Shown here: positions 1-64,000 of the stretch, piece by piece
Layout of the letters: every line of letters begins with the position of its first letter
How positions within the stretch are numbered: the stretch's first letter is position 1
NCBI RefSeq assembly: GCF_937129525.1
Contig: NZ_CAKZNK010000143.1
Span: 1-64,000, forward strand
DNA from: an uncultured Chloroflexus sp.
GTDB taxonomy: Bacteria; Chloroflexota; Chloroflexia; Chloroflexales; Chloroflexaceae
Direction of reading: 5' to 3'
Length of the DNA stretch: 64,000 bases
Notes under the pieces: model-generated
The model's database searches: none
What the model saw: the letters and a program-made list of their open reading frames with translations, nothing else
Told to the model about the DNA's origin: nothing
Program-made: the position numbers and the translations under genes

Positions 1-3000
1 GCCAGATTGGTAAAGGCATAATTGCCATTGGCATCGGTCGTAGCAGTGGCAACCAGTTCGTCATCGGCAGTGCCGGCAACGCCATCAAAACCGGGCCGGT
101 AGAGACGCACCTCCACCCCACTAATGCCAGGTTCTCCACCATCCTGAATGCCGTTATAGTTCTGATCATTCCACACCCGGTCGCCCAGGCGAGCCAACGG
201 CGCGACCAGTCCGGCGTCCCAGGTCACATCGGTCTGATTGGCAACCAGCGTGATCACCGGCGTCAAACCGCCAGAATCGACATCGCTATCGAGCGCATCG
301 TTGCCACCCTGATCAGCGGTCGTAAAGCTAAATCCGGCGGGAAGGTTGCTGAAGCGTACCCGGTAAGAGCCGGCGACCAAACCGGTAAAGCCGTAGCGTC
401 CAGCAGCATCGGTGACAGTCAAGGTTGGTTGCACTCCCGGCGCAGTCGGATTGCTATCGATCGGATTGCCACTACCATCAAGCAGCTCAACCGTCACGCC
501 AGCCACGCCCGGTTCGCCGGTATCCTGCACGCCATCGTTATCGGTATCAAACCAGACCCGGTCGCCAAGAGCAGCGCCGTTTACAAACCCAAAATCGAGC
601 GTCTGATTGCCGTTTGCGTTATCGCCATCACCGGTTGGTTCACCACCGACCGACAACGTCACTGGCAACGAACGAACAGTTCCCCCGATCAAACCACCAT
701 TATCATCGTAATCAATATCATTGTCGGGATCGGGCGCCGGATCGTTGCCACTGCTCGACCGCATCCCGAAGAGTGCGCCGCCCGGCGCAAAGTTATCATC
801 GTCGATCACGACGATGTAGACCCCTGCGACCAGATTGGTGAACTGGTAATAGCCAGCGATACCACTGACCGTGCCAGTAACTGCGCCAGCCACGTACTCA
901 CCCGGATCAGGGGTACCGTTATTATTCACATCACGGAAGAGACTGAGCCGAACGCCATCGATCCCACTCTCACCATCAGACGGCTCGTAGCGTCCATCAT
1001 TATCGCGATCAAGCCAGACGCGATCACCCAACCGGAGCGTACCGTCAGGAACCAGCAAACCGGCGTCACGACTGCGATCCAATTGATTGGCAGCCAGACT
1101 AAAGCTACCGGTGCGCCCGGTTGACGGATTGGCATCCGAGTCGCGTTCGTCATCGCTACCTGCATCAACGATGGTAAACGAGAAGCCAGTCGGCAACACA
1201 AACTCGACCGTGTAGCTACCCGGAGTTAAACCGCTAAAGAGATAGTAGCCGGGATTTCCAAGCAGATCATCGCCGGTCACCGTCTCGGCAATGAGTGTAT
1301 TACTGGCATCGTACAGCCGCACCGTAATGCCATTAACGCCATCACTGGAAGGTTCATCCTGAATTCCATTGCCATTGCGGTCGATCCAGACATAATTACC
1401 GACCGCCGTCACCCTCACCAGACCCACATCCCAGGTATCGTCATTTTCACCCGACACCAGCTCAGTGACAGCGCTGTAGCCAGTTGCGGGATTAACATCC
1501 GAATCGCGGCTCTCATCGCCACCCTGATCGGGAGTGGTGAAACCATAACCTGCCGGCGGCGTTACCCGCACATAGTAATTGCCTGGCAAAATGTCATTAT
1601 CGTCAGAGAAGAGATAGTAGCCAGGGTTGCCATCGTTATCGGGACCAGAGAGAGTAAAGCCAACCCAGCGATCGCCAGTGCTCGGTCCGGCAATACCATC
1701 GCTATCCTCATAGAAATCGATCCGCGCCCCATTCACCCCGACTTCGCCAGTATCCTGAATACCGTTCAGGTTTGCATCAAGCCAGACATAGTTGCCGTAA
1801 GAGGGCGGGATGATCGGGCCACGCTTAATACCAACCCGTGGCGGCTCGGCAGCCTGCAACGGATTGCCATTAATGTCGGTCGCCCGATAAGCAAAGGTAT
1901 TCCAGGCGATCTCACCTGGTGTGCCACCCACTGGCGCGCGCATCGGCCAGGTTATAACGAGCGAGTCTTGCGGGTAGAGAATGCGGCTACCGAAGTCGAT
2001 CCGCACTGCGCGCACTGTCGTAATGTCAGCGGGCAATTCAGTTGACCATTGCGGATCGACACAGCCAGGGGAATCAATGGGATTACCGTTAATATCCGTC
2101 AAACCCAGGTCAGGATTGCGGCACGGGTTGCTGGTTGTGCTGTAGTACACCGTCGCGCCATCAGGCGCCTCAATCGGGCCGGCCAGATAGGGTTGCCATT
2201 GGCTCGCACGCGAATCGTTGAACCGCACCACGCCAACATCACCAACCCAGGGCAAAATATCGATCAAGACCAGATTGGTCAAGGCCACTGAATTGGTATT
2301 AGTGATAATCAAGCGATAGTCGGCCATACCACCAGGCGTAGTAAGACCGGTATCGGGATCGCGCGTCCATTCAGTATCAAGCTGACCCAACACCCACTTG
2401 GCCGACTCGGCGCTCGCCGTTGCAGCGAGGCTCAAACTGGTGATCGACGACGAGCAGATCAGCTCACTGGTATTGCCATCGCCATCAAGATCATTCGTAT
2501 CAGGATACTGGCTATTGCACCGGTCGATAAAGATCTCATCCGATGGATTGGCAAAAGCTGCCAGCGCCGCAGTATTTGTAATCGTGCCGGCCAGCGTTGC
2601 CGGATCGATGCGGGCCTGGAAACGGATCGTAAACGACTCGCCAGGCGGCAGGCTATAGCCATTCCAGCGCCAGCGCAGCAGAGTGCGCCCCGTTCCATTG
2701 TAATTATTGATGACTTCTAAAACTGGATCAGGCGCGCCAGACGGACGCGCGACAACTGTGGAGCTACCAGGCACATAGATAAGGCTTTGCACCAGCAGAT
2801 CGGCCAGCACCGGATCGATCATACTGGCAGCCGGACTGCCCACTGGCGTGTTTGCCAGGGTAATCGTATATTCCACCGTATCGCCGGCATAGGCAATGGT
2901 CGGATTGACCGTCTTATTCACTTCCGCGCGCGATCCCGGCTCAATAATCCGCGTCCGGGCTTCATCGACGCGGGTGGCAGTATAACCATTATAGGTAAAC

Positions 3001-4358
3001 GTACTGGTCGCCTGATTGACGATCACGGCATTCACCGGCACTGAAGTCACAACGGCGCTGAAGTTATGGCCGGTAGCGCTGAAACCAAACGGCAGCGGAT
3101 CGAGATAGCGCCAGCGAATGGCGGTAATCCGTTCACCGGCAGCGAGGGTGAGGGTACTGCATCCACCGCCGGTATTCGGCGCAATATTCACACAACTGGT
3201 CGAAGTAAAGGGGCTACCAGGAACAGCGGTAAACGATGGATTGAGATTGGTCGCGTACTCGAGCGCAACGCGGATCCCGGCGACACTGCCGCCACCGGCA
3301 GTGATGCGGGTAACTTCCAGCTCTGGCGGCACCGGATCGGTCACCACCACATCATTCAACTCGGTCGTGCCGGTATTAACTGTACTGATCGTATAGGTCA
3401 CAGTACTGCCGACCAGCGCCGAATCGGGACCATTCTTGCCAAACCCGTAGCCAGGGGTAGGAGGCTGAATGCGACGGACATCATCATCGGTCAGAGTCAG
3501 GGTCACCGAGCCGGCCTGAGCAGTGACCTCCATTGCATTGCGCACCTCGGCGCCAACGGTGAAGGTAGTTGAAGGGAAGATCACTGTGACCGAGCGTGTC
3601 ACACAGAGTGGCGCAGGCACAGAAAGACTGGTGGCCGGCCATGTCACGGTATTCGTGGCGCCATTGTAGGTACCGCCATCAGACGCGCTAACAAAGACAA
3701 CGCCGGCGGGAAGCGTATCGACAATCTGGACATTCGTCAGATTCAGCGCGCCAGAGCCATTATCAGGAATACATACCTGCAACTGGTACGTTGTCGGCAC
3801 ATCAGGCGCGCCGCCGGAAACAAACGTCTTCTCTGCCACCGCGCGCGGTTCGGCGCGCGCCGTGATGGTGAGGAGATTAGAAAGGCGCGGCGGCGCAGTT
3901 GTAGAGCGCATCTCGGCGCGCAGCGTAGCTGTAGTTCCATCCGGGGTTGTGCCGGCGGGGAAGCGCACGCGCAACTCCAATCGACCGGTACTGCCGGCGG
4001 AAAGCGGCGCATTAAACGTCCAGGTAACCGCGCGCGTAGCCGGGTTATAGGTAGACATTGTGCCAGCGCCGAGCGACTGCACATCACCGGCGCCACCGGC
4101 CAGTTCTGGCGGGATCACCATCGTTACAGTGGCATTTTCGCACGGTGTATTGACAACGCTCGAACAACTGTAATCGACGTTGATCACCGACCAATCGCCA
4201 CTATTCACGACCGGGAAATTCGTACTGAGCACAACACTGACGGTGGCATTAGCCAAAACCACATCAGGCCGCAAAACCACAACCATCAGCGCGACAATCA
4301 ACAGAACGCTCAACAACGAGCGGCGAACAACGATGAACTGCTGCGACATACGCCACAT
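1..4358 (-). CDS. Large secreted surface protein, truncated at the left window edge: N-terminal signal/TM segment, DUF11-like repeats, then about five SdrD_B-like repeats
   Basis: Reverse translation from 4358 gives [56 protein letters not shown]. Repeated GDRVW/GNYVW motifs followed by D-x-N-x-N-G-x-x-D, e.g. near 173, 554 and 1016, all in the same frame as the start. Absent from the ORF track because it has no stop inside the window. The start could be 4358 or 4349. Confidence 0.85.
155..1830 (-). repeat. Array of about five SdrD_B-like protein repeats (about 370-460 bp each)
   Basis: [10 protein letters not shown] (about 173), [10 protein letters not shown] (about 554), [10 protein letters not shown] (about 1016), GNYVWIDRN (about 1395), GNYVWLDAN (about 1780), each followed by a YxFTNL-type motif. 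Confidence 0.75.
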
Positions 4359-4829
4359 ATTCCTGTGTGAAGACAACGATTGCATCAGTTGCTGAGCAAC
4401 AACCGAAACGCGACCGAATGGTCAAGAAAAAGTATATGCCTGACGCCGAACCAATGCATTACCAGAATTGACGACGAACGTTCAAACGTATCGTCATCGA
4501 TCTGATGGCAGCGACAACCGGCGCATATCGCGGCACACAATTGTGATGAAGGCGGCCTGGTTTGGTTTGTGAATTGAAACTGACTGATACGGTCGCAACC
4601 TTTCTTACCAAAAGGTAGAGAGTTCGCAACCGTCACAATACCCGGCTTCTGCCCGAATAGTACCGATTGCCATGCAATTGACAATCATACCTGATTGGTT
4701 GAACCTTCAGCGACGCCTTACCTCTTTGCAATAAGACTTCAAACAAGAGAGCAGCGCATTTCTGACGAAAATTCATGCATATATGCAATTTTTTGAAACT
4801 GACAAGCGATTGCACAATTTTTGCAAATA

Positions 4830-4858
4830 TTGCACACGACTGTAATATATGCTATACT
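4830..4858 (+). promoter_or_regulatory. Sigma70-type promoter for the bch cluster: TTGCAC-N17-TATACT
   Basis: TTGCAC 4830-4835, 17-nt spacer, TATACT 4853-4858, upstream of the PucC-like gene in an AT-rich divergent region. Confidence 0.6.
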
Positions 4859-5013
4859 CACGCCGAAAAGAACATCCCGAAAACCTCGAATATTTACAGT
4901 GACCGGTCGCCGCGTCTGCAAGTAGCGAATGCTTAATGTCACCTGAAAAAATGTAGTGCGAACTCCGCGCTACAGCGTTATTCGCCTCTCTCACAGCTAG
5001 AAAGGTGCGCGTA

Positions 5014-6372
5014 ATGGGCCTGATCCGTTTCGCCGTCAAAACCTTTCGCCTCTCGCTCATGCGGGTTGGCGCCGGATGGATGTTCGCTTTGTTAACCTTT
5101 AATTTTAACCGGGTCTCAATTGCTGACCTGGGCGCAATGGCAGTCATTGTCACCACCCTTATCGGTCTCCATCACTTTATCTCGTTTTTCCAGGTCTACT
5201 GGGGTCGTTTCACCGATCGCTACCCGATCTTCGGCTTGCGACGCACACCCTATGTCATCCTTTCTAACGTTGGCGCGGCATTGATCTTTATGGCCTTGCC
5301 GGGTATTGCGGTTGGGTTAGGCGAGCGATCCGTTATCGCCACGATCGAAGCCTTTGCGTTGATCTTTATCTTTGGCGTGCTGATGGCGATGAACGGCAGC
5401 TCATCGAATGCACTGATTGCCGAGGTTACAACACCGAAAGAGCGCGGCGCCGTTGTGGCCTTCATCTGGGCGACCGTCATTATCAGCGGCATCGTTTCGG
5501 CGGGCGTGTCGCGCGCCATTATGCCGACCTACTCACCCGAGACGATGCAACAGTTGTACAACTTGACTCCGATCATCGTGACGGTGACCGTACTGCTCGG
5601 CGTGCTCGGCCTGGAAAAACCTATCTCGCCAGAAGAGCACCGCAAACTCCTGCTGGCAGCGCCTGAAAAGGGTGAGGCCGGTCCAATTGAGACGTGGCGC
5701 GTAGCGACGAATCTGATGGGCCACAATCCCCAGGTGCGTGGCTTCTTCCTCTTCGTGCTACTGGCGATTATGGGTATCTTCTTGCAAGATGCCATTCTCG
5801 AGCCATTTGGCGCTGAAGTGTTCGGTCTGCCGCAAAAAGACACTGCCGCCTTCCAACAGTACTGGGGCGCTGGCGCACTGCTTGGCATGCTGACCATCGG
5901 TATTCTGTCAAGTATCTTTTCGATTGCCAAGAAGACCATTGCAACCCTGGGCGGCCTGGGTGTTGCCGGTGGGTTGGCGATGCTGGCCATCTCTGCATTC
6001 ACGCATCAGCAGAGCATTATTATGCCCGCTCTCTTGATCATGGGGCTGGGGATTGGGTTCTTCAATGTCGGCGCGCTGGCGATGATGATGGAAATGACCG
6101 TTGAAGGCCAGACGGGGCTGTATATGGGGATGTGGGGCATGGCTCAGGGTCTGGGCAACGGTTTTGCGAATGTCATCAGCGGTCTCGGCCATACAGTGAT
6201 GATCGAAGGTGGCATCGTCTCTCCCGCTGTCGGCTATGGTCTTGTGTTTGGTATCGAAACGCTGTTAATGGTCACTGCCATTGGTATTCTGCGCGGAATT
6301 TCGGTGCAAGAGTTTAAAGGTCTCACGCGCCGGGATATTACGACCGCCCTGGCAATGGATACGGCTTCCTGA
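5014..6372 (+). CDS. PucC/LhaA-like (BCD family) MFS protein, bacteriochlorophyll or light-harvesting assembly factor
   Basis: Polytopic membrane protein with FNRVSIADLGAMAVIVTTLIGLHHFISFFQVYWGRFTDRYPIFGLRRTPYV, typical of the PucC/LhaA family; next to bch genes. SD AAGGTG 6 nt before ATG 5014. Confidence 0.8.
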   Translation: MGLIRFAVKTFRLSLMRVGAGWMFALLTFNFNRVSIADLGAMAVIVTTLIGLHHFISFFQVYWGRFTDRYPIFGLRRTPYVILSNVGAALIFMALPGIAVGLGERSVIATIEAFALIFIFGVLMAMNGSSSNALIAEVTTPKERGAVVAFIWATVIISGIVSAGVSRAIMPTYSPETMQQLYNLTPIIVTVTVLLGVLGLEKPISPEEHRKLLLAAPEKGEAGPIETWRVATNLMGHNPQVRGFFLFVLLAIMGIFLQDAILEPFGAEVFGLPQKDTAAFQQYWGAGALLGMLTIGILSSIFSIAKKTIATLGGLGVAGGLAMLAISAFTHQQSIIMPALLIMGLGIGFFNVGALAMMMEMTVEGQTGLYMGMWGMAQGLGNGFANVISGLGHTVMIEGGIVSPAVGYGLVFGIETLLMVTAIGILRGISVQEFKGLTRRDITTALAMDTAS

Positions 6373-6521
6373 TAGTTGTGAGCGGATTGGCGCAAGGTTT
6401 GCGAGCAGGTTCAACGTCAAACACAGGCTGCTTTGCCGACCTCCCATGCTTTGTGTCAATACTGCTCTGGTTCGCTTGAAACAAAACCGGCTCACCTGCC
6501 CGGCGGAAAGACCTTACCGGT

Positions 6522-7331
6522 ATGGCGCTTGAGATTGCCTTCGATAAAATTGCTGACGTTTATGATGCCCAGCGCGCCCATCCACCCGCAGTAGCAACGG
6601 CGATCGGGCAAGCTATTATGGCTCAGATTGGCAGCGGCGCGCGCGTGCTAGAGATCGGTGTTGGGAGCGGACGCATTGCCTTACCGGTTGCCGCTGCCGG
6701 CGGGCAGGTGATCGGGATCGACATTTCAGACGGAATGCTGGCTGCTGCGCGCGAGCGAGCCAGGCAGGCAGCGCTGGTTTTGTCGCTGGTTAAAGCCGAT
6801 GCCCAGGCTCTGCCGTTCGCCGACGCAACGTTCGATGCCACCCTGGCAGTGCACGTGCTCCATCTCCTTCCTGACTGGCGGGCAGCGCTGGCCGAGATGG
6901 TGCGCGTAACCAGAATGGGTGGGGTAATCATTCAGGGCACCGATTGGCGTGACCCGGCCTCGTGTGTCGGTCTCCTCCGCGGACAACTACGGCAGGCTGT
7001 GATGGATCTGCTCCCTGGCGCGCGTCCACCCGGCGCCGGCGCTGCGGTGAGTCAGCATTTGACCAAACTTGGCGCGCCGGCAGGTGAACCGATTGAAGCA
7101 GCGCGCTGGCAACGCACTGTCAGCCCCGCCGAAGTGATCAGCGGCATGGCTGCTCGGATTGACGCCGAAACCTGGGCCTTGAGCGATGACATCCTGTCAG
7201 CGGCTATCGAGCGCGTGCAGGCATGGGCCCAACAACGCTGGCCTGATTTGAACGAACCCCAGGTGGTTGAACATCGGTTTCTTCTGACGGTGAGTCGCGT
7301 CGGTGGCATAACGCCGGCAACCAGCGAATAA
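6522..7331 (+). CDS. Class I SAM-dependent methyltransferase
   Basis: VLEIGVGSGRIALPVAAAGGQVIGIDISDGML motif I; within the bch cluster. Confidence 0.8.
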   Translation: MALEIAFDKIADVYDAQRAHPPAVATAIGQAIMAQIGSGARVLEIGVGSGRIALPVAAAGGQVIGIDISDGMLAAARERARQAALVLSLVKADAQALPFADATFDATLAVHVLHLLPDWRAALAEMVRVTRMGGVIIQGTDWRDPASCVGLLRGQLRQAVMDLLPGARPPGAGAAVSQHLTKLGAPAGEPIEAARWQRTVSPAEVISGMAARIDAETWALSDDILSAAIERVQAWAQQRWPDLNEPQVVEHRFLLTVSRVGGITPATSE

Positions 7332-7348
7332 TGCGGAGGACACGGGTT

Positions 7349-7837
7349 ATGTACACTCCTGAACAGCTCGAACGGCGTAACCGTTCGCCATGGACAAAAG
7401 CGCAGTTTATCCTGGCGCCGATTCAGTTTATCGTCTTTCTCATCAGCTTTGGATTGGTTATTCGCTATCTTGCTACGGGTGAAGGGTATTGGATCGCGAC
7501 GATCAGTGTCTGGATCAAGATTGCGCTGATTTGGGCGCTGACGATCACCGGAATGTTGTGGGAACACGACATCTACGGGAAATACTTTATGGCGCCTGAA
7601 TTCTTCTGGGAAGATTTAGGCAATCTGATCGCGATCCTGACCCATAACGCCTATTTCGTTGCGGTCTGGCTCAAGCTCGATGACCGCACAGTGATGTGGG
7701 TGATGGTGTTTGCCTACGTGACCTACCTGTTTAACGCTGGCCAATTCCTCTGGCGTGGGATCCGTTCGGCGAAGGAGCGTCGCCTGTTGCAGGCTCAATT
7801 ACAGGCGCAGGCAGCCGGAGCTTCGAAGGCTTCCTGA
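7349..7837 (+). CDS. bchF: 2-vinyl bacteriochlorophyllide hydratase BchF
   Basis: YTPEQLERRNRSPWTKAQFILAPIQFIVFLISFGLVIRYLATGEGY...APEFFWEDLGNL...NAGQFLW matches the BchF family pattern. SD GGAGGA places the start at 7349 rather than 7331. Confidence 0.85.
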   Translation: MYTPEQLERRNRSPWTKAQFILAPIQFIVFLISFGLVIRYLATGEGYWIATISVWIKIALIWALTITGMLWEHDIYGKYFMAPEFFWEDLGNLIAILTHNAYFVAVWLKLDDRTVMWVMVFAYVTYLFNAGQFLWRGIRSAKERRLLQAQLQAQAAGASKAS

Positions 7838-7921
7838 TCGGGTGAAGCATTCAATCGGTATCTTCGGGTAGTGTTGCTGACCAGAATTTACGCTTCGGCG
7901 TACTAGAAAGTAGATCGTCGT

Positions 7922-8911
7922 ATGCCGATCAAATCGCGCGCGGTAGTTATTCCGAAACGGAATACGATCGAAATTCGCACGGTGCAGGTCAACGAGCCGA
8001 AAGCCGGTGATGTGCTGATTAAAACCGCGTTTACCTCGATCAGCGCCGGCACTGAGCGCATGTTGCTCGACGGACGGTTGCCACAGCCCCAACTCCTCTT
8101 CCCTGTGGTGCCCGGCTATGAGACGGTCGGACAGGTGGTGCAGGTCGGAAGCAAAGCGCCTAAGGAGTTACTCGGACAGTGGGTGTATATCGGCGGCGCG
8201 CGCTGTTTCCGCGGCGTCAATGCAGCCTGGGGCGGACAGAGCGAGTATATTACCGCCGAGCACGAACGGGTAGTGCCGTTAGGCCCAATTGATCCGGCTA
8301 CCGGCGTGCTGTTAGCGCTGGCGGCCACTGCGTTACACGGCGTCAAGATCGGTCAGATCCGCCGCACCGACCGCGTACTGGTGTTGGGGCAGGGCATTGT
8401 TGGCCAGTTGGCAGCGCGATTGGCGAAACTGGTCGGCGCGCACCACGTCGCCGTTGCCGACCGCGTTGCAGTACGCTTGCAGGCCAGCCAGGCTGATCAG
8501 GTTATCGACGTTACCCGCGAGTCGCTTGATGAGGCAATTGGTGAGGCAAAAGTAGATGTCCTGATCGAGGCGACCGGCTCGATGGGAGCGTTGTCAGGCG
8601 CGCTGCCGTTGCTCGCCAATCACGGGCGGGTGGTACTGCTCGGCTACTATGACCATATCAATATTCCATATGCGCCGGTTTTTATGCGGGAAGCGCAGAT
8701 CCTGATCGCGCGTGAATGGGAGTTTGGTCCCGACGGCGACCTCCCGCGCGTGCGCGATATGCTCGCCAGTGGTGAATTGAATGTTGATGGATTGCTGACG
8801 CATCACGTGCCACTTGACCGGATTCAGGCTGCCTATCGCCTGGCGCTCGAAGACCCTGCTTGCTTAAAAGTGGTTGTGACATGGCCACAGAATGGCGCTG
8901 ATCCGACCTGA
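7922..8911 (+). CDS. bchC: Bacteriochlorophyllide dehydrogenase BchC (zinc-type alcohol dehydrogenase-like)
   Basis: TSISAGTERMLLDGRLP, PGYETVGQVV, VLVLGQGIVGQLAARLAKL; cluster context. Confidence 0.85.
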   Translation: MPIKSRAVVIPKRNTIEIRTVQVNEPKAGDVLIKTAFTSISAGTERMLLDGRLPQPQLLFPVVPGYETVGQVVQVGSKAPKELLGQWVYIGGARCFRGVNAAWGGQSEYITAEHERVVPLGPIDPATGVLLALAATALHGVKIGQIRRTDRVLVLGQGIVGQLAARLAKLVGAHHVAVADRVAVRLQASQADQVIDVTRESLDEAIGEAKVDVLIEATGSMGALSGALPLLANHGRVVLLGYYDHINIPYAPVFMREAQILIAREWEFGPDGDLPRVRDMLASGELNVDGLLTHHVPLDRIQAAYRLALEDPACLKVVVTWPQNGADPT

Positions 8912-8984
8912 CAGGATCCGGTTGTGAGCGATCAAATAGCGGTGGATCACAACGCCCGGTAGTAGGCTCAGTTTTAGCAAGATT

Positions 8985-9013
8985 GTGGTGACCTGATGCA
9001 ACCAGGTCACCAC
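8985..9013. promoter_or_regulatory. Perfect 11-bp inverted repeat in the bchC-bchX intergenic leader
   Basis: GTGGTGACCTG-atgcaac-CAGGTCACCAC, 20 nt before the bchX ATG. Confidence 0.55.
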
Positions 9014-9032
9014 CTGGAAAGAGACACCGAGT

Positions 9033-10268
9033 ATGCCAGCGAATCCCAGGCAGAAACAAAGCGGTTCAACTGCGCGAATGCTGGCCGTCTACGGCAAAGG
9101 CGGCATGGGAAAGTCATTCTTTACCACCAATCTGGTCAGCAAACTGGCGCTGCTGGGTAATCGCGTGCTCCAGCTCGGCTGCGATCCGAAGCACGATAGC
9201 TGCAATGCGCTCTTTGGCGGTGTAAGCCTGCCTACGCTTGGCGATGTCTGGCGTGAATTCAAAGAAGCCGGACGCGAAGAAGAACTGGCAGCCCACCACG
9301 TCATTTTTAAGACTACCATTATGAATGGTGCCGCAACCGTCTACGGCTGCGAGATCGGCGGCCCCGAGGTTGGACGCGGCTGCGGCGGACGCGGTATCAC
9401 CTTTGGCTTCGATATGCTGGAAAAGTTTGGCCTCAGCCAGTGGGCACTCGATTATGTGGTGATGGACTTTCTGGGTGATGTGGTATGCGGCGGTTTTGCG
9501 ACTCCGCTCTCCCGATCACTGGCGGAAGAGGTGATCATTTTGTGCGGTAATGACCGCCAGAGCCTTTACGCCGCCAACAATATCGCCAGCGCCGCCAAAT
9601 ACTTTGCCAGTATGGGTGGGCGCACGAAGTTGCTGGGGCTGGTTGTGAATCGCGATGACGGCAGCGGCGTGGCTGCTCGCTTCGCCGAAAAGATTAACCT
9701 GCCGATCCTGGCCAGCATCCCGCTTGACCGCACAGTACGCGAACTGGCTGATGCCTGCAAGCTGGCACTGCAAGAGCCGCGCTTTGATGCTATCTTCGAC
9801 CGCCTGGCCCGCCAGATCATCGACCGCACCCTGCCGGTCGTCAATATGGAAGATGTGCGACCACTCGAATACAAAGAGTTCCTGAGTGTGTTTGGCGCCG
9901 AAGAGCCTGATATTGTCCCCGATGGCGCGAGCGCCGAGGAGCTATTTGGCGGCAAATCGATCCGTCAACCGGCGCCGGTGATCACACTGGGTTTGATGGA
10001 GCGAGCCGTTGGCGACAAACCGGATATGGATGCGCCTACCCGGATGGTGGTGAAGCGTCTGCTGAAAGAGTTGGGTATGTATGTCACCGAGGCCGCTTAT
10101 GACCCGAAAAAGGGCATGACGTTAACCGTTGACGGACACACCACCATTTGTATGGGTAACACTGACGATCTTGACAGCAAAATTGCGATACTGGCCGCAT
10201 TGCAGCGTTCGGGCGAACAATTTCGCTACGTTGACCTGCGCCGTCCGGCCAGTCCATTTTACCGTTAG
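9033..10268 (+). CDS. bchX: Chlorophyllide reductase iron-protein subunit BchX with a C-terminal FtsQ/DivIB-like extension
   Basis: YGKGGMGKSFFTTNLVSKLALLGNRVLQLGCDPKHDSC (P-loop), GRGCGGRGI, FLGDVVCGGFATP (Fe-S cysteine region) identify BchX. The last roughly 100 aa lie beyond the usual BchX end. Confidence 0.85.
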   Translation: MPANPRQKQSGSTARMLAVYGKGGMGKSFFTTNLVSKLALLGNRVLQLGCDPKHDSCNALFGGVSLPTLGDVWREFKEAGREEELAAHHVIFKTTIMNGAATVYGCEIGGPEVGRGCGGRGITFGFDMLEKFGLSQWALDYVVMDFLGDVVCGGFATPLSRSLAEEVIILCGNDRQSLYAANNIASAAKYFASMGGRTKLLGLVVNRDDGSGVAARFAEKINLPILASIPLDRTVRELADACKLALQEPRFDAIFDRLARQIIDRTLPVVNMEDVRPLEYKEFLSVFGAEEPDIVPDGASAEELFGGKSIRQPAPVITLGLMERAVGDKPDMDAPTRMVVKRLLKELGMYVTEAAYDPKKGMTLTVDGHTTICMGNTDDLDSKIAILAALQRSGEQFRYVDLRRPASPFYR

Positions 10269-10311
10269 TCAAGCGGCATTGTAACCGCGAGCCGGATGAT
10301 GGAGGTGAGCG

Positions 10312-10473
10312 ATGCGGCTACGCCTGGTCACCAAACCGATGGAGTATCGGGTAGCGCCACTGATGCTCAGAGTGCGCTGGTGGATCGAGGGATGGATCTG
10401 GCGCTGGGGTCAAACCGCAGCGGCACTACACGCCGATAACCCGGAGTCGCAGAATCCGTTCTGGAGGCGGTAA
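10312..10473 (+). CDS. 53-aa Trp-rich small protein in the bch operon (not in the ORF track)
   Basis: MRLRLVTKPMEYRVAPLMLRVRWWIEGWIWRWGQTAAALHADNPESQNPFWRR; SD GGAGGTG 4 nt upstream; its TAA overlaps the next ATG (TAATG). Confidence 0.65.
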   Translation: MRLRLVTKPMEYRVAPLMLRVRWWIEGWIWRWGQTAAALHADNPESQNPFWRR

Positions 10474-11225
10474 TGAATGAACACGATGAACTGCCAGATC
10501 TGAAAGAACTCAACCGCCTGTTGATTGAGCGAATGCGGGTGAAGCGTCGACCGGTCGCGATTACCTACTGCTACGAAGGGCCGCCACCAGGGTACGAACC
10601 GGTCAACATTGTGGCGTGTGCGATTGTGCGCGAAGCGGAACAGGGTCGGCGTGTCTATGTTGATGCCAACCACCACGACTGTTGGGTCGGACAATACCAT
10701 CTCGGCTTTAACCCTGATCCGGGGCCATATATCACCGAAGGGGTATATCTCACCGACGCTCAGGGGTTCTATACGCCTGAAGCAGCGGCCTGTAACAAGC
10801 GTCAGAGCTACTCGCTGCCGGCAGGGATGATCAAGGCATTGGCAGCCGCGCCGCTTGATGATGTTCCCGATGGCGTGCCGGTTGATCTGATGGTGTGTGT
10901 GGTTGACCCGCAACGCGCAATGCAAATTGCCGGCGCGGCCAGTGTGCGAATCGGCACGTTTCCGGTCGGCGAGTTGGGTGCCAGTGCATGCGCCTCAATT
11001 TTCGCTGCGCCGTGGCACACGAAAAATTCAGTTTTTGCGATTGGCGACGGCGGCGGACGAATGCATAACCGGCTCGATCCGAGCGAAATGTTCGTTTCCA
11101 TCCCGCGATCACATTTGCGCTACGTGGTAGAATTAATAGAGAACTTCCGTATCGATCCGCAGAAGATGCGAGAAGTCATAATGCCGTCGTATGCCGCAAA
11201 GGCAAAGCAACCGCGAGAGGAGTGA
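10473..11225 (+). CDS. DUF169-like protein within the bch cluster
   Basis: RMRVKRRPVAITYCYEGPPPGYEPVN, CVVDPQRAMQIAGA, SACASIFAAPW pattern resembles DUF169. Confidence 0.65.
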   Translation: MNEHDELPDLKELNRLLIERMRVKRRPVAITYCYEGPPPGYEPVNIVACAIVREAEQGRRVYVDANHHDCWVGQYHLGFNPDPGPYITEGVYLTDAQGFYTPEAAACNKRQSYSLPAGMIKALAAAPLDDVPDGVPVDLMVCVVDPQRAMQIAGAASVRIGTFPVGELGASACASIFAAPWHTKNSVFAIGDGGGRMHNRLDPSEMFVSIPRSHLRYVVELIENFRIDPQKMREVIMPSYAAKAKQPREE

Positions 11226-11230
11226 ACACT

Positions 11231-11425
11231 ATGCCAAGCGGACTCGGAGAAGCCACCCAAATGATCGGTCCGTTGACGCCAGCAATCCTGTGCTGGGCAT
11301 GTTTGATCCTGACCGTCCTTGGCCTCGGTCTCACATTCTTGTGGACGAATGTGACCGCCTTTGCGCGCCGCACCCGCAATGGGCGGAAGCCGACAGCCGG
11401 ATCGGTGGTCAAGTCGCAGCGATAA
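11231..11425 (+). CDS. Small single-TM protein (about 64 aa), bch operon
   Basis: MPSGLGEATQMIGPLTPAILCWACLILTVLGLGLTFLWTNVTAFARRTRNGRKPTAGSVVKSQR; SD GAGAGGAG upstream of ATG 11231. Confidence 0.65.
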   Translation: MPSGLGEATQMIGPLTPAILCWACLILTVLGLGLTFLWTNVTAFARRTRNGRKPTAGSVVKSQR

Positions 11426-11559
11426 CGCGAAACCCAGCGGGATTGTGGCATACCCGTCGCCTGTCGTGATCGGGTAGTCGTTAGATGTCCCGCCTGTGTG
11501 GATGGAATGGGGTTGGGCGGGCATGTGCCCGCTCATTCATTTTGCAAAGGTGCTGCGCA

Positions 11560-12675
11560 ATGAGCAAAGAACAAGAACAAGACCAGGTCGTCGCAACCTC
11601 TGAACCGTCAACAAACGGTCAAACTCCGTTGCCAAATGCGCCAGTTCCACCGTATCCGTTTGTCGCGATTGTTGGTCAGGCTGAATTGAAACTGGCCCTG
11701 TTGCTCTGCGTCGTCAATCCGACAATTGGCGGCGTCATGGTGATGGGGCACCGCGGCACAGCGAAATCAACCGCCGTGCGGGCGCTGGCCGCGATGCTGC
11801 CTCCGATCAAAGCGGTTGCCGGTTGCCCCTATTCGTGCGCACCGGATCGAACTGCCGGCCTGTGCGATCAGTGTCGAGCCGTGCCCAAATCGACCGGCAA
11901 AGCCAAAAAACCGGCTGTAATCAACATTCCGGTGCCAGTAGTCGATTTACCGCTCGGCGCGACTGAAGACCGGGTTTGCGGCACTCTCGACATCGAACGC
12001 GCCTTGACCCAAGGCGTACAGGCTTTCGCCCCCGGTCTGCTGGCCCGCGCTAATCGTGGCTTTCTCTACATTGATGAAGTGAATTTGCTCGAAGACCATC
12101 TGGTCGATGTTTTGCTTGACGTTGCCGCATCAGGGGTGAATGTCGTTGAGCGTGAAGGCATCAGCGTGCGCCATCCGGCCCGCTTCGTCCTGGTGGGATC
12201 GGGCAACCCGGAAGAGGGTGATTTACGCCCGCAGTTGCTCGACCGGTTTGGCCTGCATGCCCGCATTACCACCATTACCGATGTCAATGAACGAGTGGAG
12301 ATCGTTAAACGCCGGCGGGAATATGACGCCGATCCGTTTGCGTTTGTTGAGAAGTGGTCGAAAGAGACCCAAAAGTTGCAGCGCAAGATCAAGCAAGCGC
12401 AGCGTCGTCTGCCAGAGGTCGCACTCCCCGATCCGGTGCTGTACAAGATTGCCGAACTGTGTGTCAAACTCGAAGTTGACGGGCATCGCGGTGAATTGAC
12501 GCTGGCGCGCGCGGCCACAGCGCTGGCAGCGCTTGAGGGGCGCAACGAGGTGAGTGTGAATGACGTGCGGCGCATTGCAGTGCTGGCACTCCGGCACCGG
12601 TTGCGCAAAGATCCATTGGAGACGCAAGACGATGCGGTACGGATCGAGCGCGCCGTGGAAGAGGTTCTGGTTTAG
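11560..12675 (+). CDS. bchI: Magnesium chelatase subunit BchI (AAA+)
   Basis: GHRGTAKSTAVRALAAMLP Walker [42 protein letters not shown]. Confidence 0.92.
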   Translation: MSKEQEQDQVVATSEPSTNGQTPLPNAPVPPYPFVAIVGQAELKLALLLCVVNPTIGGVMVMGHRGTAKSTAVRALAAMLPPIKAVAGCPYSCAPDRTAGLCDQCRAVPKSTGKAKKPAVINIPVPVVDLPLGATEDRVCGTLDIERALTQGVQAFAPGLLARANRGFLYIDEVNLLEDHLVDVLLDVAASGVNVVEREGISVRHPARFVLVGSGNPEEGDLRPQLLDRFGLHARITTITDVNERVEIVKRRREYDADPFAFVEKWSKETQKLQRKIKQAQRRLPEVALPDPVLYKIAELCVKLEVDGHRGELTLARAATALAALEGRNEVSVNDVRRIAVLALRHRLRKDPLETQDDAVRIERAVEEVLV

Positions 12676-12779
12676 CGCTCGAGTTTGAGCTGAGGGCGCA
12701 AAGATGCAAACATGTTTGATGACCGATTCGTCTGGCAGCGTGATCTGCATCGCTAATTCACGCACATAGGAGCCAGTGT

Positions 12780-14690
12780 ATGGTGCAAACAGCGCGAGAC
12801 ATACCGGCAGCGCCGTTGCCCTTCACGGCGATTGTCGGCCTGGAAACAGCGCGGCAGGCGCTTATGCTCCTGGCGGTTGATCCACTGCTCGGCGGGGTTG
12901 CTATCGGAGCAGGAGCCGGTACCGGCAAGAGCGCGCTGGTGCGAGCATTTGCTCGTATGCTGGCCAACGGGCGCGAGTTTGATCCGACCCTACCCTGCAA
13001 TCTGGTCGAGCTGCCGGTGGGCGTGAGCGAGGATCGATTGCTGGGCGGGATCGATATCGAGGCCACGCTGGCGACGGGCGAACGGGTGCATCGCAGTGGC
13101 CTGCTCGCCCGCGCGCACGGTGGGTTGCTCTACGTCGATAGTGTCAATCTGCTTGACGATAGCACGATCAATCACATTCTCGGCGCGCTCGACAGCGGTG
13201 TCGCGCGCGTCGAACGCGAAGGGATTTCGGTGGTAGAGCCGGCCCGCTTTGTCTTACTGGTCACATACGATCTAGCCGAAGGGCCGCCACGCCGCCACCT
13301 GCTTGATCGGTTGGGGTTGATCGTAGCGCCAATCGGCAAAGCGCCGGTGACCACGCGAGCCGAGGTGGTGCGACGCAATTTACAGCCCAATCTCGATTAC
13401 GAAGACGATGAAGCTCTGGTACTGGCCGGTATTCTGGCCGCGCGCGAACTTTTGCCCAACGTGACGATCACCGATGACCAGATACGTCAGTTGAGTCTGA
13501 CTGCGCTGGCACTGGGTATCGAGGGCCATCGGGCTGACATGTTTGCCGCGCGCGCGGCACGGGCGGCAGCAGCGCTGGCAGGACGCGATGAGGTTACCAA
13601 CGAAGACCTTGAACTGGCTGTGCGCCTGGTGATGCTGCCGCGCGCTACCAGATTACCGGAAATGAATCAGGCAGAAGAGCAGCCACCTCCGCCGACGCCG
13701 GAACCGGCGCCACCACCACCGGGTCAGCGCGAGGAAGAGGATGAATCCCCTGACGAGGAGGAACAACCACCCAAACCACCAGACGATGAGTTGACTATCG
13801 AAGATCTGATCCTGGCTGCGATGGAGACTGAGGTGCCACCCGACATTCTCGAAACACCGTTTACTGTGCGTCGGCGCGGACGCAGCGGATCGCGCGGCAC
13901 AATTTCCGGCCAGCGCGGGCGACATATCCGCTCGGTGCCAGGTAAACCAGGGCAAGGTCGGCTTGATGTGATCGCCACGCTGCGCGCAGCGGCACCCTGG
14001 CAGCGGTTGCGGGCCAGTGAGCATCACTACCACCAGCACCGGCGTGGCCGCATTCACCTGCGGGCCGATGACCTGCATATCAAGAAGTACCGTTCAAAGG
14101 CAGGCACACTCTTCTGCTTCCTGGTCGATGCCAGCGGCTCGATGGCGCTTCATCGCATGCGACAGGCCAAGGGAGCTGTTAACGCCCTCTTGCAGCAGGC
14201 GTATGTTCATCGTGATCAGGTGGCGCTTCTGGCTTTCCGCGGTGAACGGGCCGATCTGCTATTACCACCTTCTCAGAGTGTGGAACTGGCCAAACGAGCG
14301 CTCGATGTGTTGCCGACCGGCGGAGGAACACCGCTGGCAGCAGCACTGCTGGCCGCCTATCAGATCAGCGAACAGGCGCGCGCGCGCGGTATCTTCCGCA
14401 CCACTATCGTGCTGATTACCGACGGACGACCTAACGTGCCGCTTAAGGCGGATCAGACCATGGACAAAAACCGCCGACTGGAGCAGGCCCGCCAGGAAGT
14501 GCAACAACTGGCCGGACGACTGCGCGCTGCCGGAATTGGGGCGGTGGTGATCGATACCCAACGCAGCTTCGTTTCGCGGGGTGAAGCGCAGCAACTGGCG
14601 GCATGGTTGGGTGGCCGCTATGTTTACCTGCCAAACGGACGAGGCGATCAGATTGCGAATGCAGTGATTGCGGCCAGCGAAGAGACGTGA
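12780..14690 (+). CDS. bchD: Magnesium chelatase subunit BchD (AAA-like + acidic/proline linker + VWA)
   Basis: GAGTGKSALVRAFARML, acidic and Pro-rich linker, VDASGSMALHRM MIDAS motif, directly after bchI. Confidence 0.92.
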   Translation: MVQTARDIPAAPLPFTAIVGLETARQALMLLAVDPLLGGVAIGAGAGTGKSALVRAFARMLANGREFDPTLPCNLVELPVGVSEDRLLGGIDIEATLATGERVHRSGLLARAHGGLLYVDSVNLLDDSTINHILGALDSGVARVEREGISVVEPARFVLLVTYDLAEGPPRRHLLDRLGLIVAPIGKAPVTTRAEVVRRNLQPNLDYEDDEALVLAGILAARELLPNVTITDDQIRQLSLTALALGIEGHRADMFAARAARAAAALAGRDEVTNEDLELAVRLVMLPRATRLPEMNQAEEQPPPPTPEPAPPPPGQREEEDESPDEEEQPPKPPDDELTIEDLILAAMETEVPPDILETPFTVRRRGRSGSRGTISGQRGRHIRSVPGKPGQGRLDVIATLRAAAPWQRLRASEHHYHQHRRGRIHLRADDLHIKKYRSKAGTLFCFLVDASGSMALHRMRQAKGAVNALLQQAYVHRDQVALLAFRGERADLLLPPSQSVELAKRALDVLPTGGGTPLAAALLAAYQISEQARARGIFRTTIVLITDGRPNVPLKADQTMDKNRRLEQARQEVQQLAGRLRAAGIGAVVIDTQRSFVSRGEAQQLAAWLGGRYVYLPNGRGDQIANAVIAASEET

Positions 14691-14696
14691 TTGGCG

Positions 14697-14744
14697 GCAG
14701 CGCGAGGAGGATGGCCGCAGTGAACGCCATCCTCCTCGCGCTGC
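14697..14744. terminator. Perfect 19-bp inverted repeat just after bchD
   Basis: GCAGCGCGAGGAGGATGGC-cgcagtgaac-GCCATCCTCCTCGCGCTGC; no T-tract. Confidence 0.65.
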
Positions 14745-15017
14745 GGGTGTAGACAGCTCTGACCGGTACGAACGACACGCTGACTGTTATCCCACGGGAA
14801 CGGTTAGAAGCAAACAACACGTTCAGGCAGAAGAGGTCGCAGACACGCGATTGCCCCACACTCCTCAGCATAAGTCTCAATCCGGTTTTTCTGACGGGCA
14901 TCTAGCCATCCACTGTCGATAAACCTGACAGCGATGTGCGCACTTTACGTCAAACAGGCGGCCCTCCAGGTGAAATCGGTCGATCTCCCGGCTTGATAGC
15001 ACCGATCACAAAACAGT

Positions 15018-15042
15018 ATCGGCAACCTGCATGGTTGCCGAT
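15018..15042. other. 10-bp perfect hairpin, bchD-rarA gap
   Basis: ATCGGCAACC-tgcat-GGTTGCCGAT. Confidence 0.5.
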
Positions 15043-15057
15043 GTTCGTGGTGCCGAC

Positions 15058-15171
15058 TGCCCCATCAGCAGAGGGAAGGAGGAGAGCGGGAGAGGGGCAA
15101 CAGGGGCTGACAGAGGTGATGTCACAGTCTTGTGAGGCTCACTGTATGGTTGCCTCTCCACTGATGGGGCA
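15058..15171. other. Structured 114-nt inverted-repeat element (candidate ncRNA or MITE-like)
   Basis: Outer arms TGCCCCATCAG (15058-15068) / CTGATGGGGCA (15161-15171); inner arms GGAGAGGGGCAAC (15089-15101) / GTTGCCTCTCC (15149-15159). Confidence 0.45.
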
Positions 15172-15487
15172 ACGTCGTATTCACTTGCTTACAGCATACG
15201 ACATAGAGTTACAGCGAGGCAATAGCTCTTTATTCCCCCATGACATGACCCATGTGGTTTGCATCTAATAGTATTCGTTTCAATTACTCCACCACCGGGT
15301 GCCTGGCGGTCACGCCGGCAGAACTGGCAGACAGATGGCAATGTGTAAGCGCCATCAGGGTAGCTGGTCAGTGAGCAGACCCGCGCGCAACCTGCCGGTT
15401 GCCACAGAGCGGCGGAATATCGGAACGCAATCGAGATTATGCTACAATCAGAGATAGTACAAAGCGGGGGTTAGTAAACGAAAACCT

Positions 15488-16951
15488 ATGCCGCCAAAAT
15501 CGCGAGGCCCAACCTTGTTTGACGCGCAACGCCAGCAGACGTTGCAAAATCAGGCGCCATTAGCGGCGCGCATGCGTCCGCGCACGCTTGACGAGTTTGT
15601 TGGTCAAAGCCACATCATCGGCGAGGGCAAGTTGTTGCGCCGCGCGATTGCAAACGATCAGCTCTTTTCGCTGATCTTGTGGGGACCGCCGGGTAGCGGG
15701 AAAACGACGCTGGCTCAGATTATTGCTAATAGTACTCATGCCCACTTTGAGCCACTCAGTGCGGTGAGCGCCGGAGTCAGCGATCTGCGTCGGGTGGTGC
15801 AAGAGGCAAAAGACCGCCTGGGCATGTTTCAGCAGCGCACCATCGTGTTCATTGACGAAATTCACCGCTTCAATAAGAGCCAGCAAGACGCAATTTTGCC
15901 TTATGTCGAAGATGGCACCATTATCCTGATCGGGGCCACGACTGAAAATCCGTCATTCGAGGTGAACTCTGCCCTGCTCTCGCGAGCGCGCGTCTTTACC
16001 CTTGAGGCGCTGAGCGATGAAGAGATCGGCATTCTTATCGACCGCGCGCTCCACGACCGCGAGCGCGGCCTGGGTGAGATGAAGATTATGCTGGCCAGCG
16101 ATGCGCGCGGTTACTTGATCAATATGTCAAACGGCGACGCGCGCACTGCACTCAATGCGCTTGAGGCTGCTGCTCGCTCGAAACCACCAGCAATCGGCGA
16201 GACGCGGCTGATTACGGTCGATGACATTCGCGACGCGCTGCAAAGTCGGGCCACGCGCTACGACAAGCGTGGCGAACTGCACTATGACGCGATCTCGGCC
16301 CTACACAAGAGCGTGCGTGATAGCGATCCCGACGGCGCACTTTACTGGTTGGGGCGAATGCTCGATGGCGGTGAGGATCCGCTCTACATCGCTCGTCGCC
16401 TGGTGCGGATCGCCGTTGAAGATATTGGCCTGGCCGATCCTCAGGCTCTACCGCAGACGATCGCTGCTCAGCAAGCAGTACATTTCCTGGGTCAACCCGA
16501 AGGCGAACTGGCTCTAGCACAGGCAGTAGTCTACCTTTGCCTGGCGCCGAAGAGTAGTGCGCTCTACCGGGCCTACGGCGCAGTGCAGCGCGACGTGGCC
16601 GAAACGCGCAACGAGCCGGTGCCGTTGCACCTGCGTAACGCGCCGACACCGTTGCTGAAACGGCTGGGGTACGGGAGAGGCTACGAATATGCTCACGATT
16701 TGCCGGAAGGCCGTTCGGATCAGGAACATCTGCCACCCAATCTGGCCGGACGGATTTACTATGAACCGACCGGGCGCGGATTTGAGGCAACTGCGCGCGA
16801 ACGACTGGCGTGGCGTGAGGAACGTCGGCAGCGACCGCCGGAGTCACCAACGCCGCCGGTTCCGTTAGATGAGCTTTCCCCTGGCGAAGAGCCACAACTG
16901 CCACCCGACGAATTGCCACCCAAACCGTCGCCCCGGCGAAAAGGGAAATGA
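15488..16951 (+). CDS. rarA: Replication-associated recombination protein A (RarA/MgsA AAA ATPase)
   Basis: LAARMRPRTLDEFVGQSHIIGEGKLLRRAI, LWGPPGSGKTTLAQIIA, FIDEIHRFNKSQQDAILPYVEDGTIILIGATTENPSFEVNSALLSR. Confidence 0.93.
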   Translation: MPPKSRGPTLFDAQRQQTLQNQAPLAARMRPRTLDEFVGQSHIIGEGKLLRRAIANDQLFSLILWGPPGSGKTTLAQIIANSTHAHFEPLSAVSAGVSDLRRVVQEAKDRLGMFQQRTIVFIDEIHRFNKSQQDAILPYVEDGTIILIGATTENPSFEVNSALLSRARVFTLEALSDEEIGILIDRALHDRERGLGEMKIMLASDARGYLINMSNGDARTALNALEAAARSKPPAIGETRLITVDDIRDALQSRATRYDKRGELHYDAISALHKSVRDSDPDGALYWLGRMLDGGEDPLYIARRLVRIAVEDIGLADPQALPQTIAAQQAVHFLGQPEGELALAQAVVYLCLAPKSSALYRAYGAVQRDVAETRNEPVPLHLRNAPTPLLKRLGYGRGYEYAHDLPEGRSDQEHLPPNLAGRIYYEPTGRGFEATARERLAWREERRQRPPESPTPPVPLDELSPGEEPQLPPDELPPKPSPRRKGK

Positions 16952-17070
16952 GGTAACGTTGACAGTTGCAGTGAAGAGTTACGTGAAACGAATGGAAATA
17001 ATACGGCTGAATTGTCAATGTCATGAAAAGATGAACGCCAACGCAAGTGCGTTGGAGCTGAGGTGGAACG

Positions 17071-18228
17071 ATGGATGATCGAGCGCAGGTGATCATTATT
17101 GGCGCAGGCGTGATTGGAGCCAGTATCGCTTTTCATCTGGCCGAACGAGGCTGGCGCGATGTTCTGATTCTAGAGCGCGAAGAAGCCGAAATCAGCGGCA
17201 GCACAGCCCGTTCAGCAGCCGGTGTACGACACCAGTTCTCTTCGCGCACGAATGTATTGTTATCGAAATATAGCATCGAACGACTGCGCCATTTTGAAAC
17301 GGAAGTTGGCGGCCACGCCGAGTTGCGCCAGGTCGGTTATCTATTTCTTATCAACGATGAGAGCACATGGGCGCAGTATATGCGCAACGTGGCTATGCAG
17401 CGCGAACTGGGAGTGCGAGTCGAGGTGCTAACTCCTGACGAAGCGGCGCGATTTGTGCCTGGCATGCGGATCGATGACCTGATTGGCGCAACATTTGGCC
17501 CAGACGATGGCTATTGTGACCCCTACGGCATTGCGCTCGGCTATCTGCGCGCCGCGCAACGCCATGGCGTTCGCCTGCGACGTGGCACGCCAGTGACCGG
17601 TTTTCAGATCACCAGTGGGCGCGTGACCGGCGTCACAACACCGAACGGATCCATTGGCTGTGAGATCGTGATCAACTGCGCTGGCCCATGGGCCGGTGAA
17701 GTGGCGGCACTGGCCGGATTGAACCTGCCGGTTCGCCCCTATCGGCGCAATGTCTACATGACGACGCCGTTCCCGGCGATCAGTGCGCCGATTCCGTTAA
17801 CCATCGATGTCGGCACCGGCTTCTACATGCGACGTGAGGGGCAGAGTATCCTGATGGGACGCTCGAATCCCAATGAACCAAGCAGCACGAATACGACGGT
17901 AGATTGGGACTGGCTAGAGGCGGTGATCGAGGCCGGCATTCACCGCTTTCCGCTGCTGGAAACGGCAGGATTGGCCGAGCAACAGTGTTGGGCCGGTCTC
18001 TACGAAATTACGCCCGATCACAACCCGGTATTGGGCCGACATCCCGAACTGGAAGGGTACATTGACGCAAGTGGGTTTAGCGGTCATGGTATTATGCATG
18101 CGCCGGCCACCGGTTTGCTGATCGCAGAAGAAGTGATCGACGGACGAGCGCATACCATCAATATCGATGAACTACGAATTGACCGATTCCATCGTGGCCA
18201 GCTCGCATCCGAATTCAATGTCATTTAA
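17071..18228 (+). CDS. FAD-dependent oxidoreductase (DAO/sarcosine oxidase beta-like)
   Basis: VIIIGAGVIGASIAFHLAERG dinucleotide-binding motif; GLYEITPDHNPVLGRHPELEGYIDASGFSGHGIMHAPATG. Confidence 0.88.
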   Translation: MDDRAQVIIIGAGVIGASIAFHLAERGWRDVLILEREEAEISGSTARSAAGVRHQFSSRTNVLLSKYSIERLRHFETEVGGHAELRQVGYLFLINDESTWAQYMRNVAMQRELGVRVEVLTPDEAARFVPGMRIDDLIGATFGPDDGYCDPYGIALGYLRAAQRHGVRLRRGTPVTGFQITSGRVTGVTTPNGSIGCEIVINCAGPWAGEVAALAGLNLPVRPYRRNVYMTTPFPAISAPIPLTIDVGTGFYMRREGQSILMGRSNPNEPSSTNTTVDWDWLEAVIEAGIHRFPLLETAGLAEQQCWAGLYEITPDHNPVLGRHPELEGYIDASGFSGHGIMHAPATGLLIAEEVIDGRAHTINIDELRIDRFHRGQLASEFNVI

Positions 18229-18243
18229 ACGAGGTGATGAACC

Positions 18244-18489
18244 ATGACACTTGATGAAGCTATTGCCGAGATTCAGCGCCGGATTACTGCCGCCAGCCCC
18301 AGCGCGGTAACGCGGGTAACGCGCGTATCGGCGGAAGAGGCCAGCATTCGCGCTTACGCTCCCGCTGCCGACGAACAGGCAATTAAGAACGCAACCAACG
18401 AATTTACTATTTCGTTGCTGACGAATGAGGGGCTTGACGTGCAGGTGTTGGTGTACGACATCACCACCTCGCTACCACCAGAGGAGTGA
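18244..18489 (+). CDS. Small hypothetical protein, 81 aa
   Basis: Starts 13 nt after the oxidoreductase stop, same strand; purine-rich AGGTGATG upstream. Confidence 0.6.
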   Translation: MTLDEAIAEIQRRITAASPSAVTRVTRVSAEEASIRAYAPAADEQAIKNATNEFTISLLTNEGLDVQVLVYDITTSLPPEE

Positions 18490-18527
18490 GGTTGCGCTGC
18501 TTGTGGCCTGGTTGCCAGTGCTATTGC

Positions 18528-18551
18528 GGGGACGAGGCAATGCTCGTCCCC
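18528..18551. terminator. Hairpin GGGGACGAG-gcaatg-CTCGTCCCC followed by TTCTTCATT
   Basis: 9-bp perfect GC-rich stem downstream of the 81-aa ORF. Confidence 0.65.
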
Positions 18552-18687
18552 TTCTTCATTATTCGTACCAATTGCTTACACCAGGGAAAAGTGAGGAAAA
18601 GCGGCGCAAGAGAAACGCCCCTTCTTCTCCTCGTACCGATTGCTCACACCTGCAATCAGTTTGACTGCGATAGCTGTGCGTTCCCGC

Positions 18688-19455
18688 TTATGACTGACCA
18701 CTTCCATCCACCAACACCTGCTGCAACTGCCGTTTCAGCCGGGCAAAAGCCGGATCGGTGACGAGTGTGTACGAACGCGGACGGGGCAGTTCCACCGGCA
18801 CTTCCAGCGCAATACGGGCCGGACGGGCGGTTAAGACGTAGATCCGGTCAGCCAGAATGATCGCCTCATCGATGTCGTGGGTAACGAGTACCACCGTGCG
18901 ATCGAGCCGATCCCATAACCCAAGCAGCCACTGCTGCAACTGAGCGCGGGTAAGCGCATCGAGCGCGCCAAACGGTTCGTCGAGCAGCATGATCGGACGA
19001 TGCCAGAGGACGGTGCGCAGAAAGGCGGCGCGCTGGCGCATGCCACCTGAAAGCAGGGCAGGCCGCACATCACCCCAACCTTCCAGACCAAAATCGGCGA
19101 GCAATGCGCGCGCTTCACGGCGCGCTGCTGACACGTCGCCACCCTGAACGACTGTCGCCAACACCGCATTTTCGATCACCGACAGCCATGGTAACAGAGC
19201 ATCGCGTTGCGGCATATAGGCTACCTGACCACGCTGCCCGGTCACCTCAACCTCGTCGATCAACACTGCGCCGGTATCGGGTAGTTCCAGGCCGGCAATA
19301 ATGTTGAAGAGCGTGGTTTTGCCGCTGCCGCTTGGCCCGATGACAGCGACGAATTCACCATTGGCGATCCGCATATTGAGCCGGTCGAGCACCGGCACCG
19401 AACCGGTTGCAGTTGAAAAGGTCTTGCTGATGGAACGTAGTTCAAGGGTTGCCAC
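18688..19455 (-). CDS. ABC transporter ATPase, thiamine-precursor (ThiZ/SsuB-like)
   Basis: GPSGSGKTTLFNIIAG, LSGGMRQRAAFLRTVLWHRPIMLLDEPFGALDALTR. Confidence 0.88.
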   Translation of the reverse strand: MATLELRSISKTFSTATGSVPVLDRLNMRIANGEFVAVIGPSGSGKTTLFNIIAGLELPDTGAVLIDEVEVTGQRGQVAYMPQRDALLPWLSVIENAVLATVVQGGDVSAARREARALLADFGLEGWGDVRPALLSGGMRQRAAFLRTVLWHRPIMLLDEPFGALDALTRAQLQQWLLGLWDRLDRTVVLVTHDIDEAIILADRIYVLTARPARIALEVPVELPRPRSYTLVTDPAFARLKRQLQQVLVDGSGQS

Positions 19456-19533
19456 AACGCATACTCGCTGATAAATGCGACAAGCGGGATGGCTGCCGCA
19501 CCGAATGCAGATACGACAGCCGTCAGAGAGTCA

Positions 19534-20529
19534 TCAGGGCAAGAAGTCGTTCGTAAATGCCTTCTCAGGCTCGATCATACGCGCAATAAGATTGCGATCG
19601 GCCATCCACTGCGCATAGGCGCGCCAGACTTCCAGCTTTTGCTCGCCCCAACGCGGCGCTTCGGCCTGATACTGGCTGGCCAGATACTGCTGGCTGCGGC
19701 GCACCAGCTCCGCATCAAGTTCGGGAGCTGCCTTGAGCAACACATCAGCCGCAGCATCGGGTTGTTCAATTGCGAAGCGATAACCGGCGCTGGTCGCCGC
19801 GAGAAAACGCCGCACGAGATCAGGCTTTTCGGCAATTGTTTGCTCACTGGTGATGATGACCGGCGTGTAGTAATCGGGTATGCACCGGGTATCATTCATC
19901 ATGACGACATTGAGTGGCACGCCGCGAATCTCAGCCTCGATACCAGTCCAACCCTGGAAAATCCAGACAAAATCAACTTCGTCGCGCTCGGTGGCGACAA
20001 AGAAATCTGAGCTGCCAATATCGACGAATTGCACCTGCTCGAACTGATCACCTACCCCTTCACACTCAAGCAAACCTTTGATCACTGCCTGCTCGATGGG
20101 CGATCCGAAAGCCCCATACTTTTTGCCAATGAAATCGCGTGCGCTGGTGATGCCCTCTTCGCGACGACTGGCAAAACCGCTGGTATTGTGCTGAATGATG
20201 GCCGCGATGGAGACGATCGGTACCCCTTCAACGCGCGCTTGCGTCACGGCCTCCTGGTACGAGATGCCGAAGTCGAGCTGGCCAGTGGCAACCAGTTGCT
20301 CAACTGTGCCACCCTCTTGCGCGCCGAGGATCTCGACATCAAGACCCTGCTGGCTGTAGTAGCCCTTGTCTTGGGCCACGTAGAGGCCGGTATGGTTAGT
20401 GTTGGGCGTCCAATCAAGGCCAACCCGAACCCTGGTGAGTGGTGTCTGGTTAGCGGATGGAGCTGCGGGGCCGCTGCCGCAAGCAGTCAGCAGCAACAAG
20501 ATGAGCACAAGGAAGAACCATTTGCGCAT
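19534..20529 (-). CDS. ABC transporter substrate-binding lipoprotein, NMT1/THI5-like
   Basis: MRKWFFLVLILLLLTACGSG lipobox; VGLDWTPNTNHTGLYVAQDKGYYSQQGLDVEI is typical of NMT1/THI5. Confidence 0.88.
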   Translation of the reverse strand: MRKWFFLVLILLLLTACGSGPAAPSANQTPLTRVRVGLDWTPNTNHTGLYVAQDKGYYSQQGLDVEILGAQEGGTVEQLVATGQLDFGISYQEAVTQARVEGVPIVSIAAIIQHNTSGFASRREEGITSARDFIGKKYGAFGSPIEQAVIKGLLECEGVGDQFEQVQFVDIGSSDFFVATERDEVDFVWIFQGWTGIEAEIRGVPLNVVMMNDTRCIPDYYTPVIITSEQTIAEKPDLVRRFLAATSAGYRFAIEQPDAAADVLLKAAPELDAELVRRSQQYLASQYQAEAPRWGEQKLEVWRAYAQWMADRNLIARMIEPEKAFTNDFLP

Positions 20530-21344
20530 TAGCGTTCTCCTTTCCAGAAGACGATCCAGCGTTCGAGGAGACTGACCAGGGTAAAGAGCGCAATGGTGAG
20601 CAGTGATGTCACCAGCGCCGCGACAAAGACCTGATCGGTTCGAAAAGCGCGCAGCGAGCGCGCGATGTAGACCCCTAACCCGGCGCTCGCGCCGATCCAC
20701 TCGGCGAGGACGGCGCCGATCACGCTGTAGGTAATTGCCACTTTGATGCCGGTGAAGATGGCCGGTAATGCTGCGCGTAAGCGGAGCAACCGCAGCAGTT
20801 GCCAGTAGCTAGCCCCCATCGCTTCGAGCAGGCGACGCTGGTCACGATCGGCGCTCTGCAAACCGTCGATGGTATTGACCACAATGGGAAAGAAGGTTAC
20901 CAGCGCCACGACCAGCACCTTGGGGAAGAGGCCGAAGCCGAAGCCAACCACCAGCAATGGCGCGATAGCCACAATCGGCACCGTCTGCGAGGTTACCAGC
21001 AGCGGGTAGATCGCCCGCCGCAACAGCGGCGAAGCATCAAGGGCTACGCCCAAACTAAACCCTACTACCAGCGCCAGCGCAAAACCGGGAATGGTGACCG
21101 TCAGGGTAGACAGCGTATGCCCGGTCAGAGTCGGCAGACTGTCGAGGAGTGTGGCCACAATGCGAGAAGGTGGAGGCAATAACCACACCGGTATGGCCCA
21201 ATACCAGACAACAGCTTCCCAGAAGAGAAGGAGACCGATCACGAGCAGAGCAGGTGGGCCATACGCTGCCATCCGCACTCGCCAGGCCAGGCGAGGCGCT
21301 ATTGTGGTGGGGGTAGAAATGGGCGGAGAAGCCTCGTTACTCAT
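20529..21344 (-). CDS. ABC transporter permease (SsuC/ThiX-like)
   Basis: BPD_transp_1-like; TSQTVPIVAIAPLLVVGFGFGLFPKV; overlaps the neighbouring genes as in an operon. Confidence 0.87.
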   Translation of the reverse strand: MSNEASPPISTPTTIAPRLAWRVRMAAYGPPALLVIGLLLFWEAVVWYWAIPVWLLPPPSRIVATLLDSLPTLTGHTLSTLTVTIPGFALALVVGFSLGVALDASPLLRRAIYPLLVTSQTVPIVAIAPLLVVGFGFGLFPKVLVVALVTFFPIVVNTIDGLQSADRDQRRLLEAMGASYWQLLRLLRLRAALPAIFTGIKVAITYSVIGAVLAEWIGASAGLGVYIARSLRAFRTDQVFVAALVTSLLTIALFTLVSLLERWIVFWKGER

Positions 21345-21630
21345 ATTTTGCCAGTTTCTCGGCAATTGAGGAACCACCGGGATCGTAATCAACTTTGATC
21401 AGGGTAAAGACACGACTGGCGCCGGCAGCCAGCACCGCCTCTTGAGCGCGCTTGATAACTGCCATAATCGCATCGTAATCGCCTTCAATCGTTGTCTCCA
21501 TCGGGCAAACCCGATAGCTCAAACCACTCTCGGCGACCACTGCAATAGCGGCATCGACAGCGGCATATGTCGTTGCCTTGTCGGGCAGGCCACCGGGTAA
21601 AACCTCGAAACTTACCGTGACAGCAGGCAT
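21337..21630 (-). CDS. Thiamine-binding protein, DUF77/MTH1187-like
   Basis: VSFEVLPGG, METTIEGDYDAIMAVIKRAQEAVLAAGASRVFTLIKVD; downstream of a TPP riboswitch. Confidence 0.85.
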   Translation of the reverse strand: MPAVTVSFEVLPGGLPDKATTYAAVDAAIAVVAESGLSYRVCPMETTIEGDYDAIMAVIKRAQEAVLAAGASRVFTLIKVDYDPGGSSIAEKLAKYE

Positions 21631-21690
21631 ACCAATGCTCCTTTCTTGGGTGAAGACCACACCGGCGCGCGGGTCGGGTTGTGTCAAAAC

Positions 21691-21724
21691 AAAAAACCGT
21701 CGTTCCAGCGATAGGAAGCGACGG
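21691..21724 (-). terminator. Intrinsic terminator in the TPP riboswitch expression platform
   Basis: Minus strand: CCGTCG(C)TTCC-loop-GGAACGACGG followed by TTTTTT. Confidence 0.82.
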
Positions 21725-21740
21725 TAGCCTGACCATAAAG

Positions 21741-21830
21741 CCTTCCCTCCGCTGGCATAACCCAGATCAGGTTCAAAGGGTCAGCGACATCAATTGGGTC
21801 GCAATCTCAGCCGGGCTCACCCGGCCCCCC
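21741..21830 (-). ncRNA. TPP riboswitch (THI element)
   Basis: Minus strand: GGGGGGCCGGGTGAGCCCGGCTGAGATTGCGACC...ACCCTTTGAACCTGATCTGGGTTATGCCAGCGGAGGGAAGG, the canonical thi-box core. Confidence 0.95.
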
Positions 21831-21910
21831 TGGCTGCGCAAACGCGCATTGCAAGTTGTGATGAAGATGATAGAAGTAAGTTTGCTATCTGTCAAGCAGG
21901 AAAAGCAGGC

Positions 21911-21928
21911 GACCGGCGCGCGCCGGTC
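21911..21928. terminator. 18-bp perfect palindrome just downstream of the tRNA
   Basis: GACCGGCGCGCGCCGGTC, followed on the minus strand by a pyrimidine-rich CCTGCTTTTCC. Confidence 0.5.
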
Positions 21929-21933
21929 GTTGC

Positions 21934-22008
21934 TGGTGGGCCGCCTCGGATTCGAACCGAGAACCTGTCGGTTATGAGCCGATTGCTCTGCCGTTGAGCT
22001 AGCGGCCC
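21934..22008 (-). tRNA. tRNA-Met (anticodon CAT), CCA encoded
   Basis: Minus strand: GGGCCGCTAGCTCAACGGCAGAGCAATCGGCTCATAACCGACAGGTTCTCGGTTCGAATCCGAGGCGGCCCACCA; 7-bp acceptor stem and GGTTCGAATCC T-loop. A CAT anticodon could also be Ile2 (lysidine). Confidence 0.93.
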
Positions 22009-22123
22009 ATTGCCCCTATTATAACGAGAGACATGGCATACCGTCAATTCGGTTGGACATCACCTCGCAGTAGCCACGTGACCGTATGGTCGATAAGCGA
22101 TTGTTATGTCGAAAACGACGAGA

Positions 22124-22912
22124 TCAACCGGTCGGTCGTTGCCCGACGACGAGCAACATTGACCGCGTCGGTGGAATGATTGCGGTCAGGGCAAAGAAGA
22201 TCGCTTTGGCCAGAACGCGATGTGGCGCATGCAGCAGGCGCTCCGCTTCGAGACCTACCCGTTCCCACGGCGCCTCAAACCGTTTGAGCTCGATACGAAA
22301 ACCAGCCTGCTCAACCAGCCAGGTCAGCTCGTCCATGGTGTAGGTACGGCTATGAGTGGTGTAACGGGCCTCACCTTCGAGCAGCATCTGGTGGCGAAAC
22401 TCCTCGCGCGTGTTCAGACTCTGCCAGAGCAGCATCCGCGCGATAGCGCGCATCCGGCTCTTCAGGTAGAGTTCATTGGGAGTAGTAATCAACAACTTCC
22501 CGCCGGGGCGCAACACGCGATAAAACTCTCGCAAGATCGGCAACGGTGAATAGACCATGTGCTCGATCACTTCGGAGAAGACCACCCAATCGAAGCTGGC
22601 ATCGGGATAGGGCACTGGCTCGCGTTCGAGATTTACCTGTCGCACCTCTACCCCCAGCCGATCCCACAATGCCTTGCGGGTAAAGGGGTCGAGATCGGCG
22701 CCACTGACCTTGAAACCGGCTCCGACCAGCAGCTCGGTAAACTGTCCTGGTGTCACCCCAACTTCGAGCACACGCGCGCCATTGGCCGATCCCATTGCGC
22801 GCAACATGGCAGCGAAACGGTAACGGTGCAGACGAAAATAGGCTTCTTTACCATCAGCTCGCGCGCTCTGAGCAACGCGAGCAAATAATGCCGTTTCTTC
22901 AACCTTTGTCAT
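22124..22912 (-). CDS. Class I SAM-dependent methyltransferase
   Basis: GARVLEVGVTPGQFTELLVGAGFKVSGADLDP; VVFSEVIEHMVYSPLPILREFYRVLRPGGKLLITTPNE. Confidence 0.85.
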   Translation of the reverse strand: MTKVEETALFARVAQSARADGKEAYFRLHRYRFAAMLRAMGSANGARVLEVGVTPGQFTELLVGAGFKVSGADLDPFTRKALWDRLGVEVRQVNLEREPVPYPDASFDWVVFSEVIEHMVYSPLPILREFYRVLRPGGKLLITTPNELYLKSRMRAIARMLLWQSLNTREEFRHQMLLEGEARYTTHSRTYTMDELTWLVEQAGFRIELKRFEAPWERVGLEAERLLHAPHRVLAKAIFFALTAIIPPTRSMLLVVGQRPTG

Positions 22913-23035
22913 CGTTTGTTCGTCAATGATCTTACTAACCGGCGACCCGAATAGCGCCGCGCCGTATAGTATCATACTCGTGATAGATCGGCGAGTCGGT
23001 GAGCATTCACTCACGCGACCACAAGGAGCATTACC

Positions 23036-23470
23036 ATGCATCAACCTTCAAGCACCCCAACTCCACCCCGCAGCGAGTTGAGCCGGCTCTTCCTGCGCTG
23101 GCTGATCTACTCGTTAGCAATCTTTGCCGCAGTATGGATTGTGCCGGGAATCGAATTTAGCGGGCCAGGCTGGCAAATTGGGATCGTGGCGCTGCTATTT
23201 GGATTGCTGAATGTGTTGCTGCGACCACTCATTCTCCTTATGACCTGCCCGCTGATGTTGCTCACTTTAGGTCTGTTTGGGCTGGTTATCAATGCATTGC
23301 TGCTTGGCCTTACTTCGGCGCTGGCCGATCAGTTGGGCATTGACTTCGTAGTGTACGGCTTTTGGCCGGCTTTCTTTGGAGGAATGGTCATCTCACTGGT
23401 CAGCACCACGTTGCAGTACCTGGCCGGTGATGTGCAGTTTCGGATTGTGGTTGAGCGCCGGCAACAGTGA
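23036..23470 (+). CDS. Phage holin family 4-like membrane protein
   Basis: Four hydrophobic segments; FGLLNVLLRPLILLMTCPLMLLTLGLFGLVINALLLGLTS. Confidence 0.8.
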   Translation: MHQPSSTPTPPRSELSRLFLRWLIYSLAIFAAVWIVPGIEFSGPGWQIGIVALLFGLLNVLLRPLILLMTCPLMLLTLGLFGLVINALLLGLTSALADQLGIDFVVYGFWPAFFGGMVISLVSTTLQYLAGDVQFRIVVERRQQ

Positions 23471-23555
23471 TCTGCCCCTGGTTGAGAGCACACAACGCGC
23501 AGCCAGCGGGCTATTTACCGGCAATACCAACACCACAACCGCCAGCTTTACGGTT

Positions 23556-23594
23556 GGTGACAGATGTCCCGTCAGTATTGGGTCATCTGTCACC
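23556..23594. terminator. Perfect 11-bp hairpin between convergent genes
   Basis: GGTGACAGATG...CATCTGTCACC. Confidence 0.6.
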
Positions 23595-23615
23595 GTAGCG
23601 ACGAACACCTCTGGA

Positions 23616-25565
23616 TTAGAGCCGCTCACGGGCGCGGTGGAGCCGAATAGTGCGCGTTAGCAGCGTCGCGCCAAGCAGTAACACGCCAAGAAGCGGAATG
23701 CCGGCGCTGGTTTCCGGCAATGGAGCCGGGCCGCCACTCTGACCACCGGCTGCCGGTGGCGTAGCTGTCACCGTAGCGGTTGGAGCAATACCGCTGCTGA
23801 CCGTTGCCGTGGCGGCAGGTGAAGCAGTGGCTGTTGCAGTAGCAGGCAGAACGGTTGGGCTGGCCGTTACCGTCACTGTCGGACTCATCATTGGCGCCAG
23901 TGTTGCCGTACCGGTCATCGCCGGCTGCGCTCCCACCACCAATACCGTGCTGATATTCGAAAAGACCGGTCGGCTCAGACCGCTGTAGCTCGCCTGAGCT
24001 TGCGCCACCAGCAGCGTCCCGGCGGCTACGTTGGAGCGAATACGGGTAGCGATGGTTACTTCTACCCGCTCGCCAGGGGCCAGATCGGGCGAGATGTAGG
24101 TAACTGTCTGCCCATTGATCGTCGGATCAGCGCCACGGCTGGCGTTCGCGCCCAGCACTTGCAGGTTCGACGGCATGACACTGCGCAGACTCACTGCGCC
24201 AATCGTCTGCGCCGGATGAGTATTACCCAACACTACGGTGAAAACAATATCTTGACCGGCGTAGGCACTCCCCCAATCACTGCTCAACCGCAAGAGCAAA
24301 TCACTCTCGCTGAAGACGGCCAGCGCAGGCGACTCGGTTGGTGTCGGCGTCGGTGAAGCAGCCGGCACAGGCGTAGGCGAGGCTGGCGGGCGTGGACGGG
24401 GAGTCGCGGTTGGACGCGGCGCAACCGTTGCTACCGGAGCTGGCGGCGGTGGCTCGGTTGGCAAAGCCGGCGGCGGCAATGGCGCGGTGGCGGTTGGGGG
24501 CGGCTCGGTCGGCGCAGGAGGCCGCGGAGCGGGAGGCCGCGGCGTCGGCGGTGATGTTGGACGTGGAGTCGGTGATGGTGCCGGTATCACAGTCGCGACC
24601 GGTGTATTTGTCGGCACCGGCGTTGGTGTGCTCGGAATAGGGGTATCTACGGGTGTTGCTGTCAAAGCGGGAGTATTGGTAGGAATATTGGTAGGAGTAT
24701 TGGTCACTGTTGGCGGTGGCGGACCGGCGACAGTGACATTTACCAGGTTCGAGATAGCGATCTGCGTGCCACCCTGATCGAGTGTCGCCTGATTGGGAAT
24801 AACGGTTCCTTCCGCTACCGTGGTGCGGACACGAACTTGCAGTGTAACCAATGCCGGACTAGACGAGCTTACCGTAATCGTACAAATCACTGTCTGACCG
24901 GGCGTGCAGGCGCCAGACAACACCGAAACATCGACCAGCTCCAGTTGTGAATTCAGCGCATCCTGCAATGTCACCGTCACCGAACTGACGCTCTGCGTTG
25001 TCACAGACAGACTATAGCTGAAGATCTGACCCGGCGCAGCGACCGACAACGAAGCGACTTTTCCGATGCGAGTGACACCAGGGGTTGGCGAGGGTGTCAG
25101 CGTGATGCCTGGTGTTGGTGAATTGGTCGGCGTCAGGGTCGGGGTATTTTCCGGCGTCGGCGTGTTACCCGGCGTTGGCGTATCGCCCGGCGTTGGCGTA
25201 TCGCCCGGCGTTGGCGTATCGCCCGGCGTTGGCGTATTGTCCGGCGTTGGCGTATCGCCCGGCGTTGGCGTATCGCCCGGCGTTGGCGTATCGCCCGGCG
25301 TTGGCGTATTGCCCGGCGTCGATGTATTCACCGGCGTAAATGTAGGTGGTCGCTGTTCGAGACTCACCGTTGGTTCGGTTGCTGCCAGCAATCCTTGCGC
25401 CGGCGCAACCGGTGGGCGGATCCAGTTCATCGCCTCCAGTGTCAGGGGCACAACGATCATCAAGATACTAACTGCAATCGCCATCAACTCCCAAATTGTC
25501 CACGGGGCCGGAGCGCGACCGCGACCGGGCGGAAGTTGAGCTGAGCGCGATGGTTTCGGCGGCAT
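23616..25565 (-). CDS. DUF11-domain, Pro/Thr-rich surface protein with C-terminal LPETS sorting-like signal
   Basis: N-terminal TM, TPTPGD repeats, two DUF11-like domains, C-terminus [37 protein letters not shown]. Confidence 0.83.
25145..25340 (-). repeat. 18-bp tandem repeat array (about 10-11 units) encoding [12 protein letters not shown]
   Basis: Repeated cccggcgttggcgtatcg units on the + strand. Confidence 0.9.
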
Positions 25566-25579
25566 AGAGCCTCCTCGCC

Positions 25580-26485
25580 TCAATTGAGCGGACGCGAGTC
25601 GACCAGATCGGCAATGACGATCAGGCGTTGCGTATCCCAATTGGTGCAGGTTATCAAAGTCAGGACAGGAGTGGGTGTGGGATCCATCACTTCAACCTGG
25701 GTTGGCCAGACATTGCGCATTTCCCGCACGCGGTAGCGGTAGAGCCAGCCACCCGCTTCCAGCAAGATTTCGTCGTCGACTTTTAGCGCCGGCAAATCAC
25801 GAAACACAGCGCCGCGCAATCCGGCATGGCCTGACAACACCGTATTGCCGACTGTGCCAGGCAGCGCCGTACCATGGTGGTAACCGGCAGCATACTCAGC
25901 AACCTGCCAGGCACCCTCGACCACAAAGACCTCGTAAATGGACGTATCAAGGTTAATGCTCGGAATGCGTAACCGTTGCGGTCGGGGATCGGTTGCGGGC
26001 AGCGGCTGCACGCGCGGTTGCGGAGCAAGGTAATCAGGCGGTTCAATTGCCAGCTCGGGCGCGGTAAAAGGCAACGCCGGCAGATGAGGCGCGGCTGCGG
26101 GAGGCGCGACCGGCCCTGACGGCGCCAGCGACGCGACCGGAGCGGGCGTAACAACAGGCGCAGTCTGACCCTGCCAGGCTCGCCACCAATCCCGTCCGTA
26201 ACCATCAGCCAGCCAGTAGATAAAGACTGCTATCATTGAGACAAACAGGACGACTTCGGCCACCCACAAGGCCTGATCAAACCATGTTCGCAACAGAAAA
26301 CCGCGGAACGCCTCTGTGCGATGCGCAGCGCGTGACCGTAACTGCGCCGGTCGCAATGGATCGCGCCGGGCCGGTAGTTCGTGGAGGAGGAGATGTTGCA
26401 GCAATTCCTGATCGCTGACAGCCTGTGTCGGCGAAGATGAACATTGCTGACTGGTGGATCGTCGCTGTGAAAGGATGGTCATCAC
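25580..26485 (-). CDS. Sortase (class D/E-like)
   Basis: N-terminal TM; LRIPSINLDTSIYEV, GTVGNTVLSGHAGLRGAVFRDLPALKVDDEI, catalytic LITCTNWDTQRLIVIADLV. Confidence 0.88.
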   Translation of the reverse strand: MMTILSQRRSTSQQCSSSPTQAVSDQELLQHLLLHELPARRDPLRPAQLRSRAAHRTEAFRGFLLRTWFDQALWVAEVVLFVSMIAVFIYWLADGYGRDWWRAWQGQTAPVVTPAPVASLAPSGPVAPPAAAPHLPALPFTAPELAIEPPDYLAPQPRVQPLPATDPRPQRLRIPSINLDTSIYEVFVVEGAWQVAEYAAGYHHGTALPGTVGNTVLSGHAGLRGAVFRDLPALKVDDEILLEAGGWLYRYRVREMRNVWPTQVEVMDPTPTPVLTLITCTNWDTQRLIVIADLVDSRPLN

Positions 26486-26741
26486 CGTGATGTTTCCGAT
26501 ACCTTAATGGAAACGTTTGTATTGTGAAAATGTGCAATACATTCACACATTTGCAATTTTAGCAGGTTTGTACCTCTTTTGATTAAAAAAACGAGAAGTT
26601 TACTACGATTTGCAATAGGAAACGGCGATAAACAAACTGATTGCAAGAATTATACACGACGACAGAGTAGTCTGCAATAGTCTGACCACTGGAATGAGCC
26701 AGGCGCTCTGTCTCGCTCGTCTCAGGTGTAAAACAAAGCCA

Positions 26742-27890
26742 TTATGCCAGCGCCGCACAGAGCCGCTCTACTCCAGCAGCGAATACGGCTGGTTGAGTTA
26801 ATGCCGAAATCATAACATGGCAACCAGGCACATCGCCGTAGAAGTAGCCGGGATGGACAAAAACACCACGTTCAAGCAAGAAGAGGGCCAGCGCTTCTTC
26901 ATCATCCCAGTCGCTGACAGCAGGAAAGAGATAATAGCCACCAGCGGGAGCGCGAGCGTGAATGCGGGGATGCCCGGCAAAGCGGTTGAGCGCCAGGGTC
27001 AGATTCTCTCGCACTCGTTCAACCATCGCCGACATGAAAGACTCGCCCTGGGCAAAGAGGGTTGGCAGTAGAAACTGGCTGAGCGCATTTGCGCCCAACA
27101 ACGTATCGTTGAGTAGTTCAAGTCGCGCCGCAAACACGCGGGCCGGTTGGTTAAGCGCAATCCAGCCTAGCTTAAGATCCGGTAGCGCGAAGAGCTTTGA
27201 AATGCCATTCAGAGTGAAGACGGGTAGATCAGGATGAAGCGCGGCGAGGGGTGGAGTGTTCGCAGCAGCATAGGTGAATGGCGCAAAGACCTCATCGCAG
27301 ATCACCGGAATGCCGAGCAGATTGAGCGTTGCGAGCGGGCGATCAACAATGGCGCCGGTAGGATTGTGGGGTGAAACGATCAAGATCGCTCGCGTCCGTT
27401 CGTCAGCAGCGCGACGCAGCGAGCGGGCATTGATCCGCCAATCGTGTTCTTCATCGAGCTGATAGCTGCGCAACTCGAGATTGCGCAGCGCGGCCAGATA
27501 TTCAAACAAGGGGTAGGTGACATTGGGAACGAGGAGATTGTCACCCGGATCGGACAGCAAGGAAAAGAGTAGATAGTAGGCTTCACTCGTGCTTGCGGTG
27601 AGAAAGACATCATCGGGTGTGATGATAAGTGGCGGCGAGCGGCGACTGTAGTAATTAACAATCGCCGCCCGCGCCATCGCATCGCCGCGCGGATCGGGTC
27701 GGTAGCAACGCTGCTGCCAGTAGGCTGCTGTCGCTGCTGCCAACACCTCTGACGGGAAGAGCAATCCCTGAGTGGTAGGATTGCTCCCCGTCAAATCGAT
27801 CAGATCACCCTGCGCGGCCCGGGCCTGGCGAGCCAGTTCCAGCCGGTTGGGCGTGAGATCCAGATGGGAAAAAACACCGGTCATCACCAC
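26742..27890 (-). CDS. PLP-dependent aminotransferase class I/II
   Basis: SNPTTQGLLFP; VSPHNPTGAIV; NGISKLFALPDLKLGWIAL (PLP lysine). Confidence 0.88.
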   Translation of the reverse strand: MVMTGVFSHLDLTPNRLELARQARAAQGDLIDLTGSNPTTQGLLFPSEVLAAATAAYWQQRCYRPDPRGDAMARAAIVNYYSRRSPPLIITPDDVFLTASTSEAYYLLFSLLSDPGDNLLVPNVTYPLFEYLAALRNLELRSYQLDEEHDWRINARSLRRAADERTRAILIVSPHNPTGAIVDRPLATLNLLGIPVICDEVFAPFTYAAANTPPLAALHPDLPVFTLNGISKLFALPDLKLGWIALNQPARVFAARLELLNDTLLGANALSQFLLPTLFAQGESFMSAMVERVRENLTLALNRFAGHPRIHARAPAGGYYLFPAVSDWDDEEALALFLLERGVFVHPGYFYGDVPGCHVMISALTQPAVFAAGVERLCAALA

Positions 27891-28916
27891 CTACCCATTG
27901 AGCGACGCCGTGAGATGCCTCCAGAAGGTATCACGTTCACCGGGAACAAACGGCATGTAGAGCGCCACTCGATCGAGCAAGCCTTCGTAGCGTTCACGCA
28001 AAGCATCCGGCAGGTCAGCCGGATCGGCTTCAACGGCAAAGGTTTCCACCATCGTTTCGTCGATCAGACCAGGCATCTCGGCCCACCGCTGCTGCGCGGC
28101 AAGACGCGATAACGCTTCACCAACCTCCTCCCAGCCGTGGCAGGCCAGCACAGCGCGGTATGTCGGCGTAGAGGCGTAGAACGCGATCTGCTGACGAACG
28201 AACGAACGCATGTGCGCCCGTTCAGCCGGGTCGTTGCCGGTAATCACCAGTGCGCTGCCGGCAATAGCGCAGGCTGCCGGATCACGCCCGACAGCCGTTG
28301 CGCCAGCAGCAATCTGTGGCCGTAACACATCACGCAAATAGCGCGCGCTCGTCAGCGGATGAGCGTGAAACCCATCACAAACTTCACCGGCCAGATGCGC
28401 GAGGCCGGTATTCACCCCGGCAATGTAGATCGGGATGTCAGGATGCGCGATTGGACCAGGACTGAAAAACGGGGTCATCAGGGTATGCTGATAGTACTGG
28501 CCGCGATAATCGAGCTTGCCACCGGTCTGCCAGCATTGCCAGATCGCGCGCAATGCGCCGATATAATCACGTAACCGACCCACTGGCGAATCCCAGACGC
28601 AGCTAAAGCGGCGCTCGATGTGGGCTTTGACCTGCGTTCCCAGGCCGAGCACAAATCGGCCACCACTGAAACCGGCCAGATCCCAGGCGATCTGCGCCGT
28701 CACCATTGGACTGCGCGGAAAGGCAATTGCAACGGCTGTGCCCAACGTCAGCCGCCGGGTATGTTCGGCAGCGATTGCCATGGCCAGAAACGGGTTGTGG
28801 GCAGTTTCGGGCGCCCACAGCGCAGCAAAACCGATTGCTTCGGCGGCTTGCGCCACGGCAGCAGCGTGCGGCAACGGGTTGGCATTGACTTGAAAAGCGG
28901 CATCGAGCAGAAGCAT
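27891..28916 (-). CDS. LLM-class (luciferase-like) oxidoreductase
   Basis: AAEHTRRLTLGTAVAIAFPRSPMVTAQIAWDLAGFSGGRFVLGLGTQVKAHIERRF. Confidence 0.87.
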   Translation of the reverse strand: MLLLDAAFQVNANPLPHAAAVAQAAEAIGFAALWAPETAHNPFLAMAIAAEHTRRLTLGTAVAIAFPRSPMVTAQIAWDLAGFSGGRFVLGLGTQVKAHIERRFSCVWDSPVGRLRDYIGALRAIWQCWQTGGKLDYRGQYYQHTLMTPFFSPGPIAHPDIPIYIAGVNTGLAHLAGEVCDGFHAHPLTSARYLRDVLRPQIAAGATAVGRDPAACAIAGSALVITGNDPAERAHMRSFVRQQIAFYASTPTYRAVLACHGWEEVGEALSRLAAQQRWAEMPGLIDETMVETFAVEADPADLPDALRERYEGLLDRVALYMPFVPGERDTFWRHLTASLNG

Positions 28917-28962
28917 GACAGGTTCTCCATTGAAGAATGCACCATTGCGCGACTATCGGCAA

Positions 28963-29583
28963 TTACGGTCGAAACCGGTGAAGCAGCGCCATCAATCGAT
29001 CATAGTCGTCTTTGAGCAGACGGGCCAACTCGCGCCCTACCCGCACCAGATACGCTGGCCCATCGCGACGCGCAGCGGCGAGAGCGCGCACACTTGCCGC
29101 CAGCAATTCATCGTTCGGTATGCCAGGCGCCAGCAGCACGGTACGGAGAAACTCAAGCTGGTCACTGAATGTTACCAGTTCCGCTGGCGCACAACCATAG
29201 ACCGAATAGTGAACCGGAGGCGGCTGCGGTGGCAGGCGCTGGAGCAGGCGACCATCGCTTATATAGCCAACGGTCAACACGGCAAACTCGGTTTGCAATA
29301 CCTCACCGAGATCGGGATGTTCACGGTAGATTTGTTCATCATACAGATTGCGCCCACTGTACGCGCGCCCGCGCACAATTGCCCGCCCTCCCGGTTCACG
29401 ACTCCCGGTATGAATATCGTAAACCAGGCCGTAGACTCGCAAGGCCGGATCGGGGGTGGTTGCCTGCACCAGCGCACCAAACGGCGGCGATGCCAGCAAC
29501 TCGTAGGTTGCCGCAACAAACATGGTTGTCGATGACTCGATTATTTCACCGATCCGGTCATTGGGCGATGTTGTCATCATCAT
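28963..29583 (-). CDS. Stand-alone HAS-barrel-domain protein
   Basis: DRIGEIIESSTTMFVAATYELLASPPFGALVQATTPDPALRVYGLVYDIHTGS; abuts nurA. Confidence 0.65.
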   Translation of the reverse strand: MMMTTSPNDRIGEIIESSTTMFVAATYELLASPPFGALVQATTPDPALRVYGLVYDIHTGSREPGGRAIVRGRAYSGRNLYDEQIYREHPDLGEVLQTEFAVLTVGYISDGRLLQRLPPQPPPVHYSVYGCAPAELVTFSDQLEFLRTVLLAPGIPNDELLAASVRALAAARRDGPAYLVRVGRELARLLKDDYDRLMALLHRFRP

Positions 29584-30795
29584 TCATCCCTGCACAAACT
29601 GCTTGCTTTCGCGTTTGGCCGAAACACCGGCAGGCGCACCGGCCCGCCGCAGCGCTCCGGCCACCATCTGCTCGAACACCCGCCGTTCGGCGCTGCGGAT
29701 GACTGCCTGCTCATGCGCGCGCTGCAATGCGACCGGGTAACCCTGCCCACGCGCAGCCTGGTCGTAGACCAGCGCATGCACCTGATCAACCGCTTTCGGT
29801 CTTGCCGCCACCCAGGCCGGCACCTCAATCCGGACAAGCTCACGTCCAACCCGCACAAAAAAGAAGTGGATCTGGTGATGATCGTACCCGATAACACTGA
29901 TCCGGCTCAGGGAACGAAAGATCGGGCTACGCTGACCATCCGCCAGACGCGGCAGGAAGAGATCGGCATCAATCAAATCGTGACAGATCATACACGAGGG
30001 TTGTCGGTTGTTCTTCACATCACTGCACTGCGCGCAATTGGCCCCGCGCCGACTTGTTACCTGCACGTCAGGACAAAACATCAACCGCATCAAGCCCATG
30101 ACCTCTGGCGAGCGACTGCGGCTAATGTACGATGCAACCGGAATTTCGAGTAGGCGCATCTTCTCCAGATATGCCAGATACGGTTGGAGAAAATGATCGC
30201 GCACTTTGCCATCGACATTCGCCAGCGCCCAACGAATGAGTGTGCCATCCTGCAAGGCTAACCGCGGGATCGATACATCGGTCAGACAGCGTTCTGCCAA
30301 TGCGCCTAACGCCAAACCCTCTTCGACATCGCGCCGCACACTCAGCACAGTGCCTTCTATCGGAATCCGCCGGGTTCCGTCATGCACGAACAGATCGGCT
30401 TCGGCAAAGTAGAGACGAGGTGACGACTCGAGGATTGCTGCCGTCTGCTGGCCGTAGCGAATGTAGACCTGACCGATGTTGATCAGGTAGCAACTGACCT
30501 CGCCGTGGCGATCGACATCAATATGTGAACCATCGGTAGCAGCGATTGCGTAATCGGTTGGCAGTTCTGGCAGATTCCCCACAGTATCGAGTGGCTCAAC
30601 CGGTTCGGCCAGCAGCCAGTTGGCGGTTGGCGCACTGAGCTGCACAGCGATAACCCAATGCTCTTCATTGCCCGTTTCGGCCAGATACTTCTGGCTGACC
30701 ATAGCAATCTGCGCATCGCGCCGGGAAACCTCTTGGGCAACCGTCTGGCTCATACGCCGCACCTGTTCGCCCAGTGCCGCAAGATTGAGACCCAT
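29584..30795 (-). CDS. nurA: NurA-domain nuclease
   Basis: YAIAATDGSHIDVDRHGEVSCYLINIGQVYIRYG, RLALQDGTLIRWALAN, C-terminal FFVRVGRELVRIEVPAWVA typical of NurA. Confidence 0.8.
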   Translation of the reverse strand: MGLNLAALGEQVRRMSQTVAQEVSRRDAQIAMVSQKYLAETGNEEHWVIAVQLSAPTANWLLAEPVEPLDTVGNLPELPTDYAIAATDGSHIDVDRHGEVSCYLINIGQVYIRYGQQTAAILESSPRLYFAEADLFVHDGTRRIPIEGTVLSVRRDVEEGLALGALAERCLTDVSIPRLALQDGTLIRWALANVDGKVRDHFLQPYLAYLEKMRLLEIPVASYISRSRSPEVMGLMRLMFCPDVQVTSRRGANCAQCSDVKNNRQPSCMICHDLIDADLFLPRLADGQRSPIFRSLSRISVIGYDHHQIHFFFVRVGRELVRIEVPAWVAARPKAVDQVHALVYDQAARGQGYPVALQRAHEQAVIRSAERRVFEQMVAGALRRAGAPAGVSAKRESKQFVQG

Positions 30796-30998
30796 GCCAG
30801 CTCCTTCGCTCACCTGTTCGTATCGTTCAGCATAGACGATTCGCCGCTGCCTGTCAATGATACCCGACCGATCACACAAAAACGACGTTGATCGGATACT
30901 TGCGCCAGCCAATAGCAATGGTATGATGGATTGACCAGGCAGACCGCAGGCTAGTGTGCTGTGCGCCCATCGCGCCTCAGCAACGTGAAGAGTTGACT

Positions 30999-32315
30999 AT
31001 GCCCATAACAACATATCAGGAAGCCCTTGACTACATCTACAGCTTCATCGATCCGACCCGCCAGGGTTCGCCCGATCCGGCGATTGCAGCGCGCGGATTG
31101 GCCCGGATCACGGCGTTACTGGCCGATGCTGGCAACCCGCACCAACAACTGCGTGCCGTTGTTGTGGCCGGCACTAAAGGTAAGGGTAGCACCTGCGCCA
31201 TGATTGAAGCAATGGCGCGCGCTGCCGGATTGAAAGTAGGGTTGTGGACATCGCCGCATCTCAGCTCGTACCGTGAGCGCATCCAGATCGACCGCGAGCC
31301 GATCACACAACCAACCCTGATCGAGCTGGTCAACACTGTGCAGCCGGTTGTCGAGGCATTTGACGTTGCCACCTATGGCCGACCGAGTACTTTCGATATC
31401 GGCTTTGTGATAGCGATGCGCCACTTTGCCGATTCCATGGTTGATCTGGCCGTTGTGGAAGTTGGGCTTGGTGGACGCTACGACGCTGCGGCAACGATCA
31501 ATCCGCTGGTAGCAGTCATCTCGTCAATCAGTTTCGACCACATGGCGATCCTGGGGCCAACCCTGCGCGAGATCGCTTTCAACAAAGCCGGTATCATGCG
31601 AACCGGCAGACCCGCTATCACTGTTCCCCAACGCGCAGAAGCAGCGCAGGTTCTGGCTGCCGAGTCGCAGTCGGTCGGCGCACCGCTCTGGCTTGCCGCT
31701 GAAGCCGCTGTTGAACCGTGGCGCGCAACCGGTCAACCACTACGATATCCGGCGCAGCCGCAGCCGGGCAAACTGCGCGGCGCTTTCCAACGTGAAAATG
31801 CGCGTCTGGCAATGGGAACAGCCTTACTGTTGCGCCAGCAAGGGATCGCGATTGATGACACGGCCATTCGCCAGGGCCTGGCCGAAGCCTGGTGGCCAGG
31901 TCGTTTCGAGCTGATCGATGGCGCGCCACGCATCTTAATCGACGGCGCACACAACGGCGACTCGGCAGAGAAATTGTGGCAGGCAATCGCCGCCGAAGTG
32001 CCGCATCGCCGATGTATCCTCGTGCTTGGCACGTCACGCGACAAAGACATTGCTGCTATTGCCGCTGCGCTCGCGCCACATGCAGCACAGATCATTATTA
32101 CTCGTTCCAGCCATCCCAAAGCGATGGATCTCGATCGCATCGCCGCTGAAGTCGAACCCTACACCACTGCCCCGCTCCAGATTGTGCCGGTAGTGGCCGA
32201 AGCGCTGGCAGCAGCTCGCGCAATGGCCGGCCCCGAAGATCTCATCTGCGTTACCGGTTCACTCTTCGTGGCTGGCGCTGCCCGCGAGGCACTTGGTCTC
32301 GCTGTCGCCGATTAG
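30999..32315 (+). CDS. folC: Folylpolyglutamate synthase/dihydrofolate synthase
   Basis: VVAGTKGKGSTCAMIEAMARAAGLKVGLWTSPHLSSYRERIQID; ILIDGAHNGDSAEKL. Confidence 0.92.
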   Translation: MPITTYQEALDYIYSFIDPTRQGSPDPAIAARGLARITALLADAGNPHQQLRAVVVAGTKGKGSTCAMIEAMARAAGLKVGLWTSPHLSSYRERIQIDREPITQPTLIELVNTVQPVVEAFDVATYGRPSTFDIGFVIAMRHFADSMVDLAVVEVGLGGRYDAAATINPLVAVISSISFDHMAILGPTLREIAFNKAGIMRTGRPAITVPQRAEAAQVLAAESQSVGAPLWLAAEAAVEPWRATGQPLRYPAQPQPGKLRGAFQRENARLAMGTALLLRQQGIAIDDTAIRQGLAEAWWPGRFELIDGAPRILIDGAHNGDSAEKLWQAIAAEVPHRRCILVLGTSRDKDIAAIAAALAPHAAQIIITRSSHPKAMDLDRIAAEVEPYTTAPLQIVPVVAEALAAARAMAGPEDLICVTGSLFVAGAAREALGLAVAD

Positions 32316-32352
32316 CCACGTATAGGTATGGCGAACGCGCTGAGGAAGAGGG

Positions 32353-33141
32353 TCATGATGAAGCGCTTGTGTAGGCGCGCAGTCCAACACGCCAGAACAT
32401 TCGCGCTGCCAGCAGCGTTACACCGGCAATGAGCGGAGCCAGCGCCAGGTACAAGGGTTCCAGCAGACCGATCAGCGCTGCCGCTGGAAAAGTGGTGAGA
32501 AAGGCGATTGGGATGACAAAGGTAAGCACCAATCTGATGGCAGGGCTATAGGCAGAAACCGGAAAACGTCCGGTTTCATAGATGGCAGTCAGCAGTTCGG
32601 TCACATTCTCGACCTGCACCAGCCAAAAAGCAGTGGTCACAACCAGCATCCAGATCGAGTAAGCCGTCACCATACCGCAGGCCAGCAAGAAGAGGAAAGC
32701 GAGCAGTTGGGCCGGAGTGGGCCATATCTGACCCAACCAGAGACCATAGCCGATCAAGCCAAATCCAACCAGCAAATCAGGAATTGTCAGCAGATTAATC
32801 TGGCGCAATGAAGCCATAAACTGGCTATCAACCGGCTTGACCAGCACAAAGTCGAGCGTTCCCTTTTGAATATGCTCAACAATGCGAGTAATGTTCGGGC
32901 GCATGATGCCGTCGATCAAGCCTTCAAAGATGCGAAACAGGCCAACCACCAGCAGCGCCTGAGGCAGCGTCCAACCGCCGAGAGTGCCGCTAAACTGAAA
33001 GAAGACCAGGGTTCCAAGCACACCCCACAGCAACCAGAGCGTGCTTTGCAGAAGAGAGGTCAGAAAGTTGACCCGATACTCAAGCGCAATCAGGAAACTG
33101 TTGTGAGCGAATAACGCGAAGAGACGAAGATAGCGAAGCAT
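32353..33141 (-). CDS. ABC-2-type transport permease
   Basis: Six hydrophobic segments; YRVNFLTSLLQSTLWLLWGV; GLIDGIMRPNITRIVEHIQKGTLDFVLVKPVDSQF. Confidence 0.82.
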   Translation of the reverse strand: MLRYLRLFALFAHNSFLIALEYRVNFLTSLLQSTLWLLWGVLGTLVFFQFSGTLGGWTLPQALLVVGLFRIFEGLIDGIMRPNITRIVEHIQKGTLDFVLVKPVDSQFMASLRQINLLTIPDLLVGFGLIGYGLWLGQIWPTPAQLLAFLFLLACGMVTAYSIWMLVVTTAFWLVQVENVTELLTAIYETGRFPVSAYSPAIRLVLTFVIPIAFLTTFPAAALIGLLEPLYLALAPLIAGVTLLAARMFWRVGLRAYTSASS

Positions 33142-33436
33142 ATGGCGTTTCAAGATACTCTCGGCGCAATCAGGCAAACATACCTGTCACTCATTCGCGA
33201 TAGAACAGACAGAACAAAACTGACTTGATCGCCAATCATTACCTGCCGGTGGGATAACGCGATTACCACACGTCAGCATCATTCACACGATCATACACCC
33301 ATCGACACTTCAGATTGGAACCGGCTGAGCGCGCCAGTCAACCTGTGCATTACTGCTGGCGAAGTGTATTGGACCTGGATAACAACACCTTACCAGCCAC
33401 CTGTCCTTTTTCTACCAGGCTATATCGACAAATCAA

Positions 33437-33476
33437 GGGCGAGAGTAACGCAGCCTCAGCCTCGTTACTCTCGCCC
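33437..33476. terminator. Perfect 14-bp hairpin downstream of hflX
   Basis: GGGCGAGAGTAACG-cagcctcagcct-CGTTACTCTCGCCC. Confidence 0.65.
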
Positions 33477-33513
33477 GGAGTGACTTGCGCGCAACCGGCA
33501 TCACTGCCCCATT

Positions 33514-34893
33514 TCAAGCCCTGGCAAAGCGCGCAAATTGCGGGGCCAGCGCCGACGGCAACCGACCGATGATATGCGCGCCTTCGTTGACAAACTCCTC
33601 TAGCTCGATCACACCACGTTGCCGCCAGAGCGCAACCAGATCGTTGCGCTGGTATGGAATAAAGGCTTCAACCCTGACCATACGCTGCGCCAGCGTCGCC
33701 ACGATCCGCTCTCCGAGAGTCTGCAAGCCCCAACCCTGCTGCGCAGAGACAGCAACAATATCACCAGGCAGACCCATCTCGGCAGCGATCTGATCGATTT
33801 CCTCGGCGGTAGCACCTTCCAGCAGATCGATCTTGTTGAGCACGGTCAGAATAGGCTTCTTATCAACACCCAGCTCGCGTAACGTCTGCTCAACCGTTTG
33901 CGCATGCTCTTGCGCATTGCGATGGGTCACATCAACAACGTGCAACAACAGATCGGCTTCCTCGATCTCTTCGAGTGTCGCCCGGAACGCGGCAATAAGC
34001 TTCGGTGGCAGCTTCTGAATAAATCCGACCGTATCGGTCATCAGAGCCATGATATTGCCGGGCAACAAAACCTGCCGCGTCGTCGGATCGAGGGTAGCAA
34101 ACAGCTTATCCTCGGCCAGCACATCAGCGCCGGTCATTGCATTGAGCAGCGTACTCTTACCGGCGTTGGTATAGCCGACCAGAGCAATAATCGGCACCCC
34201 ATTCTGACGCCGCCGCTGCCGATACAATTCACGATGACGGTGAACGTCGGCCAACTGCTCTTTGAGCCAGGCAATACGACGCTCAATCAAGCGACGGTCA
34301 ATTTCTAGCTGCGTCTCACCCGGACCGCGCAGACCAACCACTCCACCCGCCGACGTGCCGCCACCGGTGCCGGCCTGCCGTTCGAGGTGTGTCCATTGCC
34401 GACGCAAGCGAGGCAACAGATACTGGTATTGAGCCAGTTCAACCTGCAAACGCCCCTCGTGGGTGCGGGCATGACGGGCGAAGATGTCGAGGATCAGCGT
34501 TGTGCGGTCGATAACTTGCGTCTGCAATTCCTCTTCAAGATTGCGAGTCTGCGCCGGACTCAGTTCATCATCGAACACGATCAGGTCAGCCTGCGTCTGC
34601 TCACGCAGCGCAGCAACTTCTTTCACCTTACCCGGTCCGATAAAAAACTTGGGTTGCGGTTCCGGCAGACGCTGGAAGATGCGTCCTACCACCTCGAGAT
34701 CGGCTGTCCTGGCGAGAAGAGTCAATTCGTCAAGCGAATCCTCTACAGGCCAGGGACTGCGCATACTGGCAATTTCGGCGCCAACCAGAAGCGCGCGCCG
34801 GCGTGGGGTTGCAGTTGGATAGAGTCGTTTGCCGTCGTGAGTGCGAATCTCGTTAATAGGTGTCTCCTTTGACTGTAAAAGCACTGATGTCAT
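33514..34893 (-). CDS. hflX: GTPase HflX
   Basis: GPGETQLEIDRRLIERRIAWLKEQL, ALVGYTNAGKSTLLNAMTGADVLAEDKLFATLDPTTRQVLLPG, DTVGFIQKLPPKLIAAFRATLEE. Confidence 0.95.
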   Translation of the reverse strand: MTSVLLQSKETPINEIRTHDGKRLYPTATPRRRALLVGAEIASMRSPWPVEDSLDELTLLARTADLEVVGRIFQRLPEPQPKFFIGPGKVKEVAALREQTQADLIVFDDELSPAQTRNLEEELQTQVIDRTTLILDIFARHARTHEGRLQVELAQYQYLLPRLRRQWTHLERQAGTGGGTSAGGVVGLRGPGETQLEIDRRLIERRIAWLKEQLADVHRHRELYRQRRRQNGVPIIALVGYTNAGKSTLLNAMTGADVLAEDKLFATLDPTTRQVLLPGNIMALMTDTVGFIQKLPPKLIAAFRATLEEIEEADLLLHVVDVTHRNAQEHAQTVEQTLRELGVDKKPILTVLNKIDLLEGATAEEIDQIAAEMGLPGDIVAVSAQQGWGLQTLGERIVATLAQRMVRVEAFIPYQRNDLVALWRQRGVIELEEFVNEGAHIIGRLPSALAPQFARFARA

Positions 34894-34983
34894 CCTTAGC
34901 CTCTATTGTAGCACTGTCGTCCCGCCACTTCAAGCCGGTGACAGGACAGTAGTCGAGCGACAACCAGCGGTAATTGTTATTTT

Positions 34984-35011
34984 TTGCACAATTCCCGGTG
35001 TCTCATATACA
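34984..35011 (+). promoter_or_regulatory. Candidate sigma70 promoter TTGCAC-N16-TATACA
   Basis: TTGCAC 34984-34989, TATACA 35006-35011. Confidence 0.45.
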
Positions 35012-35105
35012 CTACGAACAGTGGCGGGCAAAAGTTGCATTGAGACCGCCACTCGACGCGAGACAGCGTCGTCAAAGCGTCGCTCAATGACAGAGGAGGT
35101 CGGTC

Positions 35106-35276
35106 ATGCATGACACGTGGCTTGAGTTGACGGCTGCCGAAGTGCATCAGCGCGATCTGATCCGCGATGCCGAACACGAGCGACTGGTGCGCGAAGCGCG
35201 TCGTCTCCGCCGCGCTCAATCGTGGTGGTACCGGTTGTGGCAACGCCTGTTTAATGTCCAACTGGTAAGTAAATAA
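35106..35276 (+). CDS. 56-aa basic small protein (not in the ORF track)
   Basis: MHDTWLELTAAEVHQRDLIRDAEHERLVREARRLRRAQSWWYRLWQRLFNVQLVSK; SD GAGGAGGT 5 nt upstream; promoter-like sequence and flanking hairpin. Confidence 0.65.
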   Translation: MHDTWLELTAAEVHQRDLIRDAEHERLVREARRLRRAQSWWYRLWQRLFNVQLVSK

Positions 35277-35317
35277 GATCGCGCCTGCGTAGCGCAAGAA
35301 CTGATGATACCAGCGAG

Positions 35318-35340
35318 AGGGCAGTTGAAACAACTGCCCT
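35318..35340. terminator. 10-bp perfect hairpin between convergent genes
   Basis: AGGGCAGTTG-aaa-CAACTGCCCT. Confidence 0.6.
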
Positions 35341-35358
35341 ACGCTGTTTCATGCAACA

Positions 35359-36357
35359 TCATCCTACCATCGCCGCAAGCTGTTGCTGGCGGCGCAACAC
35401 CGCCAGTGGCCCATCAGGCAACTCGATCCAGCGCGCCAGTGCGGCCAGCGAGGCTGTGCGGCGCGCCTGAATCTGTCGGCGTTGCGCCAGCAGCGCCGGC
35501 CATTCAGCCAATGCCATGCAACGGCCAGCAATCATAGCCGGTTGCCGGTGTAACACCGCATACGCCAACGCCATTCCATCGTAGGCCAGGATCAGCGGCA
35601 GACACGAGGTCAGCAACGGTGTCGGTACGCAACGGATCAGCATCCGAATACGGTTGCGACCGAGCAGCCGCTGTTTCAAAGGGCTGAACATGCCGGCGGT
35701 TGCCGAATAGACGTGCCGCGCGCGCGCTTGCGGCGCCAGCACGCAATCCCAACCACGCAATTGCGCGCGCCATGCCAGATCGGCATCTTCCAGATAACTG
35801 AAAAAATCGGCAAAGTCGCCAATGTCGGCCAGCATCTCGCGTCGCATGAGCGTCAGGCCACCGCTTGCGCCGAACACCGGTAGCGGCTGCGACGGCAATG
35901 CTACCACCGGTAAACCGATGGCCCGGTCGGTCGCAATACCGTTGGCAAGAAACCGGATGCCCGCGCTGGCCACAAGCTCCGGTCGGCGACTGAAGGTCAG
36001 CACCCCCGCTGCCCAGCCGGCTGTCGGTCGCGCGCGCAACGCCTGCCACAACGCATCGACACACCCTGGTTCGGCCAGAGCATCATCGTTGATCAACATG
36101 ATGAGATCGCCGCGCGCGGCGGCAATACCGGCATTGACGCCACCGGCAAAACCAGTATTGCGCGACAGCTCGATCACATGCACCATTGGCATGAAAGCCC
36201 GCACCCATGCTGCCGCGCGATCGCGCGAGTGGTTATCGACCAGCACGATCTCATCATGGGCGGCAAGCTGTGACCGGATGGCGGTCAGACAGGCCGGCAG
36301 GAAGCGGAGGGCATGGTAGGTAGGGATGACAACTGAAATGGAGGGACGGTTTGCCAT
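35359..36357 (-). CDS. Family 2 glycosyltransferase
   Basis: ISVVIPTYHALRFLPACLTAIRSQL...EIVLVDNHSRD...NTGFAGGVNAGIAAARGDLIMLINDDA. Confidence 0.9.
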   Translation of the reverse strand: MANRPSISVVIPTYHALRFLPACLTAIRSQLAAHDEIVLVDNHSRDRAAAWVRAFMPMVHVIELSRNTGFAGGVNAGIAAARGDLIMLINDDALAEPGCVDALWQALRARPTAGWAAGVLTFSRRPELVASAGIRFLANGIATDRAIGLPVVALPSQPLPVFGASGGLTLMRREMLADIGDFADFFSYLEDADLAWRAQLRGWDCVLAPQARARHVYSATAGMFSPLKQRLLGRNRIRMLIRCVPTPLLTSCLPLILAYDGMALAYAVLHRQPAMIAGRCMALAEWPALLAQRRQIQARRTASLAALARWIELPDGPLAVLRRQQQLAAMVG

Positions 36358-36863
36358 AACATCCTCGCAGCAGGCTTCGCGCCAGAGCCATTGTAGCGTA
36401 TGATCTGCGCTACGATGCATCTTTGCCGTTCTCCTGCACGAGCATGCATATCCGAAACTCGCAGTATTGCCCATCCGGTCAGATTTCCCCGCTGCATGAA
36501 CGCTCGCTTCAGCAGACGGAATCAGCCCGGCGTGACCTTGAACGATAGCAGTAACTCTGCCTCAGGGCGGTGCGCACCGACTGCGGTGTCGCAGAATGAA
36601 TTCCCCGTGAATGCCACCTGATAATGCAGGCCTGAAACAATCCCCTTCACTTTGCCGAAACGATAACGATCACGCGCAAAGATGCCCGGCGCAGCGGCTC
36701 GCATGTCTCGCATGAAACGATAGTGACGAAAAAGCAAACAACGGCATCGAGAACATCTGGTTATGTCGAGCATGGAAGTGGCACAAGCGCCCAAAATGAT
36801 GTGAGCAGTTTCCACGGCTGGTTGCTGCGCCGGGTATGCGTTCAAAATCAACCGGCTATCTGC

Positions 36864-36903
36864 TTGACAATCAATCTGGAGGCTGATATATTGTATACAA
36901 TAT
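36864..36903 (+). promoter_or_regulatory. Promoter TTGACA-N17-TATATT overlapped by palindromic operator ATATTGTATACAATAT
   Basis: TTGACA 36864-36869; TATATT 36887-36892; perfect 16-bp palindrome 36888-36903. Confidence 0.75.
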
Positions 36904-37022
36904 CCTGAAAGAATAAGAACTATCATTTTCAGAAATATCTGGTTTATTGCTTCTCAGAAATCAATTATCTCATTTCTTCATTGGGAAGCGTTCCGTCACT
37001 TCAGGCAACTACAAGGTTTGCA

Positions 37023-37730
37023 ATGGAGCATTTGTATACAAAAGATGAATCCTCTTCCGCCGATCAGGTTTACCAGCGCCTGCGACGGCTCTTGATTGAG
37101 GGTTTCTATCCTCCCGGATCACGGCTGGTTGAAGAACGACTGGCCAGCGATCTCGGCGTCAGTCGCACGCCAGTGCGGCAGGCATTGGTGCGCGCCGCCG
37201 CCGAAGGACTGGTGCAGATCTTTCCCAATCGCGGCGCAGTGGCTCGCAGCTTTACCATTGACGACCTGCTCGAGATGTATGACTTACGCGCTCTGCTCGA
37301 AGGGCATGCTGCGTACCTGGCTGCCAGCCGGATTACTCCCGCTCAACTATCCCGTATGGAGGAGGCAGCCACCGAGCTGGAAAAGTCGCTGACCTATACG
37401 TTTGAACGCCGTCAAGACGAGGTTCATTTCCTGGTTGAGCACAATGCGGTATTTCACCAGACTATCGCCGAGGCCGCCGGCAATCAGCGACTGATCACGA
37501 TGTTGAACCAGATCGTTGCCGTTCCGCTCCAGTTTCGTTCGTTCTACTGGTATCGGCGCGAGGAACGCCAGATTTCGAACTTCTTTCACCGCAGCATTCT
37601 CAACGCACTCCGCCTTGGTGATGGTGATCGCGCGCGGGCAATGATGCGCGAACACATTTTTTACGGTCGCGACGTGCTGTTGCAAAGCCAACGCGCAGAG
37701 TCCGCTCCCGCTGCACTTGATGAGGAGTAA
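37023..37730 (+). CDS. GntR-family regulator, FCD (FadR) subfamily
   Basis: VYQRLRRLLIEGFYPPGSRLVEERLASDLGVSRTPVRQALVRAAAEGLVQIFPNRGAVA; C-terminal FCD. Confidence 0.92.
   Translation: MEHLYTKDESSSADQVYQRLRRLLIEGFYPPGSRLVEERLASDLGVSRTPVRQALVRAAAEGLVQIFPNRGAVARSFTIDDLLEMYDLRALLEGHAAYLAASRITPAQLSRMEEAATELEKSLTYTFERRQDEVHFLVEHNAVFHQTIAEAAGNQRLITMLNQIVAVPLQFRSFYWYRREERQISNFFHRSILNALRLGDGDRARAMMREHIFYGRDVLLQSQRAESAPAALDEE
37031..37042. promoter_or_regulatory. Second GTATAC palindrome TTTGTATACAAA inside the 5' end of the GntR gene
   Basis: Perfect 12-bp palindrome sharing the TTGTATACAA core with the promoter operator. Confidence 0.6.
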
Positions 37731-37736
37731 TCTATC

Positions 37737-38945
37737 GTGAACCGTCAACGACCACCAAGACCACTTGATGATATTCGGGTACTGGAGCTAGGCGCATTTT
37801 TGGCCGGTCCCTTCTGTGGTCAATTACTGGCCGACTTTGGCGCCGAAGTGATCAAGGTCGAACCGCCGGGTAAGGGAGATCCGATGCGCGAATGGGGTCG
37901 CCATCGCTATAAGGGTCGGACATTATGGTGGCCGGTACTGGCCCGAAATAAGAAGTCGATCACTATCGATTTGCGCACTGCCGAAGGCCAGGCGCTGGTC
38001 AAACGACTGGTGCCACACGTTGATATGGTGCTGGAAAATTTTCGCCCCGGTACCCTGGAAGCCTGGGGCCTGGGATGGGAAGAGCTACGGGCGCTCAATC
38101 CGGGCCTGATTATGATCCGGGTGAGTGGCTTTGGACAGACCGGTCCGTACCGCGACAAGGCCGGCTTCGGCTCGATTGGCGAAGCAATGGGTGGCATTCG
38201 CGCCATTACCGGCTTTCCCGACCGCCCTCCGACCCGGATCGGAATCAGCATCGGCGACTCGCTGGCCGCCACCTTCGCCACACTTGGGGCATTGGTGGCG
38301 CTTCATCAACGGCAACGCAGCGGGCAGGGACAGGTTGTTGATATCGGTATCTACGAAGGCGTGCTCGCCCTCATGGAGAGCATGATCCCTGAATATCAGT
38401 TGACCGGCCACATCCGCGAACGAACCGGGAATATTTTGCCCAATGTCGCCCCTTCGAATATCTACCCAACCGCTGATGCAAGCTGGTTTGTCATTGGCGC
38501 TAATGCCGATACCATCTTTACCCGCCTCGCCCAGGCCATGGGTCGTCCCGAGCTGGCTACCGATCCGCGCTTTGCCACACATCAGGCCCGTGGTGAGCAT
38601 CAGGCTGAGTTAGACGACCTGATCGCCGCCTGGACGGTGAACTATACCGCCGATCAGTTGCAAGCCATGATGGATGAGTATGGGGTGCCGGCTGGACGTA
38701 TTTACACGGCGAAAGAGATGCTCAATGACCCGCATTTTATCGCCCGGCAATCAATTGTCGGCGTGCCAGACCCCGACCTCGGTGAGGTGAAGATGCAGAA
38801 TGTAGTGCCACGCCTGTCTGAGACGCCCGGCGGGATCGATTGGACCGGGCCGGCCCTGGGACAGCACAACCAGGAGATCTTTGGCGAGTTGCTCGGTTTG
38901 AGTGCCGAAGAGATAGCGTCGTTGCAAGCGAAGCGGGTGATCTGA
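37737..38945 (+). CDS. Family III CoA-transferase (CaiB/BaiF)
   Basis: DIRVLELGAFLAGPFCGQLLADFGAEVIKVEPPGKGDPMREWG; KSITIDLRTAEGQALVKRLVPHVDMVLENFRPGTLEAWGLG. Confidence 0.92.
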   Translation: MNRQRPPRPLDDIRVLELGAFLAGPFCGQLLADFGAEVIKVEPPGKGDPMREWGRHRYKGRTLWWPVLARNKKSITIDLRTAEGQALVKRLVPHVDMVLENFRPGTLEAWGLGWEELRALNPGLIMIRVSGFGQTGPYRDKAGFGSIGEAMGGIRAITGFPDRPPTRIGISIGDSLAATFATLGALVALHQRQRSGQGQVVDIGIYEGVLALMESMIPEYQLTGHIRERTGNILPNVAPSNIYPTADASWFVIGANADTIFTRLAQAMGRPELATDPRFATHQARGEHQAELDDLIAAWTVNYTADQLQAMMDEYGVPAGRIYTAKEMLNDPHFIARQSIVGVPDPDLGEVKMQNVVPRLSETPGGIDWTGPALGQHNQEIFGELLGLSAEEIASLQAKRVI

Positions 38946-39898
38946 TGGAAGCCGTAACCATCATTGACGTTGCTCCCCGTGATGGATTGCAAAACGAACC
39001 TGAGGTGCTCGATGTGACTACACGGGTTGAGTTGATTGAACGCCTGCTCGCCGCTGGCGTTCCCCGAATCGAGATTGGTTCGTTTGTCAATCCACGGCAG
39101 GTGCCACAAATGGCTGGCGCCGATGAGATTGCGCGCGCGCTGGCAGCTCGCGGACACAATCTCGCTGCCCGCGCCAGCGATGACTCCTTTCGCTTTACGG
39201 CGTTGATCCCCAATCAGCGTGGCTACGAGCTGGCCATCGCTGCCGGGATGCGTCACGTTCGGCTGGTACTGGCCGCCAGCGACGGCCTCAATCAGGCCAA
39301 TTTCAAGCGCACTACTGCCGAATCGCTGGCCGAATTTAGCCAGCTCGCGATTCGGATGTATCAGGAAGGCATCGCTTTTGGTGTCGCTATCGGCGCATCG
39401 TTTGGCTGCCCGTTTGACGGTTATGTCCCGGTTGAGCGCGCGCTTTCTATCGCCGAACATGCCGTCGATCTGGGCGCTCAGGAAATTGTCTTTGCCGACA
39501 CAACCGGAATGGCCGTACCGACCCAGGTGGCAACGCTCTGCCAGATGGCGCGACAACGACTACCGCGTGTGACCCTCACGATTCATCTCCATAACACTCG
39601 CAATACCGGTTACGCGAATGCCTTTGCCGCATGGCAGGCCGGCATTCGCTCGTTCGACGCTGCGCTGGGCGGAATCGGTGGTTGTCCATTTGCGCCGCGC
39701 GCTGTAGGGAATATTGCCAGCGAGGATCTGACTCATATGTTTAACGGTATCGGCGTGCCAACCGGCATCGATCTACCGGCATTACTGGCTGCCTCCGATT
39801 GGTTAAGTTCAATCCTTGGTCGGCCTTTACCGGCCCTCACCGGTAAGGCCGGCCCGGTCTACCCGCAGGTGGGAATTGCAGCAAACTATCGGCGCTAG
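38945..39898 (+). CDS. HMG-CoA lyase-like (HMGL-like) acyl-CoA lyase
   Basis: IIDVAPRDGLQNEPEVLDVTTRVELIERLLAAGVPRIEIGSFVNPRQVPQMAGADE; GGIGGCPFAPRAVGNIASEDLTHMFNGIG. Confidence 0.9.
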   Translation: MEAVTIIDVAPRDGLQNEPEVLDVTTRVELIERLLAAGVPRIEIGSFVNPRQVPQMAGADEIARALAARGHNLAARASDDSFRFTALIPNQRGYELAIAAGMRHVRLVLAASDGLNQANFKRTTAESLAEFSQLAIRMYQEGIAFGVAIGASFGCPFDGYVPVERALSIAEHAVDLGAQEIVFADTTGMAVPTQVATLCQMARQRLPRVTLTIHLHNTRNTGYANAFAAWQAGIRSFDAALGGIGGCPFAPRAVGNIASEDLTHMFNGIGVPTGIDLPALLAASDWLSSILGRPLPALTGKAGPVYPQVGIAANYRR

Positions 39899-39943
39899 GT
39901 TTTTTTTCAAGATGCTAACGATTGTATCGGGAGGAATGGAGAC

Positions 39944-41989
39944 ATGAGCTATCGCATCGGAGTCGACGTTGGTGGTACATTCACTGACCTGATGCTCTTC
40001 GACGAGGAGAGCGGGCGCTACTGGCGCCACAAGACACCTTCCACCCCCCATGACCCCTCAGAGGCAGTGCTGGCCGGAATTGCGGCGATCTGTCAGCAGG
40101 CAGGGATCGAACCGGCGCAGGTTGCCCAAATCATGCACGGCACCACTGTCGCCACCAATGTCATTCTGGAAGGCAAAGGAGCGCGGGTTGGCCTGATCAC
40201 GACTGAAGGCTTCAAGCAGATCCTGCACCTTGCCCGTTCACAAACCCCAGGCCCTCTGGCCGGCTGGATGATTATGATTAAGCCCGAACCACCGGCCACG
40301 CTTGCTGATACCCGCGAAGTGCGCGAGCGTATGAGCGCCCGCGGCGAGGTGGTGCGCCCACTCGACGAAGCGCAGGCTGAAGCGGTGATCCGCGAACTGG
40401 TCGATTCGGGCATCGAGTCGCTGACCATCTCGCTGATCAATTCGTATGCCAATCCTGACCATGAGCGTCGTTTGAAGGCGATTGCGCAGCGGGTTGCACC
40501 TCATCTGCCGGTGACTATCTCGTATGACGTATTGCCGGAATTCCGTGAGTATGAGCGGACGCTCACCGCAACGATGAACGCATACGTCAAGCCCAAAGTC
40601 AAGATGTATGTCCACAATCTCGATCATAGCTTACGCCAGCGCGGCGTGCAGGCCCGCCTCCACATTCTCCGCTCGGATGCTGGTCTGATGACGGCGGAAA
40701 CGACCGAAGAAAACCCGGTTTATACATTGCTCTCCGGGCCATCGGGCGGCGTGGCCGGAGCGTTGCATATTGCCATCCGCGCCGGATACCCCAATATCCT
40801 GACCTTTGATATGGGTGGCACCTCGACCGATGTGTCGCTTTGTATGGGAGAACCCAACATTGCCCGCGAGACGGTACTGGGTTACTTTCCGGTCAAAGTC
40901 CCCTCGGTGGATGTCCGTTCGGTCGGCGCAGGTGGTGGTTCGATTGCCCACGTCCCCTCGCTTACCCGCGCCCTCCGCGTCGGCCCGCAGAGCGCCGGCG
41001 CCGTACCCGGCCCGGCCTGCTACGGCAAGGGCGGCGTTGAACCGACGGTCACCGATGCTAATCTCGTCTGCGGGTATCTACCACCCAGCATTCTCGGCGG
41101 AGCGATGCAACTCGATGTCGCTGCGGCCAAAGCAGCCGTGCAGAAGATCGCCGATGCAACCGGGCTGAGCCTGATGGATGCTGCTGAAGGCATCTTGCGC
41201 ATCGTCAACGAGAACATGTTTGGCGCGCTCCGGCTGGTGAGCGTGCAACGCGGTTTCGACCCACGCCAGTTTGCGCTGATGGCGTTTGGCGGGGCCGGGC
41301 CACTGCACGGCAACGCGCTTGCCGAGCTGCTCGGCTGCTACCCGGTCATTGTGCCACCGGCGCCCGGTCTGCTCTGCGCTCTCGGTGATCTCAGCGCCGA
41401 TTACCGCGATGAGTTTGCCCGCACTTACATTCGCACTGTTGATCGGGTTGAACAAGAGGAAATGGTTGGCATGCTGCGCGAACTGGGTCGCGAAGCCAGA
41501 GCGATGCTGACCGAAGAGGCCATTCCACCCGCCCGCCAGGAGATCCGCTATTTTGTCGATATGCGTTACTACCGGCAAGGCTACGAAATGCCGATTGCGC
41601 TAAGTGAAGCCGAATTCGAGCAAGACCTGATTCCGTTGCTGGTACGGCGCTTCAACGAGCTACACGACCGCACATACGGTTTCATGCTCGACAGTAACGT
41701 TGAGATTGTCAATCTACGCGCAGTCGGCATCGGTCGGGTGACCAAGGTTGAGTTACCGGAAGCGGAACCGGGTGATCCTGACGCCAGCAGCGCATATACC
41801 GGCGACCACCAGATCTACCGCCACGGTGAATGGATTACAGCCAGACTGTATGACCGCAATAAACTGCGCCCGGGGATGCAGGTTGAAGGGCCGGCCATTA
41901 TCACCGAGGTTGACAGTACTACCGTCGTGTTGCCCGGTCATACCGCGACGATCGATCGCTATTTCAACCTGTTGATCAATCGGAGCTAA
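39944..41989 (+). CDS. Hydantoinase/oxoprolinase A-subunit family (HyuA)
   Basis: YRIGVDVGGTFTDLMLFDE, MHGTTVATNVILEGKGARVGLITTEGF, GPSGGVAGALHIA, FDMGGTSTDVSL. Confidence 0.9.
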   Translation: MSYRIGVDVGGTFTDLMLFDEESGRYWRHKTPSTPHDPSEAVLAGIAAICQQAGIEPAQVAQIMHGTTVATNVILEGKGARVGLITTEGFKQILHLARSQTPGPLAGWMIMIKPEPPATLADTREVRERMSARGEVVRPLDEAQAEAVIRELVDSGIESLTISLINSYANPDHERRLKAIAQRVAPHLPVTISYDVLPEFREYERTLTATMNAYVKPKVKMYVHNLDHSLRQRGVQARLHILRSDAGLMTAETTEENPVYTLLSGPSGGVAGALHIAIRAGYPNILTFDMGGTSTDVSLCMGEPNIARETVLGYFPVKVPSVDVRSVGAGGGSIAHVPSLTRALRVGPQSAGAVPGPACYGKGGVEPTVTDANLVCGYLPPSILGGAMQLDVAAAKAAVQKIADATGLSLMDAAEGILRIVNENMFGALRLVSVQRGFDPRQFALMAFGGAGPLHGNALAELLGCYPVIVPPAPGLLCALGDLSADYRDEFARTYIRTVDRVEQEEMVGMLRELGREARAMLTEEAIPPARQEIRYFVDMRYYRQGYEMPIALSEAEFEQDLIPLLVRRFNELHDRTYGFMLDSNVEIVNLRAVGIGRVTKVELPEAEPGDPDASSAYTGDHQIYRHGEWITARLYDRNKLRPGMQVEGPAIITEVDSTTVVLPGHTATIDRYFNLLINRS

Positions 41990-42056
41990 ACCAGCACCGC
42001 GGCGCCATAATACCGGGCCGCCCTGGCATTACTATCCACATCAGGGAGGAGCAGCA

Positions 42057-43994
42057 ATGGCTACTAACCTTAAAATCGCCACTATCCCTCAGATCGAGAT
42101 CGATCCAGTCACGCTCGATATTATCGAGAACGCGCTGAAGAACACCCGTTACGAGATGGATGCGGTGCTCTACCGCACTGCTATGAGTCCGGTTATCCGT
42201 GAACAGCACGATCAGTTCCCTATGATCACCGATCCACACGGACGCATGATCGTCGGCCAGTTCGGTTCGTATATCGCCGGCTTGCTTGACAACTGGCATC
42301 AGACGATTGAACCCGGCGATGTCATCTTGTTGTCAGACCCATACCTGTGCGGCGGCGCGATCAGCCACATCAATGACCTGCTGGTGATGTTGCCCATTTT
42401 CTACGGTGAGGGGGAAGATCGTGAACTGATCGGCTGGGCCAGTATGTTTGGCCATGCCCAAGATGTGGGTGGGCCGCTGCCCGGCTCGCTACCGACCACG
42501 GCGACGACCATCTTCGGCGAAGGACTGCGCTTGCCACCGGTCAAAATCTATGAGCGTGGGAAGCTCAACCAGGCTGTGCTCGACATTATGCTCAATAATG
42601 TGCGCCAGCCGGAAATGAATCGCGCCGATTTGATGGCGATCATTGCCAGTTGCCGCACCGCCGAAAAGCGCGTGATTGAGCTGTGTGATCGCTTTGGCAA
42701 AGATGTGTACCTGGCCGCAACCCAGGCGCTGCTCGATCGCACCTACCGGGCGATGAAGGAGCTGATTGTGCGCAATCTGCCCGAAGAGCCGCAATCGTTC
42801 GAAGATTACGTCGATGACGATGGGTTGGGCAACGGGCCATTCAAGATGAAACTGACCATCTGGCGGGTCGGGCACGAAGCCTACTTCGATTGGACAGGTA
42901 CCGATCCGCAGGCGATGGGGCCGATCAACTTCTATCTCAACGAGTCGATGTTTAAGATGTTCATCGGCGTCTACCTGATCATGGTCTTTGACCCGCAAAT
43001 CTTATTCAACGACGGCTTCTACCCCTTGCTCCACGTCACGATGCCCAAAGGCAGCCTGATCCAACCCGAATTTCCGGCGGCACTCGGCTGCCGCACGCAT
43101 GCGCTTACCCGCCTGTTTGACGTACTCGGCGGCGCACTGGCCAAGCGAGCACCCGAATTCACCACGGCTGCCGGGTACGGCACCTCGCCATACCTGCTCT
43201 ACTCAGGTTACGATAAAGATGGCGAATTCTTCTACCTCATGGAAATCAACTACGGTGGTATCCCAGGCCGTCCAATCGGCGATGGGATGGATGGACATTC
43301 GTGGTGGCCACTCTTCACCAACATCCCAACCGAGTATCTTGAGAGCTATTACCCGATTCGGATCGAGCGTTACACCAGCATCATCGATTCGGGTGGGGCC
43401 GGCTTCCACCGCGGTGGCAACGGCATTGAGAAGGTATATACCTTCCTCGAGCCGGGTGAGATCTCGATCCACGATGACCGCTGGCTCACACCACCGTGGG
43501 GCAACGTGGGCGGCAAACCGGGCAGTCGGTCGAGCAAGCTGCTGGTACGCGCCGACGGTAGCCGGCAGGTGTTGCCCAGCAAATGCGATCAGATCGCAGT
43601 CGAGCCGGGCGATCAACTGATTTACCGCACCGCTGGTGGTGGCGGCTGGAAAGATCCGCTCACTCGACCGGCAGAGGCGGTCCAGCGTGATGTGCGCTAC
43701 GGCCTGGTCAGCCGTGAGAAGGCGCTCAACGATTACGGCGTGGTGCTAACCGACACGCTCGAAATCGATGATGCAGCGACGGAAGCCAAACGGGCCGAGC
43801 TAGCGGCTGCGCGCGGTGAAATCAAAGGGTTTGACTTCGGACCGCCCCTGGAAGAACTGCTGGCCAATGCCGAAGCCGAAACCGGCCTGCCGGCGCCGCG
43901 CAAACCGCAACCGGTACGCTGGGCAATGGCCCGCGCTGCCCGCCGCGAACGCGCGGCAGGGCCTGTCGAGCAACGTGAAGTTACCGCTGATTAA
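42057..43994 (+). CDS. Hydantoinase B-subunit family (HyuB)
   Basis: IDPVTLDIIENALKNTRYEMDAVLYRTAMSPVIREQHDQF; VILLSDPYLCGGAISHINDL; GGGWKDPLTRPAEAVQRDV. Confidence 0.9.
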   Translation: MATNLKIATIPQIEIDPVTLDIIENALKNTRYEMDAVLYRTAMSPVIREQHDQFPMITDPHGRMIVGQFGSYIAGLLDNWHQTIEPGDVILLSDPYLCGGAISHINDLLVMLPIFYGEGEDRELIGWASMFGHAQDVGGPLPGSLPTTATTIFGEGLRLPPVKIYERGKLNQAVLDIMLNNVRQPEMNRADLMAIIASCRTAEKRVIELCDRFGKDVYLAATQALLDRTYRAMKELIVRNLPEEPQSFEDYVDDDGLGNGPFKMKLTIWRVGHEAYFDWTGTDPQAMGPINFYLNESMFKMFIGVYLIMVFDPQILFNDGFYPLLHVTMPKGSLIQPEFPAALGCRTHALTRLFDVLGGALAKRAPEFTTAAGYGTSPYLLYSGYDKDGEFFYLMEINYGGIPGRPIGDGMDGHSWWPLFTNIPTEYLESYYPIRIERYTSIIDSGGAGFHRGGNGIEKVYTFLEPGEISIHDDRWLTPPWGNVGGKPGSRSSKLLVRADGSRQVLPSKCDQIAVEPGDQLIYRTAGGGGWKDPLTRPAEAVQRDVRYGLVSREKALNDYGVVLTDTLEIDDAATEAKRAELAAARGEIKGFDFGPPLEELLANAEAETGLPAPRKPQPVRWAMARAARRERAAGPVEQREVTAD

Positions 43995-44005
43995 CAGTAC
44001 ATGGC

Positions 44006-44033
44006 GGTGGGGTGGCGGGTATGCCACCCCACC
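44006..44033. promoter_or_regulatory. 11-bp perfect hairpin between hyuB-like and isochorismatase genes
   Basis: GGTGGGGTGGC-gggtat-GCCACCCCACC. Confidence 0.5.
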
Positions 44034-44054
44034 ATATGGCATGGGAAACGCATT

Positions 44055-44699
44055 ATGAGCCAGTTCGATCACCTGACCAGAGACTACCGCCAGCACGGTC
44101 TGGGCGGACGAGTGGGGTTTGGCGAGCGACCGGCCCTCTTGATCGTCGACTTCATCAAAGCCTATACCACACCCGGCTCGCCGCTCTATGCGGCTCCCGG
44201 TGTTCCTGATGCGGTATACGCCAGTCAACCGGTGTTAAACGCTGCTCGCGCTGCGGCGATCCCGGTCATTTACACAACGGTCGCTTACGCTACTGATGGC
44301 CGTGACGGGGGCATCTTTGTGCAGAAAGTGCCGGCTTTGCGTCAGCTTACCCACAACTCACCACTGATCGAGATCGTTGATGAGCTACGTCCGCAACCAG
44401 ATGAGCTGGTCATCGAAAAAAAGTATGCCAGCGCCTTCTTCGGCACTCATCTCGCTGCGACCCTGACAGCATCGCGGGTCGATACGCTGATTATGGTTGG
44501 CTGTTCGACCAGCGGTTGTATTCGGGCCAGCGCAGTCGATGGTATGCAACACGGGTTTCGGGTGATTGTACCGCGCGAATGTGTTGGTGACCGCGCCCCT
44601 GAACCGCACCTCGCCAACCTGTTCGATATCGATAGCAAGTATGGCGATGTCGTGGCGGTTGATGAAGTGCTGGCGTACCTGAACCATCGCTCGCGGTAA
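44055..44699 (+). CDS. Isochorismatase-family (N-carbamoylsarcosine amidase-like) hydrolase
   Basis: RPALLIVDFIKAYTTPGSPLYAAP; VIEKKYASAFFGTHLAATLTASRVDTLIMVGCSTSGCIRASAVDGMQHGFRVIVPRECVGDRA. Confidence 0.9.
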   Translation: MSQFDHLTRDYRQHGLGGRVGFGERPALLIVDFIKAYTTPGSPLYAAPGVPDAVYASQPVLNAARAAAIPVIYTTVAYATDGRDGGIFVQKVPALRQLTHNSPLIEIVDELRPQPDELVIEKKYASAFFGTHLAATLTASRVDTLIMVGCSTSGCIRASAVDGMQHGFRVIVPRECVGDRAPEPHLANLFDIDSKYGDVVAVDEVLAYLNHRSR

Positions 44700-44911
44700 C
44701 CATTGTTACTAACACCCGCACCTGTCAGCCCATGACACCCGTTCAGTACCATATGCGGCGTCAAGTTGACGGATCTTTACAGCGAGAAGATGGTAGCAGG
44801 CGCGTGTTATTGCGTCTGTTACCGGATTGTCAAGCGATTGGCAGGCATTTTTGTCGTGTTTGCGGCAAGAAATGGCTATATTTCGACATGTAAAAGTAAA
44901 AAAATCATATC

Positions 44912-44940
44912 TTGACTTGCGCGAAAGCTTGTGATACGAT
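44912..44940 (+). promoter_or_regulatory. Candidate sigma70 promoter TTGACT-N17-TACGAT for the lipoprotein-nadD-rsmG run
   Basis: TTGACT 44912-44917, TACGAT 44935-44940; followed by inverted repeat CGTCAT-ttgac-ATGACG (44949-44965). Confidence 0.5.
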
Positions 44941-45006
44941 TCTATGTGCGTCATTTGACATGACGTGTTGTTGCTGTTTTGATTAGAAAGGGTTTGGTCT
45001 ACAGCG

Positions 45007-45669
45007 ATGCGCCACCTTCATCGCTGGATGCTTCTGGCTGGTGTGGTCGTCGCGCTGAGTGGATGCTTATCAACCCTACCTACCACCATGGAAGTGAACG
45101 GGCCATTGCCGGCTACCTTACCACCACTAGCGCAAACTTTGCGCGCTACCATTGCAGCGCCGACAGGCACAGTGCCGGCGACGGAATTTTCTACGCCTGT
45201 CACAACGGTAACTGCTACGACAGCGATTATTGTCGCTACGCCTCAGCCGACAATGATTGCCCCACCTACTCCCACGTTAGCTCCAGCTCCCACCATTGCA
45301 TTACCGACATTACCCGCCCTCTCTCCTGAAGAGCGCTGGCGCGCGCAGCAACTGGATCGCCAGATCTTTCCTGAACTGCGTTTATATACAACAAAACGCA
45401 GCGAATTATACTGGTATGATCCAATAAATCAACAACCTGTGCTCATCGGTACTATCAATGGTGAGTTTATGGCTCAGGCAACGTTCTTTTGGCGTGAAAA
45501 TAGCCAGCCAGCCCTTGAAGTTCCGTATCAGATTAATCGCTCATATGGGCTTTCCGCACTTTCTCCGGCTTTAATTGACCGGATCCGCGCTGCCGGATAC
45601 TCCGACTGGATCGAAACATTTGTATTTCTTACCCCTGCTGTCCAGGCCAAGGATTTGCCTGGACAGTAA
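45007..45669 (+). CDS. Hypothetical lipoprotein
   Basis: LLAGVVVALSGCLS lipobox, Pro/Thr-rich linker. Confidence 0.75.
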   Translation: MRHLHRWMLLAGVVVALSGCLSTLPTTMEVNGPLPATLPPLAQTLRATIAAPTGTVPATEFSTPVTTVTATTAIIVATPQPTMIAPPTPTLAPAPTIALPTLPALSPEERWRAQQLDRQIFPELRLYTTKRSELYWYDPINQQPVLIGTINGEFMAQATFFWRENSQPALEVPYQINRSYGLSALSPALIDRIRAAGYSDWIETFVFLTPAVQAKDLPGQ

Positions 45670-45756
45670 CCTTGTTACGATGTGATTATTTTAAGGCTGT
45701 ATCATGGCTTATGGCTTTGTTGGAAGGATGAAAGCTTTGTTAGAAAAGGAACTGCC

Positions 45757-46659
45757 GTGAGTAGTCGCTATCTTGAAATGGTTCGTGGGCAACGCCGCCG
45801 CAACGGATGGCAATTTACCTCCAAGTCGCTGCTCGCAATCCTCGCCTTTATTGCAATGATCGGTTCGGCGGTTTACTGGTGGGGTGTTCAGAGCCAGCTT
45901 ACCGGCAACTGGATTATCGCCGCCGCCTACACGGCAATCCTCGTGCTGGCGCCACCCAGCCTGATGTCCTTCCTTATCCCATGGTCGCCTGGCGGCATGT
46001 TATTGCAGAAGATTAATGCCCGCACCTGGGGTTATGTCGCAGTGATGATAGCGGCCCTTTACCTGGTCTATTATTCTTTTGAAATACAATGGACGTGGTG
46101 GGCGTCACAGCCAGTCGTGCAAAGCACTGGCCTGGTAATTCAGCAGGTCTTGATCGGCATTATTGGCTTTATTATCATTCCGGCGTTGTTATGGACACCG
46201 GTCACTTCAGAGGAATTGGTCGAGCAGGTCAGGCAGGCCCACCTTGTTCGCCGTTACGAGTTGCAAACCCAGGCCGATATTGCAATTTTGCGGGCCACAT
46301 TGCTGCGCGCGCAAGAGAAAGCCTTAATCGGTTTTGCTAATCTCACTGTGCAAGAACGGGAAGAACTGGCCGCAGTGATGCGGGGGTTGGTCAAGGGCAT
46401 CGATGCTACGCTGCGTGATATTGGTGAGAGTGTAAAAACTGTCAGTGGGGCGACTGTTCCGTTTAATAGCCTGGAAGATAATGAAGATATTCGCCAATAC
46501 CTTGATTTTGTCGCTGAAACGCTGACCGAAAATTCATTGCTGCCGCGGCGCCCCTCTAACCAAACAGAAACTGCCACGCGCCAGTTAACGCATCGCGATC
46601 GCGACGGAGAAGAATATTACGAGGACGAACGGCGCACACGCGCGTTGCGGCCACGCTAG
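45757..46659 (+). CDS. Hypothetical membrane protein with C-terminal coiled-coil-like region
   Basis: GTG start with AAGGA upstream; four hydrophobic segments. Confidence 0.7.
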   Translation: MSSRYLEMVRGQRRRNGWQFTSKSLLAILAFIAMIGSAVYWWGVQSQLTGNWIIAAAYTAILVLAPPSLMSFLIPWSPGGMLLQKINARTWGYVAVMIAALYLVYYSFEIQWTWWASQPVVQSTGLVIQQVLIGIIGFIIIPALLWTPVTSEELVEQVRQAHLVRRYELQTQADIAILRATLLRAQEKALIGFANLTVQEREELAAVMRGLVKGIDATLRDIGESVKTVSGATVPFNSLEDNEDIRQYLDFVAETLTENSLLPRRPSNQTETATRQLTHRDRDGEEYYEDERRTRALRPR

Positions 46660-46671
46660 GCAGGTTATCGT

Positions 46672-46914
46672 ATGCGCGGCTATCGCTTCACAACCGATGA
46701 CCGTCTGCCTGAACGCGATTTGCAAGAGCTGGCCGATGAGCTGGCCATTCAGTTGCACTTTTCGTTGGGTGAGCGGGTCTTTGTTCTGCCGCGGAGTGAT
46801 GTGGCCGAGTTGATCTGGCCATATATCGATGACCTTCATCCCGACGACCAGAATGACCTGGTCTGGCTGGTCTGGCACCTCTTTCAAGAGGCTCAGGAAC
46901 TGGATGGAGAATGA
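46672..46914 (+). CDS. Small hypothetical protein, 80 aa
   Basis: Short gap after the preceding gene and just upstream of nadD, same strand. Confidence 0.6.
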   Translation: MRGYRFTTDDRLPERDLQELADELAIQLHFSLGERVFVLPRSDVAELIWPYIDDLHPDDQNDLVWLVWHLFQEAQELDGE

Positions 46915-46923
46915 GCTGGCACC

Positions 46924-47541
46924 ATGATGGCTGCCGTTCGCCGTCTCGGAATCTATGGAGGCACATTTGATCCGATCCACTTCGGGCATCTGGCAATTGT
47001 CGAAGAGGCACGCTGGTATTGTCAACTTGATCAGATTTTGATAGTGCCTGCTGCTGCCCAACCACTCAAAGCAGGCCATCTTGCCGCGGGGCATCACCGG
47101 CTGGAAATGGTCAGGCTGGCATGCGCCAACAACCCGGCACTGATCCCTTCTGCGCTTGAACTTGATCGGCCACCCCCCTCTTACACAATTGACACCTTAC
47201 GGATCTGCCAGGAGCGTTACGGATCTGGGGTGGAATTGTTCCTGATCGTTGGCGCTGACGCTGCCGCTGAACTGTCACGCTGGCGCGAACCTGACCAGAT
47301 CGCCCAACTCGCCCGCCTGGTGGTGGTTGGGCGACCGGGATACACCTTCGACTACGAAGGATTGTGCGCAACTATTCCTGCATTGCGCGACCGCGTTATT
47401 GTGATCGAAGGCCCAAAACTCGCCATCTCCAGCACTGACCTGCGGCAGCGACTCGCGACCGGTCGCCCGGTTCGCTACCAGTTGCCTGATACCGTACTCG
47501 CTTACCTGATCCGTCACCAACTATACAACACCAAGGGCTAA
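46924..47541 (+). CDS. nadD: Nicotinate-nucleotide adenylyltransferase
   Basis: RLGIYGGTFDPIHFGHLAIVEEARW; KLAISSTDLRQRLATGRPVRYQLPDTVLAYL. Confidence 0.94.
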   Translation: MMAAVRRLGIYGGTFDPIHFGHLAIVEEARWYCQLDQILIVPAAAQPLKAGHLAAGHHRLEMVRLACANNPALIPSALELDRPPPSYTIDTLRICQERYGSGVELFLIVGADAAAELSRWREPDQIAQLARLVVVGRPGYTFDYEGLCATIPALRDRVIVIEGPKLAISSTDLRQRLATGRPVRYQLPDTVLAYLIRHQLYNTKG

Positions 47542-47547
47542 AATCAC

Positions 47548-48264
47548 ATGACTGACACTGCCGACCGTTTACTGAGCGAAACTGTCGCGGCTTGGGGATT
47601 GTCGCTGAGCGAGCATCAATTAGCACAATTTCACCGTTACCTCGATGAGTTGATCATCTGGAATGATCGCTTCAATTTGACAGCCGTGCGTGATCGCCCG
47701 GCAATGATCCGCCGTCACCTGCTTGACTCGCTCTGGCTAGCCCGCGATTGGTATCGGCTACCGGCAAACCTGATTGACATCGGCAGCGGCGCTGGTTTTC
47801 CCGCCCTGCCGATCAAAATCTTGTATCCGACTCTACCGGTCACCCTGGTTGAAGCAACCGGCAAGAAGGCAGATTTTCTCCGCTATGTAATCGATTGTCT
47901 GGGATTGAGTGGCACGCGAGTGATCAATGAACGGATCGAAACAGTCGGCCACGATCCGGCTGAACGCGAACGATACGAGGTTGTGACGGCTCGCGCCGTC
48001 GCCGAGCTTCGCGTACTGGTGGAATATGCGCTGCCCTTGTTGCAGGTTGGCGGACGCCTGCTTGCGCCCAAAGGACGCGATCCCGAAGCTGAAATTGCCG
48101 CAGCTCGTCCTGCTTTACGTCTGCTTGGCGGCGAGCTAAGTTACTGTCAGCCCGTACACATTCCCGGTGAAGAACCGCGCAGTCTGGTGGTGATCAGCAA
48201 AGTTGCCCCTACTCCCGACCGTTTCCCACGCCGGGTGGGAATACCGGCGCGACGACCGTTGTAA
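47548..48264 (+). CDS. rsmG: 16S rRNA (guanine527-N7)-methyltransferase
   Basis: [12 protein letters not shown]...[11 protein letters not shown]...[17 protein letters not shown]...[20 protein letters not shown]. Confidence 0.94.
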
Positions 48265-48512
48265 AAGAAGCTGGCCCGGCGTGTTGTGACCTGCTCACGT
48301 TCCTTCAATTTCCGCCATCAGCTCTCGACCAGCTTACTGCATGAGGTTCACATATGGTTGCCTGATTTTGATGCAACTTTCACGCTAGTCAATTCGTACA
48401 GATCAACGGTTGTGGAAGACATTGTCGGTGTGCTACAATACCATTAGCATTTTCACCGCAATCATGCCGCTCCGCAATCGTTTTGATCAGGCATCCACAA
48501 GGAGGAGATCCC

Positions 48513-49175
48513 ATGTCCATTCTCGGTCGTATCAAAGATCTGATCAGTGCGAACATCAACGCAATGCTCGACAAGGCGGAGGATCCGGAGAAGATGGCAA
48601 ATGAATATTTGCGCCAGCTTACCAACGAGCTGTACGAAGCCCGAACAGGCGTAGCTCAGGCCATGGCCGATGAGACCCGACTCGAGCAGCGGCGGATTGC
48701 GGCTGAGGGTGAAGCAGAGCAGTGGCAAATCAAGGCTGAGCGAGCGCTTCGCGCCGGCGATGAGGCTTTGGCGAAAGCGGCGCTGGCCCGCAAAGTGCAG
48801 GCCCAGAAGCTGGCCGAGCAGTATCGCGCTCAAGAGAAAGCGCAGGAAGAGCAGGTAGAGGCGTTGCAGCAGGCACTGATCGATCTCGAAACCCGGATTG
48901 CCGAAGTCAAGGCGCGAAAAGAACTTATTATCGCCAAGAAGAATCGGGCACAAACCCAAGAGGCGCTGCAACGCACCGCAGCTTCCATCGGTCGCGTGAG
49001 CGCGCTTGACAAGCTCGATCAACTGGAAGAGAAGGTTGACGACCGGCTGGCCCGCGCTGAAGCGATGGCTAAACTGGAAAGTGGTTCGCTCGAGGCTCGC
49101 TTCCGCGATCTGGAAAAAGAGACCGAGGTTGATAGCGAGCTGGCCGAACTGAAACGGAAACTGGGCTTGAGCTGA
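48513..49175 (+). CDS. PspA/IM30 family protein
   Basis: MSILGRIKDLISANINAMLDKAEDPEKMANEYLRQLTNELYEAR; long coiled coil; SD GGAGGAG. Confidence 0.92.
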   Translation: MSILGRIKDLISANINAMLDKAEDPEKMANEYLRQLTNELYEARTGVAQAMADETRLEQRRIAAEGEAEQWQIKAERALRAGDEALAKAALARKVQAQKLAEQYRAQEKAQEEQVEALQQALIDLETRIAEVKARKELIIAKKNRAQTQEALQRTAASIGRVSALDKLDQLEEKVDDRLARAEAMAKLESGSLEARFRDLEKETEVDSELAELKRKLGLS

Positions 49176-49213
49176 TTGCGGGCGCCAAACGTAACACGCA
49201 ACGTCTAAGCGGC

Positions 49214-49237
49214 GCGGGCGGGTTTGCACCCGCCCGC
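49214..49237. terminator. 10-bp perfect GC-rich hairpin after pspA-like gene
   Basis: GCGGGCGGGT-ttgc-ACCCGCCCGC then acttgtatcttt. Confidence 0.7.
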
Positions 49238-49321
49238 ACTTGTATCTTTCAGCGCGGCTGGCAATGGAAGCGTTCAGGAATTATCAGCCCTCTATCGACG
49301 CTCGTACAAGAACGTTGCATG

Positions 49322-49903
49322 CTACCGTGCCGGCTCGTAACAGGCGCGGCAACGAGCTTCGTACATATCGAGGCCGCCAACCACGATGGTTGGCGCATTG
49401 GCAGGAGCAGGTTTGCCGTCAATAAGCCGCTGCGAGCGAGTAGCATAAGCGCCGCATTTCACACAGATCGCGTACAGTTTATCAACCTGCTCAGCCAGCG
49501 CAAGCAAATGCATCATCGCCGGAAATGGTTCAGCGCGGTAGTTGAGATCGAGACCGGCCACAATGACTCGCGCGCCGCGGTCGGCCAGCAATTGACAACC
49601 ACGAACCATCTCTGCCGGATCATCGTCAAACAGATGTAGCTCATCGATCGCCACCACCTGCGCATCTTCGGCAAAGGTCAGAATTTCGCCCATCGTTGCA
49701 ACCGTAATCGCTTCCAGCCGGCTACCGCTATGGCTCGACACCTGGCCTTCAGCATAGCGCGTATCCATGCGGGGCGTGAAGATTCGATACGATTGGCGCG
49801 CAATCCGCACCTGCCGCATACGCCGGATCAGCTCTTCGGTCTTGCCACTGTACATGCAACCACAAATGACCTCGATACGGCCACCATCACCTGGACGAGT
49901 CAT
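49322..49903 (-). CDS. tdk: Thymidine kinase
   Basis: [44 protein letters not shown]; four-Cys zinc site. Confidence 0.93.
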
Positions 49904-49970
49904 CGTTCCTCCTGAAAATGTAGTATGCTATTGGCAATATCGTCCATTAACTTGCGGAGTATACCATACC

Positions 49971-50693
49971 ATGTCGCGCCAAACAGAAGATGAACGACTG
50001 CTGCGCACCGATCCTTACCGTCAGGCTCACGATTTTACTCACACCGACACCTGGCGAGTGTTGCGCATCATGGGTGAATTCGTCGAAGGTTTTGAGAACA
50101 TGGCCGGTCTTGGACCGGCAGTCTCGATCTTCGGTTCAGCCCGTATTCCCCCTGCATCGCCAATCTATGCCGCTGCTACGGAAACAGCGCGGTTACTAGC
50201 CGAAGCCGGCTTCACCATTATCACCGGTGGCGGCCCTGGCTTGATGGAAGCCGCCAATAAGGGTGCGCGCGCCGGTGGTGGTCGTTCGGTTGGCTGCACG
50301 ATTGAATTACCCTTCGAAGCCGGCGCAAATCCTTTTGTCGATCTTGAAGTTCGTTTTCGCTATTTCTTTGTGCGTAAAATTATGTTTGTAAAATATGCCC
50401 ATGCCTTTGTCATCTTCCCGGGCGGTTTTGGAACGCTTGACGAGTTATTTGAGGCGCTAACGCTGATCCAAACGGGTAAAATTCACGATTTTCCAATTGT
50501 GTTATACGGTTCAACGTTCTGGCAGGGTATGATCGATTGGGCGCGCAATACGTTGCTCGCTAACGGCACGATTGCTCAATCGGATATTGACCGGTTGCAG
50601 GTCTGCGATGATCCGCAACAGATCTGCGACCTGATTGTCCAATCCTACCGTCAACACCAGGGTGATAAGGACAACGCACCATGGACACACTAA
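49971..50693 (+). CDS. TIGR00730/LOG-family Rossmann protein
   Basis: FGSARIPPASPIYAAATETARLLAEAGFTIITGGGPGLMEAANKGARAGGG; FPGGFGTLDELFEALTLIQTGK. Confidence 0.9.
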   Translation: MSRQTEDERLLRTDPYRQAHDFTHTDTWRVLRIMGEFVEGFENMAGLGPAVSIFGSARIPPASPIYAAATETARLLAEAGFTIITGGGPGLMEAANKGARAGGGRSVGCTIELPFEAGANPFVDLEVRFRYFFVRKIMFVKYAHAFVIFPGGFGTLDELFEALTLIQTGKIHDFPIVLYGSTFWQGMIDWARNTLLANGTIAQSDIDRLQVCDDPQQICDLIVQSYRQHQGDKDNAPWTH

Positions 50694-50884
50694 CCTGGAT
50701 GGCTGATGCCGGGCTATGTGCCTTGCTACGACGTTATTACCAGGGCGAAGCCGGCCTCTGGGCAGAGATTCTACGCTGTGTCGAGCGCGAACTGCGCGCG
50801 CGTCAATTGCCGCCGGCGCCCCGTCACGTGCGCTTTCGCCGCACTGACGAAGGGTACATCGTTGAAATCAGACCGGCGGCGTAG
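50681..50884 (+). CDS. Small hypothetical protein, 67 aa
   Basis: Overlaps the end of the LOG gene (ATGGACAC..), same strand. Confidence 0.5.
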   Translation: MDTLTWMADAGLCALLRRYYQGEAGLWAEILRCVERELRARQLPPAPRHVRFRRTDEGYIVEIRPAA

Positions 50885-50906
50885 CGCCGCTCGCTCGAGC
50901 GGCGCT
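50883..50906. terminator. GC-rich perfect hairpin between convergent genes
   Basis: AGCGCCGCTCG-ct-CGAGCGGCGCT. Confidence 0.6.
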
Positions 50907-50928
50907 CACATACGCTGCGCAGACGGTG

Positions 50929-51957
50929 TTATCCTGCCGGGTACCCACTGCGTTCGAGGTACTGGCGACGGTAATATTCCAGATATTCACCCGATTTGAT
51001 CGGTCGCCACCATGATTCGTTCTCGACAAACCAGCGTACCGTCTTTTCCAGCGCTTCGTCGAAGGAGTGGCGTGAACGCCAACCCAACGCTCGCAACTTC
51101 GAGCAATCAAGCGCATACCGGCGATCATGACCGGCCCGGTCGGCGACGTGCTGGATCAGGCTGTGCGGTTTACCGAGAATATCGAGAATCTTGCGCGCCA
51201 TTTCGATGTTTGGGGTCTCAACTTCGGTGCCAACATTGTAGACTTCACCGATCTGACCTTTGTGCAGCACGATGTCAATCGCTTCGCAGTGATCAAGCAC
51301 GTACTGATAGTCGCGTACCTGCAAACCATCACCGTAGATCGGTAGCGGCAGGTTATCGATAGCATTGGTCGTAAAGAGAGGAACGGCCTTTTCAGGATAA
51401 TGATATGGCCCGATATTGTTTGAACCGCGGGTAATCGTGATCGGCACCCCATAGGTGATGTAGTAGGCGTAAACCAGATGCTCGGCGCCGGCTTTGCTGG
51501 CCGAATAAGGGCTGCGTGGCTCAAGCGGGTCGCCCTCGCGCGAACGACGCGGCGCCGGGATGGCTCCATACACCTCATCGGTGCTGATCTGGTGAAACCG
51601 CTCCAGTTGCAATTCTCGCGCCACCTCAAGCAAAGCCCACGTTCCATTCACATTAGTTTGCACGACGGCATCAGGAGCCATAATCGAACGGTCAACATGG
51701 GTTTCGGCAGCAAAATTGACGATGGTGTCGATATCATGCGCGCGCACTGCCGCGCGCACTGCCTCAATATCACAAATATCACCTCGCACAAACGCAAAGT
51801 TTGGATGATCGGCAACTGGGGCCAGGTTGGCCAGATTACCGGCGTAGGTCAGCTTATCGAAGACAACAATCCGGTAATCGGCATATTTGGCCAGCATGTA
51901 ATGAACAAAATTGCTGCCGATAAACCCGGCCCCGCCGGTAACAAGCAGATTTCGCAT
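50929..51957 (-). CDS. rfbB: dTDP-glucose 4,6-dehydratase
   Basis: NLLVTGGAGFIGSNFVHYML; FAAETHVDRSI; YSASKAGAEHLVYAY. Confidence 0.92.
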   Translation of the reverse strand: MRNLLVTGGAGFIGSNFVHYMLAKYADYRIVVFDKLTYAGNLANLAPVADHPNFAFVRGDICDIEAVRAAVRAHDIDTIVNFAAETHVDRSIMAPDAVVQTNVNGTWALLEVARELQLERFHQISTDEVYGAIPAPRRSREGDPLEPRSPYSASKAGAEHLVYAYYITYGVPITITRGSNNIGPYHYPEKAVPLFTTNAIDNLPLPIYGDGLQVRDYQYVLDHCEAIDIVLHKGQIGEVYNVGTEVETPNIEMARKILDILGKPHSLIQHVADRAGHDRRYALDCSKLRALGWRSRHSFDEALEKTVRWFVENESWWRPIKSGEYLEYYRRQYLERSGYPAG

Positions 51958-52075
51958 GGTGATAATTGACCCTTTCGCTACGAGCTATTGACGCTATGGC
52001 GTTCGATTGCGCAGAACGGCCTGTGAGACCAATCGCGCCGATACGTTGCCTAAACCAAGAGACCCTGATCTAAAT

Positions 52076-52570
52076 CTATTCTTCGGTAAAGATGCGATTT
52101 TTGGCCCGCGATTCGGCGGCCATCCGCTCTTTGTAGGCCAGCACTCGCGCCAGTAATTCAGGATCGGCGCTGGCCAGAATCTGTACGGCGAGCAAACCCG
52201 CATTGCGACCATTACCAATAGCAACGGTTGCCACCGGCACGCCAGCCGGCATTTGCACGATTGACAGGAGCGAGTCAAGACCATTGAGCGCCTTTCCCGG
52301 CACCGGTACACCAATCACCGGCAACGGTGAATGGGCCGCGATCATGCCGGGCAGGTGGGCCGCGCCACCGGCGCCGGCGATGATAACCCGCAAACCACGC
52401 TGGTGGGCAGTCATGCCGTACTCGGCCATATCGAGCGGCGTGCGATGGGCCGAGACAACGCGCGCTTCGTAGGGAATGGCAAATTCGCGACAGACATCAA
52501 TTGCGCCTTGCATAATCGGTAGATCGCTGTCGCTACCCATGATAATGCCAACAAGCGGATGATCGGACAT
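52076..52570 (-). CDS. purE: N5-carboxyaminoimidazole ribonucleotide mutase
   Basis: [53 protein letters not shown]. Confidence 0.95.
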
Positions 52571-52667
52571 AACAATTCCCTGTTACGCGACAATCAATTC
52601 TGATTGGGGAGAGCCGAGCAGACAGGTTAGCATCTCCTATCTACATCGCAATGCTGTGCATGCATCA

Positions 52668-53804
52668 TCAGCGATCGGGCATGGCTACGAGGTCAGCAGC
52701 CTGACGAGCGATTGCTTCGGCTTCGGTCAGGGTTGCTCCCAATGCAGTGACATGACCCATCTTGCGCCCAATGCGCTCTTCACGTTTGCCATAGAAGTGG
52801 AGATGCGCGCCGGGCACGGCCAGAGCAGCCGTGATTGCGGTAGCATCGATTGGGCCGTTACGCTGGCCGAGCAGATTAACCATCACCGCTGCCGGCGCGC
52901 GCATAGCAGGCGAGCCTAACGGCCACCCCAACACGGCACGCAAATGGTTTTCAAACTGAGAGGTGACACAGGCCTCAATCGTGTAGTGCCCGGAATTGTG
53001 CGGTCGCGGCGCCAGTTCGTTGATCAACACCTGTCCATCAGCCAGGGCAAACAACTCGACGCCAAAGATCCCAACTCCATCAACAGCTTGAATTGCAGCG
53101 ACGGCCAGTTCAGTGGCGCGATCCGCCATGGCCGGCTCGATTGCAGCCGGGGCGTACACAATATGGCAGATATGATTACGCTGCACCGTCTCGACCACCG
53201 GGTAGACGGCAGTTATGCCATCGCGCCGGCGGGTGACCATCACGGCCAATTCGCGCGAAAATGGCACCCATGCCTCAACCAGCAGAGGACTCCCGCCGCG
53301 CGTAAGCCGTTCCCATGCCGGTGTAACATCAGCCGGACTGCGCAGCGTTGCGTTGCCATAGCCATCGTAGCCGTTGCGACGGGCCTTAAGCACGAGCGGC
53401 CAACCAAATTCCTGGGCAGTGGTCAGCACCTCATCCGGCGAGGAAACTGCGCAAAACGGTGGCACAGCAAGCCCCGCTGCTGCGAGCCGCTCCTTCTGCC
53501 ACAATTTATCTTGCACCACGGCAACTGTTGCCGGCGTCGGCCAGACCGGCGTGCCCAACGCAACGACCCGCTCGAGTAAACCAGCATCGATGAACTCATT
53601 TTCCAGCGTGATCAGATCGCATTGACGGGCAAAGGCAGCTAGCACCGTTTCATCTTCCCAAGGCCCGACAATGGAATGCTGCGTGTAACGCGCCGCCGGA
53701 CTATCAGGCGCTCGTTCACAGATCACAACTTCAACGCCTAAACTGATGGCTGCCTGCACTAACATTTGCGCCAACTGGCCGCCACCAAAGATACCTACCC
53801 GCAT
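52668..53804 (-). CDS. purK: N5-carboxyaminoimidazole ribonucleotide synthase
   Basis: VGIFGGGQLAQMLVQAAISLGVEVVICE; ATP-grasp; INELAPRPHNSGHYTIEACVTSQFENHLRAV. Confidence 0.95.
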   Translation of the reverse strand: MRVGIFGGGQLAQMLVQAAISLGVEVVICERAPDSPAARYTQHSIVGPWEDETVLAAFARQCDLITLENEFIDAGLLERVVALGTPVWPTPATVAVVQDKLWQKERLAAAGLAVPPFCAVSSPDEVLTTAQEFGWPLVLKARRNGYDGYGNATLRSPADVTPAWERLTRGGSPLLVEAWVPFSRELAVMVTRRRDGITAVYPVVETVQRNHICHIVYAPAAIEPAMADRATELAVAAIQAVDGVGIFGVELFALADGQVLINELAPRPHNSGHYTIEACVTSQFENHLRAVLGWPLGSPAMRAPAAVMVNLLGQRNGPIDATAITAALAVPGAHLHFYGKREERIGRKMGHVTALGATLTEAEAIARQAADLVAMPDR

Positions 53805-54017
53805 ACGCTTCCTGACCTGCTATCTCGTCGCCACAGTGGATATAGTACCGTCAGACTACCAGATGCGCAAGCCAGACACAATTGCGCTCCCGTTCAGGCA
53901 AACGCTGATTGCAGTATGGCACTCTGCGAGAGCAGACCATTCGGTTCAGCACAGCAGCGCATTATTTCCGCTATAATACAGACAGTAGCAACAACCAGGG
54001 CAAGGAGCATTGGATAT

Positions 54018-54212
54018 ATGTCAATTTCTTCACGCAGCAATCGTCGCCGTTCAACCCAACGCCAGAATCCGGTGCGTCGTCCGGTCGCGCGAACTGTCGA
54101 ACCACCGGATTACAGTCGCGAATACGCTGATGTGCGCCAGGATTTGATTTGGATCACCATCCTTGGGGGCATATTGACGATTGGGATGATCGCGGCTTCG
54201 TTTGTGATCTAG
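54018..54212 (+). CDS. Small single-TM protein, Arg-rich N-terminus, 64 aa
   Basis: MSISSRSNRRRSTQRQNPVRRPVARTVEPPDYSREYADVRQDLIWITILGGILTIGMIAASFVI. Confidence 0.6.
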   Translation: MSISSRSNRRRSTQRQNPVRRPVARTVEPPDYSREYADVRQDLIWITILGGILTIGMIAASFVI

Positions 54213-54284
54213 CGTTTGGCTTCGTGATGCAGATGAAACTCTGGCACAGGCAACCAGTCCTGTCATAGCAGTATCATCTGACGG

Positions 54285-55283
54285 TTGATACTGGGACGGG
54301 CTATGAGTGAGTTCAATCACCGTTTGCGGAGCAAAGCCGCCCGGTTGCGTAATCTCGAACACAAACTGTACAACGCACCGCCGCGCGGTTATAGCGTGAT
54401 CGAACTCGCCAAACTGTGCGGCGTCAACCGGCGCACCATCTACCGCGATCTCGAAACGCTGAGTGAGGCCGGAGTACCGATCTGGCAACACAACCGCAGA
54501 TATGGCCTTAACCGTGACGCCTACCTCGCCACTATCCGGCTCAATCTGAATGAAGCCATTGCCCTCTTCTTTGCAGCGCGTCTGCTGAGTCATCACAGTG
54601 ACGAACACAATCCGCATATTGTCTCGGCGCTTGATCAACTGGCTGCGGGTCTACCCGATCAAACAATTGCCAGTCACATTGCCCGTCTTGCCGACATTGT
54701 GCGCGCGCGTCCCCCCAATCCGCACTACATACACACGCTCGAACTGCTGACCCGCGCCTGGGCGGATCGGCGAATGGTGCGGATTCGATACCGGGCGCCG
54801 AACCGTCCACCAACCGAGCGCGAGATTGCGCCCTACTTCCTTGAAGTCACCCGCACCACGCCAGGCGTATACGTCATCGGTTACGACCGATTGCGCAACG
54901 ATATGCGCACCTTCAAAGTAGAACGGATCGAGTCCGCCGAACTGATCGATGAGCAGTTCAGCATTCCGGCAGGCTTTGATCCTTATGAGCGATTAGCGCG
55001 GTCGTGGGAAGTGATGAACGAGGCAGAAGTAGCGATACATCTGCGCTTTAGCCCAACTGCGGCGCCGCGCGTGCGCGAGAATCGCTGGCATCACAGCCAG
55101 CAATTGATCGACAATGCGGATGGGGGCTGCGACCTGTACCTGACCGTTGCCGGCATTCGCGAGATCTTAGGCTGGGTTTTGAGTTGGGGGCCAGAAGTTG
55201 AAGTGCTGGCTCCAGAGGAACTGAGGATCGAAGTCATCAGCAATGCTCACCGCATCCTGGCTCAATACGGTGAGATACGCTAA
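54285..55283 (+). CDS. HTH + WYL-domain transcriptional regulator
   Basis: VIELAKLCGVNRRTIYRDLETLSEAGVPIWQHNRRYGL; WYL-like VRIRYRAPNRPPTEREIAPYFLEVTRTTPGVYVIGYDRLRNDMRTFKVERIESAEL. Confidence 0.87.
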   Translation: MILGRAMSEFNHRLRSKAARLRNLEHKLYNAPPRGYSVIELAKLCGVNRRTIYRDLETLSEAGVPIWQHNRRYGLNRDAYLATIRLNLNEAIALFFAARLLSHHSDEHNPHIVSALDQLAAGLPDQTIASHIARLADIVRARPPNPHYIHTLELLTRAWADRRMVRIRYRAPNRPPTEREIAPYFLEVTRTTPGVYVIGYDRLRNDMRTFKVERIESAELIDEQFSIPAGFDPYERLARSWEVMNEAEVAIHLRFSPTAAPRVRENRWHHSQQLIDNADGGCDLYLTVAGIREILGWVLSWGPEVEVLAPEELRIEVISNAHRILAQYGEIR

Positions 55284-55285
55284 GC

Positions 55286-55323
55286 GAAAAAACAATGCAT
55301 GCGTTGGCGGCAACGCATGCATT
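55286..55323 (-). terminator. Intrinsic terminator for the rplU-rpmA-rpmE operon
   Basis: AATGCATGCGTTG-gcgg-CAACGCATGCATT with A-rich 55286-55292 (T-tract on minus). Confidence 0.85.
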
Positions 55324-55364
55324 TCTGGAGAGTATGCCAGACTGAACCGATGGCCAGTCCTTCC

Positions 55365-55664
55365 TTACTCAGTTTCTTCGCCGTAAATCTCTTTGAGCAG
55401 GCTCTTCTTCTTTGGCTGTTCACGGCTAGCGCGGCGAGATTCGCGCTCACTCTGGCGTTCCTGGGCAATATTGAGCCGACGCATGAAGCGATCGACCTGA
55501 CCGGCGGTATCGACGATGCGCTGCTCACCGGTGTAGAACGGATGGCAATTGGCGCAGATTTCAACCCGGAGATTGGGGCGGGTCGAGCCAATCTTCCACA
55601 CCGTGCCACACGTGCCGCAAACAATACCGTCAGTGTAATATTTGGGATGAATACCCTGTTTCAC
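55365..55664 (-). CDS. rpmE: 50S ribosomal protein L31
   Basis: VKQGIHPKYYTDGIVCGTCGTVWKIGSTRPNLRVEICANCHPFYTG; GTG start with GAGAGGA SD; extended C-terminus. Confidence 0.92.
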   Translation of the reverse strand: MKQGIHPKYYTDGIVCGTCGTVWKIGSTRPNLRVEICANCHPFYTGEQRIVDTAGQVDRFMRRLNIAQERQSERESRRASREQPKKKSLLKEIYGEETE

Positions 55665-55677
55665 CGTCGTATCCTCT

Positions 55678-55956
55678 CTAACTGGCAGCAGCTTCGGTTG
55701 CCGCAACAGGTATCACGCTAACCATCTTCTGGGTGCGCGAATAGTGACCAAACTGCACCACACCATCAACGAGGGCGTAGAGTGTCCAGTCGCGACCAAC
55801 ACCGACATTCGCGCCCGGCTTAATCTTAGTGCCACATTGACGCACGATCACATTGCCGGCGCGCACGCGCTCGCCACCGAAGCGCTTGACACCGCGCATT
55901 TTCGGATTGCTATCGCGGCCATTGCGCGAGCTACCTACACCTTTTTTGTGTGCCAT
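55678..55956 (-). CDS. rpmA: 50S ribosomal protein L27
   Basis: [56 protein letters not shown]. Confidence 0.96.
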
Positions 55957-55969
55957 TGTTCAAGCTCCT

Positions 55970-56281
55970 CTAGGCGACGATCTCGCTGATGCGAATCTGC
56001 GTATAGCGCTGGCGATGACCGGTGCGGCGGCGATAGCGGGTCTTGTTACGGTAACGGAAGACCACGATCTTATCACCCTTCTGCTCGCCCAACACCTCGG
56101 CGCGCACCACTGCGCCTTCCACCAGCGGCGAGCCGACCTTTACCTGCTCCGCATCACCCACCAAGAGCACTTCATCCAGCTCGATTTGGCTGCCCGGCTC
56201 GGCATTGATCAGGTCAATAGTCAAAACCTGACCTGGCTCGACCCGGTATTGCATACCACGGTCACGAATAATCGCATACAC
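55970..56281 (-). CDS. rplU: 50S ribosomal protein L21
   Basis: [67 protein letters not shown]. Confidence 0.95.
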
Positions 56282-56300
56282 GGTCTTCTTCTCCTTGGGG

Positions 56301-56350
56301 CGACGCTCAAACAGCGTCGAGACAACATGAAAACAGAGCGGTTAGACCGC
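56301..56350 (-). promoter_or_regulatory. Two-hairpin 5' leader of rplU operon
   Basis: CGACGCT-caaac-AGCGTCG (56301-56319) and GCGGT-tag-ACCGC (56338-56350). Confidence 0.45.
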
Positions 56351-56394
56351 CCTTCGCCTTGCGTAGTATAGCAAAGGCCGGGCATAGTGTCAAA

Positions 56395-57321
56395 CTATGT
56401 GCTACGGGCAATGCGCGCCATCTCTTCACAGACGCGCAGAGCGGCAATGCGCGCCCAACCGAGCGAGGCATTGGCGCCGATTGCCAGCAGCAAGATGAGA
56501 TCTTCCACCGAGGCCATGATGATATTCTGATCCTGGCCTTCATGAATGACCAGATGACCGGGTTGCTGCTGACCCAAATGGCGACCAATTTCGGCCAGGG
56601 CAAGAGTGTTGCCGGCAGCCAGTGCAGCCACGACCGTCACATTAATATCACGCCGACGACTCCAGTGACTCAAGACTAACCCGCTCATATCGGCTAAAAT
56701 CGCACATTGCACATCAGGCGCGAGAGCGAGATCTTTGAGCGACTGGCGCATCTGTTCGAGCTGGGCTTCCGAGTAGCTCCGCCCAACCCGTCCACTTTGC
56801 TGGGGCGTAAGGCGCATCGCTACCGATGACGGACTGCCCGGTTGCGTTTGGGCAGGTTGGCGCGCGCGCAATGCGGCTAACCGCTGGCTAAAGCGGCTGC
56901 CACTCGCTGGTTCTGATGGCGCAGATTCGGCTCGACCGGCACTCGTCAATGGTTTGATTGGGTCAAGTAGCGTTGCGGCAGTCAGACGCAACTGCTCGGC
57001 GGTGGCCGGTTTGGCCAGTACATAGTCGATCTGCAATTCAGCTTTGAGCCGCGGTGTCAAATCTTCCGGACTGATGGTGAAGACCACAATCGCAGTGCCA
57101 GGATCGAGCTGACGAACACGTTGAATCAGTTCGATACCGCTCATGCCCGGCATATGCAGATCGGTAAGGAGCAGATCAACCGGCTGACGCGAGATGTGCA
57201 GCAACGCTGCTTCTGCCGATGAGACATCGCTGACTTCGTAGGACGTTTCTTCGGTCAAAGCCAGGGTGACCAGCCGACGAATGTTTGGATCATCATCAAC
57301 AATTAAGATGCGCTTCGACAT
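56395..57321 (-). CDS. Response regulator receiver domain fused to roadblock/LC7-like domain
   Basis: RILIVDDDPNIRRLVTLALTEE...DLLLTDLHMPGMSGIELI; C-terminal LALAPDVQCAILADMSGLVLSHWSRRRDINVTVVAALAAGNTLALAEIGRHLGQ. Confidence 0.82.
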   Translation of the reverse strand: MSKRILIVDDDPNIRRLVTLALTEETSYEVSDVSSAEAALLHISRQPVDLLLTDLHMPGMSGIELIQRVRQLDPGTAIVVFTISPEDLTPRLKAELQIDYVLAKPATAEQLRLTAATLLDPIKPLTSAGRAESAPSEPASGSRFSQRLAALRARQPAQTQPGSPSSVAMRLTPQQSGRVGRSYSEAQLEQMRQSLKDLALAPDVQCAILADMSGLVLSHWSRRRDINVTVVAALAAGNTLALAEIGRHLGQQQPGHLVIHEGQDQNIIMASVEDLILLLAIGANASLGWARIAALRVCEEMARIARST

Positions 57322-57517
57322 AACCGCTCCGGCGAACGCAACGCCGCGCCATCTGGCGCGGCGGCGGCATGGACGTCGTGCATCTATAGTATAGCCGGTT
57401 CTGGCCGGTTTTGTCGCCCGGATAGCGGTACTATTTTTGGGTCATTACGGTGCCCACTCCACTCTGTCATAGCGATACAGCGACAGGTGAGATACGCCAG
57501 TCTACCCATTTCGCACA

Positions 57518-59302
57518 TTATGCGTTATCAGCCGCTGAACCGTTCACAATCCGGATGTGTAGTTCTTTCAACTGGCGCTCATCCACCGGCGACGGCGCAT
57601 TGGTCATCAGGTCAACCGCCTGCTGGGTTTTGGGGAAGGCCATCACTTCCCGGATCGTCGGTTCGCCAGCCAAAATCATCACCAGCCGATCGATACCGGG
57701 AGCGATACCGCCGTGCGGCGGCGCGCCATATTCGAAGGCTTCAAGCATATGACCAAATTGAGCTTGCGCCTGATCTTCACTGATGCCGAGTAGCGAGAAG
57801 ATTTGCTGTTGCACATCACGACGGTGGATACGAATGCTACCACCACCTGCCTCATAGCCGTTGAGAATGAGGTCGTAGGCCTTTGCCCGCACCTTGCCGG
57901 GATCGGTAGTCAGCAGATGCAGGTCTTCATCTTTGGGTGCGGTGAACGGATGATGCACGGCATCCCAGCGCTGTTCGTCGGCATTCCACTCCACCAGCGG
58001 AAAATCAACCACCCACGCGAAGCAAAGGGTATTGGGGTCGGCCAGATCGAGTAACTCGGCCAGTTTGCGGCGCAATTTATCGAGTGAAGCGGCTACCACT
58101 GCCGGTTGATCGGCCACCAGCAAGAGCAAATCGCCGGGTTGAGCAGCCATCCGTTCAGCAATAGCAGCAAACTCACCAGGAGCTAGATTCCTGGCAAAAC
58201 TTGAGCGAATCTCACCGCCGTCAGCCGGTAACACAGCCCACGCCAGACCTCTAGCGCCACCGGCCCGAGCTACCTCGGCCAGCTCATCAATCTGCTTCCG
58301 CGAGAAGGTCGCGCATCCCGGCGCGCGGATTCCTTTGACCTGCCCGCCATTAGCCAGCGCCGCGCGGAAGACCTGGAATGGGGTTTCCGCCAGCAGATCG
58401 CTTAGATTGACCAGTTCCAGATCGTAGCGCAGATCGGGCTTATCTGAACCGTAACGTTCCATTGCCTCGGTGTAGGTTAAGCGGCGGAACGGGGTCAGCA
58501 GATGCTTGTGCGGAGTTATCGCGCGGCAGAGCGCCGTAAAGAGCCGTTCGATCAGATCGAGCACATCTTCCTGATCGACGAAGCTCATCTCCATATCAAG
58601 CTGAGTAAACTCAGGCTGGCGGTCGGCGCGCTGATCTTCATCACGGAAACAGCGCGCAATCTGAAAGTATTTATCGTAGCCGGCCACCATCAACAACTGT
58701 TTGAGCTGTTGCGGGCTTTGCGGCAGGGCGTAAAACTTGCCCGGATGCAACCGTGACGGCACCAGATAATCGCGCGCGCCTTCTGGGGTTGATTTAATCA
58801 GGATCGGAGTCTCGATTTCAACAAAGCCTTCGGCATCGAGAAAGTCGCGAATAAATTTCACCACACGATGGCGCAGGATCAGATTGCGCTGCATCCGTTC
58901 ACGACGAAGGTCGAGATAGCGATACTTCAGGCGCACTGCTTCATCTTCACCGCCTTCTTTGGCAATATAAATCGGCGTCGTGCGGGCTGGATTCAAGACC
59001 TGCGCTGCATGGGCAACCACTTCAATCTCACCGGTGGCGAGATCTGGATTGACCGCTTCGGGCGGGCGAATCCGCACCTCACCCCGCACCTGAACTACAT
59101 ATTCCGAACGCACCGTCTCGGCCACAGTATGCGCCTCAGCATACGCGCTGCTAAACACAACCTGCGTGATCCCATAACGATCGCGCAAGTCTATGAAGAT
59201 GAGATCGCCATGATCGCGCCGGCGATGCACCCAACCGGCCAGTGTCACCTCTTGACCGGCGTGAGCGGGGCGCAATTCACCACAGGTATGTGAACGGTAC
59301 AT
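57518..59302 (-). CDS. aspS: Aspartyl-tRNA synthetase
   Basis: [78 protein letters not shown]. Confidence 0.96.
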
Positions 59303-59376
59303 AGACTCTCCTGCCGGATCGACAGCGGCAAAGTTCTTCTAGCCGTCGCATTATAACACAGGCCTTGCGCCGATTT

Positions 59377-60294
59377 TCATCCATCGATCTGCTGAATCAG
59401 ATCGGTCAGCCACCGAGTGGTAGCGCCAACCGGTAACCGGTCTAACGCCTCTCGCGCAGCAGCTTGCTGTTCAGACAGCGCATTGCGCGCCGCCGGCAAA
59501 CCAGCAGCCCGGATCAGTGGTAACGCTGCCGCGACCGTCATCGAGGTGGGTTGGGTGAAGACTGCATGTAACACTGGATCGAGCGGATCATCTGCTGCCA
59601 GGAGCAATGCCAGCGGCACATGACCGGTCTGCAACCGCGCTCCATCAGCTTCCAGATCGCGGATTTCGGCGACCAGTTGTCGGGCCAGACCGAGATGCAG
59701 ACCGAAACGCGCTGCCGGTTCCAGCAATGATTCGGGCAAACCACCGCACAACACACCGGCCTGAGCTGCCGCACTGAGCAAAGCGCCTGACAGAGCTTCG
59801 GCTCGTTGCCAGTACACTGCCAGTGCCGCTGCGCGCGGTGTCAGGCTGGTCACGGTGGTAAGCTGACCCTCGCAAATGCGCATCACTGCCTGGGAATAGA
59901 GGCCGATAATGCGTGGATCAGGACTGCGCGCCATTTCACCAGCAGCCAGCGCAAAGAGGTAATCTCCCACCATTAACGCGACACCGTGATCCCATGCGCC
60001 ATTGGCAATCTGCCCACGGCGACGAGCCTGTTCATCAATCAAATTGTCATGGGTACGGGTAGCGGCCTGGATCAATTCAACCGCAGCCGCAGCATGGGCG
60101 ACTTGTTCATCAACGTGATGACCAAGCCTGGCAATTGCCAGCACAATCAGCGCGCGCAATCGATCAGAGGGATCGGTAATCAGATGTGAATCGACCAGCG
60201 TGATTACCGACAACCGCGCGCGCGTTCGCTCGCGCAACAGGCTCTCGACGCGCAAGAGATCGTGATGCAATTCCGGCGGAATGGTCAGATTCAT
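59377..60294 (-). CDS. Polyprenyl synthetase-like protein
   Basis: VELIQAATRTHDNLIDEQARRRGQIANGAWDHGVALMVGDYLFALAAGEM; the canonical DDxxD appears degenerate. Confidence 0.75.
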   Translation of the reverse strand: MNLTIPPELHHDLLRVESLLRERTRARLSVITLVDSHLITDPSDRLRALIVLAIARLGHHVDEQVAHAAAAVELIQAATRTHDNLIDEQARRRGQIANGAWDHGVALMVGDYLFALAAGEMARSPDPRIIGLYSQAVMRICEGQLTTVTSLTPRAAALAVYWQRAEALSGALLSAAAQAGVLCGGLPESLLEPAARFGLHLGLARQLVAEIRDLEADGARLQTGHVPLALLLAADDPLDPVLHAVFTQPTSMTVAAALPLIRAAGLPAARNALSEQQAAAREALDRLPVGATTRWLTDLIQQIDG

Positions 60295-60495
60295 GGCGCA
60301 TTCCAGGTTTGGTGTCGTTTATCCACTGTGAGGAAAGATACGCTATCCCCGCGCCACTGTCAACCGCCTGACCGGACAATGGCCAGACTGAATAGCAATC
60401 CACCATCGTGTCAGTCTTGCGCGCCAGTTTGACACTTCAGCAGCTCAGGTTCACAATACAGGTATCACCTATTCAGCCGGAAACGGAGGTGGAGC

Positions 60496-62949
60496 GTGAC
60501 ATTTAACCCCTCTCGCCTTGGACGGGCCATCGGCATCAGTGTTGGCGCAATTGCGGCGCTCGCCGGCGTAGGCGCACTGGTTGCTCTGCGGCGTCCCTTG
60601 CCACGCACAAACGGGCGGATCAAACTACCCGGCTTGCGCGCGAGGGTCGAAGTTCGCCGTGATCGCTGGGGCATTCCGCATATCTACGCCGAGCATAATG
60701 AAGATCTCTTCTGTGCGCTTGGTTATGTGCATGCGCAAGATCGGCTCTGGCAGATGGAAATGCATCGCCGGATTGGGCATGGGCGGTTAGCGGAAATCTT
60801 CGGACCGGTTGCGATAGACTCCGACCGTTTTATCCGCACGCTGGGTTTTAGTCGCATTGCCCGCCGGGAAGCAACGTTGCTCGACGACGAGACTGCGACA
60901 TTGATGACCGCCTATCTGCGCGGCGTCAATGCGTTGATCGAGCATACCGGCAACCGTTTGCCACTGGAGTTTACCCTTCTCGGCATCCAGCCGCAGCCGT
61001 GGGAATTGACCGATCTGCTGGTCTGGCCGAAGATGATGTCATTGACACTTGCGGCCAACTGGATGCAAGAGCTGTTACAGGCGCAGATTGTCGCAACTGT
61101 TGGTATCGAACGGGCGAGCGCACTGCTTCCGCGTTATCCCGAAGATGGGCCGCTAACGATCCCGGCTGGAGCGCACTACACCCCGGATATGGGTGCCGCC
61201 GCTCTGCAACTGGCCAGCGAAGCCGCTTTCTTTACCGGTGAGACCGAGACCCCACAAGGATCGAATGCCTGGGTGGTGGCGGGCAAACGTACTACCAGTG
61301 GCCGACCCTTGCTGGCAAATGACCCCCACCTGAATCTCTCGTTGCCGAACCTATGGTATCAAGTGCATCTGGAAGGTGGTGATTTTCACGTCGCCGGCGC
61401 AACGATTCCTGCAACCTGCGGAGTGATCATCGGCCACAATCAACGCATCGCCTGGGGAGTAACGAATGCCCGCACGGACAATCAGGATCTCTTCATCGAG
61501 CGTTTTGACCCTGCCGATCCACTCCGCTACCGCTGGCGCGATGAATGGCTGACTGCCGAACTGGTGCAAGAGACGATTACGGTCAAAGGGCAGGCTGAAC
61601 CGGTTGTGATTGATGTCCGCATCACCCGCCATGGCCCGATCATCGATCCGGTAGCCGGCGCGCTGCGCGGTGAAACCCCTGCTTCCGGTGAAGAAAGCAT
61701 AGCCCTGGCGCTGCAATGGACTGCGCTCGAACCATCTGCGCTGACCCGCGCTGTGCTGCGGCTCAACCGTGCCCGCAACTGGGAAGAGTTCCGCGCCGCT
61801 CTGACCGATTGGGACACACCACCACAGAACTTCATCTACGCCGACATTGACGGCCATATCGGGTACTGTCTGGCCGGTCGCCTGCCTGTTCGCCGTCGCA
61901 GCGACGGTATGCTGCCGGTGCCCGGCTGGAATGGAGAATACGAGTGGGAAGGAATGATCCCATTTGCCGAGCTACCCAGTCAGCTCGATCCACCAAACGG
62001 GGCCATTGTTACTGCCAATCATCGGATTACTGCCGAAGATCGGCCCACGAGCGCGCCAATTCACGGTTCCTGGCTCAACCCATACCGCGCCCAGCGCATT
62101 CAGGATCTGCTTGCGGCCACAAAACAACACGATGCGCGCAGCTTCGCCCGCATTCAAAACGATGTGCTTTCCCTCCCCGGCAAGGCGCTGGTCGAACAGG
62201 TTGCCCGTCTCAATCTTGAACCTGGCATGGAGCAGCGTGTCCGTGACCTCTTTGTCACCTGGGACGGTCAGCTTCGGGCCGAGAGTGTCGGGGGAGCAAT
62301 TTATGAAGGCTTACGTTATCATCTGCTGCGAATTGTTTATCAGGAACTGGCCGATCTGTTCCGGGTTCCAGCAGCGCTAGGCACATTCAGCGTCCTGCCA
62401 GCCAATATTTACCTTGAAAGAGCGCTTCCCATGATCCTGACCCGGATGGCAACGCAACCGCTCGATCAACCTGACGAATGGTTGGGGAATGGACGCACCT
62501 GGGGCGGCGTTTTGCGGGCTGCGCTGGCCCGCACCGCTGCCGAACTACGCGAGCGTCTCGGCCCTGACCCGACCCGCTGGCAGTATGGTCGAATCCATTC
62601 CCTAACTCTACGGCATCCATTAGGCAGCGTGCCAGCCTTAACACCGCTTTTCAACCGCGGGCCATGGCCTATGGGTGGCGACATCGATACGGTCAATCAT
62701 TGCTACATTCCACGCGACACTGCCGGCATGCAAATCTACAACGCGCCATCGGTGCGCTTCATTCTTGATTTGAATGATTGGGATGCTTCGCGGGCCATTT
62801 TACCTGCCGGTCAGAGCGGCCATCCGGCCAGCCCTCACTACGCCGATATGACGGCAGCCTGGCGCGCCGGGGCATACCATCCATTGCTCTGGACTCGACC
62901 CGCAGTTGAACGACATACCGCTCACGTGTTGACATTAACGGGCGAATGA
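60496..62949 (+). CDS. Penicillin acylase family (Ntn hydrolase)
   Basis: VEVRRDRWGIPHIYAEHNEDLFCALGYVHAQDRLWQMEMHRRIGHGRLAEIFG; TPQGSNAWVVAGKRTTSGRPLLANDPHL. Confidence 0.92.
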   Translation: MTFNPSRLGRAIGISVGAIAALAGVGALVALRRPLPRTNGRIKLPGLRARVEVRRDRWGIPHIYAEHNEDLFCALGYVHAQDRLWQMEMHRRIGHGRLAEIFGPVAIDSDRFIRTLGFSRIARREATLLDDETATLMTAYLRGVNALIEHTGNRLPLEFTLLGIQPQPWELTDLLVWPKMMSLTLAANWMQELLQAQIVATVGIERASALLPRYPEDGPLTIPAGAHYTPDMGAAALQLASEAAFFTGETETPQGSNAWVVAGKRTTSGRPLLANDPHLNLSLPNLWYQVHLEGGDFHVAGATIPATCGVIIGHNQRIAWGVTNARTDNQDLFIERFDPADPLRYRWRDEWLTAELVQETITVKGQAEPVVIDVRITRHGPIIDPVAGALRGETPASGEESIALALQWTALEPSALTRAVLRLNRARNWEEFRAALTDWDTPPQNFIYADIDGHIGYCLAGRLPVRRRSDGMLPVPGWNGEYEWEGMIPFAELPSQLDPPNGAIVTANHRITAEDRPTSAPIHGSWLNPYRAQRIQDLLAATKQHDARSFARIQNDVLSLPGKALVEQVARLNLEPGMEQRVRDLFVTWDGQLRAESVGGAIYEGLRYHLLRIVYQELADLFRVPAALGTFSVLPANIYLERALPMILTRMATQPLDQPDEWLGNGRTWGGVLRAALARTAAELRERLGPDPTRWQYGRIHSLTLRHPLGSVPALTPLFNRGPWPMGGDIDTVNHCYIPRDTAGMQIYNAPSVRFILDLNDWDASRAILPAGQSGHPASPHYADMTAAWRAGAYHPLLWTRPAVERHTAHVLTLTGE

Positions 62950-64000
62950 ACAACCTCTTCCAACTGATTGCCGATCTTACCGACCAGTCAGTATGGCTGG
63001 TCGGTGGCGCTGTGCGCGAATTGCTGACCGGCAACACTCCCACCGACATCGATCTTGCCGTCACCGGTAGTGGCCTGGCGCTGGCCAAAGCGATTGCCGA
63101 TGCAGGTGGCGGCGCGTTCGTTGCCCTCGACCGCGAGCGCGATACCGGACGCGCCGTTTTACCCGACAATATTACGATCGACTGTGCAACTTTACGCGCC
63201 GACAATCTGATCGCCGATCTCAGCTTGCGCGACTTCACGATTAATGCGCTCGCCCTTCCTCTAACTGCGGCGCTGACCGGCGACTGGGATGCCCTGATTG
63301 ATCCCCTCGGTGGGCGCGATGATCTGGCTGCCGGTCGTCTCCGACTCTGCTCGCCAGACAGTCTGCGCGATGATCCGTTGCGCATCGCGCGCGCAGGCAG
63401 ATTTCGAGCTACTCATCGCTTACAGCCCACGCCTGACCTCATTGAGGCAGGCCGCCTGGCGGCGCCTTTGCTCGTTAACACAGCCGTTGAACGCATCCGT
63501 GACGAGCTGCTCAAACTGTGTGATGGGCCGGTCGCTGCTGCCGGCATACAGCTACTTGATGAGATGGGAGCACTTACGGTCATCTTTCCAGAACTTGAGC
63601 CGGCTCGCGCCTGCGAACAACCGCGCGTACATTTTCTACCGGTTCTCGCCCATATGATTGAAACGGTTGCCGCGCTTGACTGGCTAATTGACAACGGCGA
63701 TCCACCGATAGCCGCGCAAACCCACCCCCATCTGAGCCGCAACATACCATTTGCAGCTCAGTATAGTGCGCTGCTCGATCAGCGTCGAGGGATTGCGCGG
63801 CGGGCTGCGTTGCTCAAACTGGCGGCACTCTTGCACGACAATGCCAAACCACACACCAAAGTGAGTCATCCTGATGGCACTGTCACCTTCTACGGTCACC
63901 AAAGTCTAGGCGCGGAAACAGTAGCTCAGATCGGGTATCGGCTACGGTTCAGCCGCGCCGACACCGCCTACCTCGTAAGCATCGTCAAAGAGCACATGCG
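62946..64000 (+). CDS. CCA-adding tRNA nucleotidyltransferase/poly(A) polymerase family, truncated at right window edge
   Basis: VWLVGGAVRELLTGNTPTDIDLAVTG; DLSLRDFTINALALPL; DDPLRIARAGRF; HD-like LAALLHDNAKP. ATGA overlap with the previous gene. Confidence 0.88.
   Translation, partial: MNNLFQLIADLTDQSVWLVGGAVRELLTGNTPTDIDLAVTGSGLALAKAIADAGGGAFVALDRERDTGRAVLPDNITIDCATLRADNLIADLSLRDFTINALALPLTAALTGDWDALIDPLGGRDDLAAGRLRLCSPDSLRDDPLRIARAGRFRATHRLQPTPDLIEAGRLAAPLLVNTAVERIRDELLKLCDGPVAAAGIQLLDEMGALTVIFPELEPARACEQPRVHFLPVLAHMIETVAALDWLIDNGDPPIAAQTHPHLSRNIPFAAQYSALLDQRRGIARRAALLKLAALLHDNAKPHTKVSHPDGTVTFYGHQSLGAETVAQIGYRLRFSRADTAYLVSIVKEHM

Follow-up and report, generated by a model that had tools for sequence, protein, structure and literature searches.

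The iron protein of chlorophyllide a reductase (BchX) of an uncultured Chloroflexus sp. ends in a domain that is almost certainly a fused piece of the FtsQ/DivIB beta-domain, namely its C-terminal part. Profile, reciprocal-profile, fold and rare-indel evidence agree on this origin, and so uphold an earlier note that had proposed an FtsQ/DivIB-like piece fused to BchX. The fusion is real and lineage-wide, and it is unreported in the open-access literature searched, where no paper linking chlorophyllide a reductase BchX and FtsQ was found.

BchX serves chlorophyllide a reductase (COR) as its ATP-driven iron protein; it is a soluble, cytosolic enzyme that depends on ATP and an Fe-S cluster. In the window, that is, the whole stretch of 64,000 nucleotides that was analysed, it is encoded by an uninterrupted frame of 411 aa. 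The gene is surrounded by a bacteriochlorophyll gene cluster with the order bchF, bchC, bchX, a 53-aa ORF, a DUF169 gene, bchI-like and bchD-like. The features are:

7331-7837: bchF, by match to Pfam BCHF
7922-8911: bchC, a reading from domain content and gene order
9033-10268, plus strand: bchX, chlorophyllide a reductase iron protein with C-terminal extension (TIGR02016, 480.6 bits; Fer4_NifH, 230.8 bits)
9075-9938, plus strand: catalytic body of BchX, aa 15-302 (TIGR02016 span), with P-loop and [4Fe-4S] cysteines C117 and C152
9942-10037, plus strand: linker, aa 304-335, of low model confidence and fast-evolving
10038-10265, plus strand: domain derived from the FtsQ/DivIB beta-domain, aa 336-411 (own-genome FtsQ at E=2.7e-9, PF03799, Foldseek, hhalign)
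10230-10262, plus strand: last strand and C-terminal motif VDLRRPASPFY, aa 400-410, matching the edge (Y243-W256) at which E. coli FtsQ binds FtsB
10312-10473, plus strand: unannotated gene for a 53-aa Trp/Arg-rich microprotein, directly 3' of bchX; an ORF conserved in Chloroflexaceae only
10473-11225, plus strand: gene for a DUF169 (COG2043) protein, between bchX and bchI
11485: bchI-like, a reading from domain content and order
12780: bchD-like, likewise a reading from domain content and order

The TIGR02016 score lies above the curated cut-off of 331.2 bits, the equivalog threshold. The P-loop of the window BchX reads GKGGMGKS, and both cysteines were invariant in the 36 BchX sequences aligned. 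The bchY and bchZ genes were located on a separate contig (G000:C140:1639-4322, minus strand), where a tyrosine-recombinase-like frame was seen nearby. A DUF169-like frame likewise lay 3' of bchX at several Roseiflexaceae and Anaerolineae loci, which suggests a role for this protein in bacteriochlorophyll synthesis.

The BchX of Proteobacteria (plasmids of Roseobacter litoralis, Novosphingobium and Thiodictyon; n=3, of 334, 328 and 341 aa) has the same body, Fe-S cysteines and P-loop as the window protein, but within its 328-341 aa it ends in a short KPSLEVxYDxA peptide where the window BchX has the FtsQ-like domain. The earlier claim of about 100 additional residues past the normal BchX end was therefore borne out, since the frame is intact and the proteobacterial proteins stop shortly after that point. 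The extension of about 105 aa consists of a linker of about 30 aa and a predicted folded domain of 76 aa. The span first given for the tail, 9975-10268, does contain a real extension, but the homologous domain proper occupies only 10038-10265 (aa 336-411), and the tail sequence quoted at that time, while present in the protein, left out the 26 residues that separate ...EELFGG (aa 307) from APTRMV (aa 334). In the AlphaFold model, pLDDT was about 53-55 around aa 311-330 of the linker, which varies strongly in length and sequence among BchX proteins, and about 90 across the tail domain, which is predicted to fold on its own. The order of its elements is helix, three strands, helix and a last strand ending in DLR-x4-P-x-Y.

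A Pfam search of the full-length window BchX gave no FtsQ match, while the tail alone matched PF03799 (FtsQ_DivIB_C) with E=6.6e-4 and 20.9 bits, just under the gathering score of 21, so that standard domain annotation misses it. Sensitive comparisons were far clearer. Run against the six-frame translation of the source genome, a profile of 36 non-redundant BchX tails recovered BchX itself (2.3e-38) and then the genome's own FtsQ (2.7e-9, 39.3 bits), which carries POTRA_1 and FtsQ_DivIB_C domains; the next match stood at 0.69. Across 82 Chloroflexales genomes the same profile found two sets of matches only, BchX (frames of about 390-490 aa, cut ones aside) and FtsQ (mostly 250-340 aa, with E-values down to 3e-14), and among 400 Chloroflexota genomes it added apparent FtsQ proteins in dozens more genomes and nothing recognisably other. 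Matches in both searches were named by score and frame length, and 24 Chloroflexales FtsQ were read as sequence. Conversely, a profile made from Chloroflexota FtsQ only found the window BchX with 54.5 bits (E=3.7e-17 in a set of 76 proteins). Alignment of the tail with FtsQ by hhalign reached 99.4% with a score of 110, against 11 for the best of 60 column shuffles; with Chloroflexales FtsQ it reached 98.8%, aa 336-411 aligning with FtsQ aa 196-270 at 33% identity.

The fold gave the same answer. The nine top Foldseek matches of the tail model in the PDB were all FtsQ with probability 1.00, the next family having 0.11; taken singly, these matches had modest E-values of 1e-3 to 2e-2, with TM-scores of about 0.5, and the weight lies in their uniform identity. 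A single tail searched against the PDB with phmmer returned only spurious RecA and interferon matches, and the tail profile ranked P. aeruginosa FtsQ first (E=0.0058). The beta-domain of FtsQ/DivIB (PF03799; PDB 6h9o, 2vh1, 8p1u, 8bh1) and the tail are thus alike in profile, in the order of helices and strands, and in the conserved G, G, K, DLR and P-x-Y. Comparison of tail and FtsQ by profile and fold, the check on which the original proposal was to stand or fall, came out in its favour, and the profile, fold and shuffle tests rule out a chance resemblance. The tail nevertheless differs from FtsQ in several ways: it holds the C-terminal half of the beta-domain only, is fused to a cytosolic Fe protein, and does not keep the Y248 position. 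The Pfam search detected no POTRA_1 domain in the window BchX, and in its sequence the Fe-protein fold starts at once, with no N-terminal membrane anchor and no visible signal sequence.

The tail was present in all 76 intact BchX proteins that were aligned (the window and 75 loci) and complete in 75 of them. They came from Chloroflexus, from Oscillochloris-, Chloroploca- and Viridilinea-type genomes, from Roseiflexaceae and from Anaerolineae/Thermoflexales. The exception, locus L012, has a BchX that ends at YVE (bchX end at 7197) and so is without the last 11 or so residues (the DLRRPASPFYR-type end); at this locus, the microprotein gene begins a few bases 3' of the shortened bchX. Occurrence at 75 further loci, under selection, rules out a frameshift, a misassembly or a fusion confined to one strain. 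The class-wide search returned complete BchX proteins without a tail only from two Chlorohelix-like genomes (G139, locus L152, and G140, locus L153; frames of 294 and 307 aa), which belong to the same Chloroflexota class and in which bchX is followed by bchY and bchZ. G139 is probably a 'Ca. Chlorohelix allophototropha'-like genome, and it has its own FtsQ. The BchZ proteins of these loci (L152:6245-8263, plus strand; L153:987-2915, minus strand) are extended at the N-terminus, ahead of Oxidored_nitro, by some 120-150 aa that have no Pfam match, their starts being provisional. Outside the class, G388 had two tail-bearing BchX-like frames (C37:14253-14498 and C67:2990-3232). A scan of viral contigs found no BchX, and searches of plasmids gave no Chlorobi BchX match and no significant match to the tail. 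As had been asked at the outset, the tail is not a standard part of all BchX, being present in Chloroflexus and Roseiflexus and absent from proteobacterial and Chlorohelix-like proteins; the BchX compared were those of Chloroflexota and the three proteobacterial plasmid copies.

A rare deletion points to the source of the tail. The second helix is shortened by 4 residues in 36/36 BchX tails and in 22 of the 24 Chloroflexales FtsQ, and by 3 residues in the other two (L172, L174) and in the Chlorohelix-like FtsQ (L155), while none of 18 FtsQ from other classes has the shortening. Since this helix deletion is common to the tails and Chloroflexales FtsQ, the tail appears to have been taken from an FtsQ of the Chloroflexales line. 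In a tree built on 82 columns, too few to fix the order of branches around the two groups, the BchX tails were set apart as one group in 84% of bootstrap trees, and the Chloroflexales FtsQ as another in 98%. The simplest account is a single capture from an early FtsQ of the Chloroflexales line, and later movement to Anaerolineae together with phototrophy by lateral transfer (on the transfer of phototrophy, see PMC10972752). Because the tail has the Chloroflexales-type deletion, tail-bearing BchX elsewhere, above all in Chlorobi, would most likely come from the Chloroflexales line.

In comparisons of Chloroflexus- with Oscillochloris-type species, dN/dS was about 0.01-0.12 for the enzyme body and 0.02-0.15 for the tail, rough ratios given that synonymous sites were near saturation in many pairs. 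Values for the linker were mostly several-fold above those of the flanking domains. The tail is a maintained domain tethered by a loose linker. This pattern bears on the idea that the tail is a structural element, lending stability to BchX or the BchX dimer without binding a partner. Its C-terminal position and independent predicted folding would suit such a role, but it is complete in 75/76 intact genes, with a dN/dS close to that of the body while the linker drifts, and the short BchX proteins of a different phylum and of a different order within the class manage without it; we regard this explanation as improbable.

The ancestry and design of the tail are best explained by a docking role, and a folded domain on a fast-evolving linker fits a tethered recruiter. 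We judge the chances to be about even that the tail is a small docking module in the cytosol, an ancestral divisome module that has been reused. In E. coli FtsQ, the last strand of the beta-domain (conserved region Y243-W256) accepts an FtsB segment of helix-loop-strand form, which joins it by strand addition, and the two meet outside the cytoplasmic membrane (PMC6134095). In the Chloroflexota with type II reaction centres, BchX ends in a 76-aa FtsQ-derived domain on a flexible linker; by analogy, the last strand of this domain would grip a short segment of a partner located in the cytosol. The likeliest candidates would come from bacteriochlorophyll synthesis rather than from the divisome or the chlorosome: BchYZ itself, an enzyme neighbouring it in the pathway or locus, or a factor that faces the membrane and keeps the enzyme near its lipophilic product. 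Points against docking include the natural BchX of L012, which is without most of the C-terminal motif, the restriction of the tail to the C-terminal half of the beta-domain, and the changes along the FtsB-binding edge described below. Comparison by eye revealed no tail-linked changes in BchY or BchZ. The shorter BchY of Chloroflexus, relative to that of Proteobacteria, was rejected as a sign of partnership, since the BchY of the tail-less Chlorohelix-like genome is shorter too, as was a PCP_red-like segment at the C-terminus of BchZ, which is present in Proteobacteria too.

Along the FtsB-binding edge, all 36 of the 36 BchX tails and all 24 of the 24 Chloroflexales FtsQ had the same residues at D401, R403 and P408, and the equivalent of Y410 was conserved in both proteins (Y or F in BchX tails). 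Y248, which contacts FtsB in E. coli FtsQ and is essential there (PMC6134095), is not kept: at this position BchX tails have Arg, Tyr, His, Glu or another residue, and Chloroflexales FtsQ a gap or Pro, so that the binding chemistry has changed. As D245N and R247Q are without effect in E. coli FtsQ (PMC6134095), conservation of the equivalent residues may be structural. The FtsQ ancestry, and the retention in the FtsB-facing segment of D401, R403, P408 and, for the most part, Y410, could be taken to mean that FtsB or some other protein of the divisome is bound by the tail, coupling bacteriochlorophyll a synthesis to septum formation or cell growth; the loss of conservation at the critical Y248 position speaks against this. 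It is unlikely that the tail docks to the division machinery in the native mode of FtsQ, because the FtsQ domain meets FtsB outside the membrane and BchX is a soluble cytosolic enzyme without a visible signal sequence; a division-linked function as a whole is very improbable.

The main rival to docking is autoinhibition, in which the tail folds back on BchX or bridges the dimer, gating access of BchYZ to the [4Fe-4S] cluster or tuning ATP turnover. There is a precedent in the sister protein BchL of DPOR, likewise a nitrogenase-like Fe protein of pigment synthesis with an added terminal element, where a flexible segment covers the cluster until ATP releases it (PMC7948495). The flexible linker of BchX, and residues conserved in its tails but not in FtsQ (G348, V351, T352, T365 and A389), are in keeping with intramolecular regulation of this kind. 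The BchL element, however, is a short disordered N-terminus unrelated to FtsQ, unlike the folded C-terminal domain of BchX, and a linker so variable in sequence and length suits a tether more than a fixed gate. We consider such regulation a plausible but somewhat unlikely alternative.

The earlier note had also suggested docking to a site of chlorosome biogenesis, by which the tail would recruit bacteriochlorophyll synthesis to the place of chlorosome assembly. The source genus, Chloroflexus, makes chlorosomes, as is generally known. Roseiflexus (L035 and others), which the title of a reference cited in PMC10972752 describes as being without chlorosomes, has the tail, and the tail is missing from BchX of a Chlorohelix-like genome that is presumed to bear chlorosomes, 'Ca. 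Chlorohelix allophototropha', the presumed namesake of these genomes, having them (PMC10972752). This distribution leaves chlorosome docking close to refuted, and the least probable of the explanations considered.

Returning to a cytosolic docking module, one candidate partner is encoded directly beside bchX. The 53-aa microprotein has the invariant positions Y, A, P, R, R, W, W, N and W and no match in Pfam, and its stop codon overlaps the start of the DUF169 gene (TAATG). It gave 23 strong matches in the 82 genomes and was conserved only beside bchX, in Chloroflexaceae-type genomes, with no convincing match in the Roseiflexaceae genomes searched. The proposal that it binds the BchX tail is speculative, and because it is less widely distributed than the tail, it cannot be a partner for tail-bearing BchX in general. 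Our tentative view, held at rather less than even confidence, is that gene fusion moved an extracytoplasmic divisome module across the membrane and made of it a cytosolic docking module, which would assemble or place the bacteriochlorophyll a reductase with a partner of its own, possibly a new microprotein such as this Trp-rich one.

The fusion connects two systems that are not known to touch, the nitrogenase-like enzymes of pigment synthesis and the divisome, and through it the placement or regulation of chlorophyllide a reductase in filamentous phototrophs can be put to the test. As a rare genomic marker, the fusion also has a bearing on the dispute over the direction in which photosynthesis genes were transferred.
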